From NCBI RefSeq assembly GCF_003675875.1, contig NZ_RCDI01000001.1, positions 434,001 through 498,000 of the forward strand: a DNA stretch of 64,000 bases, read 5' to 3'. Under the pieces are notes generated by a model. It saw only the letters and a program-made list of their open reading frames with translations. It was not told where the DNA came from and ran no database searches. Source of the stretch: Halostella limicola (GTDB lineage Archaea; Halobacteriota; Halobacteria; Halobacteriales; Natronoarchaeaceae). Position numbers and translations under genes: made by a program. The first letter of the stretch is position 1. Each line of letters begins with the position of its first letter. This document shows positions 1 to 64,000 of this stretch, piece after piece.

Positions 1-205
1 CTATCTCTGTACCACCTGTATCAGATTCATCCTACCCCCTCTTTCTCTATTCTTCAGTTCCGTTATTCCTTTCTACCTATATTCCCCATCTCACTATTTC
101 CTCCATCTATCTTCTAAGTTCTATGTTCATTCTGTGTTGCTTCCCCCCTGCCTCCCTTCTCACTTTGAAAGACACATAATGGGGGCTTATAAAAGGAGTT
201 CTAAC
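1..205. other. Polypyrimidine-rich intergenic tract
   Basis: No gene is visible here. The top strand is about 77-78% pyrimidine over roughly the first 175 bases (14 and 13 purines in the first two blocks of 60), with C/T-only stretches around 142-160. This differs sharply from the rest of the window. It lies at the end of the AT-richer island and may be the 3' flank of something outside the window. Confidence 0.7.
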
Positions 206-349
206 TTAGCAATCAGGACAGTACGTCTCAAAATCATCCTTGGTAAGTGGATTACCACATTCCTCACACAAACCAGACCGCTTCGGGGGGATTGATGTTT
301 CCGTTACTCGGGTTTTCACTTTCACTCTGGATTGGTGACATTTATACAT
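206..349 (-). CDS. Small zinc-ribbon protein (47 aa)
   Basis: The protein is short and basic, with two cysteine pairs: C-E-E-C in the middle and a final C-P-D-C at the very C-terminus. This is the typical layout of a haloarchaeal zinc-finger microprotein. The start chosen (MYKCHQ) avoids overlap with the divergent gene at 371. An upstream in-frame ATG at 394 would run into that gene. Function is unknown; zinc binding is inferred from the cysteines only. It lies in the AT-rich island next to an integrase, so it may be cargo of an integrated element. Confidence 0.55.
   Translation of the reverse strand: MYKCHQSRVKVKTRVTETSIPPKRSGLCEECGNPLTKDDFETYCPDC
341..346 (+). promoter_or_regulatory. TATA box (TTTATA) for the 371 gene
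   Basis: TTTATA is centred about 28 bp before the ATG at 371. This fits archaeal leaderless transcription and supports that start over the longer frame beginning at 332. Confidence 0.5.
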
Positions 350-370
350 CTGTCTGCTTTCTTTAGAAAC

Positions 371-718
371 ATGTCCGTGAAAAATCTCATACAAGAGTTC
401 ATGGAACTACCAGTCTCACTTCAGTTGACAATTGGTGCCCTCGGCCTAGCCGCAGTCCAGCAATCCAGACAGGGACATATTGGACGAGTAGGGATTGCTA
501 GTGCTGGAGCAATAGTTATTGGAGCTGCGTATCCAATTTGGGGACAGCTCCCTGAGATGTGGAGAATGTATTCAATTGTTGCTGTTCCATTTACAGCCAT
601 CGCAGCCCTATCGTATCTTAGCAGAACTTCTCTACCTACTGAATTCTACAAGCTCGCTCTACTGCTATACGGTGCAATTCCTGTAATATTGGCGCTTGTG
701 TACGGTTTCCCCCTGTAA
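371..718 (+). CDS. Small hydrophobic membrane protein (115 aa)
   Basis: After a short N-terminal stretch (MSVKNLIQEF) the protein is almost entirely hydrophobic and should form three to four transmembrane segments, at about residues 20-35, 45-65, 70-90 and 95-113. No family is recognised. The start is set by the TATA box at 341-346. It is divergent from the zinc-ribbon microprotein and belongs to the AT-richer island with the integrase, so it is probably mobile-element cargo. Confidence 0.6.
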   Translation: MSVKNLIQEFMELPVSLQLTIGALGLAAVQQSRQGHIGRVGIASAGAIVIGAAYPIWGQLPEMWRMYSIVAVPFTAIAALSYLSRTSLPTEFYKLALLLYGAIPVILALVYGFPL

Positions 719-1025
719 TATAGAGAGTTTGTAAGCCGCTGAGCACTGTTCTGAGGTGAATTTATCATAGAGGATTATAACTACTTGGTCATCTCTCAAA
801 CCGACTGTGAGTAATATTAGATGGGATAGAGATACGTGTGGGTTATCCACTGCGTTGTTCTACTCTCCACGCTCCTGACGCATCTGTTGCACAGGTTACT
901 TGCGGCGATATTCTCCGCTTGAGCGAACGAGTCTGCACGGAAACCCGTTCGGTCAGTAATTACTTGTACTGTGTTCAGTATAATGGGATAATAATTAACA
1001 CGGTTTGGGTTGTTCATGGTGAGAT
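719..1025. other. Intergenic region of the island
   Basis: No convincing gene is seen; the open frames here are short and lack any protein-like pattern. The last 40 bases (about 985-1000, AATAATTAAC) hold an AT-rich TATA-like element about 30 bp before the gene at 1026. Confidence 0.5.
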
Positions 1026-1706
1026 ATGAGTACAAATCCCGTACATGATCCAGATACTGGAGAGATTAATTATCTTACCGATGTGTGGGATGAAATGCAG
1101 GATATTCCTCCTGAATATACTCTAATCCCAGTGCCGAAAAAGTCGAATGTAGATCCAGGAGACCCATACGAAATTGACATCTATATCGTTGGACATGGTC
1201 ACTTTTCTAACTCAAAACTCCAAGTTCATTATCCATTTCCAGACTTGATTACAGAAAATGAGGAAAAAGGAGAATTGGGCCACAGTATACAAACGATCGA
1301 GGCTTCTGCATATCACACGCTACAAAGTAGAAATACTCCCCCCGAGAATCATGATATAGGAGCCTGGGGAGCAACGGCTATCTTTGAACCCGAGATGATT
1401 TCACCATTACGAACTACGGATTATTCATACCCTCAACTTTCAAGTGAGGTCACCTTTGCTGGATGCCCGTTTCTTCAACTTAAATTATATACTTCAGAAG
1501 ACGCGGATGCAGGAGACTATCCAATTCACTATACGTTCACGTATGGTGATAATGAAAACGTTTTACAGGATCACAAGAAAACTATGCTTCACATTAATAA
1601 TGCCCGTGAACGTCGGGAGCCTTGGGTAAGCAGAGCAGGAATAATTATTGTACTAGTTGCCACTCTCAGTCTCCTTATTCAGGCATGGAATACAATTGGT
1701 TTTTAA
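1026..1706 (+). CDS. Hypothetical protein with C-terminal membrane anchor (226 aa)
   Basis: There is no signal peptide. About 195 residues look like a soluble beta-rich domain (a DPGDPYEIDIYIVGHG stretch near residue 43, many alternating hydrophobics). A short basic linker (RERREPW) and a single hydrophobic helix follow at about residues 203-223. The topology is that of a tail-anchored protein with its domain on the cytoplasmic side. No family is recognised. Codon use is AT-rich compared with the genes after 3.7 kb, in keeping with transfer. It lies upstream of another membrane protein in the same direction, 147 bp apart. Confidence 0.65.
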   Translation: MSTNPVHDPDTGEINYLTDVWDEMQDIPPEYTLIPVPKKSNVDPGDPYEIDIYIVGHGHFSNSKLQVHYPFPDLITENEEKGELGHSIQTIEASAYHTLQSRNTPPENHDIGAWGATAIFEPEMISPLRTTDYSYPQLSSEVTFAGCPFLQLKLYTSEDADAGDYPIHYTFTYGDNENVLQDHKKTMLHINNARERREPWVSRAGIIIVLVATLSLLIQAWNTIGF

Positions 1707-1853
1707 GTGTATCTATACTGATTCTGATCCTCATTCCCCGACCCCATCAAGATTAGAAAGTGGGCGAGCCCCATACGTAGGCAGGCCAGGGGTGGATTTG
1801 CCCCCACGACGTGAATGGAACATATCGAAGGGTAATCTAGTAGTATATGGATA

Positions 1854-2420
1854 ATGAACATTCTCTCTATGCTGATTGACCTACTCCCGATGTCAATAGC
1901 GATCCTCCTCCCCGAACTATCCCTACTCCTTATCGGGTATGTGGTCGAGAAACACTACGTGAGTCGAGTAACGTGTTTTACGAACGTGCTGGCTCTCAAC
2001 GTCCATTTCCTGACTATCGGTGAGTCGGGATTCTGGCTTGGGCTATATGCAGACCTTGGGTTACTCCTCGGGATATGGGGGTTCATCCACTACTTCTATC
2101 AAGAAAGTCTCAGTAAGGACTACTACCAGATATCACATGTTGGATACTCCTCGCTCGTAGTAGGAGCCATTATTTTGTACCCACATATCGAGTGGGTTTT
2201 CTCTGCTATTCTTGGGGATGGCTCCCTCCCCGCCACTGGAGTAGTCATTTTAGCCGTGCTCCTCAATCTCGCACTGCTGGACGATGAGGACAAACTCCAC
2301 TACCGTCTTTCGCGTGATATTCGGGTCAACGAGTTTATCGTGAAGAGCCCTGAAATCGGATTCAGCTTTGGTGGCGCCTCCTTAACACGACGACTAGACT
2401 ACTGGTTTGACGTGAAATAG
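1854..2420 (+). CDS. Multi-pass membrane protein (188 aa)
   Basis: It starts directly with a hydrophobic segment and has about five predicted transmembrane helices in the first 145 residues. A charged cytoplasmic tail of about 45 residues follows (DDEDKLHYRLSRDIR, then FSFGGASLTRRLDYWF). No family is recognised. It lies in the integrase-bearing island and runs in the same direction as the gene before it. Confidence 0.6.
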   Translation: MNILSMLIDLLPMSIAILLPELSLLLIGYVVEKHYVSRVTCFTNVLALNVHFLTIGESGFWLGLYADLGLLLGIWGFIHYFYQESLSKDYYQISHVGYSSLVVGAIILYPHIEWVFSAILGDGSLPATGVVILAVLLNLALLDDEDKLHYRLSRDIRVNEFIVKSPEIGFSFGGASLTRRLDYWFDVK

Positions 2421-2558
2421 AGCCTCAACCTACGAAGCCGCCGCACCTCCACCTCCCGCTACCATTGTGATCATCGCACCTACTAGCGTGAAAAGTAGGT
2501 CACTTTCGCACTGGGCTAAATTTCCGATGTCACTGTTCATGCACCCTAGGGAGGTAAG

Positions 2559-3566
2559 CTAAATATTCGATAGAAATTGGCGACGTTGTTCTGCTTTTTC
2601 GTCCTCTGTCCGCTGATCGTAGTGATGGTCCAATACATCCTTGCTCACATCACAGCGATCACTCACGGCTGTTTCTGGCACGTCATTGAGTAAATGGTGG
2701 GTAATGCTTCCTCGACGAATCGGATGAGGAGAGACGCTACTTGGACAAAGGGATGCACTGTTATCGTCTATTGCTTCACAGTCTGCTGTATCACGGCTAT
2801 GAGGACAAGATCCATAGATACAGGGTCGGGTCATTGTATAGGTAGCATTCTTTATGGCGGATTTCGAGATGCGGCCATAGCGAGTAGTAAACAATGGATC
2901 TCGTCCCTCTTCGTCACTTTTCTCGATACGATGGACATCGACGTAGTCCTTCAATACAGTATTCACCTGCTCATTGAGCGCAATAGTCAGCTGGCCCCGT
3001 TGTTGGTTCTTCAGCGGTGTTTCTGGCGGTCGATGACGGATCTCGATCGTCTGTTTCCTTGAATGGAAGTCATCAAGATCAAGGGCTCGGATGGTTCCCT
3101 TACGGCAACCACAGTGCCACATCAGTTCAAGTAGCGCATGCGTCCGACTGGCGTAGTCATACTTCCGCAGGTGCTGTAACATCTGTTCGGCATCATCCGC
3201 GGCCAGCATGGTGTCTCTCGCTTCGTCAGCACGATTTCGTGACGGCAGGATCACTTTATCTGCAAGGCCATCATCGACAGCGTCGATTCCTTCACACCAT
3301 CGGATAAACTTACGGAGTGACGACAGGTTAATGCTAAGTGTGGTCTGAGCGATTCCATCCTGTCTCCATAGCCGATATTCATGCAGAGTACGGCCAGTCA
3401 GCTCTGTCATATCGTCAATTTCCTCTTGGTCACACCATTCGGTAAAGTGCCCCAAGTGATTGCGGATGTTTTCGACTGTCTTTACAGCTAACTCGGGCTC
3501 TCGTTCATGGAGATACATCTCTACCGCGTTGCGTGGTTCGATGGGTTGTAGCTCGGATTCGTTCAT
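2559..3566 (-). CDS. Tyrosine recombinase / integrase (XerC/D-like, 335 aa)
   Basis: It has an N-terminal SAM-like core-binding domain (about residues 10-105) and a catalytic domain (about 115-330). The catalytic set is visible: R155 in HCGCRKG, K186, the H281-x-x-R284 box in PHPIRRG, and the nucleophile Y316 in LDHHYDQ. Four cysteines (249, 254, 263, 274) sit between the lysine and the HxxR box, as in many haloarchaeal integrases, and may bind zinc. The start MNESELQ is preferred; the frame continues 24 codons upstream in a less protein-like sequence. It marks the right edge of the AT-rich island: GC content rises sharply just beyond it. The attachment site was not located; no tRNA abuts the gene. 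Confidence 0.85.
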   Translation of the reverse strand: MNESELQPIEPRNAVEMYLHEREPELAVKTVENIRNHLGHFTEWCDQEEIDDMTELTGRTLHEYRLWRQDGIAQTTLSINLSSLRKFIRWCEGIDAVDDGLADKVILPSRNRADEARDTMLAADDAEQMLQHLRKYDYASRTHALLELMWHCGCRKGTIRALDLDDFHSRKQTIEIRHRPPETPLKNQQRGQLTIALNEQVNTVLKDYVDVHRIEKSDEEGRDPLFTTRYGRISKSAIKNATYTMTRPCIYGSCPHSRDTADCEAIDDNSASLCPSSVSPHPIRRGSITHHLLNDVPETAVSDRCDVSKDVLDHHYDQRTEDEKAEQRRQFLSNI

Positions 3567-3657
3567 GGTTATCTCCGAACCACATGTCGGCAGGCATCTG
3601 GCGACCCGAGTGTGTCGAGTCACCGCGTGAGTCGGCACCCCGATGCAGCCACCAACT

Positions 3658-3754
3658 GGGTGCGAGGTTCGGCTCGAAGGTGATAGCGGTGAACACGGGC
3701 CTGAAGGTGGCGTTCATCGCCGTCGCCCTCGCCGTCCTGCTGGCCCCGCTGTGA
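3658..3754 (+). pseudogene. Possible truncated membrane-protein tail or tiny hydrophobic peptide
   Basis: A short + strand frame ends at 3754 with a hydrophobic segment (about 22 residues, ...NTGLKVAFIAVALAVLL...). It is GC-rich like the chromosome to its right. It may be the 3' end of a gene cut by integration of the island, or a very small protein starting at a GTG near 3680. Its end overlaps the 3' end of the minD-like gene by 41 bp. Confidence 0.25.
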
Positions 3755-4397
3755 GCGTGGCCGCCAACTCCCGAAACCCATCCGCGGCCGTACTCTCCGG
3801 GGCGACGGCCGTCACCGGTTTCCCGGCCCGCTGAGCCCGCTCGACCACCGCCGAATCCGGGACCGCTGTCACCGGCGCGCCGAGCGCTCGCTCGACGCGG
3901 TCCGTCGGCGGGTCGCGCCCGGCCCGGTTCAACACGACGCGGCTGAGTCCGGCGTCGAGTTCCCGGGCGAGCGCCCGTGTCCGGACGACGTCCGCCACCG
4001 CGAACGCGTCCGGGAGCGCCACCAGCATGCAGCGGTCCGCGGCGAACAGCGGGAGGCCGGCGTCTGCCGCCATCCCCGCCGGGCAGTCCACGACGACGGG
4101 CCCGTAGGCGTCTTCGACGGCCCCGATAGCGTCCGCGAGCGCGGTCGGGTCGGCGGCCCGCGCGCCGGCGAGCGTCCGGCCGCAGGACAACAGGTCGACG
4201 GGGCCGCCCTCGCGGACCGCCTCGACGGGGTCGGCCCGCCCGGCGAGCACGTCGTGCAGGTCCGGCCCGCGGGACTCGGGCAGGTCCGCCATCCCCAGGT
4301 CCGCGTCGACCGCGACGGCGTCGAGTTCGGCGGCGAGGTTCAGCGACACCGTCGACTTGCCGACGCCGCCCTTGCCGCCGGCGACCGCGAGGATCAC
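3714..4397 (-). CDS. MinD/ParA-family ATPase (MinD1-like, 227 aa)
   Basis: The protein opens with a deviant Walker A motif (GGKGGVGKST, residues 7-16) including the signature first lysine. A VAVDADLGMADL segment (A' motif) and VVVDCPAG (switch II / Walker B) follow. The family dimerises on ATP and positions partners on membranes or chromosomes. The C-terminus is Arg-rich (GRRGRRR); no clear amphipathic MinD membrane helix is seen. The start is the GTG inside the GTGA overlap with the upstream stop, which gives the correct N-terminus directly before the P-loop. It is the last gene of the mcm cluster. As I recall, Haloferax has a MinD-like gene (MinD1) a few genes from mcm, so it may be an orthologue. 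Confidence 0.85.
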   Translation of the reverse strand: MILAVAGGKGGVGKSTVSLNLAAELDAVAVDADLGMADLPESRGPDLHDVLAGRADPVEAVREGGPVDLLSCGRTLAGARAADPTALADAIGAVEDAYGPVVVDCPAGMAADAGLPLFAADRCMLVALPDAFAVADVVRTRALARELDAGLSRVVLNRAGRDPPTDRVERALGAPVTAVPDSAVVERAQRAGKPVTAVAPESTAADGFRELAATLTAGPAGRRGRRR

Positions 4398-5158
4398 GAC
4401 AGCGTCCGGAGCGCCGCCACGGGAACTTCCCCATCGACGGCTTCGGCGCGGTCGGCGAGCGACTCGGATCGACGGCTTGCCGCTCGGAGCGCCGCGGCGT
4501 CCGCCGCGAGTCGGTCGAGCGCCGACTCGACGGCGGCAAGGTCCCCCGCGTCCTCGACCGCGCGCGTCGCCTCGGGGAGCGTCGTCGCCGCCGCGCAGCT
4601 CTCGGCCGCCTCGACGCGCTCCTCGACGGCGGCGAACCACTCGGCGACGGGAGCGGGAACGCCTTCGTCCCCCGTCCCGGCTCTTCCCTCGTGCCTGGTC
4701 CCGTCTCTCTCCCCGTCGTTTCCCTCGCTCGTCGCTTCGGCGACCGCTTTCGCGCCGGCTTCGGGGTCACTCGGCGGCACCGCGTCCCGCGGCGGCGACG
4801 GGTCGCCGAGACGCCGAACCACGTCGGCCGCGTCGGTCGCTTCGCCTCCCTCGCCGCTTGCGTCCCCCTCTCCGCCCGCCTCGACGCGTCGGCTCTCCGC
4901 GACCCGCACCGGCGGCGACGCGGGCGGCGCGGGGCTGGCGAACCCCACGCCAGCGCGTTCGCCCGGCGCGAGCGTCCGCGCGACGGCGTCGGCGTTCCAG
5001 TCGTCGACCGGCACGCCGCGGCGGCGCGGCGGCCACGCCGGCCCGTCGAGCGTGGATTCGAGTCGCACCCGCCGCGTCACCCCGCCGTCGTTCTCGACGA
5101 CCGCCTCCACGAGCGTCACCCCGTCCCGCCGCTCGGTCCGACACGCTAACTCGACCAT
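4394..5158 (-). CDS. Haloarchaeal cluster protein, DUF7857-like (254 aa)
   Basis: The N-terminal ~85 residues form a beta-rich domain (MVELACRTERRDGVTLVEAV..., GDxGVTRRVRLES...). A long acidic, low-complexity linker rich in E/G/A/S/D follows (about residues 95-165). The C-terminal ~75 residues are helical and Glu/Ala-rich with likely coiled-coil character (VAEWFAAVEERVEAAE...). No enzyme motif is seen. It overlaps the minD-like gene by 4 bp (GTGA), implying translational coupling and a shared process. The family name is recalled, not searched. Confidence 0.7.
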   Translation of the reverse strand: MVELACRTERRDGVTLVEAVVENDGGVTRRVRLESTLDGPAWPPRRRGVPVDDWNADAVARTLAPGERAGVGFASPAPPASPPVRVAESRRVEAGGEGDASGEGGEATDAADVVRRLGDPSPPRDAVPPSDPEAGAKAVAEATSEGNDGERDGTRHEGRAGTGDEGVPAPVAEWFAAVEERVEAAESCAAATTLPEATRAVEDAGDLAAVESALDRLAADAAALRAASRRSESLADRAEAVDGEVPVAALRTLS

Positions 5159-5183
5159 GGGGGCGCTGGCCGCGGAATCGTAC

Positions 5184-5999
5184 TTAAACTCTGAGGACGG
5201 GTGCGTCGAGGCGTTCGGCGGCCGCCGCTGCCGACTCGAAGCGGTCGCAGGCGAGCACGACCGGCGCGTCCACGTTGGCGACGCGGACGACCGCCAACGC
5301 CGCCGTAACGGGATCGCCCGCGAACTCGCCCGCCTCGCCGACCTCGCCGCGGCCCGGCACGGCGTCGACGGCGGCCGCGAACGCGTCCCGCACCGACGCC
5401 GCGAGGTGGTCGCGGGCGTCCCGTCTGAGGTTCTTCGCCCGGTCCTCCAGTCGGAGTCGTCGCGCTCGGGCGTCCCGCGCTTCCCGCGCCCGATCGCGGG
5501 CCTGCGAGAGCGCCTGCTCGGCGGCGATGCGCTCAGTTCGGACCTCCGCGAGGCGCTCGACGGCCGCCTCTCGCTCGGCCCGCGCGTCGTCCGCATCGTC
5601 ACCCCGCTCCTCCAGCGCCGTCAGCTTCCCCCGGAGTTCGCTCACGCGCTCGGCGAGCGCGGCCTCCCTCTCGCCCGCCTCGGCGACGCGCCGCCGCGCC
5701 TCCGCACAGTCGACGGCCGGCGGGTCGAGGGCGGCGAGTTCGGCTCGAACGCCGGCGAGCGCGTCGTCCTGCGGCGCCGCCACATCTCGGGTCCGAGCGG
5801 CGTCCGCCAATGCGGCCCGGACGGACAGGGCCATCCCGGGCTCGACCGGCGAGACGCGGTCGTGAATCGGCCCCGGTTCGAGACAGCTCACCCACGTCCC
5901 CTCGCGGACGGCCCGCTCGGCTGCCGCGGCGTCGACGGCCGCCTCGCGGAGGTCGACGGCCCGCCCTCGACGGACCGCGCCGTCGCGGTCGACTCTCAC
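5184..5999 (-). CDS. Long coiled-coil protein of the mcm-minD cluster, DUF7856-like (271 aa)
   Basis: The N-terminal ~60 residues are globular, with a conserved-looking WVSCLEPGPIHDRVSP segment. Residues about 90-190 are a strongly predicted coiled coil rich in A/E/R/L heptads. A C-terminal alpha/beta domain of about 70 residues ends in APVVLACDRFESAA... The start is the GTG in a GTGA overlap with the preceding stop. SMC-like coiled coils beside MinD/ParA-type ATPases suggest a structural or scaffolding role. No catalytic motif is seen. Confidence 0.7.
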   Translation of the reverse strand: MRVDRDGAVRRGRAVDLREAAVDAAAAERAVREGTWVSCLEPGPIHDRVSPVEPGMALSVRAALADAARTRDVAAPQDDALAGVRAELAALDPPAVDCAEARRRVAEAGEREAALAERVSELRGKLTALEERGDDADDARAEREAAVERLAEVRTERIAAEQALSQARDRAREARDARARRLRLEDRAKNLRRDARDHLAASVRDAFAAAVDAVPGRGEVGEAGEFAGDPVTAALAVVRVANVDAPVVLACDRFESAAAAAERLDAPVLRV

Positions 6000-6334
6000 A
6001 GGTCGCTGTCCCGCAGGTCGCACGGGGCGGGGTGGTCCGTGCCGGTGGCGAACTTGGCGTACGGCGTACTCTGCGCGTCTCGGTTCTCGTAGGCCGCCGC
6101 CGCGTCGCGGACCGCCGCCGGTACCGCGGCGAACTCGTTGAACGGCTCGGTGTGCTCGATCTGGACGTCGCCGCCGTGTTTCTCGCGGAGGCGCAGCGCC
6201 AGCAGCGCCCCGAACTCCGTCTCCGCGAGGAGGGCCGCCCGGCCGAAGCGTCGGACGACGGTCTCCCCGTGCGTCGAACAGACGTTCCGCAGCGTCTGGC
6301 GCGCTCCCCGCGAGTACGTGACGATCAGCAGCAC
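5996..6334 (-). CDS. Small haloarchaeal cluster protein, DUF7855-like (112 aa)
   Basis: A compact alpha/beta protein beginning MLLIVTYSRGARQTL, with a HGETVVRRFGRAALLAETEFGALLALRL core and a C-terminal tail with several D/H residues (TGTDHPAPCDLRDSDL). No known catalytic motif is seen. It overlaps the next gene by 4 bp (GTGA) and is part of the conserved order mcm - small acidic protein - RecA-like protein - this protein - coiled-coil protein - DUF7857-like - MinD. Function is unknown. Confidence 0.75.
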   Translation of the reverse strand: MLLIVTYSRGARQTLRNVCSTHGETVVRRFGRAALLAETEFGALLALRLREKHGGDVQIEHTEPFNEFAAVPAAVRDAAAAYENRDAQSTPYAKFATGTDHPAPCDLRDSDL

Positions 6335-6390
6335 GCCCGCAGTTACTCCCTGATAATTTTAGTATCTTTCCACACGAAAACTCCGCGGCG

Positions 6391-6981
6391 TCACTGCCTG
6401 CGGACGGCGAGGTCGTCGCCGTCCGCCTCTACCATGGCGTCGAACAGCGTCTGGATGCGGGCGACGGTCATGTCCGGGTGCGCCCCGGGGTCGAGGTGGA
6501 AGTGCCCCTTGGCCCCGAACGCGTACAGGCGGCCCGTCAGCACGTGGAGGAACTCGTAGGCCGTCTCCACGTCGACGTACTGCAGGAGGGCGGTGATCGA
6601 GTCGAAACAGACGACGCTGTTCGCATCGGTATCGCTCCACTCGCTCAGCACCTCGCTGACGCGGATACTGATCCCCGTGAGGTCGCTCGGCGTTCCGACT
6701 CGCTCGACCGAGTCCGGCGCGGGCCCGTCGCCGTCCGAGCGCCCGGCCGTCTCGCCGGCCGTGACGACGTGCGCGGTCGCCGGCCGCCCCCCGGCGCGGT
6801 CGATCCACGCCTCGAGCCGGTCCCGCGGCGAACCGGTGAACGTGACGAAGAGGACGTTCGTCGCCGCCGGCTCCGTCGGGTCCAGAAGGCGAATGCAGGT
6901 GTCGTTCGTCGCGTCGCCGAGCGACGGCGTGAGAAACAGGATGGACGACGCGTCGTCGAGAGATGCGAGGGGATCCGTCAT
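6391..6981 (-). CDS. Degenerate RecA/KaiC-like protein, DUF7504/HTR-like (196 aa)
   Basis: The order of elements follows RecA/KaiC-type domains: an opening strand (SILFLTPSLGDATNDTC), a second strand (NVLFVTFTGSPRDRLEAW), a central VVCFDSITALLQYVD Walker-B-like segment, and a late AYEFLHVLTGRLYAFGAKGHFHLD segment. The P-loop is missing: the Walker A position reads TPSLGDATND, without GxxxxGK[ST]. It is therefore unlikely to bind ATP normally and is probably a regulatory or partner subunit. It sits in the mcm cluster, with a 57 bp gap before both neighbours. Confidence 0.75.
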   Translation of the reverse strand: MTDPLASLDDASSILFLTPSLGDATNDTCIRLLDPTEPAATNVLFVTFTGSPRDRLEAWIDRAGGRPATAHVVTAGETAGRSDGDGPAPDSVERVGTPSDLTGISIRVSEVLSEWSDTDANSVVCFDSITALLQYVDVETAYEFLHVLTGRLYAFGAKGHFHLDPGAHPDMTVARIQTLFDAMVEADGDDLAVRRQ

Positions 6982-7038
6982 GGCGATTCTTCGACGTTCC
7001 GTAGCATATCGCGGCCGGGTAAAACCGTTCCGGTCGCC

Positions 7039-7317
7039 TCAATCGCGCTCGAGGCGTTCGACGGTCGGGTCGACCTCGCCGTCGACCAGTTCGCGCACGC
7101 GCTCCCGGGCTTCCGCCCGCGACTCCGCCACGATGACCAGGCCGTCGACGCGGTCGTCGCCGGCGGCGCGGTAGGCGGTCAGGTCGTCCTCGAACTCGGT
7201 GGCGAAGGTCCGCAGCACGCCCCGAACCTCGCCTTCGAGGCTCGCGAGATCCGTCTCGCCGCGCTCGTAGGTCGCGAGGGCGTCCTCGATGTTGCGGAGG
7301 GCGGAGATACGGTCCAT
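7039..7317 (-). CDS. Small acidic protein following mcm, DUF7854-like (92 aa)
   Basis: A helical, acidic protein (MDRISALRNIEDALATYERGETDLASLE...) with a C-terminal VIVAESRAEARERVRELV segment. Its ATG lies immediately after the mcm stop with no gap, so it is almost certainly co-translated with MCM and may act with it. No enzyme motif is seen. The tight linkage to mcm is the only functional clue. Confidence 0.75.
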   Translation of the reverse strand: MDRISALRNIEDALATYERGETDLASLEGEVRGVLRTFATEFEDDLTAYRAAGDDRVDGLVIVAESRAEARERVRELVDGEVDPTVERLERD

Positions 7318-10300
7318 CTACGTCGTCCGGAGGTGGTCGGTGCGGGGCTCGTACACCTCGCCTTTCTGCTTCAGCTTCTCGATCTCGTGTTCGGCCTTCG
7401 AGTGGTCCATGCCGATCTCGTCGGCCCGCTCCATCACGACGTCGACCGGCGCGCCCTCGTCGTACTCCTCCTCGATGTCGCCGATGAGCTGTTTCAGGTT
7501 CTTGATCCGGTCGCGCTGGGACTTCGAGGTCCCGGTCTCGACCACGTCTGCGTCGAACTGCCCCGTCTCGGGATCGACGCCGATGTCCTGCAGACAGGAC
7601 CGGACGATCTCGATGACGCGCTCTGCGTCCTCCAGGCTCACGGTGTCGGAGAGGCGCACGCGAGCGCTCGCCTCCGCCAGTCGGACCAGCGCCTCCAGCT
7701 TCCGGGCGGTGACGGGGACGGGCGCGTCCTCGTCCTGGCCCTTCGCGCGCAGGTCGACGTAGAAGTCCCGGATCGCCTCCCGGGCCTCGTCGGTCATCCG
7801 CGGGTGGCAGTTCTGCTTCGCGTAGGCGACGTACTTCCGGAGGAGTTCGGCGTCGATGACGGGGTCGACCTCCTCGGTGACGTCCTCGACCTCCTCGCGG
7901 GAGACGTCGGGCGACGCCATCTCGTTGCGCTGGGTGTTCAGCTCGCCGGCGTAGTTCGTCGTCAGGATGTGCTCGGCGAGGTTCTTGTCCTCCTCCTCGT
8001 CGGGCTGGTCCGTGACGGTGAAGATGAGGTCGAACCGGGAGATGAGCGCGGGTTCGAGGTCGATCTGCTCGCCGATGGACTCGTACTGGTCGAACCGGCC
8101 GTACTTCGGGTTCGCCGCGCCGAGCAGCGAGCAGCGGGACTTGAGGGTGGCGTTGATGCCGGCCTTCGAGACGCTGATCTTCTGCTGTTCGAGCGCCTCG
8201 TGCATCGCCGAGCGGTCGTCCGCGGCCATCTTGTCGAGCTCGTCCACCGCGGCGATGCCCTGGTCGGCGAGCACCAGCGCGCCCGCCTCCAGCGTCCACT
8301 GCTGGCCGTCGCCGAAGTCGTCGCGGACCGCGGCGGCCGTGAGACCGGCCGAGGAGGAGCCCTTCCCCGAGGTGTACACCGATCGCGGGGCAATATTTTG
8401 GATATATGATAGCATTTGGGAGTTGTGGGAGATCACTCCGTTCGAGACGTAGCTGTGGGTCCCCGCGACTTCGAGGTCGTACACCCAATCGTCGTCAGGT
8501 CCAACGGCTTCGATCGACACGATACGGTCCCACCCGACGTCGCCGTGTGCGAGATTCCGCAGTGACGCGATCGTTTCAGCGAGAGTAACCCCGCCGTCGG
8601 GAGCGACTTCATCTATTCGAGGCTGCTCCGCAACCGCCGATTCGAACGCTTCGACTATCTGCTTGAGACTTTCGCGACTCGGATTCCGCCGTCCGCGCTC
8701 GTAATGTTGGTACGTGGATCGGGGGATACCACAGTCAGTCTGTGCGAGCCCGAGGTCCTCTCGGACTCGTCGGAGCGTGTCACCGATCGGGACTACGTCG
8801 GTGTTCGTGTTCCCGTCGACGTCGGCGAACTCGGCGGCGGCCTCTGACTTCCTCGGCGTAACGAATCCGATTGTCTCGACGTACCGACTGAGATCGCGGC
8901 CGCTGACCCGAAGTCGATAGCTACCGTTGTGTCGTTCCTGAAGCTGGCTATCGATACCGAGCGTGATCAGCAACGACCGAACGTCTTCTAAGAGTCGCTC
9001 GCTCATCGAGGCGACCGACACTTCTCGCTGTGAGCGAGAAACGTGTCCTTCGCCTTCGATAAATGCTTGCAGGAACGAACACCTCGTTTCCTTTTCGGCT
9101 GTTTGGATCGCTGCCGGAACGCGCTGGTCTTTGGATCCATCCAGCAGTGCCGGTTCGAGATTCGCGAGGAAGCTCACGAACTCACCGGAGGAACAGATGA
9201 TCTCCCTCGCGTCTTTCCCTTCGTAAGGCTCTCGTTCGCTGTAATTCAGTCCGAGATCAGCGAGCGCGTCGGCGACGTCGTCGAGAACCTCAGGGTCGTT
9301 GTTCGTTATCGAGACGTAACCGGTGTTATCGTCGCGCTGCTCAACGTACCCCTCCGCGACGATGTACCCGATTAGTCGTGCAAGCTTCGGCGTCCACTCA
9401 TTCGGCAGGTCAAGTTGAACCGCATTGTATGATTCCGACGGACGGAAATCAACGTCGAGTGTGTCATCGCCCGCGACCGGACACGTGCGGGGCGACGCAA
9501 CGAACTCTCCTTCTGAAAGGTTCTCTGCCCGTACCGGCGCAAATCGACCGTCCGACTGAACGAACAGGGGATGCGACGGGGTCACTTCCAGTTCGTGTCC
9601 ACTGGACGTCCGTATCCGGTACATCGTCTCCGGCGCTTCGCGCTTCCATACCTTCGTCGCACGTCGAGATTCGACCCCCCCGTCGTCGGTGAGTGACGGT
9701 ACCTCGAAGTCCGCTTCGTCCCATACGCCGTCGTCTATCGGCTTCGGATCGTCGAGGTTCTCCTCGACGAGTTCGCGGATCGGAACGTCGCGGCCGTCGC
9801 TAAGCGTGACCCGAGTATCCCCATCCAGACACTTCCCCGTACCCGGATCTCCTATCAAAAGCATATGCAAGTCGCCACGAATTCGCGACCCGTCGGGCAG
9901 GTGCTTCGTCACGCCCGAGAACAACTGGAGGATCATCGCGAGCTTCTCCTGGTCGTAGCCGTAGATGGAGGGGGCGATGGAGCCGACCATCTTCTCGTAG
10001 ATGTCCGGCTGGCCGGAGAGTTCGACGATGGACTGCTTGTCGTCCTCCGTGATCTCCATGTCCTCGAACTGCTCCTCCTCGATCTCGACGGAGACGCCGT
10101 CCATGTACACGTCGAAGATGGGCGACTTCTCCTGCTGGTTGCCCTGCTGTTCGAGGTTGAGGACGCCGGTGGCGGCGACGTGGTCGCCGGGCGTCACCTC
10201 GCCGGTGATGTCGTCCTCGACGTGGACGTCGATCGCCTGCGGCGTCTCGCCGCCGCGCAGCCCCTCGGGGCTCTCCTGGACGCGGATCTTCTGGGCGTCG

Positions 10301-10824
10301 ACGAACTCGGACTGGTCGAAGTTGATCTGGAACGGTCCCTGCCGCTCGCAGCCCTGACACTCGTGGGGCTCCTGGAAGTCGCCGCTGGACTGCGGGACGC
10401 GCGTGAGCGTACCGCAGCGCTGGCACTCGAAGGCGGCCTCCTCGATCTTCGGCCGGACGTCCGTCGCCTTGCGGACGATGCCGCGGACCGACACGAGCTT
10501 GTTCACGTGCCGGGCGCGGATCTCCCGGATCTCCGTCGTCTCGGGGAGGTTCCGGATCCGGACGTGGGCCTGCCCGAGGCTCACGTCGACGGGGAGGTCG
10601 TACAGTCGGAGCGCCTCCTCCGCGTACTCCCGCAGCTGTTCGGGCTTCGAGAGGTAGTCGTCGGCCAGGTCGGGGTCGTAGCGGTAGAGGTCCTGCCAGT
10701 CGACGTACAGCGACCGCCGTTCGTTCGGGTACTGCTGGGCGAGTTTCCCGATCTCGTCGCGGTAGTAGCTCCGGTAGAACTGCTCGAACGAGTCGACCAG
10801 TTCCGCGTTCTCCGCCTGGGCCAT
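7318..10824 (-). CDS. mcm: Replicative DNA helicase MCM, intein-containing precursor (1168 aa)
   Basis: This is the hexameric 3'-5' replicative helicase. The N-terminal half has the MCM OB domain with a zinc finger (CQRC...CQGC, about residues 135-165). The AAA+ core has Walker A GDPGTGK|S split by an intein after Lys331, Walker B (VLADQGIAAVDELDKM), the LLGAANPKYGRFD sensor region and the SRFDLIF arginine-finger motif. A winged-helix C-terminus follows (QRDRIKNLKQLIGDIEEEYDEG...). Removing the 470-residue intein leaves 698 residues, the usual archaeal MCM length. It leads the seven-gene cluster that runs to the MinD-like ATPase, with the next gene abutting. Extein codons next to the intein are unusually AT-rich (see findings). 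Confidence 0.97.
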   Translation of the reverse strand: MAQAENAELVDSFEQFYRSYYRDEIGKLAQQYPNERRSLYVDWQDLYRYDPDLADDYLSKPEQLREYAEEALRLYDLPVDVSLGQAHVRIRNLPETTEIREIRARHVNKLVSVRGIVRKATDVRPKIEEAAFECQRCGTLTRVPQSSGDFQEPHECQGCERQGPFQINFDQSEFVDAQKIRVQESPEGLRGGETPQAIDVHVEDDITGEVTPGDHVAATGVLNLEQQGNQQEKSPIFDVYMDGVSVEIEEEQFEDMEITEDDKQSIVELSGQPDIYEKMVGSIAPSIYGYDQEKLAMILQLFSGVTKHLPDGSRIRGDLHMLLIGDPGTGKCLDGDTRVTLSDGRDVPIRELVEENLDDPKPIDDGVWDEADFEVPSLTDDGGVESRRATKVWKREAPETMYRIRTSSGHELEVTPSHPLFVQSDGRFAPVRAENLSEGEFVASPRTCPVAGDDTLDVDFRPSESYNAVQLDLPNEWTPKLARLIGYIVAEGYVEQRDDNTGYVSITNNDPEVLDDVADALADLGLNYSEREPYEGKDAREIICSSGEFVSFLANLEPALLDGSKDQRVPAAIQTAEKETRCSFLQAFIEGEGHVSRSQREVSVASMSERLLEDVRSLLITLGIDSQLQERHNGSYRLRVSGRDLSRYVETIGFVTPRKSEAAAEFADVDGNTNTDVVPIGDTLRRVREDLGLAQTDCGIPRSTYQHYERGRRNPSRESLKQIVEAFESAVAEQPRIDEVAPDGGVTLAETIASLRNLAHGDVGWDRIVSIEAVGPDDDWVYDLEVAGTHSYVSNGVISHNSQMLSYIQNIAPRSVYTSGKGSSSAGLTAAAVRDDFGDGQQWTLEAGALVLADQGIAAVDELDKMAADDRSAMHEALEQQKISVSKAGINATLKSRCSLLGAANPKYGRFDQYESIGEQIDLEPALISRFDLIFTVTDQPDEEEDKNLAEHILTTNYAGELNTQRNEMASPDVSREEVEDVTEEVDPVIDAELLRKYVAYAKQNCHPRMTDEAREAIRDFYVDLRAKGQDEDAPVPVTARKLEALVRLAEASARVRLSDTVSLEDAERVIEIVRSCLQDIGVDPETGQFDADVVETGTSKSQRDRIKNLKQLIGDIEEEYDEGAPVDVVMERADEIGMDHSKAEHEIEKLKQKGEVYEPRTDHLRTT
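8422..9831 (-). mobile_element. Intein in MCM Walker A site, LAGLIDADG-type with inserted HTH (470 aa)
   Basis: The intein begins with Cys (CLDGDTRVTL), has a block B histidine in GHELEVTPSHPLF, and ends VSNGVISHN before the extein Ser. All splicing residues (Cys1, block B His, penultimate His, terminal Asn, +1 Ser) are present. Two DOD homing motifs are visible, LIGYIVAEG (intein residues about 152-161) and FLQAFIEGEG (about 253-262), both with Glu at the catalytic acidic position. An XRE-like helix-turn-helix (8641-8790: RREDLGLAQ-type turn, then YQHYERGRRNPS) sits between the endonuclease and the C-terminal splicing block. The endonuclease may still be active. Confidence 0.93.
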
Positions 10825-10990
10825 TCACCACTGGGTAGTCCCGGATCCCCTATGAACCTTCGCAAACCCCGAAGCGGAAGTGAAGCGGCACCCCGGTCAC
10901 TGAACCCCTCAGAAACGACTCCGGCGCGTCCCAACGCGATGGCCGGTACCACCACCGTTAACAGCGTCATCCCCGTCGTCTCGGGTGATC

Positions 10991-11830
10991 ATGTCCGTAC
11001 CATCCGTGACGTTGCCCAGCGGCGACGACCTCCCCGTCGTCGGCGTCGGCACGTGGGACATCGAGGGCGACACCGTCCGCGAGTCGGTCCGCGCCGCGCT
11101 CGACGCCGGCTACACCCACGTCGACACTGCCGAGGGGTACATGAACGAGGCGGAGATCGGCGACGTCCTCGCCGACTACGACCGCGACGACGTCTTTCTC
11201 ACCTCGAAGGTCCTGCCGAAGAACCTCGGCTACGAGGACGTCCTCAGCTCCTGCGAGGCGTCGCTCGACCGCCTCGGCACCGACTATCTCGACCTCTACC
11301 TCATCCACTGGCCCAACCCCGCCATCTCGCTGCGCGAGACGCTCTCCGCTATGGAGAAACTCCACGACGAGGGCAAGGTCCGCAACGTCGGCGTGTCGAA
11401 CTTCAGCGCCTACCAGCTGAGCGCCGCCCACCACGTCTCGGACGTCCCCATCGCCGTCAACCAGATCGAGTTCCACCCCCGGTTCCAGCGGCCCGACCTC
11501 GTCGACTACTGCCGCGAGACCGACACCGTGGTCGAGGCCGCCGCGCCGCTGGCCCGCACCGATATCTTCGAGAACGACGCCGTGCGGGAACTCGCCGAAC
11601 AGTACGACAAGTCGCCCGCCCAGATCGCCCTGAAGTGGGCCGTCGAGAACGACGTCGTCGTCCTCCCGAAGTCCTCCTCGCCCGAGCACGTCCGGCAGAA
11701 CCTCGAACTGTTCGACTGGGAACTGGCCGACGAGGACCGCCGCCGCCTCGACGAGGCCGACCGCGACGACCCGGTGTACGACTTCCCCGCCCGCGACTGG
11801 AGCGGCGACGTGTACGGCATCTCGGAGTAG
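10991..11830 (+). CDS. Aldo/keto reductase (279 aa)
   Basis: A TIM-barrel NAD(P)H oxidoreductase of the AKR family, reducing aldehydes or ketones such as 2,5-diketo-gluconate-type substrates. Visible motifs are GVGTWDIEG near the start, DAGYTHVDTAEGY (catalytic Asp and Tyr), FLTSKVLP (catalytic Lys), LIHWPN (catalytic His), NVGVSNFSAYQL, VNQIEFHP, and VLPKSSSPEHV (NADPH-binding, with the K/S/R pattern). The length is normal. The ATG at 10991 is chosen over a GTG two codons upstream. It is divergent from mcm; the substrate is not predictable. Confidence 0.92.
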   Translation: MSVPSVTLPSGDDLPVVGVGTWDIEGDTVRESVRAALDAGYTHVDTAEGYMNEAEIGDVLADYDRDDVFLTSKVLPKNLGYEDVLSSCEASLDRLGTDYLDLYLIHWPNPAISLRETLSAMEKLHDEGKVRNVGVSNFSAYQLSAAHHVSDVPIAVNQIEFHPRFQRPDLVDYCRETDTVVEAAAPLARTDIFENDAVRELAEQYDKSPAQIALKWAVENDVVVLPKSSSPEHVRQNLELFDWELADEDRRRLDEADRDDPVYDFPARDWSGDVYGISE

Positions 11831-12262
11831 CTACGGCGCGGGCGGCCAGTTCGCGTCGAAGGCGTAGTCGTCGGCCCAGTTGATCGAACTGTCCGGCTGT
11901 TTCGGAGGGTCGACGCGGAGCGCCATCTTCGTCTCGAACTCGCCCTCGTCGATAAGGTAGAGTTCGTCGAGGTCGTCGGAGTACACGACGAAGGAGTCTA
12001 CGTCGCCGTCGTAGCGCTCGTAGACGTTGCCCGTCGAGTTGGTGTGCTGGGACTTCCCGTGGAAGTGGACCTTCCCGTCCGCGAGCCAGCCCGTCTTAAT
12101 CTGGATCTTGAGAAGCTCTCCGTCAGGCGTCTCGACGACGGCGTCGTACCGCTGGTTGTCGCCGAAGGGCCTCGCGACCGGGATCGCTCGGCGTTTGAGT
12201 TCCGCGACGACGACGGCCTCGGTGGCGTCGCCCTTCTCGTGAGATTCCAGTGTCGGTGGCAC
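11831..12262 (-). CDS. PD-(D/E)XK endonuclease-like protein (143 aa)
   Basis: It resembles the small archaeal nuclease family related to group I intron endonucleases and Hjc (PDDEXK_5 type). The N-terminal helix SHEKGDATEAVVVAELKRR carries the first acidic residue. RYDAVVE gives the catalytic Asp, and LLKIQIKTG gives the Q-x-K form of the third motif. A GTG start at 12262 places SHEKGD at the usual position near residue 7. It converges tail-to-tail with the aldo/keto reductase (stop codons adjacent) and lies about 210 bp from tRNA-Pro. The DNA substrate is unknown. Confidence 0.82.
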   Translation of the reverse strand: MPPTLESHEKGDATEAVVVAELKRRAIPVARPFGDNQRYDAVVETPDGELLKIQIKTGWLADGKVHFHGKSQHTNSTGNVYERYDGDVDSFVVYSDDLDELYLIDEGEFETKMALRVDPPKQPDSSINWADDYAFDANWPPAP

Positions 12263-12470
12263 TGGGGACGGCTGGCCTCGGCTTCGTACAAAAACCTGTG
12301 CGATTAGCGCCCCGCCGTCGATCGCCGTCGCTCGATGGTGCTCAGCAAGGACTGCGCGAGAGCAGTGCGACCGTCCGGACTCGACCCGGAGGAAGAACCG
12401 CTCCGCTCGACTTGCGGGTTCGACTGGGAGACGGACGATTCGCCCTCACACTGTTCCGCGCAGAATCGTA

Positions 12471-12543
12471 TGGGATCGCCCGGATTCGAACCGGGGTTAT
12501 TGCGTCCCAAACGCAAAAGGATACCAAGCTACCCCACGATCCC
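12471..12543 (-). tRNA. tRNA-Pro (anticodon UGG)
   Basis: The 73-base gene folds as a complete cloverleaf. The acceptor stem is GGGATCG/CGATCCC with discriminator A. The anticodon stem TTGCG/CGCAA holds loop TTTGGGA, giving anticodon TGG. The T arm is CCCGG-TTCGAAT-CCGGG. No intron and no encoded CCA are seen. It lies between the nuclease gene and the SLC13 transporter gene. Confidence 0.95.
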
Positions 12544-12598
12544 GCAACTACTCATTCGCGCGACCCAGTGTAAAGGGTTTCGCTACTCCCCGCCACCG

Positions 12599-14455
12599 TC
12601 ACACGCCCCACAGCACCGCGATGCCGGCCGTCGTCGCGACGGCGAACAGCAGTTGCAGGGGGCCGCCGACCTTCAGGTAGTCGGTGAAGCGGTAGCCGCC
12701 GGGGCCGTAGACGAAGAGGTTGGTCTGGTAGCCGACGGGCGTCATGAAGGCGGTGCTGGCGGCGAAGGTGACCGCGAGGATGAACGAGAACTCGCTCGCG
12801 CCGAGCCGCTGGGCGGCCTCGAAGGCGACGGGCACCATGAGGACGACGCTCGCGTTGTTGCTGATGACGTTCGTCAGGAGCGCGGTGACGACGTACAGCA
12901 GGCCGAGCACGGCCACGGCGGGAAGCGCCGACGCGCTGCCGACGATGACGTCGGCGATGAGCTCGGCGGCGCCGGAGTTCTCCATGGCGAGGCCGAGCGG
13001 GATGACGCCAGCGAGCAGGACGATCACGTCCCACTGGACGGACTCGTACACCTCGTTGGGTTCGAGACACCCCGTCAGCACCATCAACAGCGCGCCCGCG
13101 AGCGCCGCGACCATGATCGGGAGGAAGTCGACGGCGGCGACGGCGACGACGGCCGCGACGATGCCGAGCGCGACCGGGATCTTCGACTCGCGGAAGGTGC
13201 GTCGCTCGACTTCGCGGGCGACGGTGAAATCGCGGTTGCGGTCGAGGCGGTCGATGCTGTCGGGCGTCGCCTGGACGAGCAGCGTGTCGCCGATCCGGAG
13301 CGGGACGTGGTCGAGGCGTTTCCGGAGCACGTCGCCGCCGCGACGGAGGGCGAGCACCGTCGCGTCGTAGCGCTGGCGGAAGTTCGACGACACGAGCGTC
13401 TCGCCGAGCAGCGACGACCCGGGCGGGATGATCACTTCGACGAGGTTCTGCGCCTCGGTGGCGGCCTCCAGTTCCTCCTCGTCGACGGTCACCTCCGGCA
13501 GGAGGTCGAGGCTCTCCTCGTCGCTGAGTTCCAGTAAGGTGTCCCGGTCGGTCCGGATGGCGAAGATGTCGCCCGCGCGGATGGTCTTCGGGGCGAGCGG
13601 CTCCATGAACACCTTGTCGCCGCGGATGAGCTGGACGAGGTCGAGGTCGTAGTCGGTCTCCCGGAGCACTTCGCGGACGGTCTCCCCGACCAGCGGGGAG
13701 TCCTCCCGGACGACGACCTCGGTGAGGTACTCGCCCATCTCGAACTCCTCGGTCAGGTCCTCGGCGACCTTGATGCGCTCGGGGAGGAGCCACCGGCCGA
13801 CGGTGAGGAGGTAGACGGTGCCGATGGCGCTGACGAACAGTCCGAGCGCGGTGAACTCGAACATGCCGAACCCGCGGCCGAGAAACTCCGGCCGGGCCAT
13901 GATGTCGCTGGCGAGGATGTTCGTCGACGTGCCGATGAGCGTCAGCGTCCCGCCGAACATCGACGCGTAGGAGAGGGGGATGAGCAGCTTCGACGGCGAC
14001 GTCTTCCCCTCGTGCGCGAGGTTCGTGACCATGGGCAGCAGGATCGCGACCGCGGCGGTGTTGTTGATAAAGCCCGAGATCGGGCCGACGACGCCGATGG
14101 TCGCGCCGAGTTGCTTCCCCTCGTCCTCACCGGTGTAGGTTGCGATCCGCCGGCCGAGGATCTGGACGATGCCCGTCCGCTGGACGCCCTCGCTCAGGAT
14201 GAACATCGCGAGCACGGTGATCGTCGCTGTGCTCGCGAACCCGGAGACGCCCTGCTGGGGGGAGTCGAGCACCGAGATCCCTTCCGACAGCAGGCCGGCC
14301 TCGGCGAGCGCGCCAGTGACCGGGTCAACCAGTAGGAGGGTGACCATGACCCCGAGCGCAGTGATGTCGACGGGGACCGCCTCGGTCGCGAACAGGACGA
14401 GCGCGGCGAGGATGATCGCGAACACGACGAGGATAGCCGGCGTGAGCGTTGCCAC
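12599..14455 (-). CDS. SLC13/DASS-family anion permease with two RCK_C domains (618 aa)
   Basis: A membrane transporter probably moving sulfate, dicarboxylate or a related anion with Na+ or H+. The first half has about six helices with the SGFINNTAAVAILLPM motif (conserved NT). It is followed by two TrkA-C (RCK_C) regulatory domains, at about residues 210-285 (EVVVREDSPLVGETV...) and 310-395 (VEVIIPPGSSLLGETLV...). The second half repeats the transporter fold, with LTNVISNNASVVLMVP as the matching NN motif. This arrangement is standard for prokaryotic SLC13 proteins with internal RCK_C domains. No partner gene is adjacent. Confidence 0.92.
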   Translation of the reverse strand: MATLTPAILVVFAIILAALVLFATEAVPVDITALGVMVTLLLVDPVTGALAEAGLLSEGISVLDSPQQGVSGFASTATITVLAMFILSEGVQRTGIVQILGRRIATYTGEDEGKQLGATIGVVGPISGFINNTAAVAILLPMVTNLAHEGKTSPSKLLIPLSYASMFGGTLTLIGTSTNILASDIMARPEFLGRGFGMFEFTALGLFVSAIGTVYLLTVGRWLLPERIKVAEDLTEEFEMGEYLTEVVVREDSPLVGETVREVLRETDYDLDLVQLIRGDKVFMEPLAPKTIRAGDIFAIRTDRDTLLELSDEESLDLLPEVTVDEEELEAATEAQNLVEVIIPPGSSLLGETLVSSNFRQRYDATVLALRRGGDVLRKRLDHVPLRIGDTLLVQATPDSIDRLDRNRDFTVAREVERRTFRESKIPVALGIVAAVVAVAAVDFLPIMVAALAGALLMVLTGCLEPNEVYESVQWDVIVLLAGVIPLGLAMENSGAAELIADVIVGSASALPAVAVLGLLYVVTALLTNVISNNASVVLMVPVAFEAAQRLGASEFSFILAVTFAASTAFMTPVGYQTNLFVYGPGGYRFTDYLKVGGPLQLLFAVATTAGIAVLWGV

Positions 14456-14530
14456 AGCGGAGACACGAGGAGGGGTCGAAAAAATCCTGCGGGATGATCC
14501 GCCGCACGATGCCCCCGAGCCCTGCCCGGT

Positions 14531-14538
14531 TTTAAATA
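14531..14538 (+). promoter_or_regulatory. TATA box TTTAAATA
   Basis: TTTAAATA is centred about 27 bp before the ATG at 14561, the typical archaeal leaderless spacing. It fixes the start of the downstream membrane protein. Confidence 0.7.
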
Positions 14539-14560
14539 CGCCCGGCGAGACGGGGAATCT

Positions 14561-15061
14561 ATGGTCCCCCCGCTACACTCCCTGTTCCCTCCGGAACGAC
14601 CCCTGCTCTCCCCGTTACGCACCCTGCTCGTCGGTGCCCCCGAGAACCGCTTCGGCCGGGCGCTGGCGGTCGTCGCCGCCGTCACGCTCTTCGCCGCGAC
14701 GTTCGCGGCGTACGCGGTCGGCGCGTTCGCGGTGTCCGGCTGCGTCGTGTTCGTCCCCGGACACGCTGCGCTCGTCGGCGCGCTCGCCGCCGCGGCGATC
14801 GGTTACGACCACGGCGGGCTGGCGTTCGGCTGGCTGATCGCGTACGCGCCGCTGCTCGGATTCCACGCGGACCACGCGTTTCTCGGACTGTCGAGTCGGC
14901 CGGCCGTCGACAGACTGGCGTACTTCACCAGACTCGACGGACTGGCGTTTCTCGCGGTCATCGCCCTCGTCATCGGGACGGGGGCGTTCGTCGCCGGCGC
15001 TCTCGCCCGGTGGGCCGTCGACGTCGCTCGGGGCGACGCGGCGCTCCCGGACGTGCGGTAA
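14561..15061 (+). CDS. Haloarchaeal membrane protein (166 aa)
   Basis: After a 30-residue N-terminal cytoplasmic stretch, four hydrophobic segments are visible (about residues 33-60, 65-85, 88-105 and 125-148). No motif or family is recognised. The start is supported by a canonical TATA box at leaderless distance. It stands alone between the SLC13 permease and the helicase, converging with the latter. Confidence 0.75.
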   Translation: MVPPLHSLFPPERPLLSPLRTLLVGAPENRFGRALAVVAAVTLFAATFAAYAVGAFAVSGCVVFVPGHAALVGALAAAAIGYDHGGLAFGWLIAYAPLLGFHADHAFLGLSSRPAVDRLAYFTRLDGLAFLAVIALVIGTGAFVAGALARWAVDVARGDAALPDVR

Positions 15062-15090
15062 AATGGCGATAGAACGGGCGACACGGCGGC

Positions 15091-17145
15091 CTAGAGGTCG
15101 TCCTCGTTCAGTTCGATGTCGGCGACGATGTCGTACGGGTGCTTCTCCTTGCGGACGGCGTCGAGGATGATGAACGCCTCCTCCGGGTCGAGGAAGTGGC
15201 TCGTCACCGCCCGTCCCAGGTCCGTCGGCTCGAAGCCGTCGATGAACTCGTACTCGAGCAGCTTGCCGATGGCGTGTTTCGTCGGCACCTCGCCGATCAT
15301 GCGGTCGTTCAGCTTCTTCGCCTGCTTGCCGGCGACGGTGACGTTCGCGAGCGTCTCCTCGACCGCGGAGCTCTCGTCGTAGCGGGTGCGGACGGCCTCC
15401 ATGTCGCCTTTGAGGAGCTTGAACGCCACCTCGTCCTCGGACATCTCCATGCTGCCGTGGTAGTTGCCGTCGGGCTCGACGAGGACGTACACCGTCCCCT
15501 TGTCGTGGTAGTCGGGGCGGCCGGCGCGGCCGAGCATCTGGTGGAACTCCTGGACGGTGAGCCACTCGATGCCCATCGCCAGCGTGTCGAAGATGACCTG
15601 CGAGGCGGGGAAGTCGACCCCGGCCGCGAGCGCCGCCGTTGTGACGACGGCCGCGAGGTCCTGGTTCGCGAACTTGCGCTCGACGGTCTTGCGCCGGCCG
15701 TAGTCGAGGCCGGCGTGGTAGGGCGCGGAGTCGTACTCCAGCTTCCGGCTGATCTCGTGGCAGCGCCGCCGGGAGTTGGTGAAGATGATCGTCTGGCCGC
15801 GGTAGCCCTTCGACGACTTCGTGTCGAACTCCCGCTTGACGAGCTTGTTCTCGATGTCGGGCTTCTCCCTGCCGTCGGCGAAGGTGACGTGGCGCTCGAT
15901 GGGGACCGGCCGCTCCTCGAACTCGACGAGGTTGGCCCGCAGCTTCCCGGCGAGCTCGCTCGGGTTGCCGACGGTCGCGGAGAGGTAGATCCACTGCGCG
16001 CCGCCGTAGTCGCGGCGTTCCTCCGCCCGCTGCTCGCAGTAGTACTTGAGCCGCGAGATGAGGCCGTCGAGCCGGTGGCCGCGGCCCTCCTCCTGGAGGG
16101 TGTGGACCTCGTCGATGACGACGGTGCCGATGTCCCCGAGGTCCCGGCCCGTCCGCAGGGCGTGGTCGATTCCCTCGTACGTGCCGACGATGACGTCGGC
16201 GTTCGGGTCGAAGCGGTTGCCGTCGTCGCGGACGCGGCTCGCGCCGACGCGGATGGAGACGTTCACGAGGTCGCCGTACTCGTCGCGGAAGTCCTCGTGC
16301 TTCTGGTTGGCGAGCGCGACGAGGGGGACGAGAAACAGCATCTTCCCCTTGCCGTTCAGCGAGCGGTTGAGGCCGGTCATCTCGCCGACGAGCGTCTTCC
16401 CGGTCGCCGTCGCGCTGACGACCAGCTGGTCGCGGCCCTCGAACAGGCCGTTCTCCACGGCGAGGCTCTGGACCGGCAGCAGCGTCTCGAAGCGGTCTTC
16501 GAGGAGGCTCTGGACGCCCGGGTGGAGGTCCAGGCTGTCGACGCGGACCTCGTCTATCTCGTCGGTCGTGGCGCTGATCTCGTCGAACTTCGTGAGGTCC
16601 GGGTCGAGGTGGCCCTTCAGGAGGTTCGTGATCCGTTCGAGGTCCTGCACGTCGAGCAGGAGCTCTTCGAGGCGTTCGCGGGCGGCGCTGGTGAGGTCGC
16701 CCTGGTAGGAGAGCTCGCGTTCGAGCTCCCGTTTCGCGCAGTCCGGGCAGATGTACTCGCCGTCGGCCTCGATGGCCGTCTCGGAGGTGATGGGCGAGTA
16801 GCGGCCGTTCGAGGCGCAGTAGCGGCAGGTGCGGACGACCTTGGCGTCCAGCTGGTAGCCGTCGAGCATCGCCTGCAGCTCCTTGCGGGCGGCCGACGAC
16901 GTCTGCTCGGAGATGCGGATGCGCGATGCTCGGCGGGCGATCTCGACGAACTGGTCGGGGCTGCGCGGCTCCTCGCTGGAGCCCTGCTTGATCCGGAACC
17001 GGCCCGGACGCGGCCCCGCGTCCGTCTGCTTCAGTTCGAGCTTCGCGCGGAACACCCTGGAGCCGTCGCGCTCGACGACGGCGAGGTAGTCGCCGCCGGA
17101 CTCGTGGAGGAACAGGGTGTCCACCTGCTGGACCTGCTGTGACAC
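15091..17145 (-). CDS. DEAD/DEAH-box (Ski2-like superfamily 2) helicase with zinc finger (684 aa)
   Basis: An ATP-dependent DNA/RNA helicase. The N-terminal ~100 residues are family-specific (SQQVQQVDTLFLHESGGDYL...). A four-cysteine zinc finger follows (CRYC...CPDC, about residues 102-138). Next is a helicase core with SATATGKTLVGE (motif I), VGTYEGID, VIDEVHTL (DEVH box), LSATVGNP (motif III), TIIFTNSRRRCHEI (motif IV), YHAGLDYGRR, ATAALAAGVDFPAS and LGRAGRPDYHDKG (motif VI). A C-terminal helical region ends in an acidic tail. It differs from Hel308 by the N-terminal finger. The substrate is unknown. Confidence 0.92.
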   Translation of the reverse strand: MSQQVQQVDTLFLHESGGDYLAVVERDGSRVFRAKLELKQTDAGPRPGRFRIKQGSSEEPRSPDQFVEIARRASRIRISEQTSSAARKELQAMLDGYQLDAKVVRTCRYCASNGRYSPITSETAIEADGEYICPDCAKRELERELSYQGDLTSAARERLEELLLDVQDLERITNLLKGHLDPDLTKFDEISATTDEIDEVRVDSLDLHPGVQSLLEDRFETLLPVQSLAVENGLFEGRDQLVVSATATGKTLVGEMTGLNRSLNGKGKMLFLVPLVALANQKHEDFRDEYGDLVNVSIRVGASRVRDDGNRFDPNADVIVGTYEGIDHALRTGRDLGDIGTVVIDEVHTLQEEGRGHRLDGLISRLKYYCEQRAEERRDYGGAQWIYLSATVGNPSELAGKLRANLVEFEERPVPIERHVTFADGREKPDIENKLVKREFDTKSSKGYRGQTIIFTNSRRRCHEISRKLEYDSAPYHAGLDYGRRKTVERKFANQDLAAVVTTAALAAGVDFPASQVIFDTLAMGIEWLTVQEFHQMLGRAGRPDYHDKGTVYVLVEPDGNYHGSMEMSEDEVAFKLLKGDMEAVRTRYDESSAVEETLANVTVAGKQAKKLNDRMIGEVPTKHAIGKLLEYEFIDGFEPTDLGRAVTSHFLDPEEAFIILDAVRKEKHPYDIVADIELNEDDL

Positions 17146-17187
17146 GGGTTTCGGTAGGAGATGCGGGTATTTCAGGTGTTCGGAACG

Positions 17188-17391
17188 CTACGCCGCCGCG
17201 AACCGGAGGCGGCGGGTCACGGTCGCGCCGCAGTCGGGGCAGCGGTAGGCGTCGCGGTCGCGGTCGTCGGTCGATTCCTCGTGGACGTCCCAGTCGCCGT
17301 CCGGCGGGCTCTCGTGGCCGCAGTCGGGGCACGTGAGCACCGCCTTTCGGGTAGTGGTGCCGTCGCTGGGGGAGGTGGTAGGGCGGGTCAT
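17188..17391 (-). CDS. Small zinc-ribbon protein (67 aa)
   Basis: Two CPDCG knuckles (LTCPDCGHES at about residue 20 and YRCPDCGATV at about residue 49) are separated by a DGDWDVHEE segment, forming a single zinc ribbon. The N-terminus is Thr/Ser-rich and disordered. Small haloarchaeal zinc-finger proteins of this type are common and mostly uncharacterised. It lies 42 bp upstream of the helicase start, in the same direction, so it may be co-transcribed. Confidence 0.8.
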   Translation of the reverse strand: MTRPTTSPSDGTTTRKAVLTCPDCGHESPPDGDWDVHEESTDDRDRDAYRCPDCGATVTRRLRFAAA

Positions 17392-17556
17392 TGCCCCTCC
17401 GTAGGCGTTCGGTGGTCAAAAACCCCGCGACGGCGTTGGAACGATCCTGACGGACCGCCTCGACCGGGCGCGGACCGTCTCGGTGATCCCGCTCTTCCGG
17501 GGTCGAAGAACTACGCCGGCCGATAGCTTCAAATTCTCCACCGTCCACCCGTTACT

Positions 17557-19590
17557 GTGAACGAAGCGCAGGACCAGGACCCGCCGGTCTCGTTCTCGGT
17601 CGAAGACGGCGCTCTCCGGGCCCGCGACGAACTGGAGGGCGGAGAGCAGGTCCTGCGGCCGTCGGAGCCGCCGGACCTCAGGCCCGCGCTGACCGACATG
17701 TTCGTCTTCCCGGTGGACCGCGCGGTCTCGTTCCGGACATCGTCGCTCCGCATCGGTCCCCACGCCGGCGTGCGCCTCCGCGACGCCGACGGGAACGACC
17801 GCGGCGAGTTCACGGCGACGCCGCGGGAGGTCGCGGCCGGGACGCACTTCATCGAAGTCTCGGGAGCGGTGAAAACGTACGTTCGGGTCGCCGACGCGTC
17901 GTTCACCGCTTCCTATCCGCGCTACGAGGAGAGCGGCGAACCGCTGAACGTGACGTTCGACGGCGAGGCGGAGGTTGCCGTCGGCGCGCGGTCGGTCCAC
18001 AGCAGCCCGCGGTCGACTATCACCGTCCCCGAGGACCCGGCCGCGGTCATGACGGCGGTGTCGCATCTCGGGTCGTCGATCAAGGAGTTCTCCCCCGAGC
18101 GGTCGTGGCCCTCGATCCGGGGCCACCCGCCGGCCATCGAGGTGAGCGAGGAGTTGCGGATTCCGTCGAGTATCGAGAGGCCCCGGACCGGCATCACGAT
18201 CACTGTACCGGAGTGCTACGCCGACGTATACCGGGTCGCGCCGCTCGCGTTCTACCTCGGCGCCACGGTGGAAGCGGGCGACCGCGCGGAGCTTCGCCTC
18301 GACAACGGGTACGCGGAGCCGCTCCGCCGGGAGTCGCGGACGCTCGCCGCGTCCGTCCGCCGGATCCTGGGCAGGTGCCTGCTGCTCGACTCCCTGGCGC
18401 GGGAGGGCGGGTACTACTCCCAGCCGCGCTACGAGTACGAGGAGCTCTCGCCGGATCTGCCCTTTTACCCGCACAACGTCTACGACGCGTCGCTGACCGA
18501 CCAGCTGATGGAGTACCTCGAAGTCCCCTGGTCGGCCCTGGAACCGTACCTCCCGCGCTGGCGGACGGCGGCAGTACTCCGGCCGACGCCGGCCGACGCC
18601 GAACTCGTTCCGCACCTCGTCAATCGGCTCGCCCCGATCGACGTCGCCGAGTCCCCCGGCGACGCGCCGGTCGACGCCGATCCGCCGCGCGCGCTGACGC
18701 GGGGCTACGCCCACCACGACCCGCCGGCCGGGACGACGAAACTCATCCCGACGGCGTTCGAGCACGGGCTCTCGCAGACCACCCCCGCGGCGTCAGACGC
18801 CTCCGCGGCGTTCCTGACCGCGGACCGGGACCGCGCCGCCCGCCTCCGAGACTGCGCGGCCGAGCGGGGCGACGACCTCGCCGCGGCGACGGCGGTGATC
18901 CCTGACCCGGACGCGGCTGCCCTGCGGGACGCGTTCGGCGGGGAGTACGAGGTCGTCTACTGCGACCTCCCCGCTCCCGACGACGGCGTCGGGTTCGACT
19001 GCGCCGACGGCGTCGTCCGCCCGTCGGCTATCGACGTGAGTGCGCCGGCGGTCGCGCTCGCTGGTCGCGATCGGCGGGACGCCGCGACGGCGCTGGTCGG
19101 CGGCGGCGCGGTCGCCGCCGCGGTCGCGCCCTCGCCGACGGCGTCGCAGGCGGTCCTCGCCGCGGAACTCCTCCTCGCCGGCCAGCCCATCGCGGAGAGC
19201 GTCCGCCTGGCGGGGGTCAAGAACGCTTCCTTCGTCGGCGACGCCGCGGCCGCGATAGCGCGTCAGGAAGGGGGCCCGCCCCCGCTCGTCGCCATCGTCG
19301 ACCCGGTCACCCCCGACGAGTACGACCTGACGGTCCGCGTCCAGCCGTCCGAGCGACACCCCCTCGGCAGCGTCTACAGGCTCGCCGAGGAGTACGCCCG
19401 CAACGATTACGGCCTGATCGGCGCGAGCGCCAGACAGCCGTTCCGGATCAGCGCGAGCGAGGTCGCGACGATCCTCGGGGACCCGGACTTCGTCGCGCTG
19501 CTCGACGGCGAGACGTACCACGGCGAGGACGAGGTCTCGGCGGAGGACGTCCGCGACGTGGCCCGCCGCGCGGTTCGCACGTCGGACTGA
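17557..19590 (+). CDS. Large acidic protein with a probable degenerate CHAT-like C-terminal domain (677 aa)
   Basis: There are no membrane segments or signal peptide. The N-terminal half is beta-rich (FVFPVDRAVSFRTSSLRIGPH..., then DFTASYPRYE-like). The middle is helical (YEYEELSPDLPFYPHNVYD...). The C-terminal ~200 residues follow the order of haloarchaeal CHAT/caspase-like proteins: an N-terminal LTADRDRAARL helix, DGVGFDCADG, AVALAG, ALVGGGAVAAAVAP, LLLAGQPIAESVRLAG, SFVGDAAAAI. The usual catalytic His and Cys are not present (YCDLPAPDDG and ALAGRD at those places), so it is probably a non-catalytic relative. The start is GTG. This assignment is from pattern memory. Confidence 0.6.
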   Translation: MNEAQDQDPPVSFSVEDGALRARDELEGGEQVLRPSEPPDLRPALTDMFVFPVDRAVSFRTSSLRIGPHAGVRLRDADGNDRGEFTATPREVAAGTHFIEVSGAVKTYVRVADASFTASYPRYEESGEPLNVTFDGEAEVAVGARSVHSSPRSTITVPEDPAAVMTAVSHLGSSIKEFSPERSWPSIRGHPPAIEVSEELRIPSSIERPRTGITITVPECYADVYRVAPLAFYLGATVEAGDRAELRLDNGYAEPLRRESRTLAASVRRILGRCLLLDSLAREGGYYSQPRYEYEELSPDLPFYPHNVYDASLTDQLMEYLEVPWSALEPYLPRWRTAAVLRPTPADAELVPHLVNRLAPIDVAESPGDAPVDADPPRALTRGYAHHDPPAGTTKLIPTAFEHGLSQTTPAASDASAAFLTADRDRAARLRDCAAERGDDLAAATAVIPDPDAAALRDAFGGEYEVVYCDLPAPDDGVGFDCADGVVRPSAIDVSAPAVALAGRDRRDAATALVGGGAVAAAVAPSPTASQAVLAAELLLAGQPIAESVRLAGVKNASFVGDAAAAIARQEGGPPPLVAIVDPVTPDEYDLTVRVQPSERHPLGSVYRLAEEYARNDYGLIGASARQPFRISASEVATILGDPDFVALLDGETYHGEDEVSAEDVRDVARRAVRTSD

Positions 19591-19599
19591 TCCCGCCGA

Positions 19600-19974
19600 C
19601 TACTCCGACTCGACCAGCCGGATCTCGTCGTCCCCGTTCGGGACGGCACAGAGGAACGCGCCGGGGTCGTCGCTCTCGTTGCGGTACCAGTGAACGGTCC
19701 CGGCCGGGATCAGCAGGGAGTCGCCGGCCGAGACCTCGTGTTCCTCGTCGCCGATCCCGACCACGTACTCGCCCTCCAGCACGTACTGCTCGTGTTCGAC
19801 CTCGTTCGTGTGCTCGGGGACTTCGGCGCCCGGGTCCAGCGTGAACTGTCGGATCGCGAAGTTCGGCGCGCCGTGGTCTTCGCCGACGAGGACGCCCTTT
19901 GCGAGGCCGTCGGCGGCGTCGACCGACTCGTACTCCACGTCGTCCGCGCTCCTGACCAGTGGTTCGGGGTCCAT
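19600..19974 (-). CDS. Cupin-domain protein (124 aa)
   Basis: A single small beta-barrel. Cupin motif 1 is GAEVPEHTNEVEHEQYVLEGE (two His and a Glu as metal ligands) and motif 2 is GDSLLIPAGTVHWYRN (third His). It probably binds a divalent metal; enzymatic role (dioxygenase, isomerase, sensor) cannot be told. It converges with the CHAT-like gene, 9 bp apart, and stands alone otherwise. Confidence 0.88.
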   Translation of the reverse strand: MDPEPLVRSADDVEYESVDAADGLAKGVLVGEDHGAPNFAIRQFTLDPGAEVPEHTNEVEHEQYVLEGEYVVGIGDEEHEVSAGDSLLIPAGTVHWYRNESDDPGAFLCAVPNGDDEIRLVESE

Positions 19975-20066
19975 AGGCGGACCTACGCGGCGAGCGCCGT
20001 AATCGTAACGGGTGGCCGCCAGACTGGTGGACGTACTTTATTATTCAGCCGGCGCAACGGTCTCGT

Positions 20067-21230
20067 ATGCGAAGTTTTCGCATCGGCTCCCTGTTCGGGA
20101 TCCCGATTAAGCTGGATCTCACGTTCCTGATCGTGTTGCCCCTGTTCGCCTACCTGATCGGCGTGCGGATCGAGGCGATCGCCGAGCCGCTCAACGAGTT
20201 CTGGAACGCGGGGATCGCGGTCGAGCCGCTCACGGCCGGCACGATGCCGTGGATCATCGGCACGGTCGCCGCGGTCGGCCTGTTCGTCGGCGTCGTCCTC
20301 CACGAACTGGGCCACTCGCTGACGGCGATGCGCTACGGCTACCCCATCGACTCCATCACGCTGTGGATCTTCGGCGGCATCGCCTCGTTCACCGAGATGC
20401 CCGAGGACTGGAAGCAGGAGCTGCAGATCGCCATCGCCGGCCCTATCGTCAGCCTCCTCGTCGGCGCGGTCTGCTACGTCGCCTTCGTCTTCCTGCCGCA
20501 GTCGTTCGACGCCGCGCGGTTCGTGCTCGGTTACCTCGCTCTGCTCAACGTCGTCCTCGCGGCGTTCAACATGCTCCCCGGCTTCCCGATGGACGGGGGG
20601 CGCGTCCTCCGGGCGCTGCTCGCCCGGACGCGGCCGTACGCCCGCGCGACCCAGATAGCCGCCGAGGTCGGCAAGGCGTTCGCCATCCTGATCGGCCTGT
20701 TCGGCCTGCTGAACTTCCAGATCCTGCTCGTCGGCATCGCCTTCTTCATCTACATCGGCGCGTCCAGCGAGGCCCAGCAGGTGACGATGAAGGCCGCCTT
20801 CGAGGACGTCTTGGTCCGGGACCTGATGACCCCCCGCGAGGACCTCCACGTCGTCGAACCCCGCGCCTCCGTCGCAGAGCTGATGGGCCGCATGTTCTCC
20901 GAGCGCCACACCGGCTACCCGGTCGTCGACGGCGGGGATCTCGTCGGGGTCGTCACCCTCGAGGACGCCCGCGAGGTGCCCGAGATCGAGCGCGACGCCT
21001 ACCGGGTCGAGGAGGTGATGACCGGCGACCTGTCGACCGTCACGCCCGACACCGACGCCATGACCGCGATAAACCAGATGCAGGAGAACGGGATCGGCCG
21101 CCTGCCCGTCGTCGACGAGCGGGGGAACCTCGTCGGCCTGCTCTCCCGGACCGACGTGATGACCGCCTTCAACATCATCCAGTCCACCGGGTCGCTCGAC
21201 CCCGCCCGGAAGACGGGCACGGCGGACTGA
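20067..21230 (+). CDS. Site-2-protease-like M50 membrane metalloprotease with CBS pair (387 aa)
   Basis: An intramembrane zinc protease. H79-E80-x-x-H83 (HELGHS) is the zinc/catalytic site, and NMLPGFPMDGGR around Asp176 supplies the third ligand. About six membrane segments lie between residues 15 and 230. Two CBS domains at the C-terminus (about 250-310 and 318-375: VRDLMTPREDLHVVEP, VEEVMTGDLSTVTPD) probably bind adenine nucleotides and gate activity. This is the standard archaeal S2P-CBS form. The substrate, perhaps a membrane-anchored regulator, is unknown; no candidate is adjacent. Confidence 0.95.
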   Translation: MRSFRIGSLFGIPIKLDLTFLIVLPLFAYLIGVRIEAIAEPLNEFWNAGIAVEPLTAGTMPWIIGTVAAVGLFVGVVLHELGHSLTAMRYGYPIDSITLWIFGGIASFTEMPEDWKQELQIAIAGPIVSLLVGAVCYVAFVFLPQSFDAARFVLGYLALLNVVLAAFNMLPGFPMDGGRVLRALLARTRPYARATQIAAEVGKAFAILIGLFGLLNFQILLVGIAFFIYIGASSEAQQVTMKAAFEDVLVRDLMTPREDLHVVEPRASVAELMGRMFSERHTGYPVVDGGDLVGVVTLEDAREVPEIERDAYRVEEVMTGDLSTVTPDTDAMTAINQMQENGIGRLPVVDERGNLVGLLSRTDVMTAFNIIQSTGSLDPARKTGTAD

Positions 21231-21308
21231 GACGGCGGGACTTCACCGCCACAATCCGGGACCGCCCCGTTCCGGTCCCTACTTGTGTCAGCACTGCGAC
21301 GTGGTCGC

Positions 21309-21689
21309 ATGGACCGCGACGTGATCCACACCGCGCTCTGGGTGTCCGACATCGACGAGACGATCGACTTCTACGTCGAGGGGCTCGGCCTCGACCGCAA
21401 CTGGTCGTTCGAGAGCGACGGCGTCGAGAACGTGTACGTCGGCGGCTCTGACGGCGAGTTCCAGTTCAAGCACGACCCGGACGGCGACCGGCCGACCGGC
21501 CCCGGCGGCGGGTTCGCCCACGTCGCCGTCGGCGTCGAGAGCACGGACGACGCCTTCGAGCGGTTGGTCGAGCGCCGCGACCCGACGGTGGTCGAGGCAC
21601 CGGCGACGATGGACGAGATCGGCGTCCGCGTCGCCTTCGTCGAGGACCCCGACGGCTACGTCGTCGAACTCGTCGAGGAGCTCTCGTAG
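21309..21689 (+). CDS. VOC-family (glyoxalase/bleomycin-resistance-like) protein (126 aa)
   Basis: Two beta-alpha-beta-beta-beta modules are visible: HTALWVSDIDETIDFYVEGL at the start and FAHVAVGVESTDDAFERL in the middle, ending VAFVEDPDGYVVELVEEL. His, His and Glu positions of the metal site are present, so glyoxalase I or dioxygenase-like chemistry is possible. The ATG at 21309 gives the family's usual N-terminus; an earlier ATG adds eight residues without similarity. It lies upstream of the ArsC-like gene, 73 bp apart. Confidence 0.87.
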   Translation: MDRDVIHTALWVSDIDETIDFYVEGLGLDRNWSFESDGVENVYVGGSDGEFQFKHDPDGDRPTGPGGGFAHVAVGVESTDDAFERLVERRDPTVVEAPATMDEIGVRVAFVEDPDGYVVELVEELS

Positions 21690-21762
21690 CGGCCGCGTCG
21701 CTATATAGCCCTCCCGAGACGACATAGCAACGGTAAACCGCCAGCCCCTCCCAGCCTCTCGT

Positions 21763-22191
21763 ATGAGCGACGACACGGTTCGCTTCGGGTTCGTCTGCGT
21801 GCAGAACGCCGGTCGGAGCCAGATGTCGGCGGCCTTCGCCGAGCGGGAGCGCGACCGCCGCGGCCTCGATGACCGCGTCGAGGTCGTCACCGGCGGCACC
21901 GACCCGGCGGAAGAAGTTCACGGCGAGGTCGTCGAGGCGATGCGGGACGCGGATGTCGACCTCTCCGGGCGGACGCCTCGGGAGGTCTCGACCGCGGAAC
22001 TCGAAGCCTGCGACGTCGTGGCGACGATGGGCTGTTCGACGTTCTCCCTCGACGCCGACGTCGACGTCCGCGACTGGGCGCTCGACGACCCCGACGGCGA
22101 GGGCCCCGAGCGGGTCCGCGAGATCAGAGACGAGATCGACAGGCGGGTGCGGGCGCTGTTCGACGAGTTCTTCGGACGAGGGCCGGTATAA
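21763..22191 (+). CDS. Low-molecular-weight phosphatase / arsenate reductase-like protein (142 aa)
   Basis: The CX5R phosphate-binding loop is FVCVQNAGRSQMS with nucleophile Cys12 and Arg18, followed by a serine. Further along lie DLSGRTPREV, a MGCSTFSL segment and the general acid region DWALDDPDG. Haloarchaeal proteins of this type are annotated as thioredoxin-dependent arsenate reductases or LMW protein-tyrosine phosphatases. MGCSTFS holds only one further Cys, so the three-Cys ArsC mechanism is uncertain. No ars genes are adjacent. Confidence 0.85.
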   Translation: MSDDTVRFGFVCVQNAGRSQMSAAFAERERDRRGLDDRVEVVTGGTDPAEEVHGEVVEAMRDADVDLSGRTPREVSTAELEACDVVATMGCSTFSLDADVDVRDWALDDPDGEGPERVREIRDEIDRRVRALFDEFFGRGPV

Positions 22192-22251
22192 GGGAGTATC
22201 ATCCCTCACGCCCTCACTCTCCGGTGGGTACTCGCCCGCCAGGTTCGTCCT

Positions 22252-22538
22252 CTATCTGTCGTTGATCGCCTCGGGCGGCGTCTCGCGGGTCTGGAACGGG
22301 AATCGCCGAGCCATCTATCCGGCCTTGACGAGCGCGTCGTCGATCTCACCGCCGTCGCCTGCGATCACTGTCAGCGAGCGGTCGCGGTCGTCGTCGGCGA
22401 TCATTCTGGGACGAGTTTCGGGTAGCTGACGCCGCCGACCCCGCCGGCGATAACAACGTCACCGAGATCAACCAACTCAGCGGCGGTCGCCGCGCCGGTG
22501 AGGGGGCCGTCGGCGATACGGTCATCGCCGTCAGTCAT
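22252..22538 (-). pseudogene. Decayed acyl-CoA:carboxylate CoA-transferase, N-terminal remnant
   Basis: The reading frames on the - strand together recall the N-terminus of an acetyl-CoA hydrolase/CoA-transferase. In order they give DGPLTG...AAELVDLGDVVIAGGVGGVSYPKLVPE, a frameshift/stop, IADDDRDRSLTVIAGDGGEIDDALVKAG, a TAG stop, then ARRFPFQTRETPPEAINDR and another stop. Only about 90 of some 500 residues are left. Its start overlaps the stop of the maoC-like gene (ATGACTGA), so it was the third gene of the acyl-CoA dehydrogenase operon before it decayed. Confidence 0.72.
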
Positions 22539-23103
22539 CGGACACTCCCTCATCGTCCGGTTGTGTGCCGATGCCCTCGAGCCATCCCGGCGGTTGGGCG
22601 GCGCTGGGCTGGGCGTATTCGCGTTTGAGTACCATAGGGGTGCGCTTGAGCGAGAGCACCTTCTCGTCGTCCTGGTTGTACGCGCGGAGTTCGGTCTCGA
22701 CGATGCCGACGTGGTCGCGAGAGTCGAGTTCACGCTTGGAGAGCACCTCGCTCTCCGCGAAGATGGTGTCGCCGTGGAAGACGGGCGCGTGGTGGCGGAT
22801 GTCGTCGTAGCCGAGGTTCGCCGTGGCGTTGACGGAGACGTCGATGACGCTCATGCCGACCGCGAGCGCGATGACGAACGTGCCGTCGACGAGGCGTTCG
22901 CCGAACTCGGTCTCGGCGGCGTACGCCTCGTTGAAGTGCATCGGGTTGAGGTTCATCGTCACGTTCGTCATCCAGACGTTGTCGGTCTCCGTCACAGTGC
23001 GGCCGAACGGGTGCTTGTACACGTCGCCGACCTCGAAGTCCTCGTAGTAGCGTCCCTGCCAGCCCTCTACCAGTCGTTTCTCCGTGTCTGTGTCGTCGGT
23101 CAT
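22531..23103 (-). CDS. MaoC-family enoyl-CoA hydratase/dehydratase (190 aa)
   Basis: A hot-dog-fold (R)-specific hydratase. It opens with GRYYEDFEVGDVYKHPFGRTVTETDNVW. The catalytic region is TMNLNPMHFNEAYAAETEFG (hydratase motif D/N-x(4)-H: Asn-Pro-x-His here), followed by the family segment RLVDGTFVIALAVGMSV. It adds water to an enoyl-CoA or removes it. It follows the acyl-CoA dehydrogenase gene in the same direction (75 bp) and overlaps a decayed CoA-transferase, so the operon probably handled activation, oxidation and hydration of a short or branched acyl-CoA. Confidence 0.88.
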   Translation of the reverse strand: MTDDTDTEKRLVEGWQGRYYEDFEVGDVYKHPFGRTVTETDNVWMTNVTMNLNPMHFNEAYAAETEFGERLVDGTFVIALAVGMSVIDVSVNATANLGYDDIRHHAPVFHGDTIFAESEVLSKRELDSRDHVGIVETELRAYNQDDEKVLSLKRTPMVLKREYAQPSAAQPPGWLEGIGTQPDDEGVSDD

Positions 23104-23178
23104 GTTTTTGGTGTGTCGTGGGTTCTCGTGCGGTCGATCGCCGGTGCGTTCTCGCGCTGCGCGCTCGGTTCGTCCCGG

Positions 23179-24384
23179 TCAGTACGACCGCGGCAGGCCG
23201 AGCACGTTCTCGCCGAGGTAGTTGAGCGCCAGTTCCTGCGTGATGGGGACGAGGCGAGTGAGCCGCGCCTCCCGGAAGTAGCGCTCGACGTCGTACTCGC
23301 GGGCGATGCCGCGCCCGCCGTGGGCCTGCACGGCGGCGTCGGCCGCCTCGAATGCGGCCTCGGCGGCGAGGTACTTCGCGCAGTTCGCCCACGCACCCAC
23401 CGTCTTCCGGTCCTCGTCGTCGGTCCGGGTCGCGGCGTCGAAGGTGAACTGCTTCGCCGCCTGGACGCGGGCGAACGCGGCCGCGAGCGGGTGCTGGATC
23501 GCCTGGTTCTGTCCGATCTTGCGGCCGAACACCTCGCGCTCGTTCGCGTAGTCGACGCCCTTCTCTAGGGCGAGTTCGCCGAGACCCACCGCTTCCGCGG
23601 CGATGACCAGCCGTTCCTCGTTGAGACCGTCGAGGACTTGGTAGAACCCTTCGCCTTCGACGCCGATCAGCTGATCCGCGGGGACCCGCAGGTCGTCGTA
23701 CGTGACGTGGAACGAACTCACCACGCCGCTGGCGGTCTTCTCGATCTCCTCTAACTGGATGCTCCCCTCGCCGATCCCGCGGTCGACGTCGACGAGGAAT
23801 AGCGAGACGCCGTCGGTCTTCCGCTCGACCGCCTTCCGCGGAGACGTGCGCGCCGCGAGGACGAGGTAGTCGCTCACGTCGATCCGGGAGGTCCAGAGCT
23901 TCTCGCCGTTGACGACGTACTCGTCGCCGTCTCTCTCGGCCCGCGTCGTCATCGCGGTGGACTCCGACCCGGCCTCCGGTTCGGTCAGGCTGAAACACTG
24001 GATCCACGCGTCGCCGCTGGCGACCCGCGGGAGGAGGTCGTCTTTCAGCTCCTCGCTCCCGTACGTTACCAGCGGTGCGGAGTTGTAGATCGCCGCGTGG
24101 ATCGCTTGCGCGCCGCTGAATCCGGCCCCGCTCCGGGCAATCTCGTACATCATGGCCACGGCCTCCTCGGTGCCGTACCCCTTCCCGCCGTACGCCTCTG
24201 GGAGGAGGACGCCGAGCCAGCCGTCCTCGGCGAGCGCGTTCACGAGCTCGTGGGGGTACTCTCCCGCCGCGTCCCGCTCGCGCCAGTACTCCTCGTCGAA
24301 CTCGCTGCACACCCCCCGGATCTCGTCGCGCACCTCGCGCTGCGCGTCGGTGAGCGAGAGGCTATCCTCGAAGTGATCTACCAT
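23179..24384 (-). CDS. Acyl-CoA dehydrogenase (401 aa)
   Basis: An FAD enzyme oxidising acyl-CoA to enoyl-CoA. The N-terminal helical domain starts SLTDAQREVRDEIRGVC. The signature CFSLTEPEAGSESTAMTTRA (flavin/substrate loop) and EKLWTSRIDVSDYLVLAART lie in the middle domain. The C-terminal domain has ERLVIAAEAVGLGELAL, VFGRKIGQNQAI and the QAHGGRGIAREYDVERYFREARL motif. The length is typical. First gene of an operon with the MaoC-like hydratase and the CoA-transferase remnant. Confidence 0.93.
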   Translation of the reverse strand: MVDHFEDSLSLTDAQREVRDEIRGVCSEFDEEYWRERDAAGEYPHELVNALAEDGWLGVLLPEAYGGKGYGTEEAVAMMYEIARSGAGFSGAQAIHAAIYNSAPLVTYGSEELKDDLLPRVASGDAWIQCFSLTEPEAGSESTAMTTRAERDGDEYVVNGEKLWTSRIDVSDYLVLAARTSPRKAVERKTDGVSLFLVDVDRGIGEGSIQLEEIEKTASGVVSSFHVTYDDLRVPADQLIGVEGEGFYQVLDGLNEERLVIAAEAVGLGELALEKGVDYANEREVFGRKIGQNQAIQHPLAAAFARVQAAKQFTFDAATRTDDEDRKTVGAWANCAKYLAAEAAFEAADAAVQAHGGRGIAREYDVERYFREARLTRLVPITQELALNYLGENVLGLPRSY

Positions 24385-24544
24385 CGTTCGAACGTCCTCC
24401 GAGACCGAAGATAAGGGTATGGGTGTGTTACATGTGACCTCTGTCTCAACGAATGGATCATCGCGGGAAACGGCACGACGGTGTTCGACGCGCCTTCGTT
24501 GCGATCCGTGGCCGTTCGAGTCGCCGTCTCTTTGTCTGCCGCCG

Positions 24545-25735
24545 TCACTCCGCAGCGGCGGCGACGTCCGCCGGCGGCTCCGTCACGATGACCCGAACGA
24601 CGAAGACCGTCGCGGCGAGCGACAGCGTCGCCAGCATGAGCCAGCTGGCCTCATAGCTGAACACATCCGACAGGTAGCCGAACGCTGGCGGGGCGACGAG
24701 CGCGCCGGCGACGAGCGCGAGTTGGCCGCCGCCGGTCGCGCTCCCCATCTCCTCGGCCGGGACGAGGGTCGCCATGCAGGAGTAGTAGATGCCGGTGAAC
24801 CCGAGGACGAAGAACCCGAGCGCGACGAACGCTGCCGCCGCGGCGACCGTGCTGTCGATCACCGCGACGACGGCGAACAGGGCGGCGCTGGCGACCGTCT
24901 GCGCGAGCAGGATCGCGCCGATGCGCTGCCGTGGTTCACCTGGAAGCACGTCGCTCAGCCAGCCCGTGATGAGCCGGCCCGCGCTGCCGGACACCTGCAA
25001 CGCGGCGAGGACGACGCCGCCGAACGCGACGGTGGAGCCGATCGACTCGTCCATGTAGATGATCGTGTACCCCGTAGTCGTGAACAGGCTCGCGCCGAGG
25101 AACGCCCCGGCAAGGACCAGCGACCGGTACGGACGGTTCGCGAGCAGCCGCCGAAAATCGGGGTACTCCGCGCCCTCCGCCGCACCGGTGCCGCGGTAGA
25201 CGAGCCAGAACGCGGTGGCAACGAGCAGGCCGCCCGCCGCAGCGATGTAGAACCCGGCCTCCCAGAACAGCACCCCCGCGATGCCGGTGACCAGCAGGGC
25301 GCTCGCGCCGCTGCCGGCGGTGACGCCGACCTGTTTCACCCCCACAGCGAGGTTCTGGCGGCCCTGGGTGACGTTGTCGAAGATCGCCTTGTTCGTTCCC
25401 GGCATCGCCGTCCCGTACAGCGACCCGAGGAGGAAGGCGGCGACGAGCAGCGACGGATACGACCACGCCTGCGCGACGAGGACCGCACCCGCCGACAGCC
25501 CGACCAGACCAACGGTGAGCGTCCGGTGTTCGCCGAACCGGTCGGTCATCGCCCCCAGTGGCAGGAGAAACACCGCGTAACCGAGCGTGAGCGACGTCAC
25601 GACCAGTCCGACCGCTGTCCCGGAGAGGCCGAACTGGTCCCTGAAGAAGGGCGTCGCGGCGAATACGGCGTAGTAGCAGATACTCGCGGCCAGTTGCCAC
25701 AGGAAGACGAGCAAGACGATCCGACGGACTCCCAT
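24545..25735 (-). CDS. MFS transporter (396 aa)
   Basis: A major facilitator with 12 predicted membrane segments in two six-helix halves. The loop 2-3 motif G-A-M-T-D-R-F-G-E-H-R (GAMTDRFGE) and the loop 8-9 counterpart (GWLSDVLPGEPRQR) are clear. The first half also has FLLGSLYGTAMPGTNKAIFD. The ATG at 25735 (MGVRRIVLL) is chosen; an upstream extension of 44 residues lacks protein character. It probably moves an organic anion or drug-like substrate by proton symport; nothing adjacent identifies the substrate. Confidence 0.9.
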   Translation of the reverse strand: MGVRRIVLLVFLWQLAASICYYAVFAATPFFRDQFGLSGTAVGLVVTSLTLGYAVFLLPLGAMTDRFGEHRTLTVGLVGLSAGAVLVAQAWSYPSLLVAAFLLGSLYGTAMPGTNKAIFDNVTQGRQNLAVGVKQVGVTAGSGASALLVTGIAGVLFWEAGFYIAAAGGLLVATAFWLVYRGTGAAEGAEYPDFRRLLANRPYRSLVLAGAFLGASLFTTTGYTIIYMDESIGSTVAFGGVVLAALQVSGSAGRLITGWLSDVLPGEPRQRIGAILLAQTVASAALFAVVAVIDSTVAAAAAFVALGFFVLGFTGIYYSCMATLVPAEEMGSATGGGQLALVAGALVAPPAFGYLSDVFSYEASWLMLATLSLAATVFVVRVIVTEPPADVAAAAE

Positions 25736-25879
25736 TGACTCGGTCTCTCTCGACGCCGGTGTAAATCTCTGGGCATCACAGCAATCCGTGGTGACGACCA
25801 GGTCACCGAACGGTGCTGCACAGACCGGGACGATTGCGTTGAGCGTCCCATTATTTACCGTCCACACTCAACAGCCGCT

Positions 25880-28141
<2,262 letters not shown>

Positions 28142-28222
28142 GGCGGCGAGCCCACTGCGGACGGCCGTTCGAGGCGCGAGGCCGGCACAACCTACAAGTC
28201 CTCCGGCTCCGTTCGTCGGCGG

Positions 28223-28996
28223 GTGCACGACTTCCACGTCCACTCGAACTACTCCGACGGCCGGTTCCTCCCGTCGATGGTTCGCGCGGCGGCCGAGGCG
28301 GGGCTGGACGGCGTCGGCGTCGCCGACCACTGTATCGTCTCGGACCGGGCGGCGATGGACGACGCCCGGACGAAGTGGGGGTTCAACCTCGACCGAACGT
28401 ACGAGCGCCGGCGACGCGGCATCGAGCAGGTGCGCGAGGCCGTCGACGTGGCGGTGTACGACGCGGTCGAGATGAACTACGAGCCCCGCGACGAGGCGGC
28501 GGTCCGGGAGTTCCTCGACGGGGCCGACTTCGACTACGCCATCGGCAGCGTCCACGAGGTACAGGGGCTGAACGTGCAGGACGCCTCGAACTTCCGGGGC
28601 ATGAGCGACGACGAGCGCGACGCCGTCGTCGACGCCTACTTCGACGGCCTCGTCGCGCTGGCCGAGTCCGAGCTGTTCGACGTCGCGGCCCACCCGGACC
28701 TGCTGGAGCGCGTCGAACCCCTGCGCGGCCGGGCGACCGAGGACCACTACCGCCGCGCGGCGCCGGCCTTCGCCGACTCGCGGACCGTGCCGGAAATAAA
28801 CGCCGGCCGGGCGCTCCGCGAGTCGGCGGTCGTCCACCCATCGCCGACGTTTCTGGACGTGCTGGTCGAACACGACGTCTCCCTCACCGTGGGCACCGAC
28901 TCGCACGCGCCCGGCGAGATCGGCGAGCGAGCGGCGTTCTTGGAGGAGTTCGCCGCCGACCGCGGTATCGACCCCGTCTCGCCGCCGTCGCTGTAG
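28223..28996 (+). CDS. PHP-domain phosphatase, histidinol-phosphatase-like (257 aa)
   Basis: A metal-dependent phosphoesterase. The four PHP motifs are visible: DFHVHSNYSDG (first His pair), VADHCIVSD, VEMNYEPRDE with AIGSVHEV (later His), and the terminal TVGTDSHAPGEIGE (Asp-x-His). It starts with GTG directly before the first motif. Histidinol-phosphate phosphatase is the closest known role, but PHP proteins vary. Linked to malic enzyme only by proximity (81 bp). Confidence 0.87.
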   Translation: MHDFHVHSNYSDGRFLPSMVRAAAEAGLDGVGVADHCIVSDRAAMDDARTKWGFNLDRTYERRRRGIEQVREAVDVAVYDAVEMNYEPRDEAAVREFLDGADFDYAIGSVHEVQGLNVQDASNFRGMSDDERDAVVDAYFDGLVALAESELFDVAAHPDLLERVEPLRGRATEDHYRRAAPAFADSRTVPEINAGRALRESAVVHPSPTFLDVLVEHDVSLTVGTDSHAPGEIGERAAFLEEFAADRGIDPVSPPSL

Positions 28997-28998
28997 GG

Positions 28999-29259
28999 CT
29001 ACGTGTCGGGCCGTTCGACGGTGATTTCGCCGTCGCCGCGGACCGCGACCCGGTACCCCAGATAGGAGAATTCCACAACGTTGCATCCGCTTTGCGTCCC
29101 GACGAGAGCGTTCAGCGCGTCGGGGTCGATCGCGTCGTACAGCGGTCGGTCGAGTTCGAGCGGCGACGCCTCCTCGACCGCAGCGACCGCTTCGACGACC
29201 CGCTCGCTGGCGGGCCGTTCCGTCTCACCGCAGGCAGTCTGTCTCTGATCTGCGCTCAT
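28999..29259 (-). CDS. HalOD1 output-domain protein (86 aa)
   Basis: After ~20 disordered residues the HalOD1 pattern appears: VVEAVAAVEEASPLELDRPLYDAIDPDALNAL followed by VEFSYLGYRVAVRGDGEITV. HalOD1 is a haloarchaeal domain proposed to act as an output module in signal transduction; stand-alone copies like this are very common and uncharacterised. A TATA box (29284-29290, ATTTTTATAG on the - strand) lies 26 bp upstream, and a perfect palindrome at 29312-29328 lies just behind it. Confidence 0.85.
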   Translation of the reverse strand: MSADQRQTACGETERPASERVVEAVAAVEEASPLELDRPLYDAIDPDALNALVGTQSGCNVVEFSYLGYRVAVRGDGEITVERPDT

Positions 29260-29283
29260 TATCGATTACACCCCTCCTATCTA

Positions 29284-29290
29284 TAAAAAT
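29284..29290 (-). promoter_or_regulatory. TATA box for the HalOD1 gene
   Basis: On the - strand ATTTTTATAG is centred about 26 bp before the start at 29259, the leaderless distance. Confidence 0.6.
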
Positions 29291-29311
29291 ACGAGCGTGG
29301 AGTGGGAAAGA

Positions 29312-29328
29312 GTTGCAAATTTTGCAAC
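29312..29328. promoter_or_regulatory. Perfect 8-1-8 palindrome, probable Lrp-type operator
   Basis: GTTGCAAA-T-TTTGCAAC is an exact inverted repeat located between the Lrp gene's 3' end and the HalOD1 promoter, about 25 bp upstream of the HalOD1 TATA box. Position behind the TATA box suggests activation or competition with TBP. The adjacent Lrp protein is a plausible binder. Confidence 0.6.
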
Positions 29329-29359
29329 CGCTGGGGATGAGATAATGCCTCCCGACCGG

Positions 29360-29830
29360 TCACCGCTGGTTCCGGGGGTCGAACGCGTCGAGGGGGTATC
29401 GGTGCTGGTCCCAGACGAGGTGTTCCCGGTCGATGTGGAGGCCGAGCCCGTGGAGGTCGTACGCGAGCTGCGTGATGTCCCTGCGGCCGACCTTTGCGGC
29501 GGTGATCAGGACGTTCTGCGACCCGGTCATGACGGTCGTCACGTCGACGACTCCGGAGAGGCGGCCCGCATCGACCGCGAGCTGCTCGCGGCTGTCGAGC
29601 GGCGCCGTGCAGATGAAGAGGTAGTGGTGCTGGATCCCGGCGCGCTCGTAGTTCACGTCGACGCCGTATCCCTCGATCACCCCCTCGGCTTCGAGCCGGT
29701 CGATCCGATTGCGGACGGTGTTGTCCGCGACGCCCACCGCGTCGGCGATGTCGGTGATCGACCGACGCGCGTTCTCCTGCAGCAGATAGATGATTTCCCG
29801 GTCGACGGCGTCGAGGGAGAACTGCGTCAT
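29360..29830 (-). CDS. Lrp/AsnC-family transcriptional regulator (156 aa)
   Basis: The N-terminal winged HTH is TQFSLDAVDREIIYLLQENARRSITDIADAVGVADNTVRNRIDRLEAEGVIEGY (given in overlapping parts; recognition helix around residues 34-45). The C-terminal ~90 residues are the RAM dimerisation/effector domain (VVDVTTVMTGSQNVLITA...). Such proteins sense amino acids or metabolites. It lies between the HalOD1 gene and the Bat-like gene, near glutamate dehydrogenase, whose regulation by Lrp is a possibility but unproven. Confidence 0.93.
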   Translation of the reverse strand: MTQFSLDAVDREIIYLLQENARRSITDIADAVGVADNTVRNRIDRLEAEGVIEGYGVDVNYERAGIQHHYLFICTAPLDSREQLAVDAGRLSGVVDVTTVMTGSQNVLITAAKVGRRDITQLAYDLHGLGLHIDREHLVWDQHRYPLDAFDPRNQR

Positions 29831-29954
29831 ACGCGCAGTACTATCCGCAGGGTGTTGAGTTTACGCGTCTTCTGGGGCGCCCCTGAAGACGCAGTTGCTG
29901 TTTCCGACCCGTGACCGACGCGTACCGCCGGCAGGCGGTGGTACGGACGCGAAG

Positions 29955-29960
29955 CTTTAT
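29955..29960 (+). promoter_or_regulatory. TATA-like box before the Bat-like gene
   Basis: CTTTAT lies about 28 bp before the ATG at 29986 and supports that start over the GTG at 29911. Confidence 0.45.
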
Positions 29961-29985
29961 CCGCGAGACGGGGAAATCTACGACG

Positions 29986-32832
29986 ATGCATCCGATGCGG
30001 TCTGCACGGTCTACCGACGATCCCCGCGTCCTCCTCGTCGGTCCCGACCGCTGGCGGGGGCGAGTCGCGGCAGTCGTCGGCGACGACGCGCTCGTTTCGG
30101 CGGCGACCTCGCGAGAAGGGGCGCTCGATCTGCTACGGGGATCGGCCGACAGGTTCGACTGCGTCGTCTGCGCGGCGGAGCTCGACGACGGGGACGGGAC
30201 GGCGCTGATCCGGGCGCTGGACGACGAGTCCGTTCCGGTCGTGCTGGCGCCCGAGACCGGGAACGAGCGACTCGCCAGAGACGCCTTCGTGGCCGGCGCG
30301 GCGGACTACGCGCCGCTCGACGAGGCGGACGAGACCCTGCGCGAGCGGATCGACGAGGCGGTCGACCGCGACGCCGAGCGCCGACGCTGCCGCCGTCGCG
30401 CGGCCGACTTCGAGGCGCTGGCGGCCGACCCGGACCGGTTCGTCGCCGTCCTCGACTCCGACGGCGCGGTCCGGCGGATCAACCGCGCCGGTCGCCGGTT
30501 CGTCGACGCCGACCGGGACACGGTCGTCGGGAAGCGGTTCTGGGCGCTGCCGTGGGGCGACGGGGACGCGTCGCGCCGCGACGTTCAGCGGGCGGTCGGC
30601 CGGGCCGCAGAGGGCGAGTTCGAGACCGTCGAGGCGTCGCTCGCGGGCGGCGCCGAGGCGATCGCGATGGAGTTCCGCCTCCGGCCGGTCGACGGTGGGG
30701 GCGACGGCCCCCGACGCGTCCTCGTCGTCGGGGCCGAGGTCGACGAGCGCGTCCGCCTCCAGGAGGAGCTCCGTCGGTCCGAGGAGCTCCACCGGGTGAC
30801 GCTGAACAACATGACGGACACAGTGCTCGTAACGGACGACGAGGGGGCGTTCACGTACGTCTGTCCGAACGTGCACTTCATCTTCGGGTACACGGCCGAG
30901 GAGATCCGCGAGTTCGGCACGATCGACGCGCTGCTCGGTGACGACGCCGTCGACCCCGACCGGCTGCCGGCCGACGGCGTCCTCACGAACGTCGAGTGCA
31001 CGGCGACCGACAAGGCGGGCGAGGAGCACACCCTGCTGGTCAACGTCCGCCGGGTGTCGATACAGGGCGGCACGACGCTGTACAGCTGCCGGGACGTCAC
31101 CGAGCGGAAACGCCGGGAGGCGGCGCTCACGCAACTGCACCGGACGAGCCGGAACCTGCTGTACGACGAGACGGACGCGGAGATAGCGAACCGGATCGTC
31201 GAGGACGCGGCGTCGGTGCTGCCCGACGGCGGCGCGGCGGTGTACCAGTTCGACCGCGAGCAGAACGTTCTCTACCCGACCGCCGCCTCGGAGTCGGTGC
31301 GGTCGTTCCTCGGGCCGCTGCCGGAGTTCAGCCTCGACCAGCGCAGCGCGGTGACGCGAGCGTTCGTCGAGGAGCGGACGATGCGCTCGGGGGACGTCGA
31401 CGGCGACCGCGAGCCGGGCGAGTCGCTCCCGGACTTCGGGGACTACGTCGCCGTCCCGCTCGCCGACCACGGCGTGTTGTTGGCGACGGCCCCCGACGAG
31501 GGGGCGTTCGACGGCGTCGACGAGGAGGTGACGGAACTGCTCGCCGCGACGACGGAGGCGGCGTTCGACCGCGTCGACCGCGAGAACGAGCTCCGGGAGC
31601 GCGACGAGGCGCTGCAGCGGCGCAACAGGCGGCTGTCCGATTTGATCCGGGTCAACGAGATCATCCGCGAGATCGACCAGGACCTCGTGAACGCCGAGAC
31701 CCGCGCCGAGATCGAAACGGCGGTCTGCGAGCGCCTGACGGCCGACGACCGGTTCTCGTTCGCGTGGGTCGGCGAGACGACCGCGCCGGACGGCGGGATC
31801 GAGCCGAAGGCGTGGGCCGGCGACGAGCGGGGGTACCTCGACAGCCTCTCGCTGTCGCTCGACGGCGGTTCGGCGCCGGCGGTTCGGGCGGCCGACGAGC
31901 GCGAGGAGGCGCTGGTCGCCAACGTCGCCGAGTCGCTCCGTGACGCCCGGTGGCGCAAGGAGGCGGTGTCGCGGAACCTCCACTCGGCCTTCGCGATCCC
32001 GCTCGCCTACGACGGCGTGTCGCTCGGGACGCTCGCGGTGTACGCGGACGAACCGGACGCGTTCGACGAGACAGTGCGGACGGTGCTGCGCGAGCTCGGC
32101 GACACCATCGCGGCCGCGATAAACGCGGTCCAGCGCAAGGAAGCGCTGCACAGCGACGAGGTCGTCGAGCTCGACTACCGGATCGACGACCCGCGCTCGC
32201 CGCTGTTTCACCTCGCGGAGGCGACGGGCGCGACGCTGGACGTGGAAAGCGAGGTGACCCGGGAGGACGGCTCCGCGCTCGTGTTCGCGACCGTCACCGG
32301 CGCCCCGGCCGAGCGCGTCGTCGAGAGCGCGGCCGACCTGGTCGGGATCGCGGACGCGGAGGTGATCCGCGAGGCCGAGGACGGGGACAGCGGGTTCGTC
32401 GGCCTCGAAACGCGCGACCGCTTCCTCACCGACGTCCTCGCCGACCACGGCGCCGTGCGGCGCGTGCTGCGCGCGACCCCCGACGAGCTCCGGCTCGTCA
32501 TCGAGGTGCCCGACTCGGTGCGCACCAGAACGGTCGACGAGGTCGTTTCGAACACGTTCTCCGACGCCGACCTCGTCGCGCAGCGCCAGCGCACCCGGCC
32601 CATCGACGCCGGGGGTACGGAGGGTCGCCTCGGGGAGCGGCTGACGGACCGGCAGCGCGAGGTCGTTCGGACGGCGTACCACAGCGGCTTCTTCGACGAG
32701 GACAGGGACGTCACCGGCCGCGACGTGGCCGCCGTCCTCGACATCTCCCACACCGCGTTCTACGACCACGTCCGTCGGGCCCAGCGGAACCTCTACGACG
32801 AACTGTTCGACGGCGGCCCGACTCGGGCGTAG
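29986..32832 (+). CDS. Bat-like multi-domain sensor/regulator (receiver-like, PAS, PAS, GAF, GAF, HTH-10; 948 aa)
   Basis: Domain order: a receiver-like fold (about residues 12-115); PAS (about 135-235) with FVAVLDSDGAVRRINRAG; a second PAS (about 260-375) with DTVLVTDDEGAFTYVCPN; a GAF domain (about 390-530); a coiled linker; a second GAF (about 560-700); the bacterio-opsin-activator domain (about 715-870); and a C-terminal HTH-10 (LTDRQREVVRTAYHSGFF...AAVLDISHTAFYDHVRRAQRNL). The receiver lacks its phospho-acceptor Asp: the site reads DCVVCAAELDDGDG. Members of this family activate genes in response to light or redox state. The target is not clear from the neighbours. Confidence 0.92.
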   Translation: MHPMRSARSTDDPRVLLVGPDRWRGRVAAVVGDDALVSAATSREGALDLLRGSADRFDCVVCAAELDDGDGTALIRALDDESVPVVLAPETGNERLARDAFVAGAADYAPLDEADETLRERIDEAVDRDAERRRCRRRAADFEALAADPDRFVAVLDSDGAVRRINRAGRRFVDADRDTVVGKRFWALPWGDGDASRRDVQRAVGRAAEGEFETVEASLAGGAEAIAMEFRLRPVDGGGDGPRRVLVVGAEVDERVRLQEELRRSEELHRVTLNNMTDTVLVTDDEGAFTYVCPNVHFIFGYTAEEIREFGTIDALLGDDAVDPDRLPADGVLTNVECTATDKAGEEHTLLVNVRRVSIQGGTTLYSCRDVTERKRREAALTQLHRTSRNLLYDETDAEIANRIVEDAASVLPDGGAAVYQFDREQNVLYPTAASESVRSFLGPLPEFSLDQRSAVTRAFVEERTMRSGDVDGDREPGESLPDFGDYVAVPLADHGVLLATAPDEGAFDGVDEEVTELLAATTEAAFDRVDRENELRERDEALQRRNRRLSDLIRVNEIIREIDQDLVNAETRAEIETAVCERLTADDRFSFAWVGETTAPDGGIEPKAWAGDERGYLDSLSLSLDGGSAPAVRAADEREEALVANVAESLRDARWRKEAVSRNLHSAFAIPLAYDGVSLGTLAVYADEPDAFDETVRTVLRELGDTIAAAINAVQRKEALHSDEVVELDYRIDDPRSPLFHLAEATGATLDVESEVTREDGSALVFATVTGAPAERVVESAADLVGIADAEVIREAEDGDSGFVGLETRDRFLTDVLADHGAVRRVLRATPDELRLVIEVPDSVRTRTVDEVVSNTFSDADLVAQRQRTRPIDAGGTEGRLGERLTDRQREVVRTAYHSGFFDEDRDVTGRDVAAVLDISHTAFYDHVRRAQRNLYDELFDGGPTRA

Positions 32833-32921
32833 GTTTCATTGTAAACCCCTCGACGGCTGCGGTAGTTGACTATGTAACCGACCGTTCCATCCCTCGGGCG
32901 TGGCTAGCAAGACTTGCCACA

Positions 32922-33068
32922 ATGACCCGCGACGTCACCTACGAGGCGGACGAAGAGTACGAGTACGAGTGCCTCGGCTGCGGCGAGACACTCACCGCGA
33001 GCAGCCACCCCGGCAGTTGCTCCGAGTGCGGAGCAGGCCTCCGCAATCGCCGAATACCGTACGAGTGA
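32922..33068 (+). CDS. Rubrerythrin-like zinc-ribbon microprotein (48 aa)
   Basis: Two knuckles, YECLGCGETL and GSCSECGAGL, are separated by TASSHP, as in rubredoxin-like or rubrerythrin-like small haloarchaeal proteins. It begins MTRDVTYEADEEYEY (acidic, tyrosine-rich). It ends three bases before the glutamate dehydrogenase start, so the two are very likely one transcript. Confidence 0.8.
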   Translation: MTRDVTYEADEEYEYECLGCGETLTASSHPGSCSECGAGLRNRRIPYE

Positions 33069-33071
33069 TCG

Positions 33072-34361
33072 ATGACTACACAAGACCTCACTCGGACGGA
33101 GACCAACGCTGACACCGACCACGAGTCCGCCCTGGAGACCGCGCGGCGACAGCTCGTCGAAGCGGCGACGCACGTCGACATCGACCCGGGGATCGTTGAG
33201 CGGCTCAAGTACCCGACGCGGGTCGTCGAGGTCTCCGTCCCGCTCAAGCGCGACGACGGCAACGTCGAGGTGTTCAGGGGCTATCGCGCCCAGCACGACG
33301 ACGTCCGCGGGCCGTACAAGGGCGGCCTGCGCTACCACCCCGACGTGACTGCCGAGGAGTGCATCGGGCTGTCGATGTGGATGACCTGGAAGTGCGCGGT
33401 GATGGACATCCCCTTCGGCGGCGGGAAAGGCGGGATCGTCGTCAACCCGAAGGCGCTCAGCGCGAGCGAGAAGGAGCGGCTCACCCGCCGGTTCGCCGAG
33501 GAGATCCGCGACGAGGTCGGCCCGAAGCGCGACATCCCCGCGCCGGACATGGGGACCGACGCCCAGACTATGGCGTGGTTCATGGACGCCTACAGCATGC
33601 AGGAGGGCGAGACGACGCCCGGCGTCGTCACGGGGAAGCCGCCGGTCGTCGGCGGCAGCCACGGCCGCGAGGAAGCCCCCGGCCGCAGCGTCGCCATCAT
33701 CGCCCGCGAGGCCGTCGAGCACTACGGCAAGGACCTCTCGGAGACGACCGTCGCGATCCAGGGCTTCGGGAGCGTCGGCGCGAACGCCGCCCGTCTACTC
33801 GACGACTGGGGGGCGTCGGTCGTCGCGGTCAGCGACGTCAACGGCGGCATCTACGACACCGACGGGCTCGACACGCACGCCGTCCCGTCCCACCACGAGC
33901 AGCCGGAGGGGGTGATGGGCCACGCCGCCCCGAACACGATCACGAACGAGGAGCTGCTCGAACTCGACGTGGACGTCCTGATCCCGGCGGCGATCGGCAA
34001 CGTCCTCACCGCCGACAACGCCGACGAGGTCGACGCGGACGTCGTCGTGGAGGGCGCGAACGGGCCGACGACCTCCACCGCCGACGAGGTCCTCCAGGAG
34101 CGCGGCGTCACCGTCATCCCGGACATCCTCGCGAACGCGGGCGGGGTCACCGTCTCGTACTTCGAGTGGCTGCAGGACATCAACCGCCGCAAGTGGTCGC
34201 GGGACCGCGTGTACAACGAACTGGAGTCCGAGATGCTGTCGGCGTGGGACGACGTGCGCGCGGAGGTCGAGGCGGGCGACGTCTCGTGGCGCGACGCCGC
34301 CTACGTCGTCGCCCTGAAGCGCATCGGCGCGGCGAAGGCGGCGCGCGGTCTCTGGCCCTGA
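33072..34361 (+). CDS. gdhB: Glutamate dehydrogenase family protein (429 aa)
   Basis: Hexameric Glu/Leu/Phe/Val dehydrogenase. Visible: [36 protein letters not shown] (catalytic lysine in GGGKGG), [39 protein letters not shown], and the dinucleotide fold [17 protein letters not shown]. Later [16 protein letters not shown] is the typical family motif. Normal length. It interconverts glutamate and 2-oxoglutarate with ammonium. It follows the zinc-ribbon microprotein after 3 bp. The cofactor is not certain from the sequence. Confidence 0.94.
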
Positions 34362-34397
34362 CTGGCCCCGGCACCGCCGAGTCGCGGTCCGCCGCCC

Positions 34398-34545
34398 TCA
34401 CCGCAGCATTTCTCCCGGCGTCGCGGTCCGATTCACCAGCGCGCTGATCGCCAGCGCGGCGACCGTGCTCACGACGACGCCGAGCGCGGCCCCGCCGGCG
34501 ACGACCCGCGGCGGCGTGCGAACTAACCCCTCGATCCAGACGAAC
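34398..34545 (-). pseudogene. 3' remnant of an FtsX/MacB-type ABC permease gene
   Basis: About 148 bp on the - strand translate to the C-terminus of a permease: WIEGLVRTPPRVVAGG, then ALGVVVSTVAALAISALVNR, then TATPGEMLR and a stop. This closely matches the C-terminus of the intact permease at 42128-43360 (FEGLVRTPTRVVAGG... TATPAETLR), with many synonymous differences. Similarity stops abruptly near 34545, after which the 7.5 kb MoxR/DUF58 cluster begins. It is a truncated paralogue or the stub of the ancestral gene. Confidence 0.85.
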
Positions 34546-34590
34546 GAGCGACGATTCACAGACCGCAGAAACTCACTACGTACTTAACCT

Positions 34591-36702
34591 CTATCGTGAA
34601 TGTAGTGCATCTGTGTCACGGATATCACTGAGAATAGCGTCCGCTTCACTGTGAGGGAGGCTTTCCGGCGCATATGCTGCACGCTCGTACGACTCGGTCA
34701 ATCGTTCGAGTGTATTGATTGCATCCTTGTCGAGACTGCTGGATTCACACGCCTGATAGAACTCCCAGTGAGTATGAACCGAGGGGAGATCAAGCGACTC
34801 CGAGAGGCGGTGGCGTATATCGCCGTACGCCAGTTCGATGGCTCTGTCACCATTGCCCTCCTCCAGTGCTGCTGTCGCAGTATCGAGGATGTCGTCCGGC
34901 CCAGACGGCTGCTCTGCCGTAGTCGAGGTACTGTCGGCTGACTCAACGGACGGAGTTCCAGTCGGGACCTCAGTCGTTCGGTGCCGCCACAGATAGATGC
35001 CGCCAACCGCGATCAGGACGGCGAGTGCGACGAACACAGAAATCCACCAGCCACTAGGGAGGAGTCCTTGGGTGGTGGATTCGTTATGAGTTGAACCCTG
35101 CTTGGTGATCTCGACAGCGATCATCTGTTCGGCTCGCGTGTCACCGATGTTCGTTTCGTCATCTACGTAGATGGCGCTAAGTCGCACCGACCCTGCTTCA
35201 AGCGCGGATGACGGTATATCCAGCACCAGGTCGTAAGATCCGTTTTCGTCAGTTCGGACGGTTTCAACGACCGAACCGTTGACACTGATCTCGATACTCT
35301 GATCTCCGACTGGAATGCCTTCGACCGTCGACAGAGTACCGGAAGCACGCACTTGATCTGATCCGACCATCGTCCCCGAGAGCGTCAGTGATGTATTCGT
35401 CTCGAGAACGGTGACGTTACGATCAGTCCCAGCAGGCCCGAGAGCGCGGTTCCGAAGTGGCAGCGACGCATTGATCTCCCTTGAGCCGGTCGGTACGTCC
35501 GCAGGGACCCGAGTCGTCAGCGAGAACGTGCCGTCCGTGTCGGTTCGCACTGCGCCTAGGCGTTCGTCACCGATACTAACGACGACGGGGATATCCCCGG
35601 CTGATATATTCTCAGCCGATACGGAGCCGGTAACTGTTACTGTTTCATTGTATTTGACAGCTGGCGGCACTCTATCGATCGATATAGCCGGTCGAACCTG
35701 CTTGACCTCCACCGGGACTGTCTGTTCCGTACCGAGATAGATGGAATCGACCTCGGGACGGAAATGAATCGACGCGTTCGGTTCGTCAAGTGACTGAATC
35801 GTGGGACGGAGCAGCACCGAGAAGTTCCCTGCCCCGTCGGTTGTCACCTGTTGTGTTCGGTTTCCGAATCGGAGCTCTACCGTTTCGCCGGTAAGCGTCG
35901 TCCCGTTGGCAGTCGTCACGCGTCCCGTCGCGACGAGCGGTTCCAAGAACGAGACGGTCGTCGACCGAACACTCACCGTTAGATCCGTTGCTAGGAACTC
36001 TTCACTACGGATCTCCCGCTGAGTCGCTGTGACATTTATCGTGACGTTCTCGATAATCTGCCCCTCTTCTCGGAGGTCGCTATCTGATGTGTTTGAGATG
36101 TTTTCGTAATCACGCAGTAGTGCCGATGACGTTGTATTCACGTCCTCCGAAAGCTCGTCCAATTGGCGGGCGAGCTGTCGGGCACCGCTTTCATTGCCGT
36201 TTTGCTTTGCTCGTTCGTAGCGTTCATGCGTTTCGCGGTACTCCTGCACCGACGAGATGTACTCATTCTGGTTCCGTTGTGCCCGATCAAACGTTGAACT
36301 TGGGTCGTTCTCGCCGTTATTACTCGTCTCACCCTCTACGTCGACGAGCTGGCCTAACCGATCAGAATAGTTATCTCCAACGTACTCGCGGGCAATGTCG
36401 TATTCGCCCTGACTGAGTTGGATCGTGCTGTCCGCAAGACGATCGCCAAGACGATTAGTCAACCACCGTTCGATACCGTCCGTATCACCGTCTTCTGCCG
36501 TTCTGTCTGGGTTCTCGTGCTGAGTCGAATTATTCTCCCCAGTAACCGTTGCAGATTCAGCAAACGATACTGGTGTATCCGTCGCAGTCGTATCGTGGAC
36601 CGGCTGATCGGCGGTGGCTACGACTGTACCCGGTCCGGCCGCTACGCAGATAAACACGGCAAGACCGAGAACGACAACCGTATTTCGGGGAGGGGAAATC
36701 AC
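34591..36702 (-). CDS. Secreted/membrane protein with Ig-like repeats and C-terminal DUF4129 domain (703 aa)
   Basis: It starts at GTG 36702 with a signal peptide (ISPPRNTVVVLGLAVFICVAAGPG). An outer, Asn/Thr/Ser-rich region includes a helical coiled segment (about residues 120-210) and three or four beta-sandwich repeats with GTLxT/VxTDxxGxF patterns (about 260-540), probably glycosylated (many NxS/T). One membrane helix follows (about 563-583, WWISVFVALAVLIAVGGIYLW). The cytoplasmic tail matches DUF4129: AYGDIRHRLSESL...THWEFYQAC...LTESYERAAYAPE. DUF4129 proteins normally sit with MoxR and DUF58 genes, as here. The start is supported by a TATA box at 36735-36741. Confidence 0.85.
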   Translation of the reverse strand: MISPPRNTVVVLGLAVFICVAAGPGTVVATADQPVHDTTATDTPVSFAESATVTGENNSTQHENPDRTAEDGDTDGIERWLTNRLGDRLADSTIQLSQGEYDIAREYVGDNYSDRLGQLVDVEGETSNNGENDPSSTFDRAQRNQNEYISSVQEYRETHERYERAKQNGNESGARQLARQLDELSEDVNTTSSALLRDYENISNTSDSDLREEGQIIENVTINVTATQREIRSEEFLATDLTVSVRSTTVSFLEPLVATGRVTTANGTTLTGETVELRFGNRTQQVTTDGAGNFSVLLRPTIQSLDEPNASIHFRPEVDSIYLGTEQTVPVEVKQVRPAISIDRVPPAVKYNETVTVTGSVSAENISAGDIPVVVSIGDERLGAVRTDTDGTFSLTTRVPADVPTGSREINASLPLRNRALGPAGTDRNVTVLETNTSLTLSGTMVGSDQVRASGTLSTVEGIPVGDQSIEISVNGSVVETVRTDENGSYDLVLDIPSSALEAGSVRLSAIYVDDETNIGDTRAEQMIAVEITKQGSTHNESTTQGLLPSGWWISVFVALAVLIAVGGIYLWRHRTTEVPTGTPSVESADSTSTTAEQPSGPDDILDTATAALEEGNGDRAIELAYGDIRHRLSESLDLPSVHTHWEFYQACESSSLDKDAINTLERLTESYERAAYAPESLPHSEADAILSDIRDTDALHSR

Positions 36703-36734
36703 TTCAGACCTACACGACAGGACACATGGGAGCG

Positions 36735-36741
36735 ATAAAAG
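36735..36741 (-). promoter_or_regulatory. TATA box for the DUF4129-type gene
   Basis: GACTTTTATC on the - strand lies about 33 bp before the GTG at 36702, consistent with a short or absent leader, and supports that start against the long upstream open frame. Confidence 0.5.
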
Positions 36742-36841
36742 TCCTTCCGTGTGAGTAATACGTTTGATCTTCGATATAGTTGTGAATGCCGGTCGGCAGC
36801 GACCAACATATTCAATTGTCAGTGGTTTCACTGTCTGTATA

Positions 36842-38305
36842 ATGCAAGCGACACGCCGGTTCTGGGCTCTTTCCCTTCTTGTCGCCTTTCTCTCGGTCGG
36901 TGGGGCTATCATCGGTGAGTTGGGCCTTCTGGTCGGCGGTGCAGTGCTCGGCGGCTGGTTACTCGCACAGCAGTTCCTCTTCCTCGATAACCTCCGAACG
37001 ACCGTTAACTCGCTCAGTATCGAACAGCACCTCTCTCGAACGACCGTAATGACGGGTGAAACGGTGACCACAACACTGGCGGTCGAACGTCCGATATCGT
37101 CGCCGCGACTCGATGTGGCCGTCGAAGCGTTGCCGCCGGTCGCTGCATCCGGCAACGTTTCCGAAGACAGAATCGCGGAGCTACAGACCGACGACCGAGA
37201 GGCGAAAACAACCTTCGACGTTTCAATGCCCGTCGCCGGCTCGTACGATTTTAGGCGTCCGGTTGTCACTGCGAGTGACGGACTCGGGCTGTTCCGAGCG
37301 ACCGTACCGATCGGGGCGATAAAATCGATAGTTGTCGAACCGCGTGCGCCGAGAGACGTGCACATTGGCGAAGGTGGATCACAAGTTGCGACCGCGATCG
37401 GCGAACATGCTGCCGACCAGACTGGTGCAGGGATCGAACCGGAGACTGTCCGACAGTACGTCCCGGGGGACGAAATCCGGAGTATCGACTGGAAGGCGAC
37501 CGCCCGATTGAACCACCCGCACGTTCGGGAGTTCGAACTCGAAACTGACCCGACTACTGCCCTGTTCGTCGACCACCGGGCAGCGATGGCTGACGGACCT
37601 GAAGGTGAAACGAAACTCGATTATGCGCGTGAGGTCGCCCTCGCGTTCGTCAACAGCGCGAAGACACTGAACAGTCGGATCGGACTGTACACGGTCGGCG
37701 ATGACGGCGTGATGAACAGCTATTCGCCAAGCGGATCAGCCGACCACTACTCTGCGATCCGCCACGCAATCAATGATCTCCGGCCGCCAGGACACGACGA
37801 ACGAGCGACGTGGCGCCGTCTCAGTCGCTCTCCTACCGAGGCCCGACGGGTCGGTCACATACTCGGAGATGATTCGACTCCCTTCGGCACGTCGTTGCGG
37901 CCGTTCTTTGAGGATCGATCGGAGTACGTCCACCGGGTCGACGAGGACCCTCTAGCAGCGACGGTACGTCAGCGGACGGCGCGTCTGAGCGATGCCATCT
38001 GGTCGGTCATCATCACTGACGACACGGATCGAGCGGAGGTTCGGGAAACGGTCAAACTCGCCCGGCGCGGGAATGGGAACGTCATGGTGTTTCTCACCCC
38101 GAGCGTGTTGTTCGAACCTGGCGGTCTCTCCGATCTCGAAGCGGCTTACAACGAATACTCGGAGTTTGAGACGTTCCGCCGCTCGCTGGCGAATCTCGAA
38201 CGCGTCTCGGCGTTCGAAGTCGGGCCGGCCAGTCGGTTGTCGGCGGTTCTTTCCGCTGGCGCCGTGCGGCGGAGTAGCTCCGCGAGAGGGAGGGGAACCT
38301 CATGA
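36842..38305 (+). CDS. DUF58-domain protein (487 aa)
   Basis: Two membrane helices at the N-terminus (about residues 5-45) are followed by a beta-sandwich-like region. The DUF58 core has EPETVRQYVPGDEIRSIDWKATARL, then HVREFELETDPTTALFVDHRAAM, which is the start of a vWA-like fold with acidic metal-site residues. DUF58 proteins pair with MoxR ATPases and are thought to present von Willebrand A-type domains for complex assembly. It is divergent from the DUF4129 gene and overlaps the next gene by 4 bp. Confidence 0.9.
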   Translation: MQATRRFWALSLLVAFLSVGGAIIGELGLLVGGAVLGGWLLAQQFLFLDNLRTTVNSLSIEQHLSRTTVMTGETVTTTLAVERPISSPRLDVAVEALPPVAASGNVSEDRIAELQTDDREAKTTFDVSMPVAGSYDFRRPVVTASDGLGLFRATVPIGAIKSIVVEPRAPRDVHIGEGGSQVATAIGEHAADQTGAGIEPETVRQYVPGDEIRSIDWKATARLNHPHVREFELETDPTTALFVDHRAAMADGPEGETKLDYAREVALAFVNSAKTLNSRIGLYTVGDDGVMNSYSPSGSADHYSAIRHAINDLRPPGHDERATWRRLSRSPTEARRVGHILGDDSTPFGTSLRPFFEDRSEYVHRVDEDPLAATVRQRTARLSDAIWSVIITDDTDRAEVRETVKLARRGNGNVMVFLTPSVLFEPGGLSDLEAAYNEYSEFETFRRSLANLERVSAFEVGPASRLSAVLSAGAVRRSSSARGRGTS

Positions 38306-38754
38306 GCGATGGCTTCCGACCCATTTACGCGAGTGGGCTGGTTGGCGTAGTCGGTCTCTGCGTCGCTGCCGCAACGCTCGGCCTTACCGCCGAGGGATAC
38401 GGCGCTGTGTTGCTCGGTCTCTCTCTCATGCTTCCGGCCCCGTACGCGGTCGCGATCGGTCACGTTTTACTGGTTGCCCTGTCTCCAGACGGCATCGATC
38501 AGGTAGCGTTCGTAGTCACGGAAGCGGGATTACTGGCTACCTTGATCGACGCCGGCGTCGCCCGCGTTTCCGGTCGAGACCTGATTGTGACGCTCGTCGG
38601 TGTCGGCATCAGCATCGGAAGCGTCTGGATCGCACTTGCTGGAACCCGGTCGCTGTGGACTGGCGTCGCCGTCCTGGCGATCATCATGGCGTTCGGGAGC
38701 TACGGTTTGCACCGCTACCAACTCGTCGAGTTCGACCTCGTGGAGGCTAACTGA
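38302..38754 (+). CDS. Small membrane protein of the MoxR cluster (150 aa)
   Basis: A hydrophobic protein with five predicted membrane segments (about residues 8-27, 32-60, 63-85, 90-115 and 120-140) and a short acidic tail (VEFDLVEAN). It overlaps the DUF58 gene by 4 bp (ATGA) and the next gene by one base (TGATG), so it is translationally coupled. Haloarchaeal MoxR/DUF58 clusters commonly encode such a protein (DUF7519-like, from memory). Confidence 0.75.
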   Translation: MSDGFRPIYASGLVGVVGLCVAAATLGLTAEGYGAVLLGLSLMLPAPYAVAIGHVLLVALSPDGIDQVAFVVTEAGLLATLIDAGVARVSGRDLIVTLVGVGISIGSVWIALAGTRSLWTGVAVLAIIMAFGSYGLHRYQLVEFDLVEAN

Positions 38755-39629
38755 TGAACAGAAACGACTCTCCCCAACACCACGTGAACAAGAACGAATC
38801 GACCACGACCGACGATGAGGAGTTGCAGCTCCAACTCGAACTGCTTCGCGAAGAGAACGAACGACTTCGGCGGTCCTACGCGCTCGCGCGACAAAGTAGC
38901 TACCGGCGGACCGCCCTCGGTCTCGCCGGTATCGGGGTAACAGCGACAGCCGGTGCGGCGCTGTTTCCACCTGTGCGGGAGGTCCTCCTTGCGCTCGGTG
39001 GTACTGGGCTGTTCGCGGCCGTCCTCGTGTATTACCTCACGCCAGAGCAGTTCATCGCCGCCGGCGTCGGGTCGTCGGTGTACGGAGCCATGGCCGAGAC
39101 AGAAGCCGCAATCGTGGACGATCTCGGCTTGGCTCGCCGACAGGTGTACGTCCCGACGGATGCACCCGATCCGGAAGCGTGGCTGTTCGTCCCGCAGCAC
39201 GAGGAGTACCAGCTCCCAGATACCGACGCGTTGGCCTCGCCGTTCGTCCTTGAGACCGAGGAATCGTCGCGTGGCGTCTCGTTCCGCCCGACCGGGGAGC
39301 CGCTCGTGCGCGAGTTCAACGAAACAGGAACCGACATCGTCGAAGATGATCCCGCCGCTGTCGTCGAACGGTTCGCGGAGGCCGTCGCCGAGCAGTTCGA
39401 ACTTGCAGAGAGTGTAACGGTCGACGTCAGCGCCGAGGAGGGGCGGGCAACCGTGGCCGTCACAGGGAGTACGTTCGGCGCCGTGGATCTGTTCGACCAC
39501 CCGATCCAGTCCGTGTTGGCGGTCGGCCTCTCGCGGGAACTCGCTGTCCCGGTCACCACCGAGACGACAGCGACGCCGGACGACCGCGCGGATTACCTCG
39601 TGACACTTCGCTGGGACGAAGCGACCTGA
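38754..39629 (+). CDS. Coiled-coil, membrane-anchored protein of the MoxR cluster (DUF7982-like, 291 aa)
   Basis: It starts with a charged disordered stretch and a short coiled coil (DEELQLQLELLREENERLRR, about residues 21-42). Two membrane helices follow (about 55-75 and 80-100). The C-terminal ~180 residues form a soluble alpha/beta domain (YGAMAETEAAIVDDLGL..., with a late AVDLFDHPIQSVLAVGLSREL). No enzyme motif is present. Third gene of the + strand trio with DUF58. The family name is recalled from memory. Confidence 0.75.
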   Translation: MNRNDSPQHHVNKNESTTTDDEELQLQLELLREENERLRRSYALARQSSYRRTALGLAGIGVTATAGAALFPPVREVLLALGGTGLFAAVLVYYLTPEQFIAAGVGSSVYGAMAETEAAIVDDLGLARRQVYVPTDAPDPEAWLFVPQHEEYQLPDTDALASPFVLETEESSRGVSFRPTGEPLVREFNETGTDIVEDDPAAVVERFAEAVAEQFELAESVTVDVSAEEGRATVAVTGSTFGAVDLFDHPIQSVLAVGLSRELAVPVTTETTATPDDRADYLVTLRWDEAT

Positions 39630-39674
39630 TGCCAGTCTTCTAAACTCCTGGATTATTACTCACACAACCGACTG

Positions 39675-40679
39675 CTAGTCGGTCTGGGGGATTCCTGCCT
39701 CGGTCTCGGAATCGGTTTCGGTGTTCGGTGCGATGCCGCTCGGTGGTTCGATGTCTCCGACGATCTCCTTGACGATCGTCTCCGGCGAAACGTCACTCAG
39801 TTCCGCGTCGGCGTTCAGCACGAGTCGGTGGACGAGGACTGGGGCAGCAACCGCCTTGACGTCGTCCGGGATGACGTACTCGCGGCCATGGATCGCCGCA
39901 CGTGCCTTCGCCGCATTGAGCAATGCGAGCGACGCTCGGGGCGACCCGCCGTGTTCGACGTCGGGATGTGCCCGTGACTCGGCAACGAGGTCGATAATGT
40001 ACTCACGGACCTGTTCGTCGACGTAGACGTCATCGACGGTCTCCCGCGCAGTGATGATCTCCTCTGTAGAGACGACCTGCTCGACGGACGAGGAGTCGAG
40101 CGTCGGGTCCCGGTCGAACCGTGAGAGCAACTCCGACTCCTCCTCGCGGTCTGGAATATCGACAGTGAGTTTGAACTGGAAGCGGTCACGCTGGGCCTCC
40201 GGCAGTTCGAACGTCCCTTCCATCTCGATCGGGTTCTGCGTCGCGATCACGAGAAACGGGATCGGAAGGTCGAGTGTCTCCCCTTCGATGGTAACCGTGT
40301 CTTCCTGCATCGCCTCAAGGAGTGCACTCTGTGTCTTCGCCGTCGCACGGTTGATCTCGTCGGCGACCACGACGTTGGCGAACACGGGGCCCCGCTGGAG
40401 TTCGAATTCACCAGTGTTCTCGCGGTACACCCGTGTCCCTGTAATGTCTGCAGGGAGGATGTCCGGCGTCATCTGGATCCGCGAATAATTCAGCCCTGAC
40501 ACTTCCGCAAAGAGGTTCGCCATCGTCGTCTTGGCGGTGCCGGGAACGCCCTCGAGGAGAACGTGACCGCGCGTTAGCAGTGAGATCGTGATACACTCCA
40601 GAACGTCCTCGTTGCCGATGAGGACGGACGACATCTCGGAGCGGATTTGCTCGTACAGTGCGGACGGATCAGTCATCAT
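39675..40679 (-). CDS. moxR: MoxR-family AAA+ ATPase (334 aa)
   Basis: A AAA+ ATPase that acts as a chaperone for protein complexes. Walker A is LLEGVPGTAKTTMANLF, Walker B NVVVADEINRATAKTQSALLEAMQE, sensor 1 FLVIATQNPIEMEGTFELPEAQRDRF (with the arginine-finger DRF). The C-terminal lid has AHPDVEHGGSPRASLALLNAAKARA. It converges with the DUF58 trio and leads into the DUF4350 gene upstream (11 bp overlap, same direction). MoxR with DUF58/DUF4129/DUF4350 partners is a conserved archaeal and bacterial unit. Confidence 0.95.
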   Translation of the reverse strand: MMTDPSALYEQIRSEMSSVLIGNEDVLECITISLLTRGHVLLEGVPGTAKTTMANLFAEVSGLNYSRIQMTPDILPADITGTRVYRENTGEFELQRGPVFANVVVADEINRATAKTQSALLEAMQEDTVTIEGETLDLPIPFLVIATQNPIEMEGTFELPEAQRDRFQFKLTVDIPDREEESELLSRFDRDPTLDSSSVEQVVSTEEIITARETVDDVYVDEQVREYIIDLVAESRAHPDVEHGGSPRASLALLNAAKARAAIHGREYVIPDDVKAVAAPVLVHRLVLNADAELSDVSPETIVKEIVGDIEPPSGIAPNTETDSETEAGIPQTD

Positions 40680-41742
40680 TCTGAGAATGGAATCGCCGAC
40701 TCATAATCCCTTCTGTCACGTGCTGGACGCGCTTGTCGTCCCACTCGGGATGTCGCTCGCGGACAGCCGCGGCGATATCGTCCGCCGTCAGAAACGGCGA
40801 GTCCGTCGACACCTCGCTATCGTCGAGCGTCGGAAGGACGCTGTCGACCGTCGGCCAGCGGGCCCACAGTGCGATACCGAGCACGCCGGCCGTCCCGAGA
40901 ACGATCTGCAGGACCGCTGACCGCTGAATAGCGATGAGCACGCCGATAAGCGGCGGGACCTGTTCGGAGTGTGAGTAATCGAGCATCACGGTATCGGCCG
41001 ATCCGAACAGGTTACCGACGAACGCGCGATTACCAGCGCGGTCCAGCATGGCGTTGATGAACAGGCTCGGGTCACCGACCACGACGACGCGGCCCTCGCC
41101 GACGGATTCGCTCGTTGCGACCGGCGAGGAAGCTAACGTCTCGTTGTCGTCGATTTCTTCGTTCCGGTTTGCGTCTACGTACGCGAACTCCGAAGTCCGT
41201 ACCAGGACGGTCGCTCCGTTGGGTGCAACGGCGCTACCGTGATTCAGGGTCAGCGCTCCGACGTCGGCTGTCAGCGTATGGTTGGAGACGTTGTTCGCGA
41301 CCGGGAAGTTGGGCGATCGGTAGTAGTGTCGTTCGTCCCGGAGAGGGTCGCCGTTGATACGTGCGTCCGCGCCGAGGTCGGCGAGGAGAGCGTTCCCGTT
41401 TCCGCCGAAGTCGTCGGCAACGACCACCGTACCGCCGTTCTCGACGAACGTCCGTATCCGCGCCGCTTCGTCCGGATCGTACGACTCGTCCGGCGAGAGG
41501 ACAACGGCGACTGATCCGTTCGGCGCGGTCGCGTCGTATTCGGCGGTGTCAGTGACGACTCTCGAGTCCGCTCCCTCAGTCACGGCTACCTCTCGGAGGT
41601 CGGCGGCACCGTCCCATTGTGGGTTGTACGCGCCGAACCCCGCGGTCGACGTGCTTGCCGCGACGCCTCCGGCAAGGAGGGTGATGACGACGAGCGCCGC
41701 GAGGAGGAGTTGTGGGTAGTCAAGGTCGAACGGCGATCTCAT
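40669..41742 (-). CDS. DUF4350-domain protein (357 aa)
   Basis: An N-terminal membrane helix (about residues 8-30) precedes the DUF4350 fold, a GATase-like alpha/beta domain: NGSVAVVLSPDESYDPDEAARIRTFVENGGTVVVADD, then VGEGRVVVVGDPSLFINAML. A second membrane helix lies at about 290-312 (AVLQIVLGTAGVLGIALWARW) before a charged tail. The ATG overlaps the upstream stop (ATGA), so it is coupled to the small membrane protein before it, and its 3' end overlaps moxR by 11 bp. DUF4350 proteins are regular partners of MoxR systems. Confidence 0.85.
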   Translation of the reverse strand: MRSPFDLDYPQLLLAALVVITLLAGGVAASTSTAGFGAYNPQWDGAADLREVAVTEGADSRVVTDTAEYDATAPNGSVAVVLSPDESYDPDEAARIRTFVENGGTVVVADDFGGNGNALLADLGADARINGDPLRDERHYYRSPNFPVANNVSNHTLTADVGALTLNHGSAVAPNGATVLVRTSEFAYVDANRNEEIDDNETLASSPVATSESVGEGRVVVVGDPSLFINAMLDRAGNRAFVGNLFGSADTVMLDYSHSEQVPPLIGVLIAIQRSAVLQIVLGTAGVLGIALWARWPTVDSVLPTLDDSEVSTDSPFLTADDIAAAVRERHPEWDDKRVQHVTEGIMSRRFHSQNDD

Positions 41743-42017
41743 CCGATCACCCCCGGCGGAAGGATCTCGAGGATGCGTCTGACGACGATGTAGGCGAACC
41801 CGGCCAATCCGGCGAGGATGATCCACTTCAGGCGTGCTCGCCATCGCGGCGTGACAGAAAACGGTGCGGTAAGTTCTACAACGACGAGAAAGCCGATGAG
41901 CGACACGACGAAGAACAACTCTAGCGAGAGCGATCCCAGCACGGAGAGACAGACGATGGTGGCGAGCATCCAGGCTACCTGTCCGTGGATGAATCGCCAG
42001 CGTCGTCGTGTCGGCAT
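41739..42017 (-). CDS. Small membrane protein heading the moxR operon (92 aa)
   Basis: A basic start (MPTRRRWRFIHGQ) is followed by three hydrophobic segments (about residues 12-30, 32-50 and 65-82). The last residues include RRILEILPPG. No family is recognised. It is the first gene of the three-gene - strand operon ending in moxR, coupled to the DUF4350 gene by an ATGA overlap. Confidence 0.7.
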   Translation of the reverse strand: MPTRRRWRFIHGQVAWMLATIVCLSVLGSLSLELFFVVSLIGFLVVVELTAPFSVTPRWRARLKWIILAGLAGFAYIVVRRILEILPPGVIG

Positions 42018-42127
42018 TACAGGTTTTTGATGAGTTCGGGTCTTAAATCACTGACGCCTCTAATATCGCGTATCCAGACGAGGAACCACTCGGCGGAAGC
42101 GAGATCTTCTACCTCATGACAGTGATC

Positions 42128-43360
42128 TCAGCGCAACGTCTCCGCCGGTGTCGCCGTCCGATTTACCAGCACGCTGATTGCCAGCGCTGCGAGGGTACTC
42201 ACGACGATCCCCAACGCGGCGCCGCCGGCAACCACTCGCGTCGGCGTACGGACCAGTCCCTCGAAGCCAACGATAGCGGCAACGATATGATTCAACGCCG
42301 CGGCGGCCGGGAACGCGACCGCGACGCCGATGGCGCTCCCGACGAGACCGAGTAGCAATGCCCAGATCGTCGTCGTGCCGACGACGGACCGCGGCGACCA
42401 CCCGAGCGCCCTGAGCACGCTCAGCTCGCGTCGCTGGCGGTAGATCACGGCGACCATTACGTTCGTGGTCAGCGCGAGCCCACCGACGACTGACAGCACG
42501 GTCAGGCTGGCTGCACTGGCGATCACGACGGCCTGGTCGCCGAGGATCGCCTGGATCTGTTCCTCGTTGGTGCGGACCTCGTAGTCGGGATACTGAGTTT
42601 CAATCCCCGCTTTCACTGCTTTGGGGTCCTCGCCGTCGGCCACGGTGACCGTGATGAACGTCGCCCGATCAGTGGCTGTCGACCCAGTCACCTGTTGGAG
42701 TTCGCTCAGGGGCATCGTCACGGTCGGTGTACCAAGGAACCGCGAAAACGTGGGCGATATCCCGACGACAGTGAACTCGTGTTCCCGCGCCGTCTGAATG
42801 GTGCCGCCGACGTACAGTGTATCGCCGACCGAGACGTTAAAGCGGGTCGCCGTCTGCCTATCGATCACGATTTCGTGTGTCATCGGACCGTCGTACGTGC
42901 CGTTCGCGTAGTGGCCATCGCCCGCTTCGAACTGCCTCCCTTCCTCCATCGTGACCGAGGGGCCGCCACCTGAGACTCCGGCCCCAACGTGGGTCTCAAA
43001 CGACGAGCCGTTCGCACTGACGTACACCGACTGAAACGCCATCGGGACAGCGTTCTTGACGTCATCACGCGATTCGATCTCGTCGGCGACCGTATGTGAG
43101 TCGACCACGGTGTTCTCGATGCCGCCAACGGTCCCGGGCGCCAGCCGAACCGGCCCGCCGGTCACCCACAGGTCGCGGTCGGCGGCGTCGAACTTCGCCT
43201 CGCCGGTCGCGAGGACGCCGACGCCGACGCCGGCAAGCACCGTCGTCGCGACGACGGCCAACGCGATGCCGAACGCTGCGAGCGCGGTGCGGCCAGGGTC
43301 GTGGGTGAGCTGCGCGCCGGCCACGCCGCACATCGCCCGAAGGCGTCGCAGGCGGCTCAT
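42128..43360 (-). CDS. FtsX/MacB-type ABC permease (410 aa)
   Basis: One membrane helix at about residues 23-48, a large extracytoplasmic domain (about 50-270: DRDLWVTGGPVRLAPGTV..., DALVIG-like turn VGDTLYVGG), then three helices (about 280-310, 325-350 and 375-398). This is the four-helix MacB/LolC topology with FtsX domain IVYRQRRELSVLRALGWSPRSVVG. It works with the ATPase at 44588 and the second permease at 43357, which it overlaps by 4 bp. A truncated relative of its C-terminus lies at 34398-34545. Confidence 0.92.
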   Translation of the reverse strand: MSRLRRLRAMCGVAGAQLTHDPGRTALAAFGIALAVVATTVLAGVGVGVLATGEAKFDAADRDLWVTGGPVRLAPGTVGGIENTVVDSHTVADEIESRDDVKNAVPMAFQSVYVSANGSSFETHVGAGVSGGGPSVTMEEGRQFEAGDGHYANGTYDGPMTHEIVIDRQTATRFNVSVGDTLYVGGTIQTAREHEFTVVGISPTFSRFLGTPTVTMPLSELQQVTGSTATDRATFITVTVADGEDPKAVKAGIETQYPDYEVRTNEEQIQAILGDQAVVIASAASLTVLSVVGGLALTTNVMVAVIYRQRRELSVLRALGWSPRSVVGTTTIWALLLGLVGSAIGVAVAFPAAAALNHIVAAIVGFEGLVRTPTRVVAGGAALGIVVSTLAALAISVLVNRTATPAETLR

Positions 43361-44595
43361 CGCCCGAGCACCTCCATCGGCCGTGCACGATAGCTCAGGT
43401 ACACCGGATACAACGACGCGATGACGCCGATCACGACCGCGAGCCCGATCCCGTATGGGGCGAGTCCCGGGTGGAACTGTGCAACAGTGGTCTGCTCGAA
43501 GTACGACGCCGCAAAGCGGTTCGTCGCGACGATGCCGGCGCCGCCGACGAGGACGCCGAGTACCCCCCCGAGGACGGCGACAGTAAGCACCTCTGCGAAG
43601 ACGACGAGGGCGCGCGAACGCCGCGAAAACCCGACTGCCGACAGCAGGGCGAGGCGGCGACGGTCGCTCGTCACCTCCAGGCCCATCGTTGTGGCGACGG
43701 CCAACGCACCGACGGCGACGGCCGTGACGAACGCGGCCGCCGCGACGGCCATCGGGAGGTCGCCGACGTCGCCGCGCGCGACACCGACGTCACCACGGGC
43801 GATCACGTTCGTCTCGGGATACGTCCCCGCTAGGTCGTCGCGGACGGACGGATCGTTCGTTCGCACGAGCAACTGGTTCGCCTGGTCGCCGTCCATCGCT
43901 CCCGTCACCGCCTGGAGTTCGCTGAGATGCATCACGGCGATCGGAACGGATCCCATTCCCGTGGACTGGCCTGCAGTGACGTTGACAACGGTCATCGACT
44001 GTGGTTCGGCGTTCCGGGTGCGGAGAGTCAGCGCGTCGCTACGTGAGGCGTTCAGAAGATCGGCAGCGCTCTCGCTCAAGACGACTTCGTTCGTGCGAGC
44101 GCCGTCGTACGACCCGTTCGCGTAACCGGGATCGCCGGGTGTCATGCCGGCCGTCGAGACGCCAGCCACTTCGTAGCCGTCGGCCGCGGGAACGACGCCG
44201 ACCGCGAGGACGTACTCGGCCGTCCCCGCCGCGGCATGCTCGAGACGGATAAACTCGAGCAGCACCGGTGTTGCGTACTCGACCCGCGAATCCGCAGCGA
44301 TCGATGCCGCCGTCGTGTGGGTGCCACCGAGGCGGACCCCGTCCGAGGCGACCGTCATCGGCGAGGCACCGCCCTCCGGGACGATCCAGTAGTCGACGTC
44401 CTCGCTCTGGACCGTCGTCTGGCCGGCCAGGCCGAGCGACACGCCGGTGACGGTCAGCGTGAAGCCGATGGCGATAGCGACACCGAGGACGGTCACTAGT
44501 ACGCGCCGCGATTCGCTGCCGAAGAGACGGGCAATGACACCGCGTGCGCCGATCCCGGCGAGGCCGGCCAGCCGCCGGATGCCGCGCCTATCCAT
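43357..44595 (-). CDS. FtsX/MacB-type ABC permease (412 aa)
   Basis: It has the same topology as the next permease: an N-terminal helix (about residues 33-55), a long outer domain with [15 protein letters not shown] and [13 protein letters not shown] segments, then three helices (about 285-315, 330-360 and 380-400) with [24 protein letters not shown]. It starts inside the end of the ATPase gene (8 bp overlap), and ends with an ATGA overlap to the next permease. The two permeases probably form a heterodimer, LolC/LolE-like. Confidence 0.92.
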
Positions 44596-45304
44596 CGTCC
44601 ACCCGTCGGCCGTCGCGCAGGCGAACGACGCGGTCGGTCCGAGCGAGCGTGCGCTCGTCGTGGGAGGCGAGCACTACTGCGCGGTCGTCCGCGACGTCGG
44701 TCAGGACGTCGAGTACTCGGTCACCGGTTTCCGAGTCCAGTTCACCAGTCGGTTCGTCGGCGAGGACGACGTCCGGATCCGACGCGAGCGCCCGCGCGAT
44801 AGCGACTCGCTGCTGTTCGCCGCCGCTCAACTCGTCGGGGGAGTGGTCGATGCGATCGCCGAGGCCGACGGCTTCGAGGAGGGACGTCGCTCGTTCTCGC
44901 CGTCGTCGCTTCGAAGTGCCCTGCTCGACCAACGGCAGCGCGACGTTGCCGCGGGCCGACAGCGACGGGAGGAGATAGAACCGTTGGAAGACGATCCCGA
45001 CGCGGTCACGACGGAGTCGCGTTCGCCCCCGACTGGAGAGTTCCGACACGTCAGTGCCGCCGATCTGAATACTCCCACGAGTCGGTGCGTCGAGGCCGGC
45101 AAGCAGGTGCAGCAGCGTCGATTTCCCGCTCCCGCTGGGACCGGCGAGGCCGACGACGTCGCCTGCCGCGACGTCGAGTGAGACGCCGTCGAGCGCCCGG
45201 ACCGTCGGATACTCCCGCGACCGGAAGCGATCGAGCAGTCCCCTGCCGCCGCGGGTGTACTCGCGCGTCAGCGATCGGCAGGCGAGTATCGGATTCGTTA
45301 CCAT
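44588..45304 (-). CDS. MacB/LolD-type ABC ATPase (238 aa)
   Basis: Nucleotide-binding subunit. Walker A is [21 protein letters not shown] (in overlap), Q-loop [13 protein letters not shown], signature [16 protein letters not shown], Walker [14 protein letters not shown]-loop [13 protein letters not shown]. The subfamily works by mechanotransmission, extracting or moving lipoproteins, peptides or surface proteins rather than pumping through a channel. It overlaps the permease gene and lies 55 bp downstream of the large surface-protein gene. Confidence 0.95.
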
Positions 45305-45359
45305 TACGTTGGAAAAGGAAAAGAAGAGGGTGGACTTAAACGTCTTGTTTGGCCGACCC

Positions 45360-48300
45360 CTACGAATCGTCGCCTGACTCGTCTAAGATATCGGCCGCAT
45401 CGAGTTCCTCGCCGTCGTCAGTGTCGTCCGATGTCGACGACTCAGGATCGGCATCGGCCGAGGTCTGCTCGTCGCTGAATACATCGGACGCTGTCGGTTC
45501 ATTTCGAGTTTCTTCCGGGCCACCCGTCGTGCCGAATCCCGTCGCAGCGTTCAGGCCGTCGTCAGGTTCCGTCGTAGCCTTATCCGCTGATCGGGATGAC
45601 GGCTCACCGCTCGAATCGTCAGGCGTCTCGTCAAGCGATTCAGATGCGGGTGCGTCGTCCGCTTCGACGCCGCTATCGGACCATCCCGAGGGAGCCTCCT
45701 GGGTTTCCGGGGACGTGTCACCGGCGCTCCCCATCCCTTGGGCGGGGTCGTCGAGGACGTCGTCGGTCCCGGCGTCACCGGGACCGTTCGACCCTCCGCC
45801 GAAGCCTTCCGGCGGGAAGTCGTGGTCGTCGCTCTGCCACGCGTAGTAAGCGAGGCCGATGATCGCCAGCAGGACCAGTAGGACGAACCACAGCAGCACA
45901 CCCGGACCGTCGTCGTCTCCGACAGGGGACGCGGGTGCGGCGGTCGTGGTCGTCGTCGACGCTTCATCGCCGACGGCGAGTTCGCCGGCGTCGACGCCGC
46001 CGATACCGATCTGATAGCGTCCAGATTCATCGAACGTTCGAGTGAACGTCACCTGCTGGGATTCGCCCGGCGCGAGGGTGACGGACTGCTGGTCGACGAC
46101 TTCACCGTCGACGGTGAGGTCGATGGTGAACGTCTCCTCCGAGTCGCCGGTGTTCTCGACGGTGGCGCTGATGGCCGTCTCCTCGCCGACCGTGATGACG
46201 TCCGGTTCGATCGACGCGTCGGTTATCTCGTACGAGGGCTCGGCCGGGCCGGGCGCGGAGGCTCCGACTGCAAACAGCGACAGCCCGGGCGACTCGGCGC
46301 GGTACCGGTAGCCCGACTCGGTCGACGTGACCGGCGTGGTATCGAGCTCCTGCCACTCGCCGTCGCTGTACCGATACATCGAGATGTCGGTGAAGGAGTG
46401 GCCCCCCTCGTCGAGCATCGACTGGTCGACGGTAAACGTGAACGAGACGTCATCAGTCGGCGGTTCCTCGTCGTACGAGACGTTGATGTACTCGACGCCG
46501 GCGTTCGCGCCGGGCATCGAGGGCGGCCGCTCGGTCCCTTGCGCGACCGTCATGTCGAAGTCCATGTTCTGCGTGAACTCGACGGACACCTCCTCGAGCC
46601 GGACGTTCTCCTGGTTCGCGAACACCGAGGAGACGTTGACATCGACCGCCTGGAACGCCTTGGCGTTGCGGATCTGAATCACCGCTCTGCCGTTGTCGTT
46701 CGTGACGTTAATCTCGGTGGGCTTGATCGGTGGGCCGACGCCGCCGGGGGGAGCACCGCCACCGCCGCCACCGACTCCGGGTGCACCGCCTTCGTCGGTT
46801 TCGTTGCCGTCGTCGGTCTCGTTACCGTCGTCAGTTTCGTTGCCGTCGCTCCCGTCGTCGCCGGAGTCCGTTCCGTCGTCGAGTTGGAACGTTCCCGTAT
46901 CGGTGTACATCGTCGTCCCGTCGTCCTCGACGGCGACGTGGACCCAGCGGTACTGCGTGTTCGTCGTCCAGTTGTCGAGCGTCTCCACGGTGATCGTCTC
47001 GCTGGCGGTCCCGTTGATCGCCGTCAGTGAGACGTCGAGGCGCTCGCCGCCCTCCGCAGCGATGTATTCGGTGTTCGGTTCGACGGAGTCAGGTGCGACG
47101 GCGTCGATGACTTCCGGGATATTGACCGGAGACATTCGGCGCTGGTTGTTCACCCGTAGGACGCCGTTCGTTCGATTCACTGAGTGCTCGATCGTCACGT
47201 CCTCGGAGACGTTGAAGTCCGAGGAGATCTCTTCCTCAACGTCGATGACGAAGCTCTGGTTTACCCACCCAGTCATCTCGTCGTACACAACGACGGTGTG
47301 ACCGACCGTTCCGTCCGAGGTGCCCGCGGTGGCGTCGAACGTGAGATTCGCGCCAGGTGCGACCGACGACTGCTCGTCGATCGTCGTCGGGTCGACCGTC
47401 GACGCACCTTCCTGGACTGCGGCCTGTTCGACGCCGAGGACGGTGACGTTCCCGTCGATGGAGAGGTTACCGTCGGAGACGACGAAGCCGTTACCGCCGG
47501 AGGCGTTGACCATCATGAGGGCGTACTGGCCCGACTGCGTCGGCTGGAACTGGAACGTGGCGTCGCCGTTCTCGTCCAGCGTCGCGTTCCCGACGCTCGT
47601 GAATTCGACGTTCGCGTTGACGTCCGAGACGCTCATCTCCAGTAACGAGAGCGAGTCGAGATTCTGCGTCTGCATGCGTCCAGCGACGAGGTGGACGTCT
47701 TCGTTGCGGAACTCCGCGGAGTTCCCGTTGGCGGTGCTGAGGTCGAACTCGACCGTCACGGTGTCGCTCTCGTTGTAGACCGCGATCGGGTCCTTGTTCA
47801 GGTTCGTCTCGTCACCACTCGGGCTCCGGATCCGCCAGTCGGCGTTGGGGATCGCGGTCGCCGCGGTCGACTCGTCCGTCCGGAGCGGCAGGACTGACCG
47901 GTCCCAGACGTCGACCTTTTCGAGTAGGGCCGCAGCCTCCGCCGCCTGACACGACCCCTCGACGATCGTTACGTTCTGAGACATATCGAGCGACGCGGAG
48001 GAGCCGTCACCGGAGAGGATGTTCCATGATTTGATTTCACCGCCACCGTAGCGGTCATCCTCCTCGGGGTGCTGGTGGTGGGCATTCTGGTTAAACCCAG
48101 GCTGGATGAACAGCCCCTCGAAGTCATCGCTCTCGAGCCCACGTAGTGCTCCGCCATCAGTCCGAGCACCCGTCCAGAACCAGTCGACGTGACTCGCATT
48201 CCCGTCAATGGTGAAGTTATCGTGGAGGTTCGGTGACGTCCCGTCACCGTAGTAATCGTCTTTCACGGCCCACTCGCTCCCGGAGGGGACACCGGAGATG

Positions 48301-48677
48301 TTGAACGAGACGTTTCCGCCGCCGCTATCACTCCCTAGCTCGTCGTGGACGATGACGAGGCTCAGACCTTCTGCACCATTATACAGCAACAGTTGACTCG
48401 TCTCGTTCTCCTGGAGGGGTATCGTTCCGTGCGAGCTGTAGTTTCCATCGTGGGCCCGATAATCGTAGAACTCCTCGACTGTGGTCGACCCGTTGCCGTA
48501 CGGCGCGACGGTAGCGATGCACTCGCCGTCCTGAACGACCGCGTAGGTCGTCTCGTTCGATTGAGTCCCCTCCGTAGTTGCGGAACTCATTCCGCCGGCG
48601 GCGACCGGCGCTGCAACAAGCGTTACTGCGAGAGCGAGGACGAATATCGTAGCGGCAGATGTCCGCGTCTTGTTCAT
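45360..48677 (-). CDS. Large PGF-pre-PGF surface protein with C-terminal membrane anchor (1105 aa)
   Basis: It has a signal peptide (TSAATIFVLALAVTLVAAPVAAGG) and an outer region of beta-sandwich modules with many NxS/T sites. An acidic spacer with GNETDD-type repeats and a glycine/proline run follows (near residues 650-690). The PGF-pre-PGF domain comes next (about 695-850: AVIQIRNAKAFQAVDVNVSS..., ending GLSLFAVGA), then a CARDB-like domain (ISATVENTGDSEETF..., about 865-945). The single helix is GVLLWFVLLVLLAIIGLAYYAW, followed by about 135 residues of acidic Ser/Asp/Glu-rich cytoplasmic tail. It heads the operon with the ABC exporter. The start MNKTRTS is preferred over MLKNQK ten codons upstream. 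Confidence 0.88.
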   Translation of the reverse strand: MNKTRTSAATIFVLALAVTLVAAPVAAGGMSSATTEGTQSNETTYAVVQDGECIATVAPYGNGSTTVEEFYDYRAHDGNYSSHGTIPLQENETSQLLLYNGAEGLSLVIVHDELGSDSGGGNVSFNISGVPSGSEWAVKDDYYGDGTSPNLHDNFTIDGNASHVDWFWTGARTDGGALRGLESDDFEGLFIQPGFNQNAHHQHPEEDDRYGGGEIKSWNILSGDGSSASLDMSQNVTIVEGSCQAAEAAALLEKVDVWDRSVLPLRTDESTAATAIPNADWRIRSPSGDETNLNKDPIAVYNESDTVTVEFDLSTANGNSAEFRNEDVHLVAGRMQTQNLDSLSLLEMSVSDVNANVEFTSVGNATLDENGDATFQFQPTQSGQYALMMVNASGGNGFVVSDGNLSIDGNVTVLGVEQAAVQEGASTVDPTTIDEQSSVAPGANLTFDATAGTSDGTVGHTVVVYDEMTGWVNQSFVIDVEEEISSDFNVSEDVTIEHSVNRTNGVLRVNNQRRMSPVNIPEVIDAVAPDSVEPNTEYIAAEGGERLDVSLTAINGTASETITVETLDNWTTNTQYRWVHVAVEDDGTTMYTDTGTFQLDDGTDSGDDGSDGNETDDGNETDDGNETDEGGAPGVGGGGGGAPPGGVGPPIKPTEINVTNDNGRAVIQIRNAKAFQAVDVNVSSVFANQENVRLEEVSVEFTQNMDFDMTVAQGTERPPSMPGANAGVEYINVSYDEEPPTDDVSFTFTVDQSMLDEGGHSFTDISMYRYSDGEWQELDTTPVTSTESGYRYRAESPGLSLFAVGASAPGPAEPSYEITDASIEPDVITVGEETAISATVENTGDSEETFTIDLTVDGEVVDQQSVTLAPGESQQVTFTRTFDESGRYQIGIGGVDAGELAVGDEASTTTTTAAPASPVGDDDGPGVLLWFVLLVLLAIIGLAYYAWQSDDHDFPPEGFGGGSNGPGDAGTDDVLDDPAQGMGSAGDTSPETQEAPSGWSDSGVEADDAPASESLDETPDDSSGEPSSRSADKATTEPDDGLNAATGFGTTGGPEETRNEPTASDVFSDEQTSADADPESSTSDDTDDGEELDAADILDESGDDS

Positions 48678-48942
48678 ACCACTTCCCTCCTTTTGATTTT
48701 TGAGCAACTGCCCCGATGGGTTGTTGCGTCGGGCCAGTCTCTCACCGGCCTTGTAGTACCTTTAGACGTGTACTTTCGCATAGCCAACACATCATTGTGT
48801 GGTCGTATAACATTTACTCAATCTCTGCTCGCGGATTTTCAAAAATGATAACCAGAACGGGAGTGAGATCGCCTACGCCAATATAATTTCTATTACGTGT
48901 CTGATCCACAAACGTTATTCCGACGGTCCAATTGGGTCGACT
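48678..48942. other. Divergent promoter region between two surface-protein genes
   Basis: An AT-rich 265 bp region with no gene. It must hold the promoters of the PGF-pre-PGF operon (leftward) and the Thr-rich surface protein (rightward). AT-rich elements lie near 48770-48810 and 48880-48915, but I could not assign TATA boxes securely. Confidence 0.5.
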
Positions 48943-50019
48943 ATGGAAACACGGGTCCGGATTCCGACACTACTCTGTCTGTTACTCGTTATGGCCGTCG
49001 CCGTGCCGTTGCCTTCCGCCGGAACGGCCGACAGCGCAAGCAATGAGTACGATATCTCTATTGCCGAGAGCGTCGACACGCCGTCTCGAACGGTGACGTT
49101 TCAGGACAGAGACCACGACGTCTCCGCCATCGCGGTCGCTGACCCCGGCGATTCGGTGTCAGTCGACGTGACCGCGCCCGAGGGGTCGTACCGCGTGTAT
49201 CTCTACAACGGCGACGAGCAGATCGAGGCCTCGAAACGGGGTGACGGTGACAGTTCGGTTTCCTTCGATCTCGCCGGGTACGATACCGGAACATATCTGG
49301 TCACCGTGTACCAGGACGGGGACTACGAGGCGATTCATCCGCTCGTCGTTCGTGGCTACGACGTCGCCGTCGATCACCCCTCGAGCGTGACGACGGGCAA
49401 CGCTATCGACGTTGAGGTCGAACTGACCCAAACAGCAGATACCGCTTCCCCCGATAGTGTCGAGATCTCAGTCGCAGACCAGGACGAATCGGTCAACGTG
49501 ACCGCGACGCAGGAGGGGGACACGACCTACGCCGCCTCTGTGCCGACCGACGACCTCGGAACCGGCGAGTACAACGTCTACGCCGGCGTCAGGACCGATG
49601 AGACGGCCTTCGGTGAGCGAGAAATCGTCGGCGTCAGTGGGGCCTCAAGCGTTGAGATCACGGAACCCGAGCCGACGACCACGAGCACTCCGACGACGAC
49701 TCGCACCACGACAACGGAATCAACGACTACGCAACCTACTACGACTGCACCGCAGACAACAGTCGAGAACCGGACGACAACGACGACACAGACGACCACG
49801 ACGACGCAGACAACCACTCCGACCGCGACACCGACGGAAACGACCCCAACGACCACTGAAACGGATGCGACAACGTCGACTACGGACGAGGGAGTGTTGA
49901 CGCCGAACGCGACAACGACCGATGCGAGTGCGTCGACCGGCCAACCCGGTGTCGGTGCCGTCGGCGCAGTCGGAGCGGTTCTCGCGGTTGCCATTCTCGC
50001 CGTTCGTCGACGGAGGTAA
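48943..50019 (+). CDS. Thr-rich surface protein with PGF-CTERM-like anchor (358 aa)
   Basis: A signal peptide (RIPTLLCLLLVMAVAVPLPSAGTA) is followed by two beta-sandwich domains (about residues 30-140 and 145-235). A stalk of about 95 residues almost wholly of Thr with Pro/Glu comes next (240-335). The end is GQPGVGAVGAVGAVLAVAILAVRRRR, which matches the PGF-CTERM arrangement (short motif, helix, Arg cluster) with PGV in place of PGF. Such proteins are cut by an archaeosortase and lipid-anchored; the Thr stalk is a likely O-glycosylation region. It is divergent from the PGF-pre-PGF operon. Confidence 0.85.
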   Translation: METRVRIPTLLCLLLVMAVAVPLPSAGTADSASNEYDISIAESVDTPSRTVTFQDRDHDVSAIAVADPGDSVSVDVTAPEGSYRVYLYNGDEQIEASKRGDGDSSVSFDLAGYDTGTYLVTVYQDGDYEAIHPLVVRGYDVAVDHPSSVTTGNAIDVEVELTQTADTASPDSVEISVADQDESVNVTATQEGDTTYAASVPTDDLGTGEYNVYAGVRTDETAFGEREIVGVSGASSVEITEPEPTTTSTPTTTRTTTTESTTTQPTTTAPQTTVENRTTTTTQTTTTTQTTTPTATPTETTPTTTETDATTSTTDEGVLTPNATTTDASASTGQPGVGAVGAVGAVLAVAILAVRRRR

Positions 50020-50032
50020 GGATCCGACTGGC

Positions 50033-50037
50033 TTTTA
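50033..50037 (+). promoter_or_regulatory. TATA-like box before the DUF1616 gene
   Basis: GCTTTTACC is centred about 27 bp before the ATG at 50062. The gene may therefore be transcribed independently of the surface protein gene 42 bp upstream. Confidence 0.5.
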
Positions 50038-50061
50038 CCGCTCCTGCTACATGACTTTGGT

Positions 50062-51264
50062 ATGACCGACGTTCGGGCGTGGAAACTGTTGCTGCCGGCG
50101 CCCATTCGCTCTCTCCCCGCAGACCTTGCTGCAGTGGTCGGCCTCGTCGCACTGACGAACATCGCGGTTCTGACACCCGTTGTCCGAGAGACGCCCCTTC
50201 GCGTCGTCGTGGGGCTACCGTTCGTGCTCTTTATCCCCGGGTATGCATTCATCGCTGCCCTCTTTCCGGAAGCAGGAGAACCGCCTGTCGATGAGGACGA
50301 CACCGATGCCGACGGCCGGATCGAACGCATGGCCGACCGGGGCATCGACGGGATCGAGCGCGTCGCCCTGTCGTTCGGCTTGAGCATCGCCATTGTCCCG
50401 TTGATCGGTCTCGTCCTCAACTTCACACCGTGGGGGATCCGCCTCGTCCCGGTTCTCCTCTCGGTTACTGGGTTCACGCTTGCCGCGACGGCTGTCGCCG
50501 CCCAGCGGCGCTTGGCTCTCCCGGAAGACGAACGCTTTCGGGTTCCGTATCGAGCGTGGCTCGCGGCAGGACGCTCGGAACTCTTCAGTCCGGATACTCG
50601 CGCCGACGCGGTTTTGAACGTCGTGCTCGTCCTGAGTCTGATCCTTGCGGTCGGGAGCGTGGGGTACGCAGTCGCCGTCCCCCAGCAGGGCGAGTCGTTC
50701 TCCGAGTTCTACCTCCTCACCGAGAACGAAACCGGCGAGCTCGTCGCCGACGGCTACCCGTCGAACGTCACCAGTGGGGAAAGCGAAGAACTCGTCGTCG
50801 GGGTGGGGAACCACGAGCACGAGCCGACCACGTACGAGGTGGTGGTTCAACTCCAGCGAGTCGAGACGACAAATAACTCGACGCAAGTGTTGGAGCGCGA
50901 GGATCTGACTCGCTTCTCGACCGGCGAGATCGATCACAACGAGACGTGGCACCACAAACACAACGTCTCGCCGACGATGACTGGCGAGGGTCTGCGACTG
51001 ACGTACATGCTGTACCGAGATGAGGCGCCTGACGAGCCGACGGTCGAGACCGCGTACCGAGAGTTGCATCTCTGGGTGAACGTCTCCGAGTCCGACACTG
51101 GATCAGCAGCTTCAGCACGGGCAGTACATTCGTTCACGAGCAATCCTCTGTCAACACCGTCGGTACAGTCTACTTCTGGTCTAGTTGGGGCACCGGTTGC
51201 GCCTGCTGGCGATACGAGTCGTATACATTCATCGCCCAGTCGACCGCTGCTTCGCGCTCGTTGA
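50062..51264 (+). CDS. DUF1616 membrane protein (400 aa)
   Basis: The N-terminal half holds four membrane helices with the DUF1616 pattern VVVGLPFVLFIPGYAFIAALFPE and RVALSFGLSIAIVPLIGLVLN. A fifth helix (AVLNVVLVLSLILAVGSVGYAVAVP) leads to an extracytoplasmic domain with YLLTENETGELVADGYPSNVTSGE, ending YRELHLWVNVSES. The last ~50 residues (from about 352) do not look like the family: they are Ser/Pro/Arg-rich and run antisense into the regulator gene at 51170. The natural end may have been lost and replaced. DUF1616 proteins are often linked to surface-protein and glycosylation genes. Confidence 0.82.
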   Translation: MTDVRAWKLLLPAPIRSLPADLAAVVGLVALTNIAVLTPVVRETPLRVVVGLPFVLFIPGYAFIAALFPEAGEPPVDEDDTDADGRIERMADRGIDGIERVALSFGLSIAIVPLIGLVLNFTPWGIRLVPVLLSVTGFTLAATAVAAQRRLALPEDERFRVPYRAWLAAGRSELFSPDTRADAVLNVVLVLSLILAVGSVGYAVAVPQQGESFSEFYLLTENETGELVADGYPSNVTSGESEELVVGVGNHEHEPTTYEVVVQLQRVETTNNSTQVLEREDLTRFSTGEIDHNETWHHKHNVSPTMTGEGLRLTYMLYRDEAPDEPTVETAYRELHLWVNVSESDTGSAASARAVHSFTSNPLSTPSVQSTSGLVGAPVAPAGDTSRIHSSPSRPLLRAR

Positions 51265-51952
51265 CGAGCACGCCGCCGATGCCGCTGTTCTCGTCGTAGA
51301 CCACGAGACAGCTGTACGTTCGGTCGACGTGCTCGGCGATAATGAGCCCGTACGGCACGTCGTCGATAAGATACGGTCGCAGGTTGCCGACGTCGAGCAG
51401 TTCTGTCAACCAGTCGTACGCCTCACGAACGTGATCGTACACCTCCTCGCGAAACACGATCTCTGCGGTTGCACCGCCCGAGATGGCATCATGGAGCGCG
51501 TCGGCTGTTTTCGGCGCCGCGTGTGCCCGCGAAATACCCCGGAGGCGCTCGCTCTCACGGATGATGTTGGAGAGGATGGTCACCGGAACGTGGGGGGCGG
51601 GATCTTCGGCGACGAAGATGTCTGCATCACGAACAAGATCGAGACTGATCGGCCCATCCCCGGGGAGGAGGGCGAGAAGGTCGGCCGCAGCCATGACGGC
51701 GACGACGCCGTCCCTGTAGCGGACGTACTGTTCATAAAGCAGTCGTCCACTCACAGTGACTCGATATCCCTCATCGTCATACTCGATGAGTCCCAACTGT
51801 TCAAGGTCCCAGATGGCTCGGTTAACGGTCGACCGTGAGACGTTAACTAGGTCCACGAGATCACGTTTGTTCGATGGATTTCCGTCTAACGCTTTGAGGA
51901 ACTTGACCCGCTTGAAGACGGTTTCCATCACCTCACGTGGACCAGGACTCAT
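51170..51952 (-). CDS. HTH regulator, FilR1/DUF1724-type (260 aa)
   Basis: An N-terminal winged HTH (KRDLVDLVNVSRSTVNRAIWDLEQLGLIEYDDEGYRVTVSGRLLYEQY in overlap; recognition helix about residues 34-46). The C-terminal ~170 residues form the FilR1-type domain (IFVAEDPAPHVPV..., RLRGISRAHAAPKTADALHD, AEIVFREEVYDHV, YGLIIAEHVDRTYSCLVVYDENSGIGGVLVN). It is paralogous to the gene at 52122 and shares its promoter arrangement. The 3' end overlaps the DUF1616 gene by 95 bp, convergent. Confidence 0.9.
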   Translation of the reverse strand: MSPGPREVMETVFKRVKFLKALDGNPSNKRDLVDLVNVSRSTVNRAIWDLEQLGLIEYDDEGYRVTVSGRLLYEQYVRYRDGVVAVMAAADLLALLPGDGPISLDLVRDADIFVAEDPAPHVPVTILSNIIRESERLRGISRAHAAPKTADALHDAISGGATAEIVFREEVYDHVREAYDWLTELLDVGNLRPYLIDDVPYGLIIAEHVDRTYSCLVVYDENSGIGGVLVNEREAAVDWAMNVYDSYRQQAQPVPQLDQK

Positions 51953-51960
51953 TGTTAAAC

Positions 51961-51996
51961 TTCCACAGTATTATTTCCACAGTAACTTCTTTATGC
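51961..51996 (-). promoter_or_regulatory. Promoter and probable operator of the 51170 regulator
   Basis: On the - strand, GCATAAAG (51989-51996) serves as TATA box, followed by AGTTACTGT about 3 bp downstream. The segment TTCCACAGTA occurs twice as a direct repeat (51961-51970 and 51975-51984 on the + strand). The AGTTACTGT core and its distance from the TATA box recur at the paralogous gene (52923-52945). Sites just downstream of the TATA box suggest repression, probably autoregulation. Confidence 0.6.
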
Positions 51997-52121
51997 TTTT
52001 TCCGTATCCCTAGTCACCAGATTTCGGGTAATTTACTAATAAGAATCCGCATTTCGTACAACTCGTAAGACGAAGATCGGTCGAACAAAGCGGGATGGTA
52101 AGTGGAGGGGGAAAGGAATAC

Positions 52122-52901
52122 TCACTGTGCCTCACGGTCGGGAACCCGCCGGGCCTTCTCTCGAAACGCTTCGACTGTGGCCGTCGCCCACTCAATCGCT
52201 GCGTCGGTATCGTTGACGATCACTCCCATTACACTGGTATCGTCGTAGACGATCAGACAGGCGACCGTCTCGTCACCGTGGTCGGCGATCGCCAGCCCGT
52301 AGGGGAGGTCGTCCGTAACGTACGGTCGATAGTCCCCCGATTCGACGCGGTCGGCTACCCAGTCGTACGCCGACAGAATGTGTTCGTACACCTCCTCGCG
52401 AAACACGATCTCGACGGTGCCGCCGTTTGTTATCACGTTATGCAGCGCGTCATCCGTTTTGGCAGCGGCATGCGTTCGCGAAATGCCACGGATCCGGTCG
52501 GCGCCACGGATTGCATCAGTGAGGGTGGTTGCCGGGATGTGGGAGGCGGGGTTCTCGGCCGTAACAACGTCGGCACCGCGAAGAAAGTCGACGCTGAGCG
52601 GTGCAGCCGCCGGTATGAATTGGAGGAGGCTGTTGGCGTCGACGATGGCCCTTACCGCCGTTTGGTATCGGCTGTACTGGTCGTACAGAAGATGGCCGCT
52701 GACTGTTAGCTGGTATCCGCCATCGCGGTATCCAACGAGTCCACACTGTTCGAGGTCCCTAATCGCACGATTGACAGTCGAACGAGACACACCAATGCGA
52801 TCCACGAGGTCTCGTTTCTCCGCGGGATCATCTTTCAACGACTCGAGAAACTCAACCCGCTTGAACACCGTGTCCATCAGATGCCGCGGGTCCTGACTCA
52901 T
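52122..52901 (-). CDS. HTH regulator, FilR1/DUF1724-type, paralogue (259 aa)
   Basis: It has the same architecture as the gene at 51170: HTH with KRDLVDRIGVSRSTVNRAIRDLEQCGL, then VVTAENPASHIPATTL, RIRGISRTHAAAKTDDALHN, VEIVFREEVYEHILSAYDWV, and IADHGDETVACLIVYDDTSVMGVIVND. The two proteins align end to end at roughly half identity, so they arose by tandem duplication. The recognition helix (SRSTVNRAI) is identical in both, hence they probably bind the same DNA sequence. Confidence 0.9.
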   Translation of the reverse strand: MSQDPRHLMDTVFKRVEFLESLKDDPAEKRDLVDRIGVSRSTVNRAIRDLEQCGLVGYRDGGYQLTVSGHLLYDQYSRYQTAVRAIVDANSLLQFIPAAAPLSVDFLRGADVVTAENPASHIPATTLTDAIRGADRIRGISRTHAAAKTDDALHNVITNGGTVEIVFREEVYEHILSAYDWVADRVESGDYRPYVTDDLPYGLAIADHGDETVACLIVYDDTSVMGVIVNDTDAAIEWATATVEAFREKARRVPDREAQ

Positions 52902-52922
52902 CGTTTTCTCTCCGGAGATAAT

Positions 52923-52945
52923 GTTACTACAGTAACTGGTTTAGG
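52923..52945 (-). promoter_or_regulatory. Promoter with perfect palindrome, operator of the 52122 regulator
   Basis: GTTACT-AC-AGTAAC (52923-52936) is an exact inverted repeat. On the - strand it lies directly downstream of a TATA-like CCTAAACC (52938-52945), about 25-35 bp before the start at 52901. The half-site AGTTACTGT also occurs at the promoter of the paralogue. Confidence 0.65.
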
Positions 52946-53316
52946 CCTTTTCCATTGTCGGACAGGCTAACGTGTGGTGAATTATCTAGTTTAGTATCAG
53001 AGTCCAAACTAGCTCTTCTATTGCTTCTGTGATGACAGATAGCGTTTTTTCGCAGTAGCGGTGCCACCGTTGGCCCACCGAATTGTGTCTATCTTCAGCA
53101 GGGGCGGTCTCGCTGATATCACAACCACTCCTAACGAGTACCTTTGCGAGGTGGCCTGCTCTCGGTCGCCTCTACGGTGAGGGCATGACTGGCCCATCTG
53201 TGTACGGTAGCCCAGCGGCCTATTCAGGTGTTAGTGGCTGCTTTGATCGTGCCCGTCGATAGCTTGGTGTGTCCTACAGTGTATCGCTCGGTAGCTTCTG
53301 ACTGTAGCGCCGCTCG
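52946..53316. other. Intergenic region, no gene seen
   Basis: No open frame with protein-like character and no RNA gene is recognised in these ~370 bp. Base composition is mixed, with T-rich runs near 53041. It may be decayed sequence, but no parent could be recognised. Confidence 0.5.
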
Positions 53317-53586
53317 CTACTCCGAGGCGTCATCGGTCGGCGTCACTGACACCGTAATCCCGTCTGGCAGCGCTCCGTCTCCGTAGAGCGCGGCGTATCG
53401 ATGCAGGTTCCGCACTTCGATCACGCGTCCATCGATGCCGAGATCCTTGTCCGCGACGTCGACACGCTTGCCGTTCGGGTGTTGCACCGTCACCCGATAG
53501 TCCTCGAGGGAAGGTTCCTCGGTGAATTTCACGCGCAGGATCCTGGCAGGGCCCGCGTTGGTAGATGACGGCGTCGGTTCAGTCAT
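53317..53586 (-). CDS. Small haloarchaeal hypothetical protein (89 aa)
   Basis: A disordered N-terminus (TEPTPSSTNAGPA) precedes a small beta-rich domain: RILRVKFTEEPSLEDYRVTVQHPNGKRVDVADKD, then GRVIEVRNLHRYAALYGDG and a final VSVTPTDDASE. Acidic, no membrane segment. An AT-rich element (TTTATTATC at 53594-53602 on the + strand) lies just upstream. No family is recognised. It stands alone in a sparse region. Confidence 0.6.
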   Translation of the reverse strand: MTEPTPSSTNAGPARILRVKFTEEPSLEDYRVTVQHPNGKRVDVADKDLGIDGRVIEVRNLHRYAALYGDGALPDGITVSVTPTDDASE

Positions 53587-54008
53587 AAACGGTCTTTATT
53601 ATCTATGATTAGTAAACTATCCAATAAGTGTGCTGGTCATACAGGGCGTTATCGGCTCTCGGTCCCGTTTGACAGCACCGTTCTCCTCGCTTGGCGACCC
53701 ACCGCTATAGTGGCACTAACGGCCATCGTCGCCGCAGAAGTTACGGAACCTTGCGTGCTGCGACTTCGGAGAAGCGACTGTCGACGATTTCTCGTGGTTA
53801 CTCCTGCGTCGCTACTATGTTCCACAGTGACTATTGGCGGCGTCTCGCTGCGTACCGCGTTCGCGCCGTGACTCGTTTGACCACTCACTGAGGTAGGGCA
53901 TTGCCACATCTAGGTCAGTAATGTGGCGGCGCCCCCGTGCTCGCTGTCCAGCGTGACGGGAGTAGTCGTCGAATAACAATTAGGCCGTCCGGCAGACGTA
54001 CTGCTAAC
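53587..54008. other. Intergenic region, no gene seen
   Basis: Open frames on both strands in this 420 bp stretch are shadows of one another and have no protein-like features. The last ~60 bases contain AT-rich sequence (GAATAACAATTAGG, about 53971-53984) that may be the epimerase promoter, 25-38 bp before its ATG. Confidence 0.45.
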
Positions 54009-54932
54009 ATGGTCCCTCCCGTCCGCGGGCGGACGATACTCATCACTGGGGCGGCCGGATTCGTGGGCCGGCACCTCGTCGCAGCGCTCAGCGACGTCAA
54101 CACCGTCATCGCTCTGGACCACTTTCAGACATCAGATCCCGACACGCTGCCGGACGACGTGATCGTCCTGGAGGGTGATATCCGCGACGTGTCGACTCTG
54201 GCTGCCGTGGCTGACGACGTCGACCTCATCTTCCACCAGGCGGTGATAGGTGGCGCCGCCGCCCGCGAGCGGCCGGCGGTCGCCAACGAAGTGAACGTCA
54301 CGGCGACACTGGAGCTGCTCGAACTGGCCCGGCGACAGGATGCCCGTATCGTCCTGCCGTCCAGTTCTGCGGTATACGGCGACGCCGAGACACTGCCCAT
54401 TCCCGAGACTGCGCCGACGCGCCCGCTCACCCCCTACGGCACCCAGAAGCTAGCGGTCGACCACTACGGCCGGCAGTGGCACGAGCTCCACGGCGTCGAG
54501 ACCGTCGTCCTCCGGTACTTCAACGTGTACGGGAAGACGGTCGGCGGTGACGCGATCCGGGGCGCAGTCGGCGCCTTCCTCGACCAGGCACGCGACGGCC
54601 GGATCACCGTCGAGAGCGACGGGAGCCAAGTGCGGGACTTCGTCCACGTCTCGGACGTCGTGCGGGCGAACCTCCTTGCCGCGACGACCGACCACACGGG
54701 GCAGGCGTTTAACGTCGGCACCGGGTCGGGGACCACCATCAAAAACCTCGCGCGGACCGTTCGGGATCAGACGAACCCTGCCGCGACGATCGAGTATGCC
54801 GAACCGCGCCGCGGACACGTGCAGCGGAGTCAGGCGGACCTCTCTCGGGCTCGCACCGTGCTCGGATACGAGCCGACGGTGGAACTGGACACATGGCTCC
54901 GACGGCGGGTGGCGACGACGTCGGGGCGCTAA
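54009..54932 (+). CDS. NAD-dependent nucleotide-sugar epimerase/dehydratase (307 aa)
   Basis: An extended short-chain dehydrogenase. The Rossmann GxxGxxG is ILITGAAGFVGRHLV. DGDIRD-like LEGDIRDVSTL, FHQAVIGG, LPSSSAVYGDAE (catalytic Ser), and Y-x3-K in LTPYGTQKLAVDHYG are all present, then VLRYFNVYGKTVGG and FNVGTGSGTTI. UDP-glucose 4-epimerase-type or dehydratase activity on a nucleotide sugar is likely; the substrate is not identifiable. It is isolated from other glycosylation genes in the window, though the surface-protein cluster lies nearby. Confidence 0.92.
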   Translation: MVPPVRGRTILITGAAGFVGRHLVAALSDVNTVIALDHFQTSDPDTLPDDVIVLEGDIRDVSTLAAVADDVDLIFHQAVIGGAAARERPAVANEVNVTATLELLELARRQDARIVLPSSSAVYGDAETLPIPETAPTRPLTPYGTQKLAVDHYGRQWHELHGVETVVLRYFNVYGKTVGGDAIRGAVGAFLDQARDGRITVESDGSQVRDFVHVSDVVRANLLAATTDHTGQAFNVGTGSGTTIKNLARTVRDQTNPAATIEYAEPRRGHVQRSQADLSRARTVLGYEPTVELDTWLRRRVATTSGR

Positions 54933-55134
54933 GCGAAGAAATCTCGCCCGCCTAGAGTGATTATGACTTCACTTCCAAGTCGAATACTCAAACGGCGAAG
55001 GGACCGACGAGCAACCGAGTCCGTCGACGATGAACACCCTTCTCGTACGTTCGAACGTCGATTCACAAGTGATCTGTCACCTTGTCGCGGATAAGCTGGG
55101 GGGAGGTGTCGTCGACGATGTCCCTTCAGTGGTA

Positions 55135-55641
55135 TCAATGCACTGCTCGTTTCGGTACGAACGGAGTTCCGTCCTCCCACGAGACCGAATCGAGGATATC
55201 CACCAACTGATCGGTTCGCTGGTCGAAGACGTTCAGTGGGTGTGTATCGAGGAAGTTCGCTTCATCCCGTTGGACAGTCTCCCCCTGATAGTCGACCTGG
55301 AAGTGACACTCGCCGAGGTCAGGATGGGTCTGGTCTTGATGCCAACCGACCATTAGCTCTCGCTCGGCCTCGACCCACTGGATCGTGTAGTAATCGTACT
55401 CTCGATTCGACGGAAAGTCGAATGACACCTGAAGCTCAGCTACGTCTATCGGATAGGGCCCGTCGAGGAACGCTGATACGTTGACCGTAGCGTGGACGCC
55501 GATCTTGTTGCCTGACGACATTTCGTACCAGACTTGCTCGATCGGAGCGTTTTCGGCGTCGACTTGCGTCTGAAGACGCTTGTGGAGACGCCTGAACAGC
55601 GTTCGCCTATCGAGATTCGCCCGGTTTGCGAGAAAGATCAT
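55135..55641 (-). CDS. TumE-like probable toxin partner (168 aa)
   Basis: A basic helical N-terminus (NRANLDRRTLFRRLHKRLQ) leads to a beta-rich domain: FLDGPYPIDVAELQVSFDFPSNREYDYYTIQWVEAERELMVGWHQDQTHPDLG, then CHFQVDYQGE and FLDTHPLNVFDQRTDQLVDILDSV. The WVE...GWHQDxTHPxLG...HPL pattern is that of haloarchaeal TumE-family or related toxin-like proteins, which I recognise from pattern only. It starts 8 bp after the upstream HTH gene. Confidence 0.62.
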   Translation of the reverse strand: MIFLANRANLDRRTLFRRLHKRLQTQVDAENAPIEQVWYEMSSGNKIGVHATVNVSAFLDGPYPIDVAELQVSFDFPSNREYDYYTIQWVEAERELMVGWHQDQTHPDLGECHFQVDYQGETVQRDEANFLDTHPLNVFDQRTDQLVDILDSVSWEDGTPFVPKRAVH

Positions 55642-55649
55642 CGACGGAC

Positions 55650-56207
55650 TTACTCCGAGAGCGGAACCGTCGAATCGGTCGAACCGTTTCGTCCCGGGTG
55701 GAGGGACCGAGCATCGTCATACAGTTCGAGTGCATGTCGAAGCAGACGTTTGTTATCCTCGTACCGTTCCCACTGTCGAAGGACTGCGTTGCGGTCGCGA
55801 ACGTCTTCACCGGACAGTCCCTCGTCCGCGAGCGTCGCCTCGAGATCGCCTCGCGACTCGATGTCGAACTCAGCTTTCCACTCGTCGATCTCGCCCTGAA
55901 TATCCGCGATCTGCTCGCGGAGTTCGTCCCGAGTGTGTTCGTTGATCAGTTCTGCGATCTCGTTGAAATACCGACGCTGGTAGTTCGGTGCGTACTTCGT
56001 GTTTCCGTCGTCTCCTTCGATCGCCTGTATTTGGCCGAACTCTACCAGCATCTCCAGTTCGTCCTTTGCAGTTTGCCACGACGAGATTCCGGCTTCCTCT
56101 CTAATCCATTCGACGGAGCGTGCTTGCGTAAGCGTGGTCGCTATCTCTCTCACACATTCGCGGGCAGATAACCCTTCAGTCCACGATTCGATGCCACGTT
56201 CGGTCAT
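55650..56207 (-). CDS. DUF7342-type HTH/coiled-coil protein, probable antitoxin-like regulator (185 aa)
   Basis: The N-terminal ~75 residues form a winged-HTH-like domain (ARECVREIATTLTQARSVEWIREEAGISSWQTAKDELEMLVEFGQIQAIE, overlapping parts). A long coiled coil follows (INEHTRDELREQIADIQGEIDEWKAEFD, about residues 95-125). A TATA box (ATATAAT, 56232-56238) is 28 bp before the ATG at 56207, so this start is preferred over the one at 56222. The partner gene follows after 8 bp. A 14 bp palindrome lies upstream. Confidence 0.72.
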   Translation of the reverse strand: MTERGIESWTEGLSARECVREIATTLTQARSVEWIREEAGISSWQTAKDELEMLVEFGQIQAIEGDDGNTKYAPNYQRRYFNEIAELINEHTRDELREQIADIQGEIDEWKAEFDIESRGDLEATLADEGLSGEDVRDRNAVLRQWERYEDNKRLLRHALELYDDARSLHPGRNGSTDSTVPLSE

Positions 56208-56231
56208 ACGTTCCCTAAGCATCGCGCTCTA

Positions 56232-56262
56232 TTATATCCTTTGAAGGTTCGCATATATGCGA
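56232..56262 (-). promoter_or_regulatory. Promoter and 14 bp palindrome of the DUF7342/TumE-like pair
   Basis: ATATAAT on the - strand (56232-56238) is the TATA box. TCGCATATATGCGA (56249-56262) is an exact palindrome ending about 10 bp upstream of it. A symmetrical site at this place fits autoregulation by the HTH partner. Confidence 0.62.
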
Positions 56263-56674
56263 GACACGATCCTTCTCACTCGTCGATCACCTCCGCCTAC
56301 GCCCCGTAGGACTCGAGGACGGCGACCGCCATTCAGGCGTCCCCGCGAACTCGCGATCTTCTTCGTGTCCGGCGAGGCCATGCGTTTCGAGGCCATCACC
56401 ACCCATCGACACCTTCAGGTCGTCATCTTCGAATACATCGTAGCACTGTCGGACGACCATCACAGAGAGGGTCCCCTCGTCGACGTCCCAGTGCAACTTG
56501 TCGCCAGCCTCGACGCAATTCGCGACCCAGTCGTAACCCTCGTGGCGAGGTCGTACTGCCTCGTAAGACACCCGTGTCGTTCGCCGCCAGAAATCGCTCT
56601 CGCGCCCGCACAGACTACTCCTGCAGTAGCTGTGACCGGGAGTTTCTCAATCCCAGAGCGAGAATCCATCCGCT
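56263..56674. other. Intergenic region, possibly with a decayed gene fragment
   Basis: No intact gene is supported. On the - strand a frame from 56287 contains a plausible protein-like stretch (GYDWVANCVEAGDKLHWDVDEGTLSVMVVRQCYDVFEDDDLKV), which may be the 3' part of a decayed HTH or regulatory gene. On the + strand a C-S-S-C motif appears near 56632. Neither can be assigned. Confidence 0.35.
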
Positions 56675-57892
56675 ATGGGCATCCCCGTCCACCGTGATCC
56701 GTCGTGGCTCAGGTCCGAGATCGAGGACGTCCTCTCCTTTTACTACCCGACGTGCGTCGACGAGGCCGACGGGGGGTTCATCGCGCAGCTCGACGAGGAG
56801 ACCGGGGAGATCTACGATAGCGAGTCGAAGCATCTCGTCGCGACGAGCCGCTATACGGCGAACTTCTGCCGGGGGTACCGACACGACGGACCGGACTGGT
56901 GTCTGTCGATGGCGGAACGCGGCGTCGAGTTCCTGCACGAGACACACCGCGACCCTGCCGTCGGCGGCTACGACTGGCTCCTCGAAGGCACGAACCCGGC
57001 TGATCGGCGGCGGGTCTGTTACGGTCACGCCTTCGTCCTCCTCGCCTACGCTGAGGCGACTGAGCTGGGGATCGACGGCGCACGGGAGCACCTCGAAGGG
57101 GCGTACGACCTACTCGTAGACCGGTTCTGGGAGCCAGAGCACTCCCTCTGCAAAAGCCAGTACACGGCGGACTGGGGCAAGGCGGACGACTACCGGGGGC
57201 AAAACGCGAACATGCACACCTGCGAGGCGATGCTCGCTGCGTACGAGGCGACCACCGAGCAGCGGTATCTCGACCGAGCCCGCGAAATCGCTCACGCGTT
57301 GACCGTCGAGCTCGCCAAGGAAACCGACGGCCTGCTCTGGGAGCACTACACCGCCGACTGGGACCACGACATGAGCTACAACCGCGACGATCCGCGCCAC
57401 CAGTTCCGGCCGTGGGGGTACCAGCTGGGCCATCACGTCGAGTGGGCCAAACTACTGGCCGTTCTCGACCGGTACGCCGACACCGAGTGGGCGCTTTCCC
57501 GTGCCCGAGCGCTGTTCGACGCGGCCGTTACGCACGGCTGGGATACCGAGTATGGCGGCTTCTACTACACGGTCGACCCGGACGGGTCACCGATCGTCGA
57601 CGACAAGTACGGTTGGCCGGTTGCCGAGGGGATCGGCGCTGCGGCCGCCCTCTACGAGCGGACCGGCGACGAGACGTACACGGACTGGTACGACCGCTTC
57701 TGGGAGTACGCGGAGGCGGCGCTCGTCGCCCCGAATCGAAACTGGTACCAGAAATGTACGCGGGACAACGATCCCTACGAGACGGAGCCGAGGCCGGCAG
57801 TCGAACCCGGGTACCACCCCATCGGCGCGTGCGTCGAGGCGATCCGGTCGTTCGAACGCGTCTCGGTTCGGGACGACGGCGATCGGGTGTGA
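56675..57892 (+). CDS. AGE-family sugar isomerase/epimerase (405 aa)
   Basis: An (alpha/alpha)6 barrel of the N-acyl-glucosamine 2-epimerase / mannose- and sulfoquinovose-isomerase group. Family patterns: SRYTANFCRGYR near the start, GGYDWLL, CYGHAFVLLAYAEA (catalytic region His), NANMHTCEAMLAAYEAT (conserved NxxMHxxEA), RPWGYQLGHHVEWAKLL (catalytic His pair), and KYGWPVAEGIGAAA. It probably isomerises a hexose or hexose derivative. It lies head-on to the debranching enzyme gene and near an ABC sugar importer, so a common sugar is likely; the substrate is not determined. Confidence 0.92.
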   Translation: MGIPVHRDPSWLRSEIEDVLSFYYPTCVDEADGGFIAQLDEETGEIYDSESKHLVATSRYTANFCRGYRHDGPDWCLSMAERGVEFLHETHRDPAVGGYDWLLEGTNPADRRRVCYGHAFVLLAYAEATELGIDGAREHLEGAYDLLVDRFWEPEHSLCKSQYTADWGKADDYRGQNANMHTCEAMLAAYEATTEQRYLDRAREIAHALTVELAKETDGLLWEHYTADWDHDMSYNRDDPRHQFRPWGYQLGHHVEWAKLLAVLDRYADTEWALSRARALFDAAVTHGWDTEYGGFYYTVDPDGSPIVDDKYGWPVAEGIGAAAALYERTGDETYTDWYDRFWEYAEAALVAPNRNWYQKCTRDNDPYETEPRPAVEPGYHPIGACVEAIRSFERVSVRDDGDRV

Positions 57893-58009
57893 GCAGCCTC
57901 GTGGTGTCCTCTGTTCGTGGCGGGGAGCGGTAGTTTCAGCAGCGCCCGAAGCAGCGTTTCCGCTCACACGGAGCGGACGAGATGAACGCGCCGCGACGCC
58001 GGGCCACGG

Positions 58010-59986
58010 CTACCACTGCTCTCGGATCGCATCGACTGCCCCGTCGGCGAACAGTTCCGGCCACCGTCGGACCCGTACACCGTCTTCGGTCGGCACGGGC
58101 CTGAAGGCCGCTTGCAGGAACGCGAACGGAGCGCCAGCAGCCCACGCCTGCGGCGTACACGCGGCGGGATACTCGATCGGATCGCGAGTGGCATCGAAGC
58201 CACAGTAGAGTTCGGGCAGGCGGTCGTGTTCGAAGTACGTGGCTGCATCGAGGATATCGCCGGCCAAGGTTTCCGCGGCCTCCGCGTAGCCGTACTTGGA
58301 GAGCCCGAGTGCGACTAGCGACGTGTCGTGGGGCCAGACCCCGCCGGCGTGATAGGAGATCGGGGAGTACCCGGCGTCGTCGGGACTCATCGTACGGAGC
58401 CCCCATCCGGACGAGAGCGGGCCGTCGACGAGCGTCTCGGTGACGTCGTCAGCACGCGATTCGGGGATCGTCTCCGTCCAGAGGCAGTGCCCCACGTTCG
58501 ACGTAACCGCGTCGACGATACTGCCGTCACCGACCTTGGCGAGGCCGTAGAACGCGCGGTCGGGAAGCCAGAACTCCTCGTTGAAGGCCGCTTTGATCTC
58601 GCGGCCCCGCTCGGCGTACGTCGCGGGGGCAGTGTGTGGTTCACTCCCCGTCTCGAGCCGATCGAGAAGCGTTGCCCCGCGCTCGAGCGCCCGGGCAGCG
58701 TAGCCCTGCACCTCTGCGACGGCGATCCGACCCTCGGCGATACGGCCGTCGGCGTATCGGATGCTGTCTGCGGTGTCTTTCCAGGCCTTGTGATCGAGGA
58801 CGCCGCTGCCATTGGCGTAGTATATGAACGGGTCGTCGCCGGTATCGCTGCTCGCCTGGTAGATCCACTCGAGGGCGTCGGCTAACGCGTCTGCGAGTTC
58901 CGTTGCCAGCGCGTCGTCGCCGCGCCATCGGGTGAGTTGATCGAGAAGCGTGACCCACAGCGGCGTGGCGTCGACGGTTCCGTAGTAGGGGGTGTGCGGG
59001 ATCTGGTTTCTGGTTGCGAGCTCGCCGTGGCGTCGTTCGTGAAACACCTTCCCCGGTCCTTCCTCCCGTTCGGGGACATCGTCTCGGCCGCGGTGAGCGG
59101 CGAAGTATCGAAGCGTCCCTTCGGCGAGTCTCGGAGCGACAGCGAGCGTCTGGTGGGCGGTGAGGAGAGCGTCACGTCCGAAGGGCGTCGCGAACCACGG
59201 CGTCCCGGCGAGGGGGACAGGTCCGTATTCGGTCTCCGTCGTTAGGGCGGTCAAGTCCGCCGCGGCGCGTTCGAACACGGCGTCGTAGTCCGTCGCACCC
59301 GTCTCTGGCGTCGGAAGGGAGACGGCTGGTGGGCGTTCAGGTGGCGACTCGAGACCGATCGTCGCGCCGTTGATGGTGACCGCTAGCGGGAGGTCAAACC
59401 GCCCCTGCGGACCAACATCGACGGTGAACACGGCCTCGGTCGGAGATAGTTCGGTCGGCGTGCTGCCGAAGCGTACCGACGAGCACACGTCAACCGGACG
59501 CCCGTCCGCGGCCTCATAGCTGTACGACATCGTAACCGCGTCGTCACCCACCTCCGTAGTGATCGTACGGTCGATACCGCTTCGAAGGCCGCGGACCTCG
59601 AACAGGTCGGCGAAGTCAGCGTCGAACCGAACGTGCAGATCGACCGTCTGCTGCGTCGCCGTGTGATTGTGAACGGAGACCGTCTCGACGTACCCCGCGT
59701 CCTCGTGAACGGACTGGTGGCGGGAGACGACCAGTTCGGTGTGTTTCGCGACCTTCTGCTCCTGGATCTCGTTGACCGCGGAACCGACGGTCGACAGCGT
59801 GATCGTCCTCGCGTTCGAGGCGTTCAGCGTTTCACCGACGGGTGTCAGCTCCGCGCCGCCGACGTCGACGTCGAGCGTCGAGAGGTAGCGCGTATCGCGG
59901 TGAAAGAGCCCTCCCTCGCTCCCGAGCTCGTCAGGCCCGGCCGTCACGAAGAGCGTGTACCCATCGATAAGCGTCTCTAGCGGCAT
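58010..59986 (-). CDS. Glycogen-debranching-type amylo-alpha-1,6-glucosidase (658 aa)
   Basis: The N-terminal ~220 residues match the GDE N-terminal domain (TLIDGYTLFVTAGPDELGSEGGLFHRDTRYLSTLDV in overlap). The C-terminal ~430 residues are an (alpha/alpha)6 glucosidase domain: TPWFATPFGRDALLTAHQTLAV, RNQIPHTPYYGTVDATPLWVTLL, DHKAWKDTADSIRYADGR, and SSGWGLRTMSPDDAGYSPISYHAGGVWPHD. It breaks alpha-glucosidic bonds of oligosaccharides in the cytoplasm. No signal peptide. It is divergent from the sugar ABC operon, sharing a 162 bp control region. Confidence 0.9.
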   Translation of the reverse strand: MPLETLIDGYTLFVTAGPDELGSEGGLFHRDTRYLSTLDVDVGGAELTPVGETLNASNARTITLSTVGSAVNEIQEQKVAKHTELVVSRHQSVHEDAGYVETVSVHNHTATQQTVDLHVRFDADFADLFEVRGLRSGIDRTITTEVGDDAVTMSYSYEAADGRPVDVCSSVRFGSTPTELSPTEAVFTVDVGPQGRFDLPLAVTINGATIGLESPPERPPAVSLPTPETGATDYDAVFERAAADLTALTTETEYGPVPLAGTPWFATPFGRDALLTAHQTLAVAPRLAEGTLRYFAAHRGRDDVPEREEGPGKVFHERRHGELATRNQIPHTPYYGTVDATPLWVTLLDQLTRWRGDDALATELADALADALEWIYQASSDTGDDPFIYYANGSGVLDHKAWKDTADSIRYADGRIAEGRIAVAEVQGYAARALERGATLLDRLETGSEPHTAPATYAERGREIKAAFNEEFWLPDRAFYGLAKVGDGSIVDAVTSNVGHCLWTETIPESRADDVTETLVDGPLSSGWGLRTMSPDDAGYSPISYHAGGVWPHDTSLVALGLSKYGYAEAAETLAGDILDAATYFEHDRLPELYCGFDATRDPIEYPAACTPQAWAAGAPFAFLQAAFRPVPTEDGVRVRRWPELFADGAVDAIREQW

Positions 59987-60084
59987 ATTACCGCGCCTCG
60001 CACCGTCTCAACAGCTGGTGCCCGGCCGTTGCATCGATGTGCATACGACTCGACTTTGACGGCCAGAACTTAAGCTCTTGGGGT

Positions 60085-60109
60085 TAACAACAACTCTGAG
60101 TAGTTGTTA
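60085..60109. promoter_or_regulatory. 25 bp near-perfect palindrome, probable operator of the sugar operon
   Basis: TAACAACAACTC-T-GAGTAGTTGTTA is a 12-1-12 inverted repeat with one mismatch. It lies 40 bp before the ATG of the binding-protein gene and between the divergent GDE gene and the ABC operon. A weak TATA-like element (CTTAAG, 60069-60074) lies about 15 bp upstream. The position fits repression of the ABC operon. Confidence 0.65.
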
Positions 60110-60148
60110 CCCGTCACCTTTATCACGATCGATCTTGTGCCTCCTAGC

Positions 60149-61468
60149 ATGGTAACCCGTGATCAGGTGACGCGACGCAACGTGCTCAGGGCCGGTGCGG
60201 GAGCGGCCGCCGCCGGTCTCGCCGGTTGCACCGGGTACTTCACTGGAAGCGGCGGCGGTTCAACGAACGCGATCGACTACTGGAACATCCACAACGGGGA
60301 CCCGTTCCGTGACCCGATCAACGGTATCGTCAGCAACTACGAGGAGGAGAGCGGAAACACGGTGGAGACGCGCTACGTCGACAACGACTCCATCTCCGAG
60401 CAGATCTCGAGCGCAGTCGCCTCCGATACCCTCCCGAGCGTGGGGCTACTGGCAATCCAGACGATCCAGCGGTTGGGCGCCGACGGCTCGCTGTCACCGG
60501 AGAGCGCGACGCAGGTGATCGAGGAGATCGGCGAGGACGACTTCCGAGAGGGTCCGCTCCAGTTCATGAGCGCGGGCGACGACGGGTACTACGGGGTCCC
60601 GGCCGACGCTTGGGTGCAGGGGCTCTGGTATCGGAAAAGCGCCTTCGAGGAGCGGGGCCTCGAGCCGCCCGTGACGTGGGAGGCGATCCTCGAAGCGGCG
60701 GAGACGTTCCACGACCCGGACAACGACACGTACGGGATCGGCTTCGGGACGAAGGTGACCGCGTACGCTCGGCAGTGCTTCACGCCCTTCGCCCGGTCGA
60801 ACGGCGCACGGGTCCTCGACGCGGACGCCAACGTCGTCTTCGACTCTGACGAGATGATCGAGGCGCTCTCGTACGTTCAGGAGCTGGGCCAGTACGTCCC
60901 GGGCGCGGTGTCGTTCGAGGACACGCGCAACCTGTACGGGAACGAGCAGGAGCACATGTTCCTGTACTCCTCGTATCTCCTTCCGGATCTGCTGTCGGAC
61001 AAAGGCCCGGAGATGGTCGAGGACACCGGTCTCGCACCGGCCACCGAAAAGGAACGGCGTAGCACCTACGGGCAGGTGCTCGGCCACGCCATCTTCGCGA
61101 ACTCGGACGACGAACAGGAGATATCGCGCGACTTCGTGAACTACGTCATGAACGGCGACTCGTACGTCCAGTGGTGTCACACGAACCCGGGCGGAACGAT
61201 GCCCGTCCTGAAGTCGACGTCCGAGAGCGAGGCCTACCGGGACAACGAGATCCTCTCGGCCTGGAGCGACACCATCGACCAGATCTCGTCGGCGCTCGGC
61301 AACATGGACCGCTTCGATTTCGTCGACGGCAAGCTCCTTCCCGAGTTCGGTCAAGTGACGAGCAACTCGCTCGTCGCGGAAGCGGTCAACCGCGTCATGA
61401 TCAAGGAACACGACCCGGAGACGGTGGCCAACGAACAGGCCGAGAAAATGCGTAATGCACTCTCATAA
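60149..61468 (+). CDS. Sugar ABC transporter substrate-binding lipoprotein (439 aa)
   Basis: A Tat-type lipoprotein signal is visible: TRRNVLRAGAG (twin Arg), then AAAGLAGC with lipobox LAGC, followed by a Ser/Gly-rich linker. The mature part is a family 1 (MalE/UgpB) solute-binding protein: AIDYWNIHNGDPFRDPI, GYYGVPADAWVQGLWYRKSAFEERGL, and PVTWEAILEAAETFHDPDNDTYG. It captures a sugar outside the cell. ATG 60149 gives the signal directly; the frame extends 15 codons upstream. The stop overlaps the permease start (TAATG). Confidence 0.94.
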   Translation: MVTRDQVTRRNVLRAGAGAAAAGLAGCTGYFTGSGGGSTNAIDYWNIHNGDPFRDPINGIVSNYEEESGNTVETRYVDNDSISEQISSAVASDTLPSVGLLAIQTIQRLGADGSLSPESATQVIEEIGEDDFREGPLQFMSAGDDGYYGVPADAWVQGLWYRKSAFEERGLEPPVTWEAILEAAETFHDPDNDTYGIGFGTKVTAYARQCFTPFARSNGARVLDADANVVFDSDEMIEALSYVQELGQYVPGAVSFEDTRNLYGNEQEHMFLYSSYLLPDLLSDKGPEMVEDTGLAPATEKERRSTYGQVLGHAIFANSDDEQEISRDFVNYVMNGDSYVQWCHTNPGGTMPVLKSTSESEAYRDNEILSAWSDTIDQISSALGNMDRFDFVDGKLLPEFGQVTSNSLVAEAVNRVMIKEHDPETVANEQAEKMRNALS

Positions 61469-62388
61469 TGTCTATCGGAGAACGACTCAACGGCATCACC
61501 GGGGCTAGCAGCTACTTCGAAAGTCCGGTGGAGCGCCGCGAGGCGCTCCTCGGCATCCTCCTTATTCTCCCCGCAGTCGTACTCATCAGTGCGGTCATCC
61601 TCTACCCGCTCGCGTACAACGTCTACCTGAGTTTCACCGACGTGCCGCTGAACCCCAACCAATCGCCCCAGTGGGTCGGCCTCTCCAACTACATTGAGCT
61701 CCTCACCTCGGGGCAGTTCTGGTCGGCGTTCTCGACGACCGTGTTGTTCACGGTCGGCAGCACGGTCCTCTCGACAGTGATCGGGCTCGCGGTGGCGCTG
61801 CTGTTCGACCGTCAGTTCCGCGGCCGACGCCTCGTCCGCGGCCTCGTCCTGCTCCCACACGTCACCCCGATCATCGCGGTGGCGTTCGTCTGGCAGTTCA
61901 TGCTCAGCCCACTCTGGGGGGCTATCCCGAACCTCCTCGCGGACCTGGGCCTCTACAGCAGTCGCGTCGGCTTGCTCGAACAGAGCGGCACGGCGCTCCC
62001 GATGGTCATCGTCTTCTCGGCGTGGCGGAACTTCCCGTTCGCGTTCCTGCTGTTCGTCGCACGGCTACAGGCCATCCCCGAATCGATGTACGAGGCCGCA
62101 CGCATCGACGGCGCGAGCGCGATCGCGCAGTTCAAGGATATCACGCTCCCCGAGCTGCGAGGCACTATCGCCATCATCGTCCTCTTACGCGGGATCTGGG
62201 AGTTCAACGCGTTCGCGCAGATCTGGCTGCTCACGAGACAGGTGACGACGCTCCCGATCCTGGCCTACCGGACGGCGTTCGCCAACTTCGAACAGGGCCT
62301 CGGTGCGGCGATCGCCTTGCTCCTGTTCGTCATACAGATACTGCTGGTCATCGGGTTCATCACCCTGTTCGGGGAGGACAGCGTGTAA
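61468..62388 (+). CDS. Sugar ABC transporter permease, MalF-type (306 aa)
   Basis: Six membrane helices (about residues 30-55, 90-115, 120-145, 165-190, 215-240 and 275-300). The EAA loop is EAARIDGASAIAQFKDITLPELRG, which contacts the ATPase. The first helix follows a short N-terminal stretch (MSIGERLNGITGASSYFE). It is coupled to the binding protein by the overlapping TAATG. The operon continues with the second permease at 63769 after the inserted IS element. Confidence 0.94.
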   Translation: MSIGERLNGITGASSYFESPVERREALLGILLILPAVVLISAVILYPLAYNVYLSFTDVPLNPNQSPQWVGLSNYIELLTSGQFWSAFSTTVLFTVGSTVLSTVIGLAVALLFDRQFRGRRLVRGLVLLPHVTPIIAVAFVWQFMLSPLWGAIPNLLADLGLYSSRVGLLEQSGTALPMVIVFSAWRNFPFAFLLFVARLQAIPESMYEAARIDGASAIAQFKDITLPELRGTIAIIVLLRGIWEFNAFAQIWLLTRQVTTLPILAYRTAFANFEQGLGAAIALLLFVIQILLVIGFITLFGEDSV

Positions 62389-62395
62389 GCTAACC

Positions 62396-62411
62396 CACGG
62401 CTAAAACCGTG
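62396..62411. repeat. Terminal hairpin at the tnpB 3' end (RE)
   Basis: CACGG-CTAAAA-CCGTG forms a perfect 5 bp stem. The tnpB stop codon lies in its loop (62401-62403). In related elements the RE hairpin is the 3' end of the omega RNA scaffold. Confidence 0.7.
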
Positions 62412-63642
62412 AACTTTCACCATGGATTCCCGCTCTAGCCAAATCAGGCAGGGGTTTCACCCCGTTCGCGTTCAGCATCCCGGTGTTCAAACGCACGCCT
62501 ACGGGTGCGCCTCCTCCGACTCCAGTTTGGTTCCGGAAGAGTCGATAGCCAACGTTCTTCGCGGCATTGTAGTCCGCGTGGTTCGTGTACTCACACCGTT
62601 GGCACTCGAAGGTGTCCTGCGACGGGCGGTTGTTCTTAGCTGTGTGCCCGCACGACGAACACCGACGCGACGTGTTCGACGGCTCTACCTGCTCGACGGC
62701 AATCCCGCGTGGCTCGGCCTTGTACGTGACGTACTCGTAGAGCCGTCGAAACGCCCACCTGTGGATCCGCTTCGCGCCTGGCATCCGCTCACGAATGTCG
62801 GTCAGGTCCTCGAACGCGATGTGCGAACATCCGCGTTCATCGGCTTCAGCGACGAGTTCGTTTGCGATCCGATGGAGCATCTGCTTGAAGCGACCGGTCT
62901 CTGTGCGTCCGACAGCCCGGATGTTCTCGTGGGCGTCATGCGAGCCGCACTGTTGAAGCGAGGCACGACGCTTCTCGTACTCCCGTTGCCAGTGGTCGAG
63001 TTCGTCACCGGACCAGAATATTCCCGTCGAGGTGACGGCGATGTTCTCGACCCCGAGGTCCACACCGAGAACCGTCCCGTTCTCGCGTGGGTCGGGAGCA
63101 TCCACATCCGCCTTTGTTCGAATGTGGAGGTAGAACTCGTCACTGTGTTCGCGGTAGTGAAGCGTTGCGCCGGTTATCTCGTAATCGGCGGAGAAAAGAT
63201 ACTGCAAGTGGGGCGTATCGCGGTCTTCGTCGGGCAACACGTACCCGGCGGTGATGCGCCCATCAACGGTCGCGAGCGTCGCATGGTCATCGTGGAACGT
63301 TGCGTTGCGCTGGTTGTACTCGACGAACGGCGAGGTGAACGTCGGCAACGAGGCCGTCTTACCACGCTTCCACTTAGCGAGCGTAGCTTTCAGCGCGTCC
63401 ACGGCTCTCTCACGCGCCGACTGAACGTGGTTGCTGTGCAGGTCGGTTCGATCGCGTACCTCAGAGTACGTCGTCTCATGGAGCACCGACTTGCGGGTTT
63501 CGACCCACTCGCCGTCGTAGGCGGCATCAACAACGTAGTTGGCGGCCTTGAGAAACTGCTGAATCGTCTCGCGAAGAAGGTCCGCACCGCTGTCGTTCAC
63601 GTCGAGTTTGACAGGGATTGTCCGGCGGACCTCCATAAACAT
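62401..63642 (-). CDS. tnpB: TnpB RNA-guided nuclease-like protein (413 aa)
   Basis: RuvC-like catalytic residues are present: D195 in [12 protein letters not shown]278 in [10 protein letters not shown], and D357 in [10 protein letters not shown]. The four-Cys zinc finger (C328, C331, C347, C350) lies between the last two. The N-terminal ~190 residues form the RNA-binding wedge and REC-like part. Both MFMEV starts are two codons apart; the frame runs 26 codons further upstream. TnpB is known elsewhere to cut DNA guided by an RNA from the element's RE. All three acidic residues are intact, so activity is possible. Confidence 0.93.
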
Positions 63643-63735
63643 CACAATACGTCCTATGCACTTAAACAGTAATACAAGGTGGAGAAGTTGGCCTGCCACC
63701 GTTAGTGGTAGTAGAGTCACGCAAACGCCTGTCCT

Positions 63736-63754
63736 CCCACGACAAAAGTCGGGG
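63736..63754. repeat. Terminal hairpin at the tnpB 5' end (LE)
   Basis: CCC-A-CGAC-AAAA-GTCG-GGGG is a stem of seven pairs with one bulge/mismatch, followed by TTTCAAC outwards. It lies 94-112 bp upstream of the tnpB start. Confidence 0.6.
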
Positions 63755-63768
63755 GTTTCAACGCATCG

Positions 63769-64000
63769 ATGAACTGGATCGCCATCATCGCCAGCGCGGC
63801 CCGCGAGTCCGCGACCGGCGTGCGTCTACTCCGACAACAGGTGCGTCGCGACGGCCGACTGCGTCGCCTCGGATTCTACATTAGCCTCGGGCTCACGCTG
63901 CTCGTGTCGCTGTTCCCGTTTTACGTGATGTTCATCACGAGCATCTCGCCCGACGACGCCATCTACGTCGACGACCCCTCGCTGCTGCCGCAGGCGGTCA
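63769..64000 (+). CDS. Sugar ABC transporter permease, MalG-type, partial (77 codons seen)
   Basis: The gene is cut by the window end. The N-terminus is a cytoplasmic basic stretch ([21 protein letters not shown]) followed by the first membrane helix ([24 protein letters not shown]) and [15 protein letters not shown], typical of the MalG-type second permease. The ATG at 63769 lies nine bases after the likely end of the IS element. In the uninterrupted operon it would follow the first permease directly. Confidence 0.88.

Follow-up and report, generated by a model that had tools for sequence, protein, structure and literature searches.

Our analysis reveals that two tandem regulator genes of Halostella limicola, here called A and B, carry an identical 9-bp element, AGTTACTGT, directly downstream of the BRE/TATA-like block in their promoters, and that this element overlaps a direct repeat in front of A and an inverted repeat in front of B. 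On this sequence pattern we judge the chances to be evenly balanced that A and B each repress their own promoter and that of the other through a shared putative operator. Such regulation would be of an ordinary, local kind, with no sign so far of a reach to the neighbouring surface genes. In the following, the window means the whole stretch of 64,000 nucleotides that was analysed, and coordinates refer to it unless a locus is named.

The two regulators and their promoters

Regulator A (51170-51952, reverse strand, 260 aa) and regulator B (52122-52901, reverse strand, 259 aa) appear as tandem genes in the ORF list of the window. Both combine a winged helix of the HVO_A0261_N family (PF25213, cut-off 35 bits; 58.2 bits for A and 69 for B) with a PLD-like FilR1_middle domain (PF08350, cut-off 27 bits; 92.7 and 85.7 bits), while the TrmB winged helix PF01978 stays under its cut-off in B (24.6 vs 25.6 bits) and is not listed for A. 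No receiver (REC) family is found among the Pfam matches of A and B at E up to 0.001. B is a paralogue of A, at a protein identity of 54% in the alignment, and the description of the pair in the earlier note as near-identical repressors is therefore wrong. An ORF of 89 aa upstream of B (53317-53586) matches neither a Pfam nor an NCBIfam family at E up to 0.001.

Exact copies of AGTTACTGT are located at 51979-51987 and 52929-52937, both on the reverse strand and with no other in the window, and begin 35 bp (A) and 36 bp (B) before the ATG. The TATA-like element of A is CATAAAG (51989-51995, starting at -43), and that of B is CCTAAAC/CTAAACC (about 52938-52945, starting at -44); each belongs to a BRE/TATA-like block on the reverse strand (51988-52006 in A, 52938-52956 in B), in which the TATA role is presumed and 13 of 19 positions agree between the two promoters. 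The candidate operator region of A (51961-51987, reverse strand) comprises AGTTACTGT and a 10-bp direct repeat, written as TTCCACAGTA or TACTGTGGAA, which stands at 51961-51970 and again at 51975-51984 with a spacing of 14. The candidate operator region of B (52923-52937, reverse strand) is AGTTACTGTAGTAAC, which includes the perfect inverted repeat GTTACT-N2-AGTAAC (52923-52936). Thus the earlier note was right in placing a shared element after the TATA box at a similar distance in both promoters, and its contrast of a perfect palindrome in one promoter (B) with a direct repeat 14 bp apart in the other (A) is borne out as well. TACT is present in both promoters, and in B it forms a TACT/AGTA pair.

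The operator window is identical between A and B at 16 of 25 positions, while the upstream flanks agree at 13 of 40 and 13 of 35, and the shared block has thus been retained while its surroundings diverged. None of 20000 dinucleotide shuffles equalled the best ungapped similarity between the two promoters within 62 bp, and 0.32% of them gave an identical run of 9 bp. The 10-bp direct repeat of A is unlikely to be a product of chance (0.12% of 10000 shuffles). The palindrome of B with its 6-bp arms arises by chance in 7.2% of cases with a spacer of up to 10 and in 2.4% with a spacer of up to 2, so that taken alone it is weak.

Occurrence of the element across the genome

The strict pattern AGTTACTGTNGNAA occurs at two places in the 4.1 Mb genome, and both are the promoters of A and B. 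The looser versions are near or below their reversed controls or too few, and no clear recurrence is seen: with up to 2 mismatches, GTTACTGTNGNAAC gives 119 sites against 103 in the control, and AGTTACTGTGGAA, the 13-bp operator word of A, gives 22 against 38; TACTGTRGWAA gives 4 against 2, too few to exceed chance, and TTACTN{1,4}AGTAA gives 2 palindromic sites against 1. Nine further sites match GTTACTGTNGNAAC with one mismatch, eight of them inside some mechanically called ORF of at least 90 aa, not all of which are real genes, and two of the nine are near a possible gene start, 41 bp from it in L032 and 51 bp in L035 (a possible secreted protein). Moreover, when the promoters of all 27 genomic PF25213 matches were scanned, a set that includes distant winged-helix proteins and 15 matches below the cut-off, AGTTACTGT with fewer than two mismatches was found at A and B alone.

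The sole other match in the genome to AGTTACTGTGGAA with at most one mismatch is AGTCACTGTGGAA at 53820-53832 on the reverse strand, in the gap 0.9 kb upstream of B. By reading, no TATA-like element or gene start is found at a fitting distance from it; its role as a third copy is doubtful, and it may be a remnant or a chance match.

A gene for a BMP-type lipoprotein (L156) was considered as a target, with TTACTGTAGAGTAA just upstream of it (positions 1502-1515 of that locus). Its orthologue in genome G002, 95% identical, keeps the site with one change, though G002 has no close orthologue of A or B (best E 2.3e-37), and the counterpart in G001 is without the site. The site therefore lends no support. 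Separately, TACTGTGGAAA (L139, 1501-1511) stands immediately in front of an ATG from which a small membrane protein is predicted; counts of its pattern across the genome are too low to rise above chance.

Relatives and distribution

Haloarchaeal genomes repeatedly contain regulators with a FilR1 middle domain, and in the present genome 7 relatives of B are found at E up to 0.001, A and B included. A and B are like other HVO_A0261_N/FilR1_middle regulators of haloarchaea in carrying both domains above the curated cut-offs, here as a tandem pair; they differ in that their subfamily was found only in two genomes of the genus among 392 sampled from the order. Three loci reach E < 1e-148, namely A, B and one gene of the second genome (G004), and the next best has 3.3e-58. 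A search of genome contigs returned no locus with a two-row query and one with three rows; its named record is Halostella pelagica DL-M4, whose ORFs mirror those of G004. No match was found on viral contigs, and in 60 plasmid records each best place is below 60% identity.

The single regulator of G004 (L008) is the sole syntenic orthologue. By blastp, A and B are 54.5% identical, A and L008 55.1%, and B and L008 52.7%, which puts all three at about the same distance from one another. The tree pairs B with L008 at a support of 93/68, which is too weak for dating the duplication, and the branching of the three is not firm. At -43 a TATA-like element is retained in L008, whose BRE/TATA part agrees with A at 13 of 19 positions and with B at 10 of 19. 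In the operator window L008 agrees with A at 9 of 25 positions and with B at 10 of 25, and is without the operator.

L003 and L004 (G000:C2:794077-795679) form another tandem pair of this regulator family in the present genome, and they are also paired in G001. Within the 80 bp before either gene no AGTTACTGT is found at up to one mismatch.

The recognition helix

In the model of B the recognition helix covers residues 40-52 (pLDDT 93.8), and it reads RSTVNRAIxDLEQ in both proteins. The earlier note called these helices identical, which holds for 12 of the 13 residues; residue 48 is W in A and R in B. The helix was compared over 35 aligned members, a chosen subset of the fetched loci for which alone the following counts hold; multiple entries for a single place, members that were cut short or weak, L061 (with an in-frame stop), L067, L017 and L021 were among those left aside. 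S39, R40 and T42 are invariant in this set, and SRSTV is read in 30 of the 35, some of them without the operator. The longer VSRSTVN is shared by 6 of the 35, that is A, B, L008, L003, L005 and L014. The last four have no AGTTACTGT at the promoter position: the best similar words up to 130 bp from the start of the match carry 2-3 mismatches in L003, L005 and L014, and L008 has a word with one mismatch about 150 bp upstream. The same helix start thus fails to predict the operator, and the argument from the helices, on which the proposed cross-regulation had partly leaned, carries little weight.

Predicted fold and known systems

Among PDB entries, TrmBL2 is the top-ranked match to the model of B (Foldseek E 1.1e-9, TM 0.45; VIA Z 15.3, rmsd 17.7 over 200), and the high rmsd indicates that the domains are placed differently. 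TrmB comes next (E 2.9e-6), with its sugar-binding domain at Z 14.3 and rmsd 2.5 over 131. The model thus matches TrmBL2 and TrmB over both the winged helix and the PLD-like C-terminal domain, a likeness of fold only. The match is unspecific, since PLD-type proteins such as FAM83B, NucT and Nuc fit the second domain about equally (Z 13.7-15.1) and MarR/ArsR proteins fit the winged helix with Z values as high as 12.6; moreover, no TrmB is among the 22 PDB sequences matched by sequence at E up to 0.1. On the best reading, A and B are TrmB-like proteins with a winged helix and a PLD-like FilR1 domain.

In a review (PMC4158304), the sites of the TrmB family are given as TACT-N3-AGTA, a lone TACT and TACT-N7-8-GAGTA, and two repeats of ATAATACT stand in the last column of a table, which we read as that of MalR. 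Promoter A holds one ATAATACT, which contains one of its repeated TACTs. Inverted TACT repeats, a single half-site and direct repeats are all among the listed sites, so that the difference in symmetry between A and B has a precedent. The TrmBL1/Tgr site contains no TACT, and TrmBL1/Tgr as well as the Halobacterium TrmB are described as repressing from just downstream of BRE/TATA, where they impede polymerase recruitment (PMC4158304). A and B resemble TrmB, TrmBL2 and MalR in predicted fold, putative TACT half-sites, promoter position and the occurrence of inverted and direct arrangements, but differ in their PF01978 scores and in the spacing in B, which is N2 rather than N3 or N7-8.

The other system for comparison is FilR1 of Methanosaeta harundinacea, which shares the middle domain and, according to PMC3991700, binds its own promoter. 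It differs in belonging to a two-component system, in a receiver domain (PMC3991700; PMC5847659), which is not listed for A and B, and in its reported up-regulation. In the open-access literature, to which our search was largely confined, no paper names HVO_A0261, and among the papers that name FilR1 (5) or DUF1724/PF08350 (2), no title concerns an operator of these haloarchaeal regulators.

Proposed mechanism and alternatives

The mechanism we propose is as follows. A and B, as diverged tandem paralogues, would each probably bind TACT half-sites as a dimer; these half-sites lie between the TATA box and the inferred transcription start, and their occupancy would block the recruitment of RNA polymerase. 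Since the element is present in both promoters, each protein would repress itself and the other, provided that their specificity has not diverged. In B the inverted arrangement would accommodate one dimer on a symmetric site, while the tandem repeat of A may offer two weaker or half-occupied sites. Auto- and cross-repression is the best reading of the shared element, its repressor-type position and the diverged flanks, because the sites fit the range described for the TrmB family and FilR1 is reported to bind its own promoter. We set its chances at about even, and the points against it are that the orthologue and the other VSRSTVN members are without the operator, that the palindrome of B taken alone is near chance, that residue 48 differs, that the fold match is unspecific, and that the TrmBL1/Tgr site is without TACT and FilR1 is reported to up-regulate.

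A first alternative, to which we give a minor though appreciable share of belief, takes the shared block for a relic of the duplication that has persisted chiefly for its core-promoter function (BRE, TATA and start region) and contains no operator. The two promoters are indeed paralogous, and the BRE/TATA part is common to the orthologue L008 as well; however, the 9-mer common to A and B is placed beyond the TATA block, in a part where L008 is not conserved, and the direct repeat of A is improbable by chance (0.0012).

It is also unlikely that a third regulator binds both promoters and controls A and B, which would then act elsewhere at other sites. The orthologue and the members with the same helix start are without the site, and the site may thus have no tie to the A/B family; the Halobacterium TrmB, moreover, is reported in PMC4158304 to bind in front of five transcription factor genes, among them its own. 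Nevertheless, a strict site found only at the promoters of A and B would be odd for a global regulator, and by reading the motif TACT-N7-8-GAGTA, as given there for the Halobacterium TrmB, is in neither promoter.

More speculative, and in our view rather doubtful, is an extension of auto- and cross-repression, in which A and B would form a switch of mutual and self-repression whose half-site was rearranged after the duplication into an inverted repeat in one promoter and a direct repeat in the other. If so, A and B would differ in cooperativity or in the response to a putative ligand while sharing a purely local regulon.

The neighbouring surface genes

The weakest proposal, which we regard as very improbable, is that A and B control the neighbouring surface and DUF1616 genes through the shared motif, as the earlier note had suggested for the surface cluster to their left. 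It is true that the DUF1616 gene adjoins a regulator of the A/B subfamily in two genomes, here and in G004. However, no AGTTACTGT with at most one mismatch is found between 35644 and 51752 in the window, including the starts at 48707, 48943 and 50062. To the left of 35644 there are four words with one mismatch, two of them in one large ORF (34591-37365), one in overlapping ORFs, and the fourth, AGTTGCTGT (29893-29901), 63 bp ahead of the start of an ORF whose reading suggests an AsnC/Lrp regulator; by ORF reading none of the four precedes a surface gene start. Moreover, in genome G003 the DUF1616 gene (73% identical) and the surface gene (matched by reading) stand beside an epimerase-like gene; the 4.1 kb covered there contain no regulator, and the genome has no close relative of A or B (best E 3.2e-42). 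Together with the lack of a clear recurrence of the motif, these results do not support the control of the surface cluster, and what is confirmed of the sequence observation is real but modest.

A candidate operator in two natural arrangements, combined with the likeness to TrmB, provides a testable entry to the way in which FilR1-domain proteins read DNA. In a related subfamily of other genomes, CAGTTT/AAACTG arms are seen by eye around a TATA-like stretch roughly 50 bp ahead of where the match begins; they are perfect in L064 and L072, carry one change in L060 and are degenerate in L061, and they may themselves be the operator of that subfamily.
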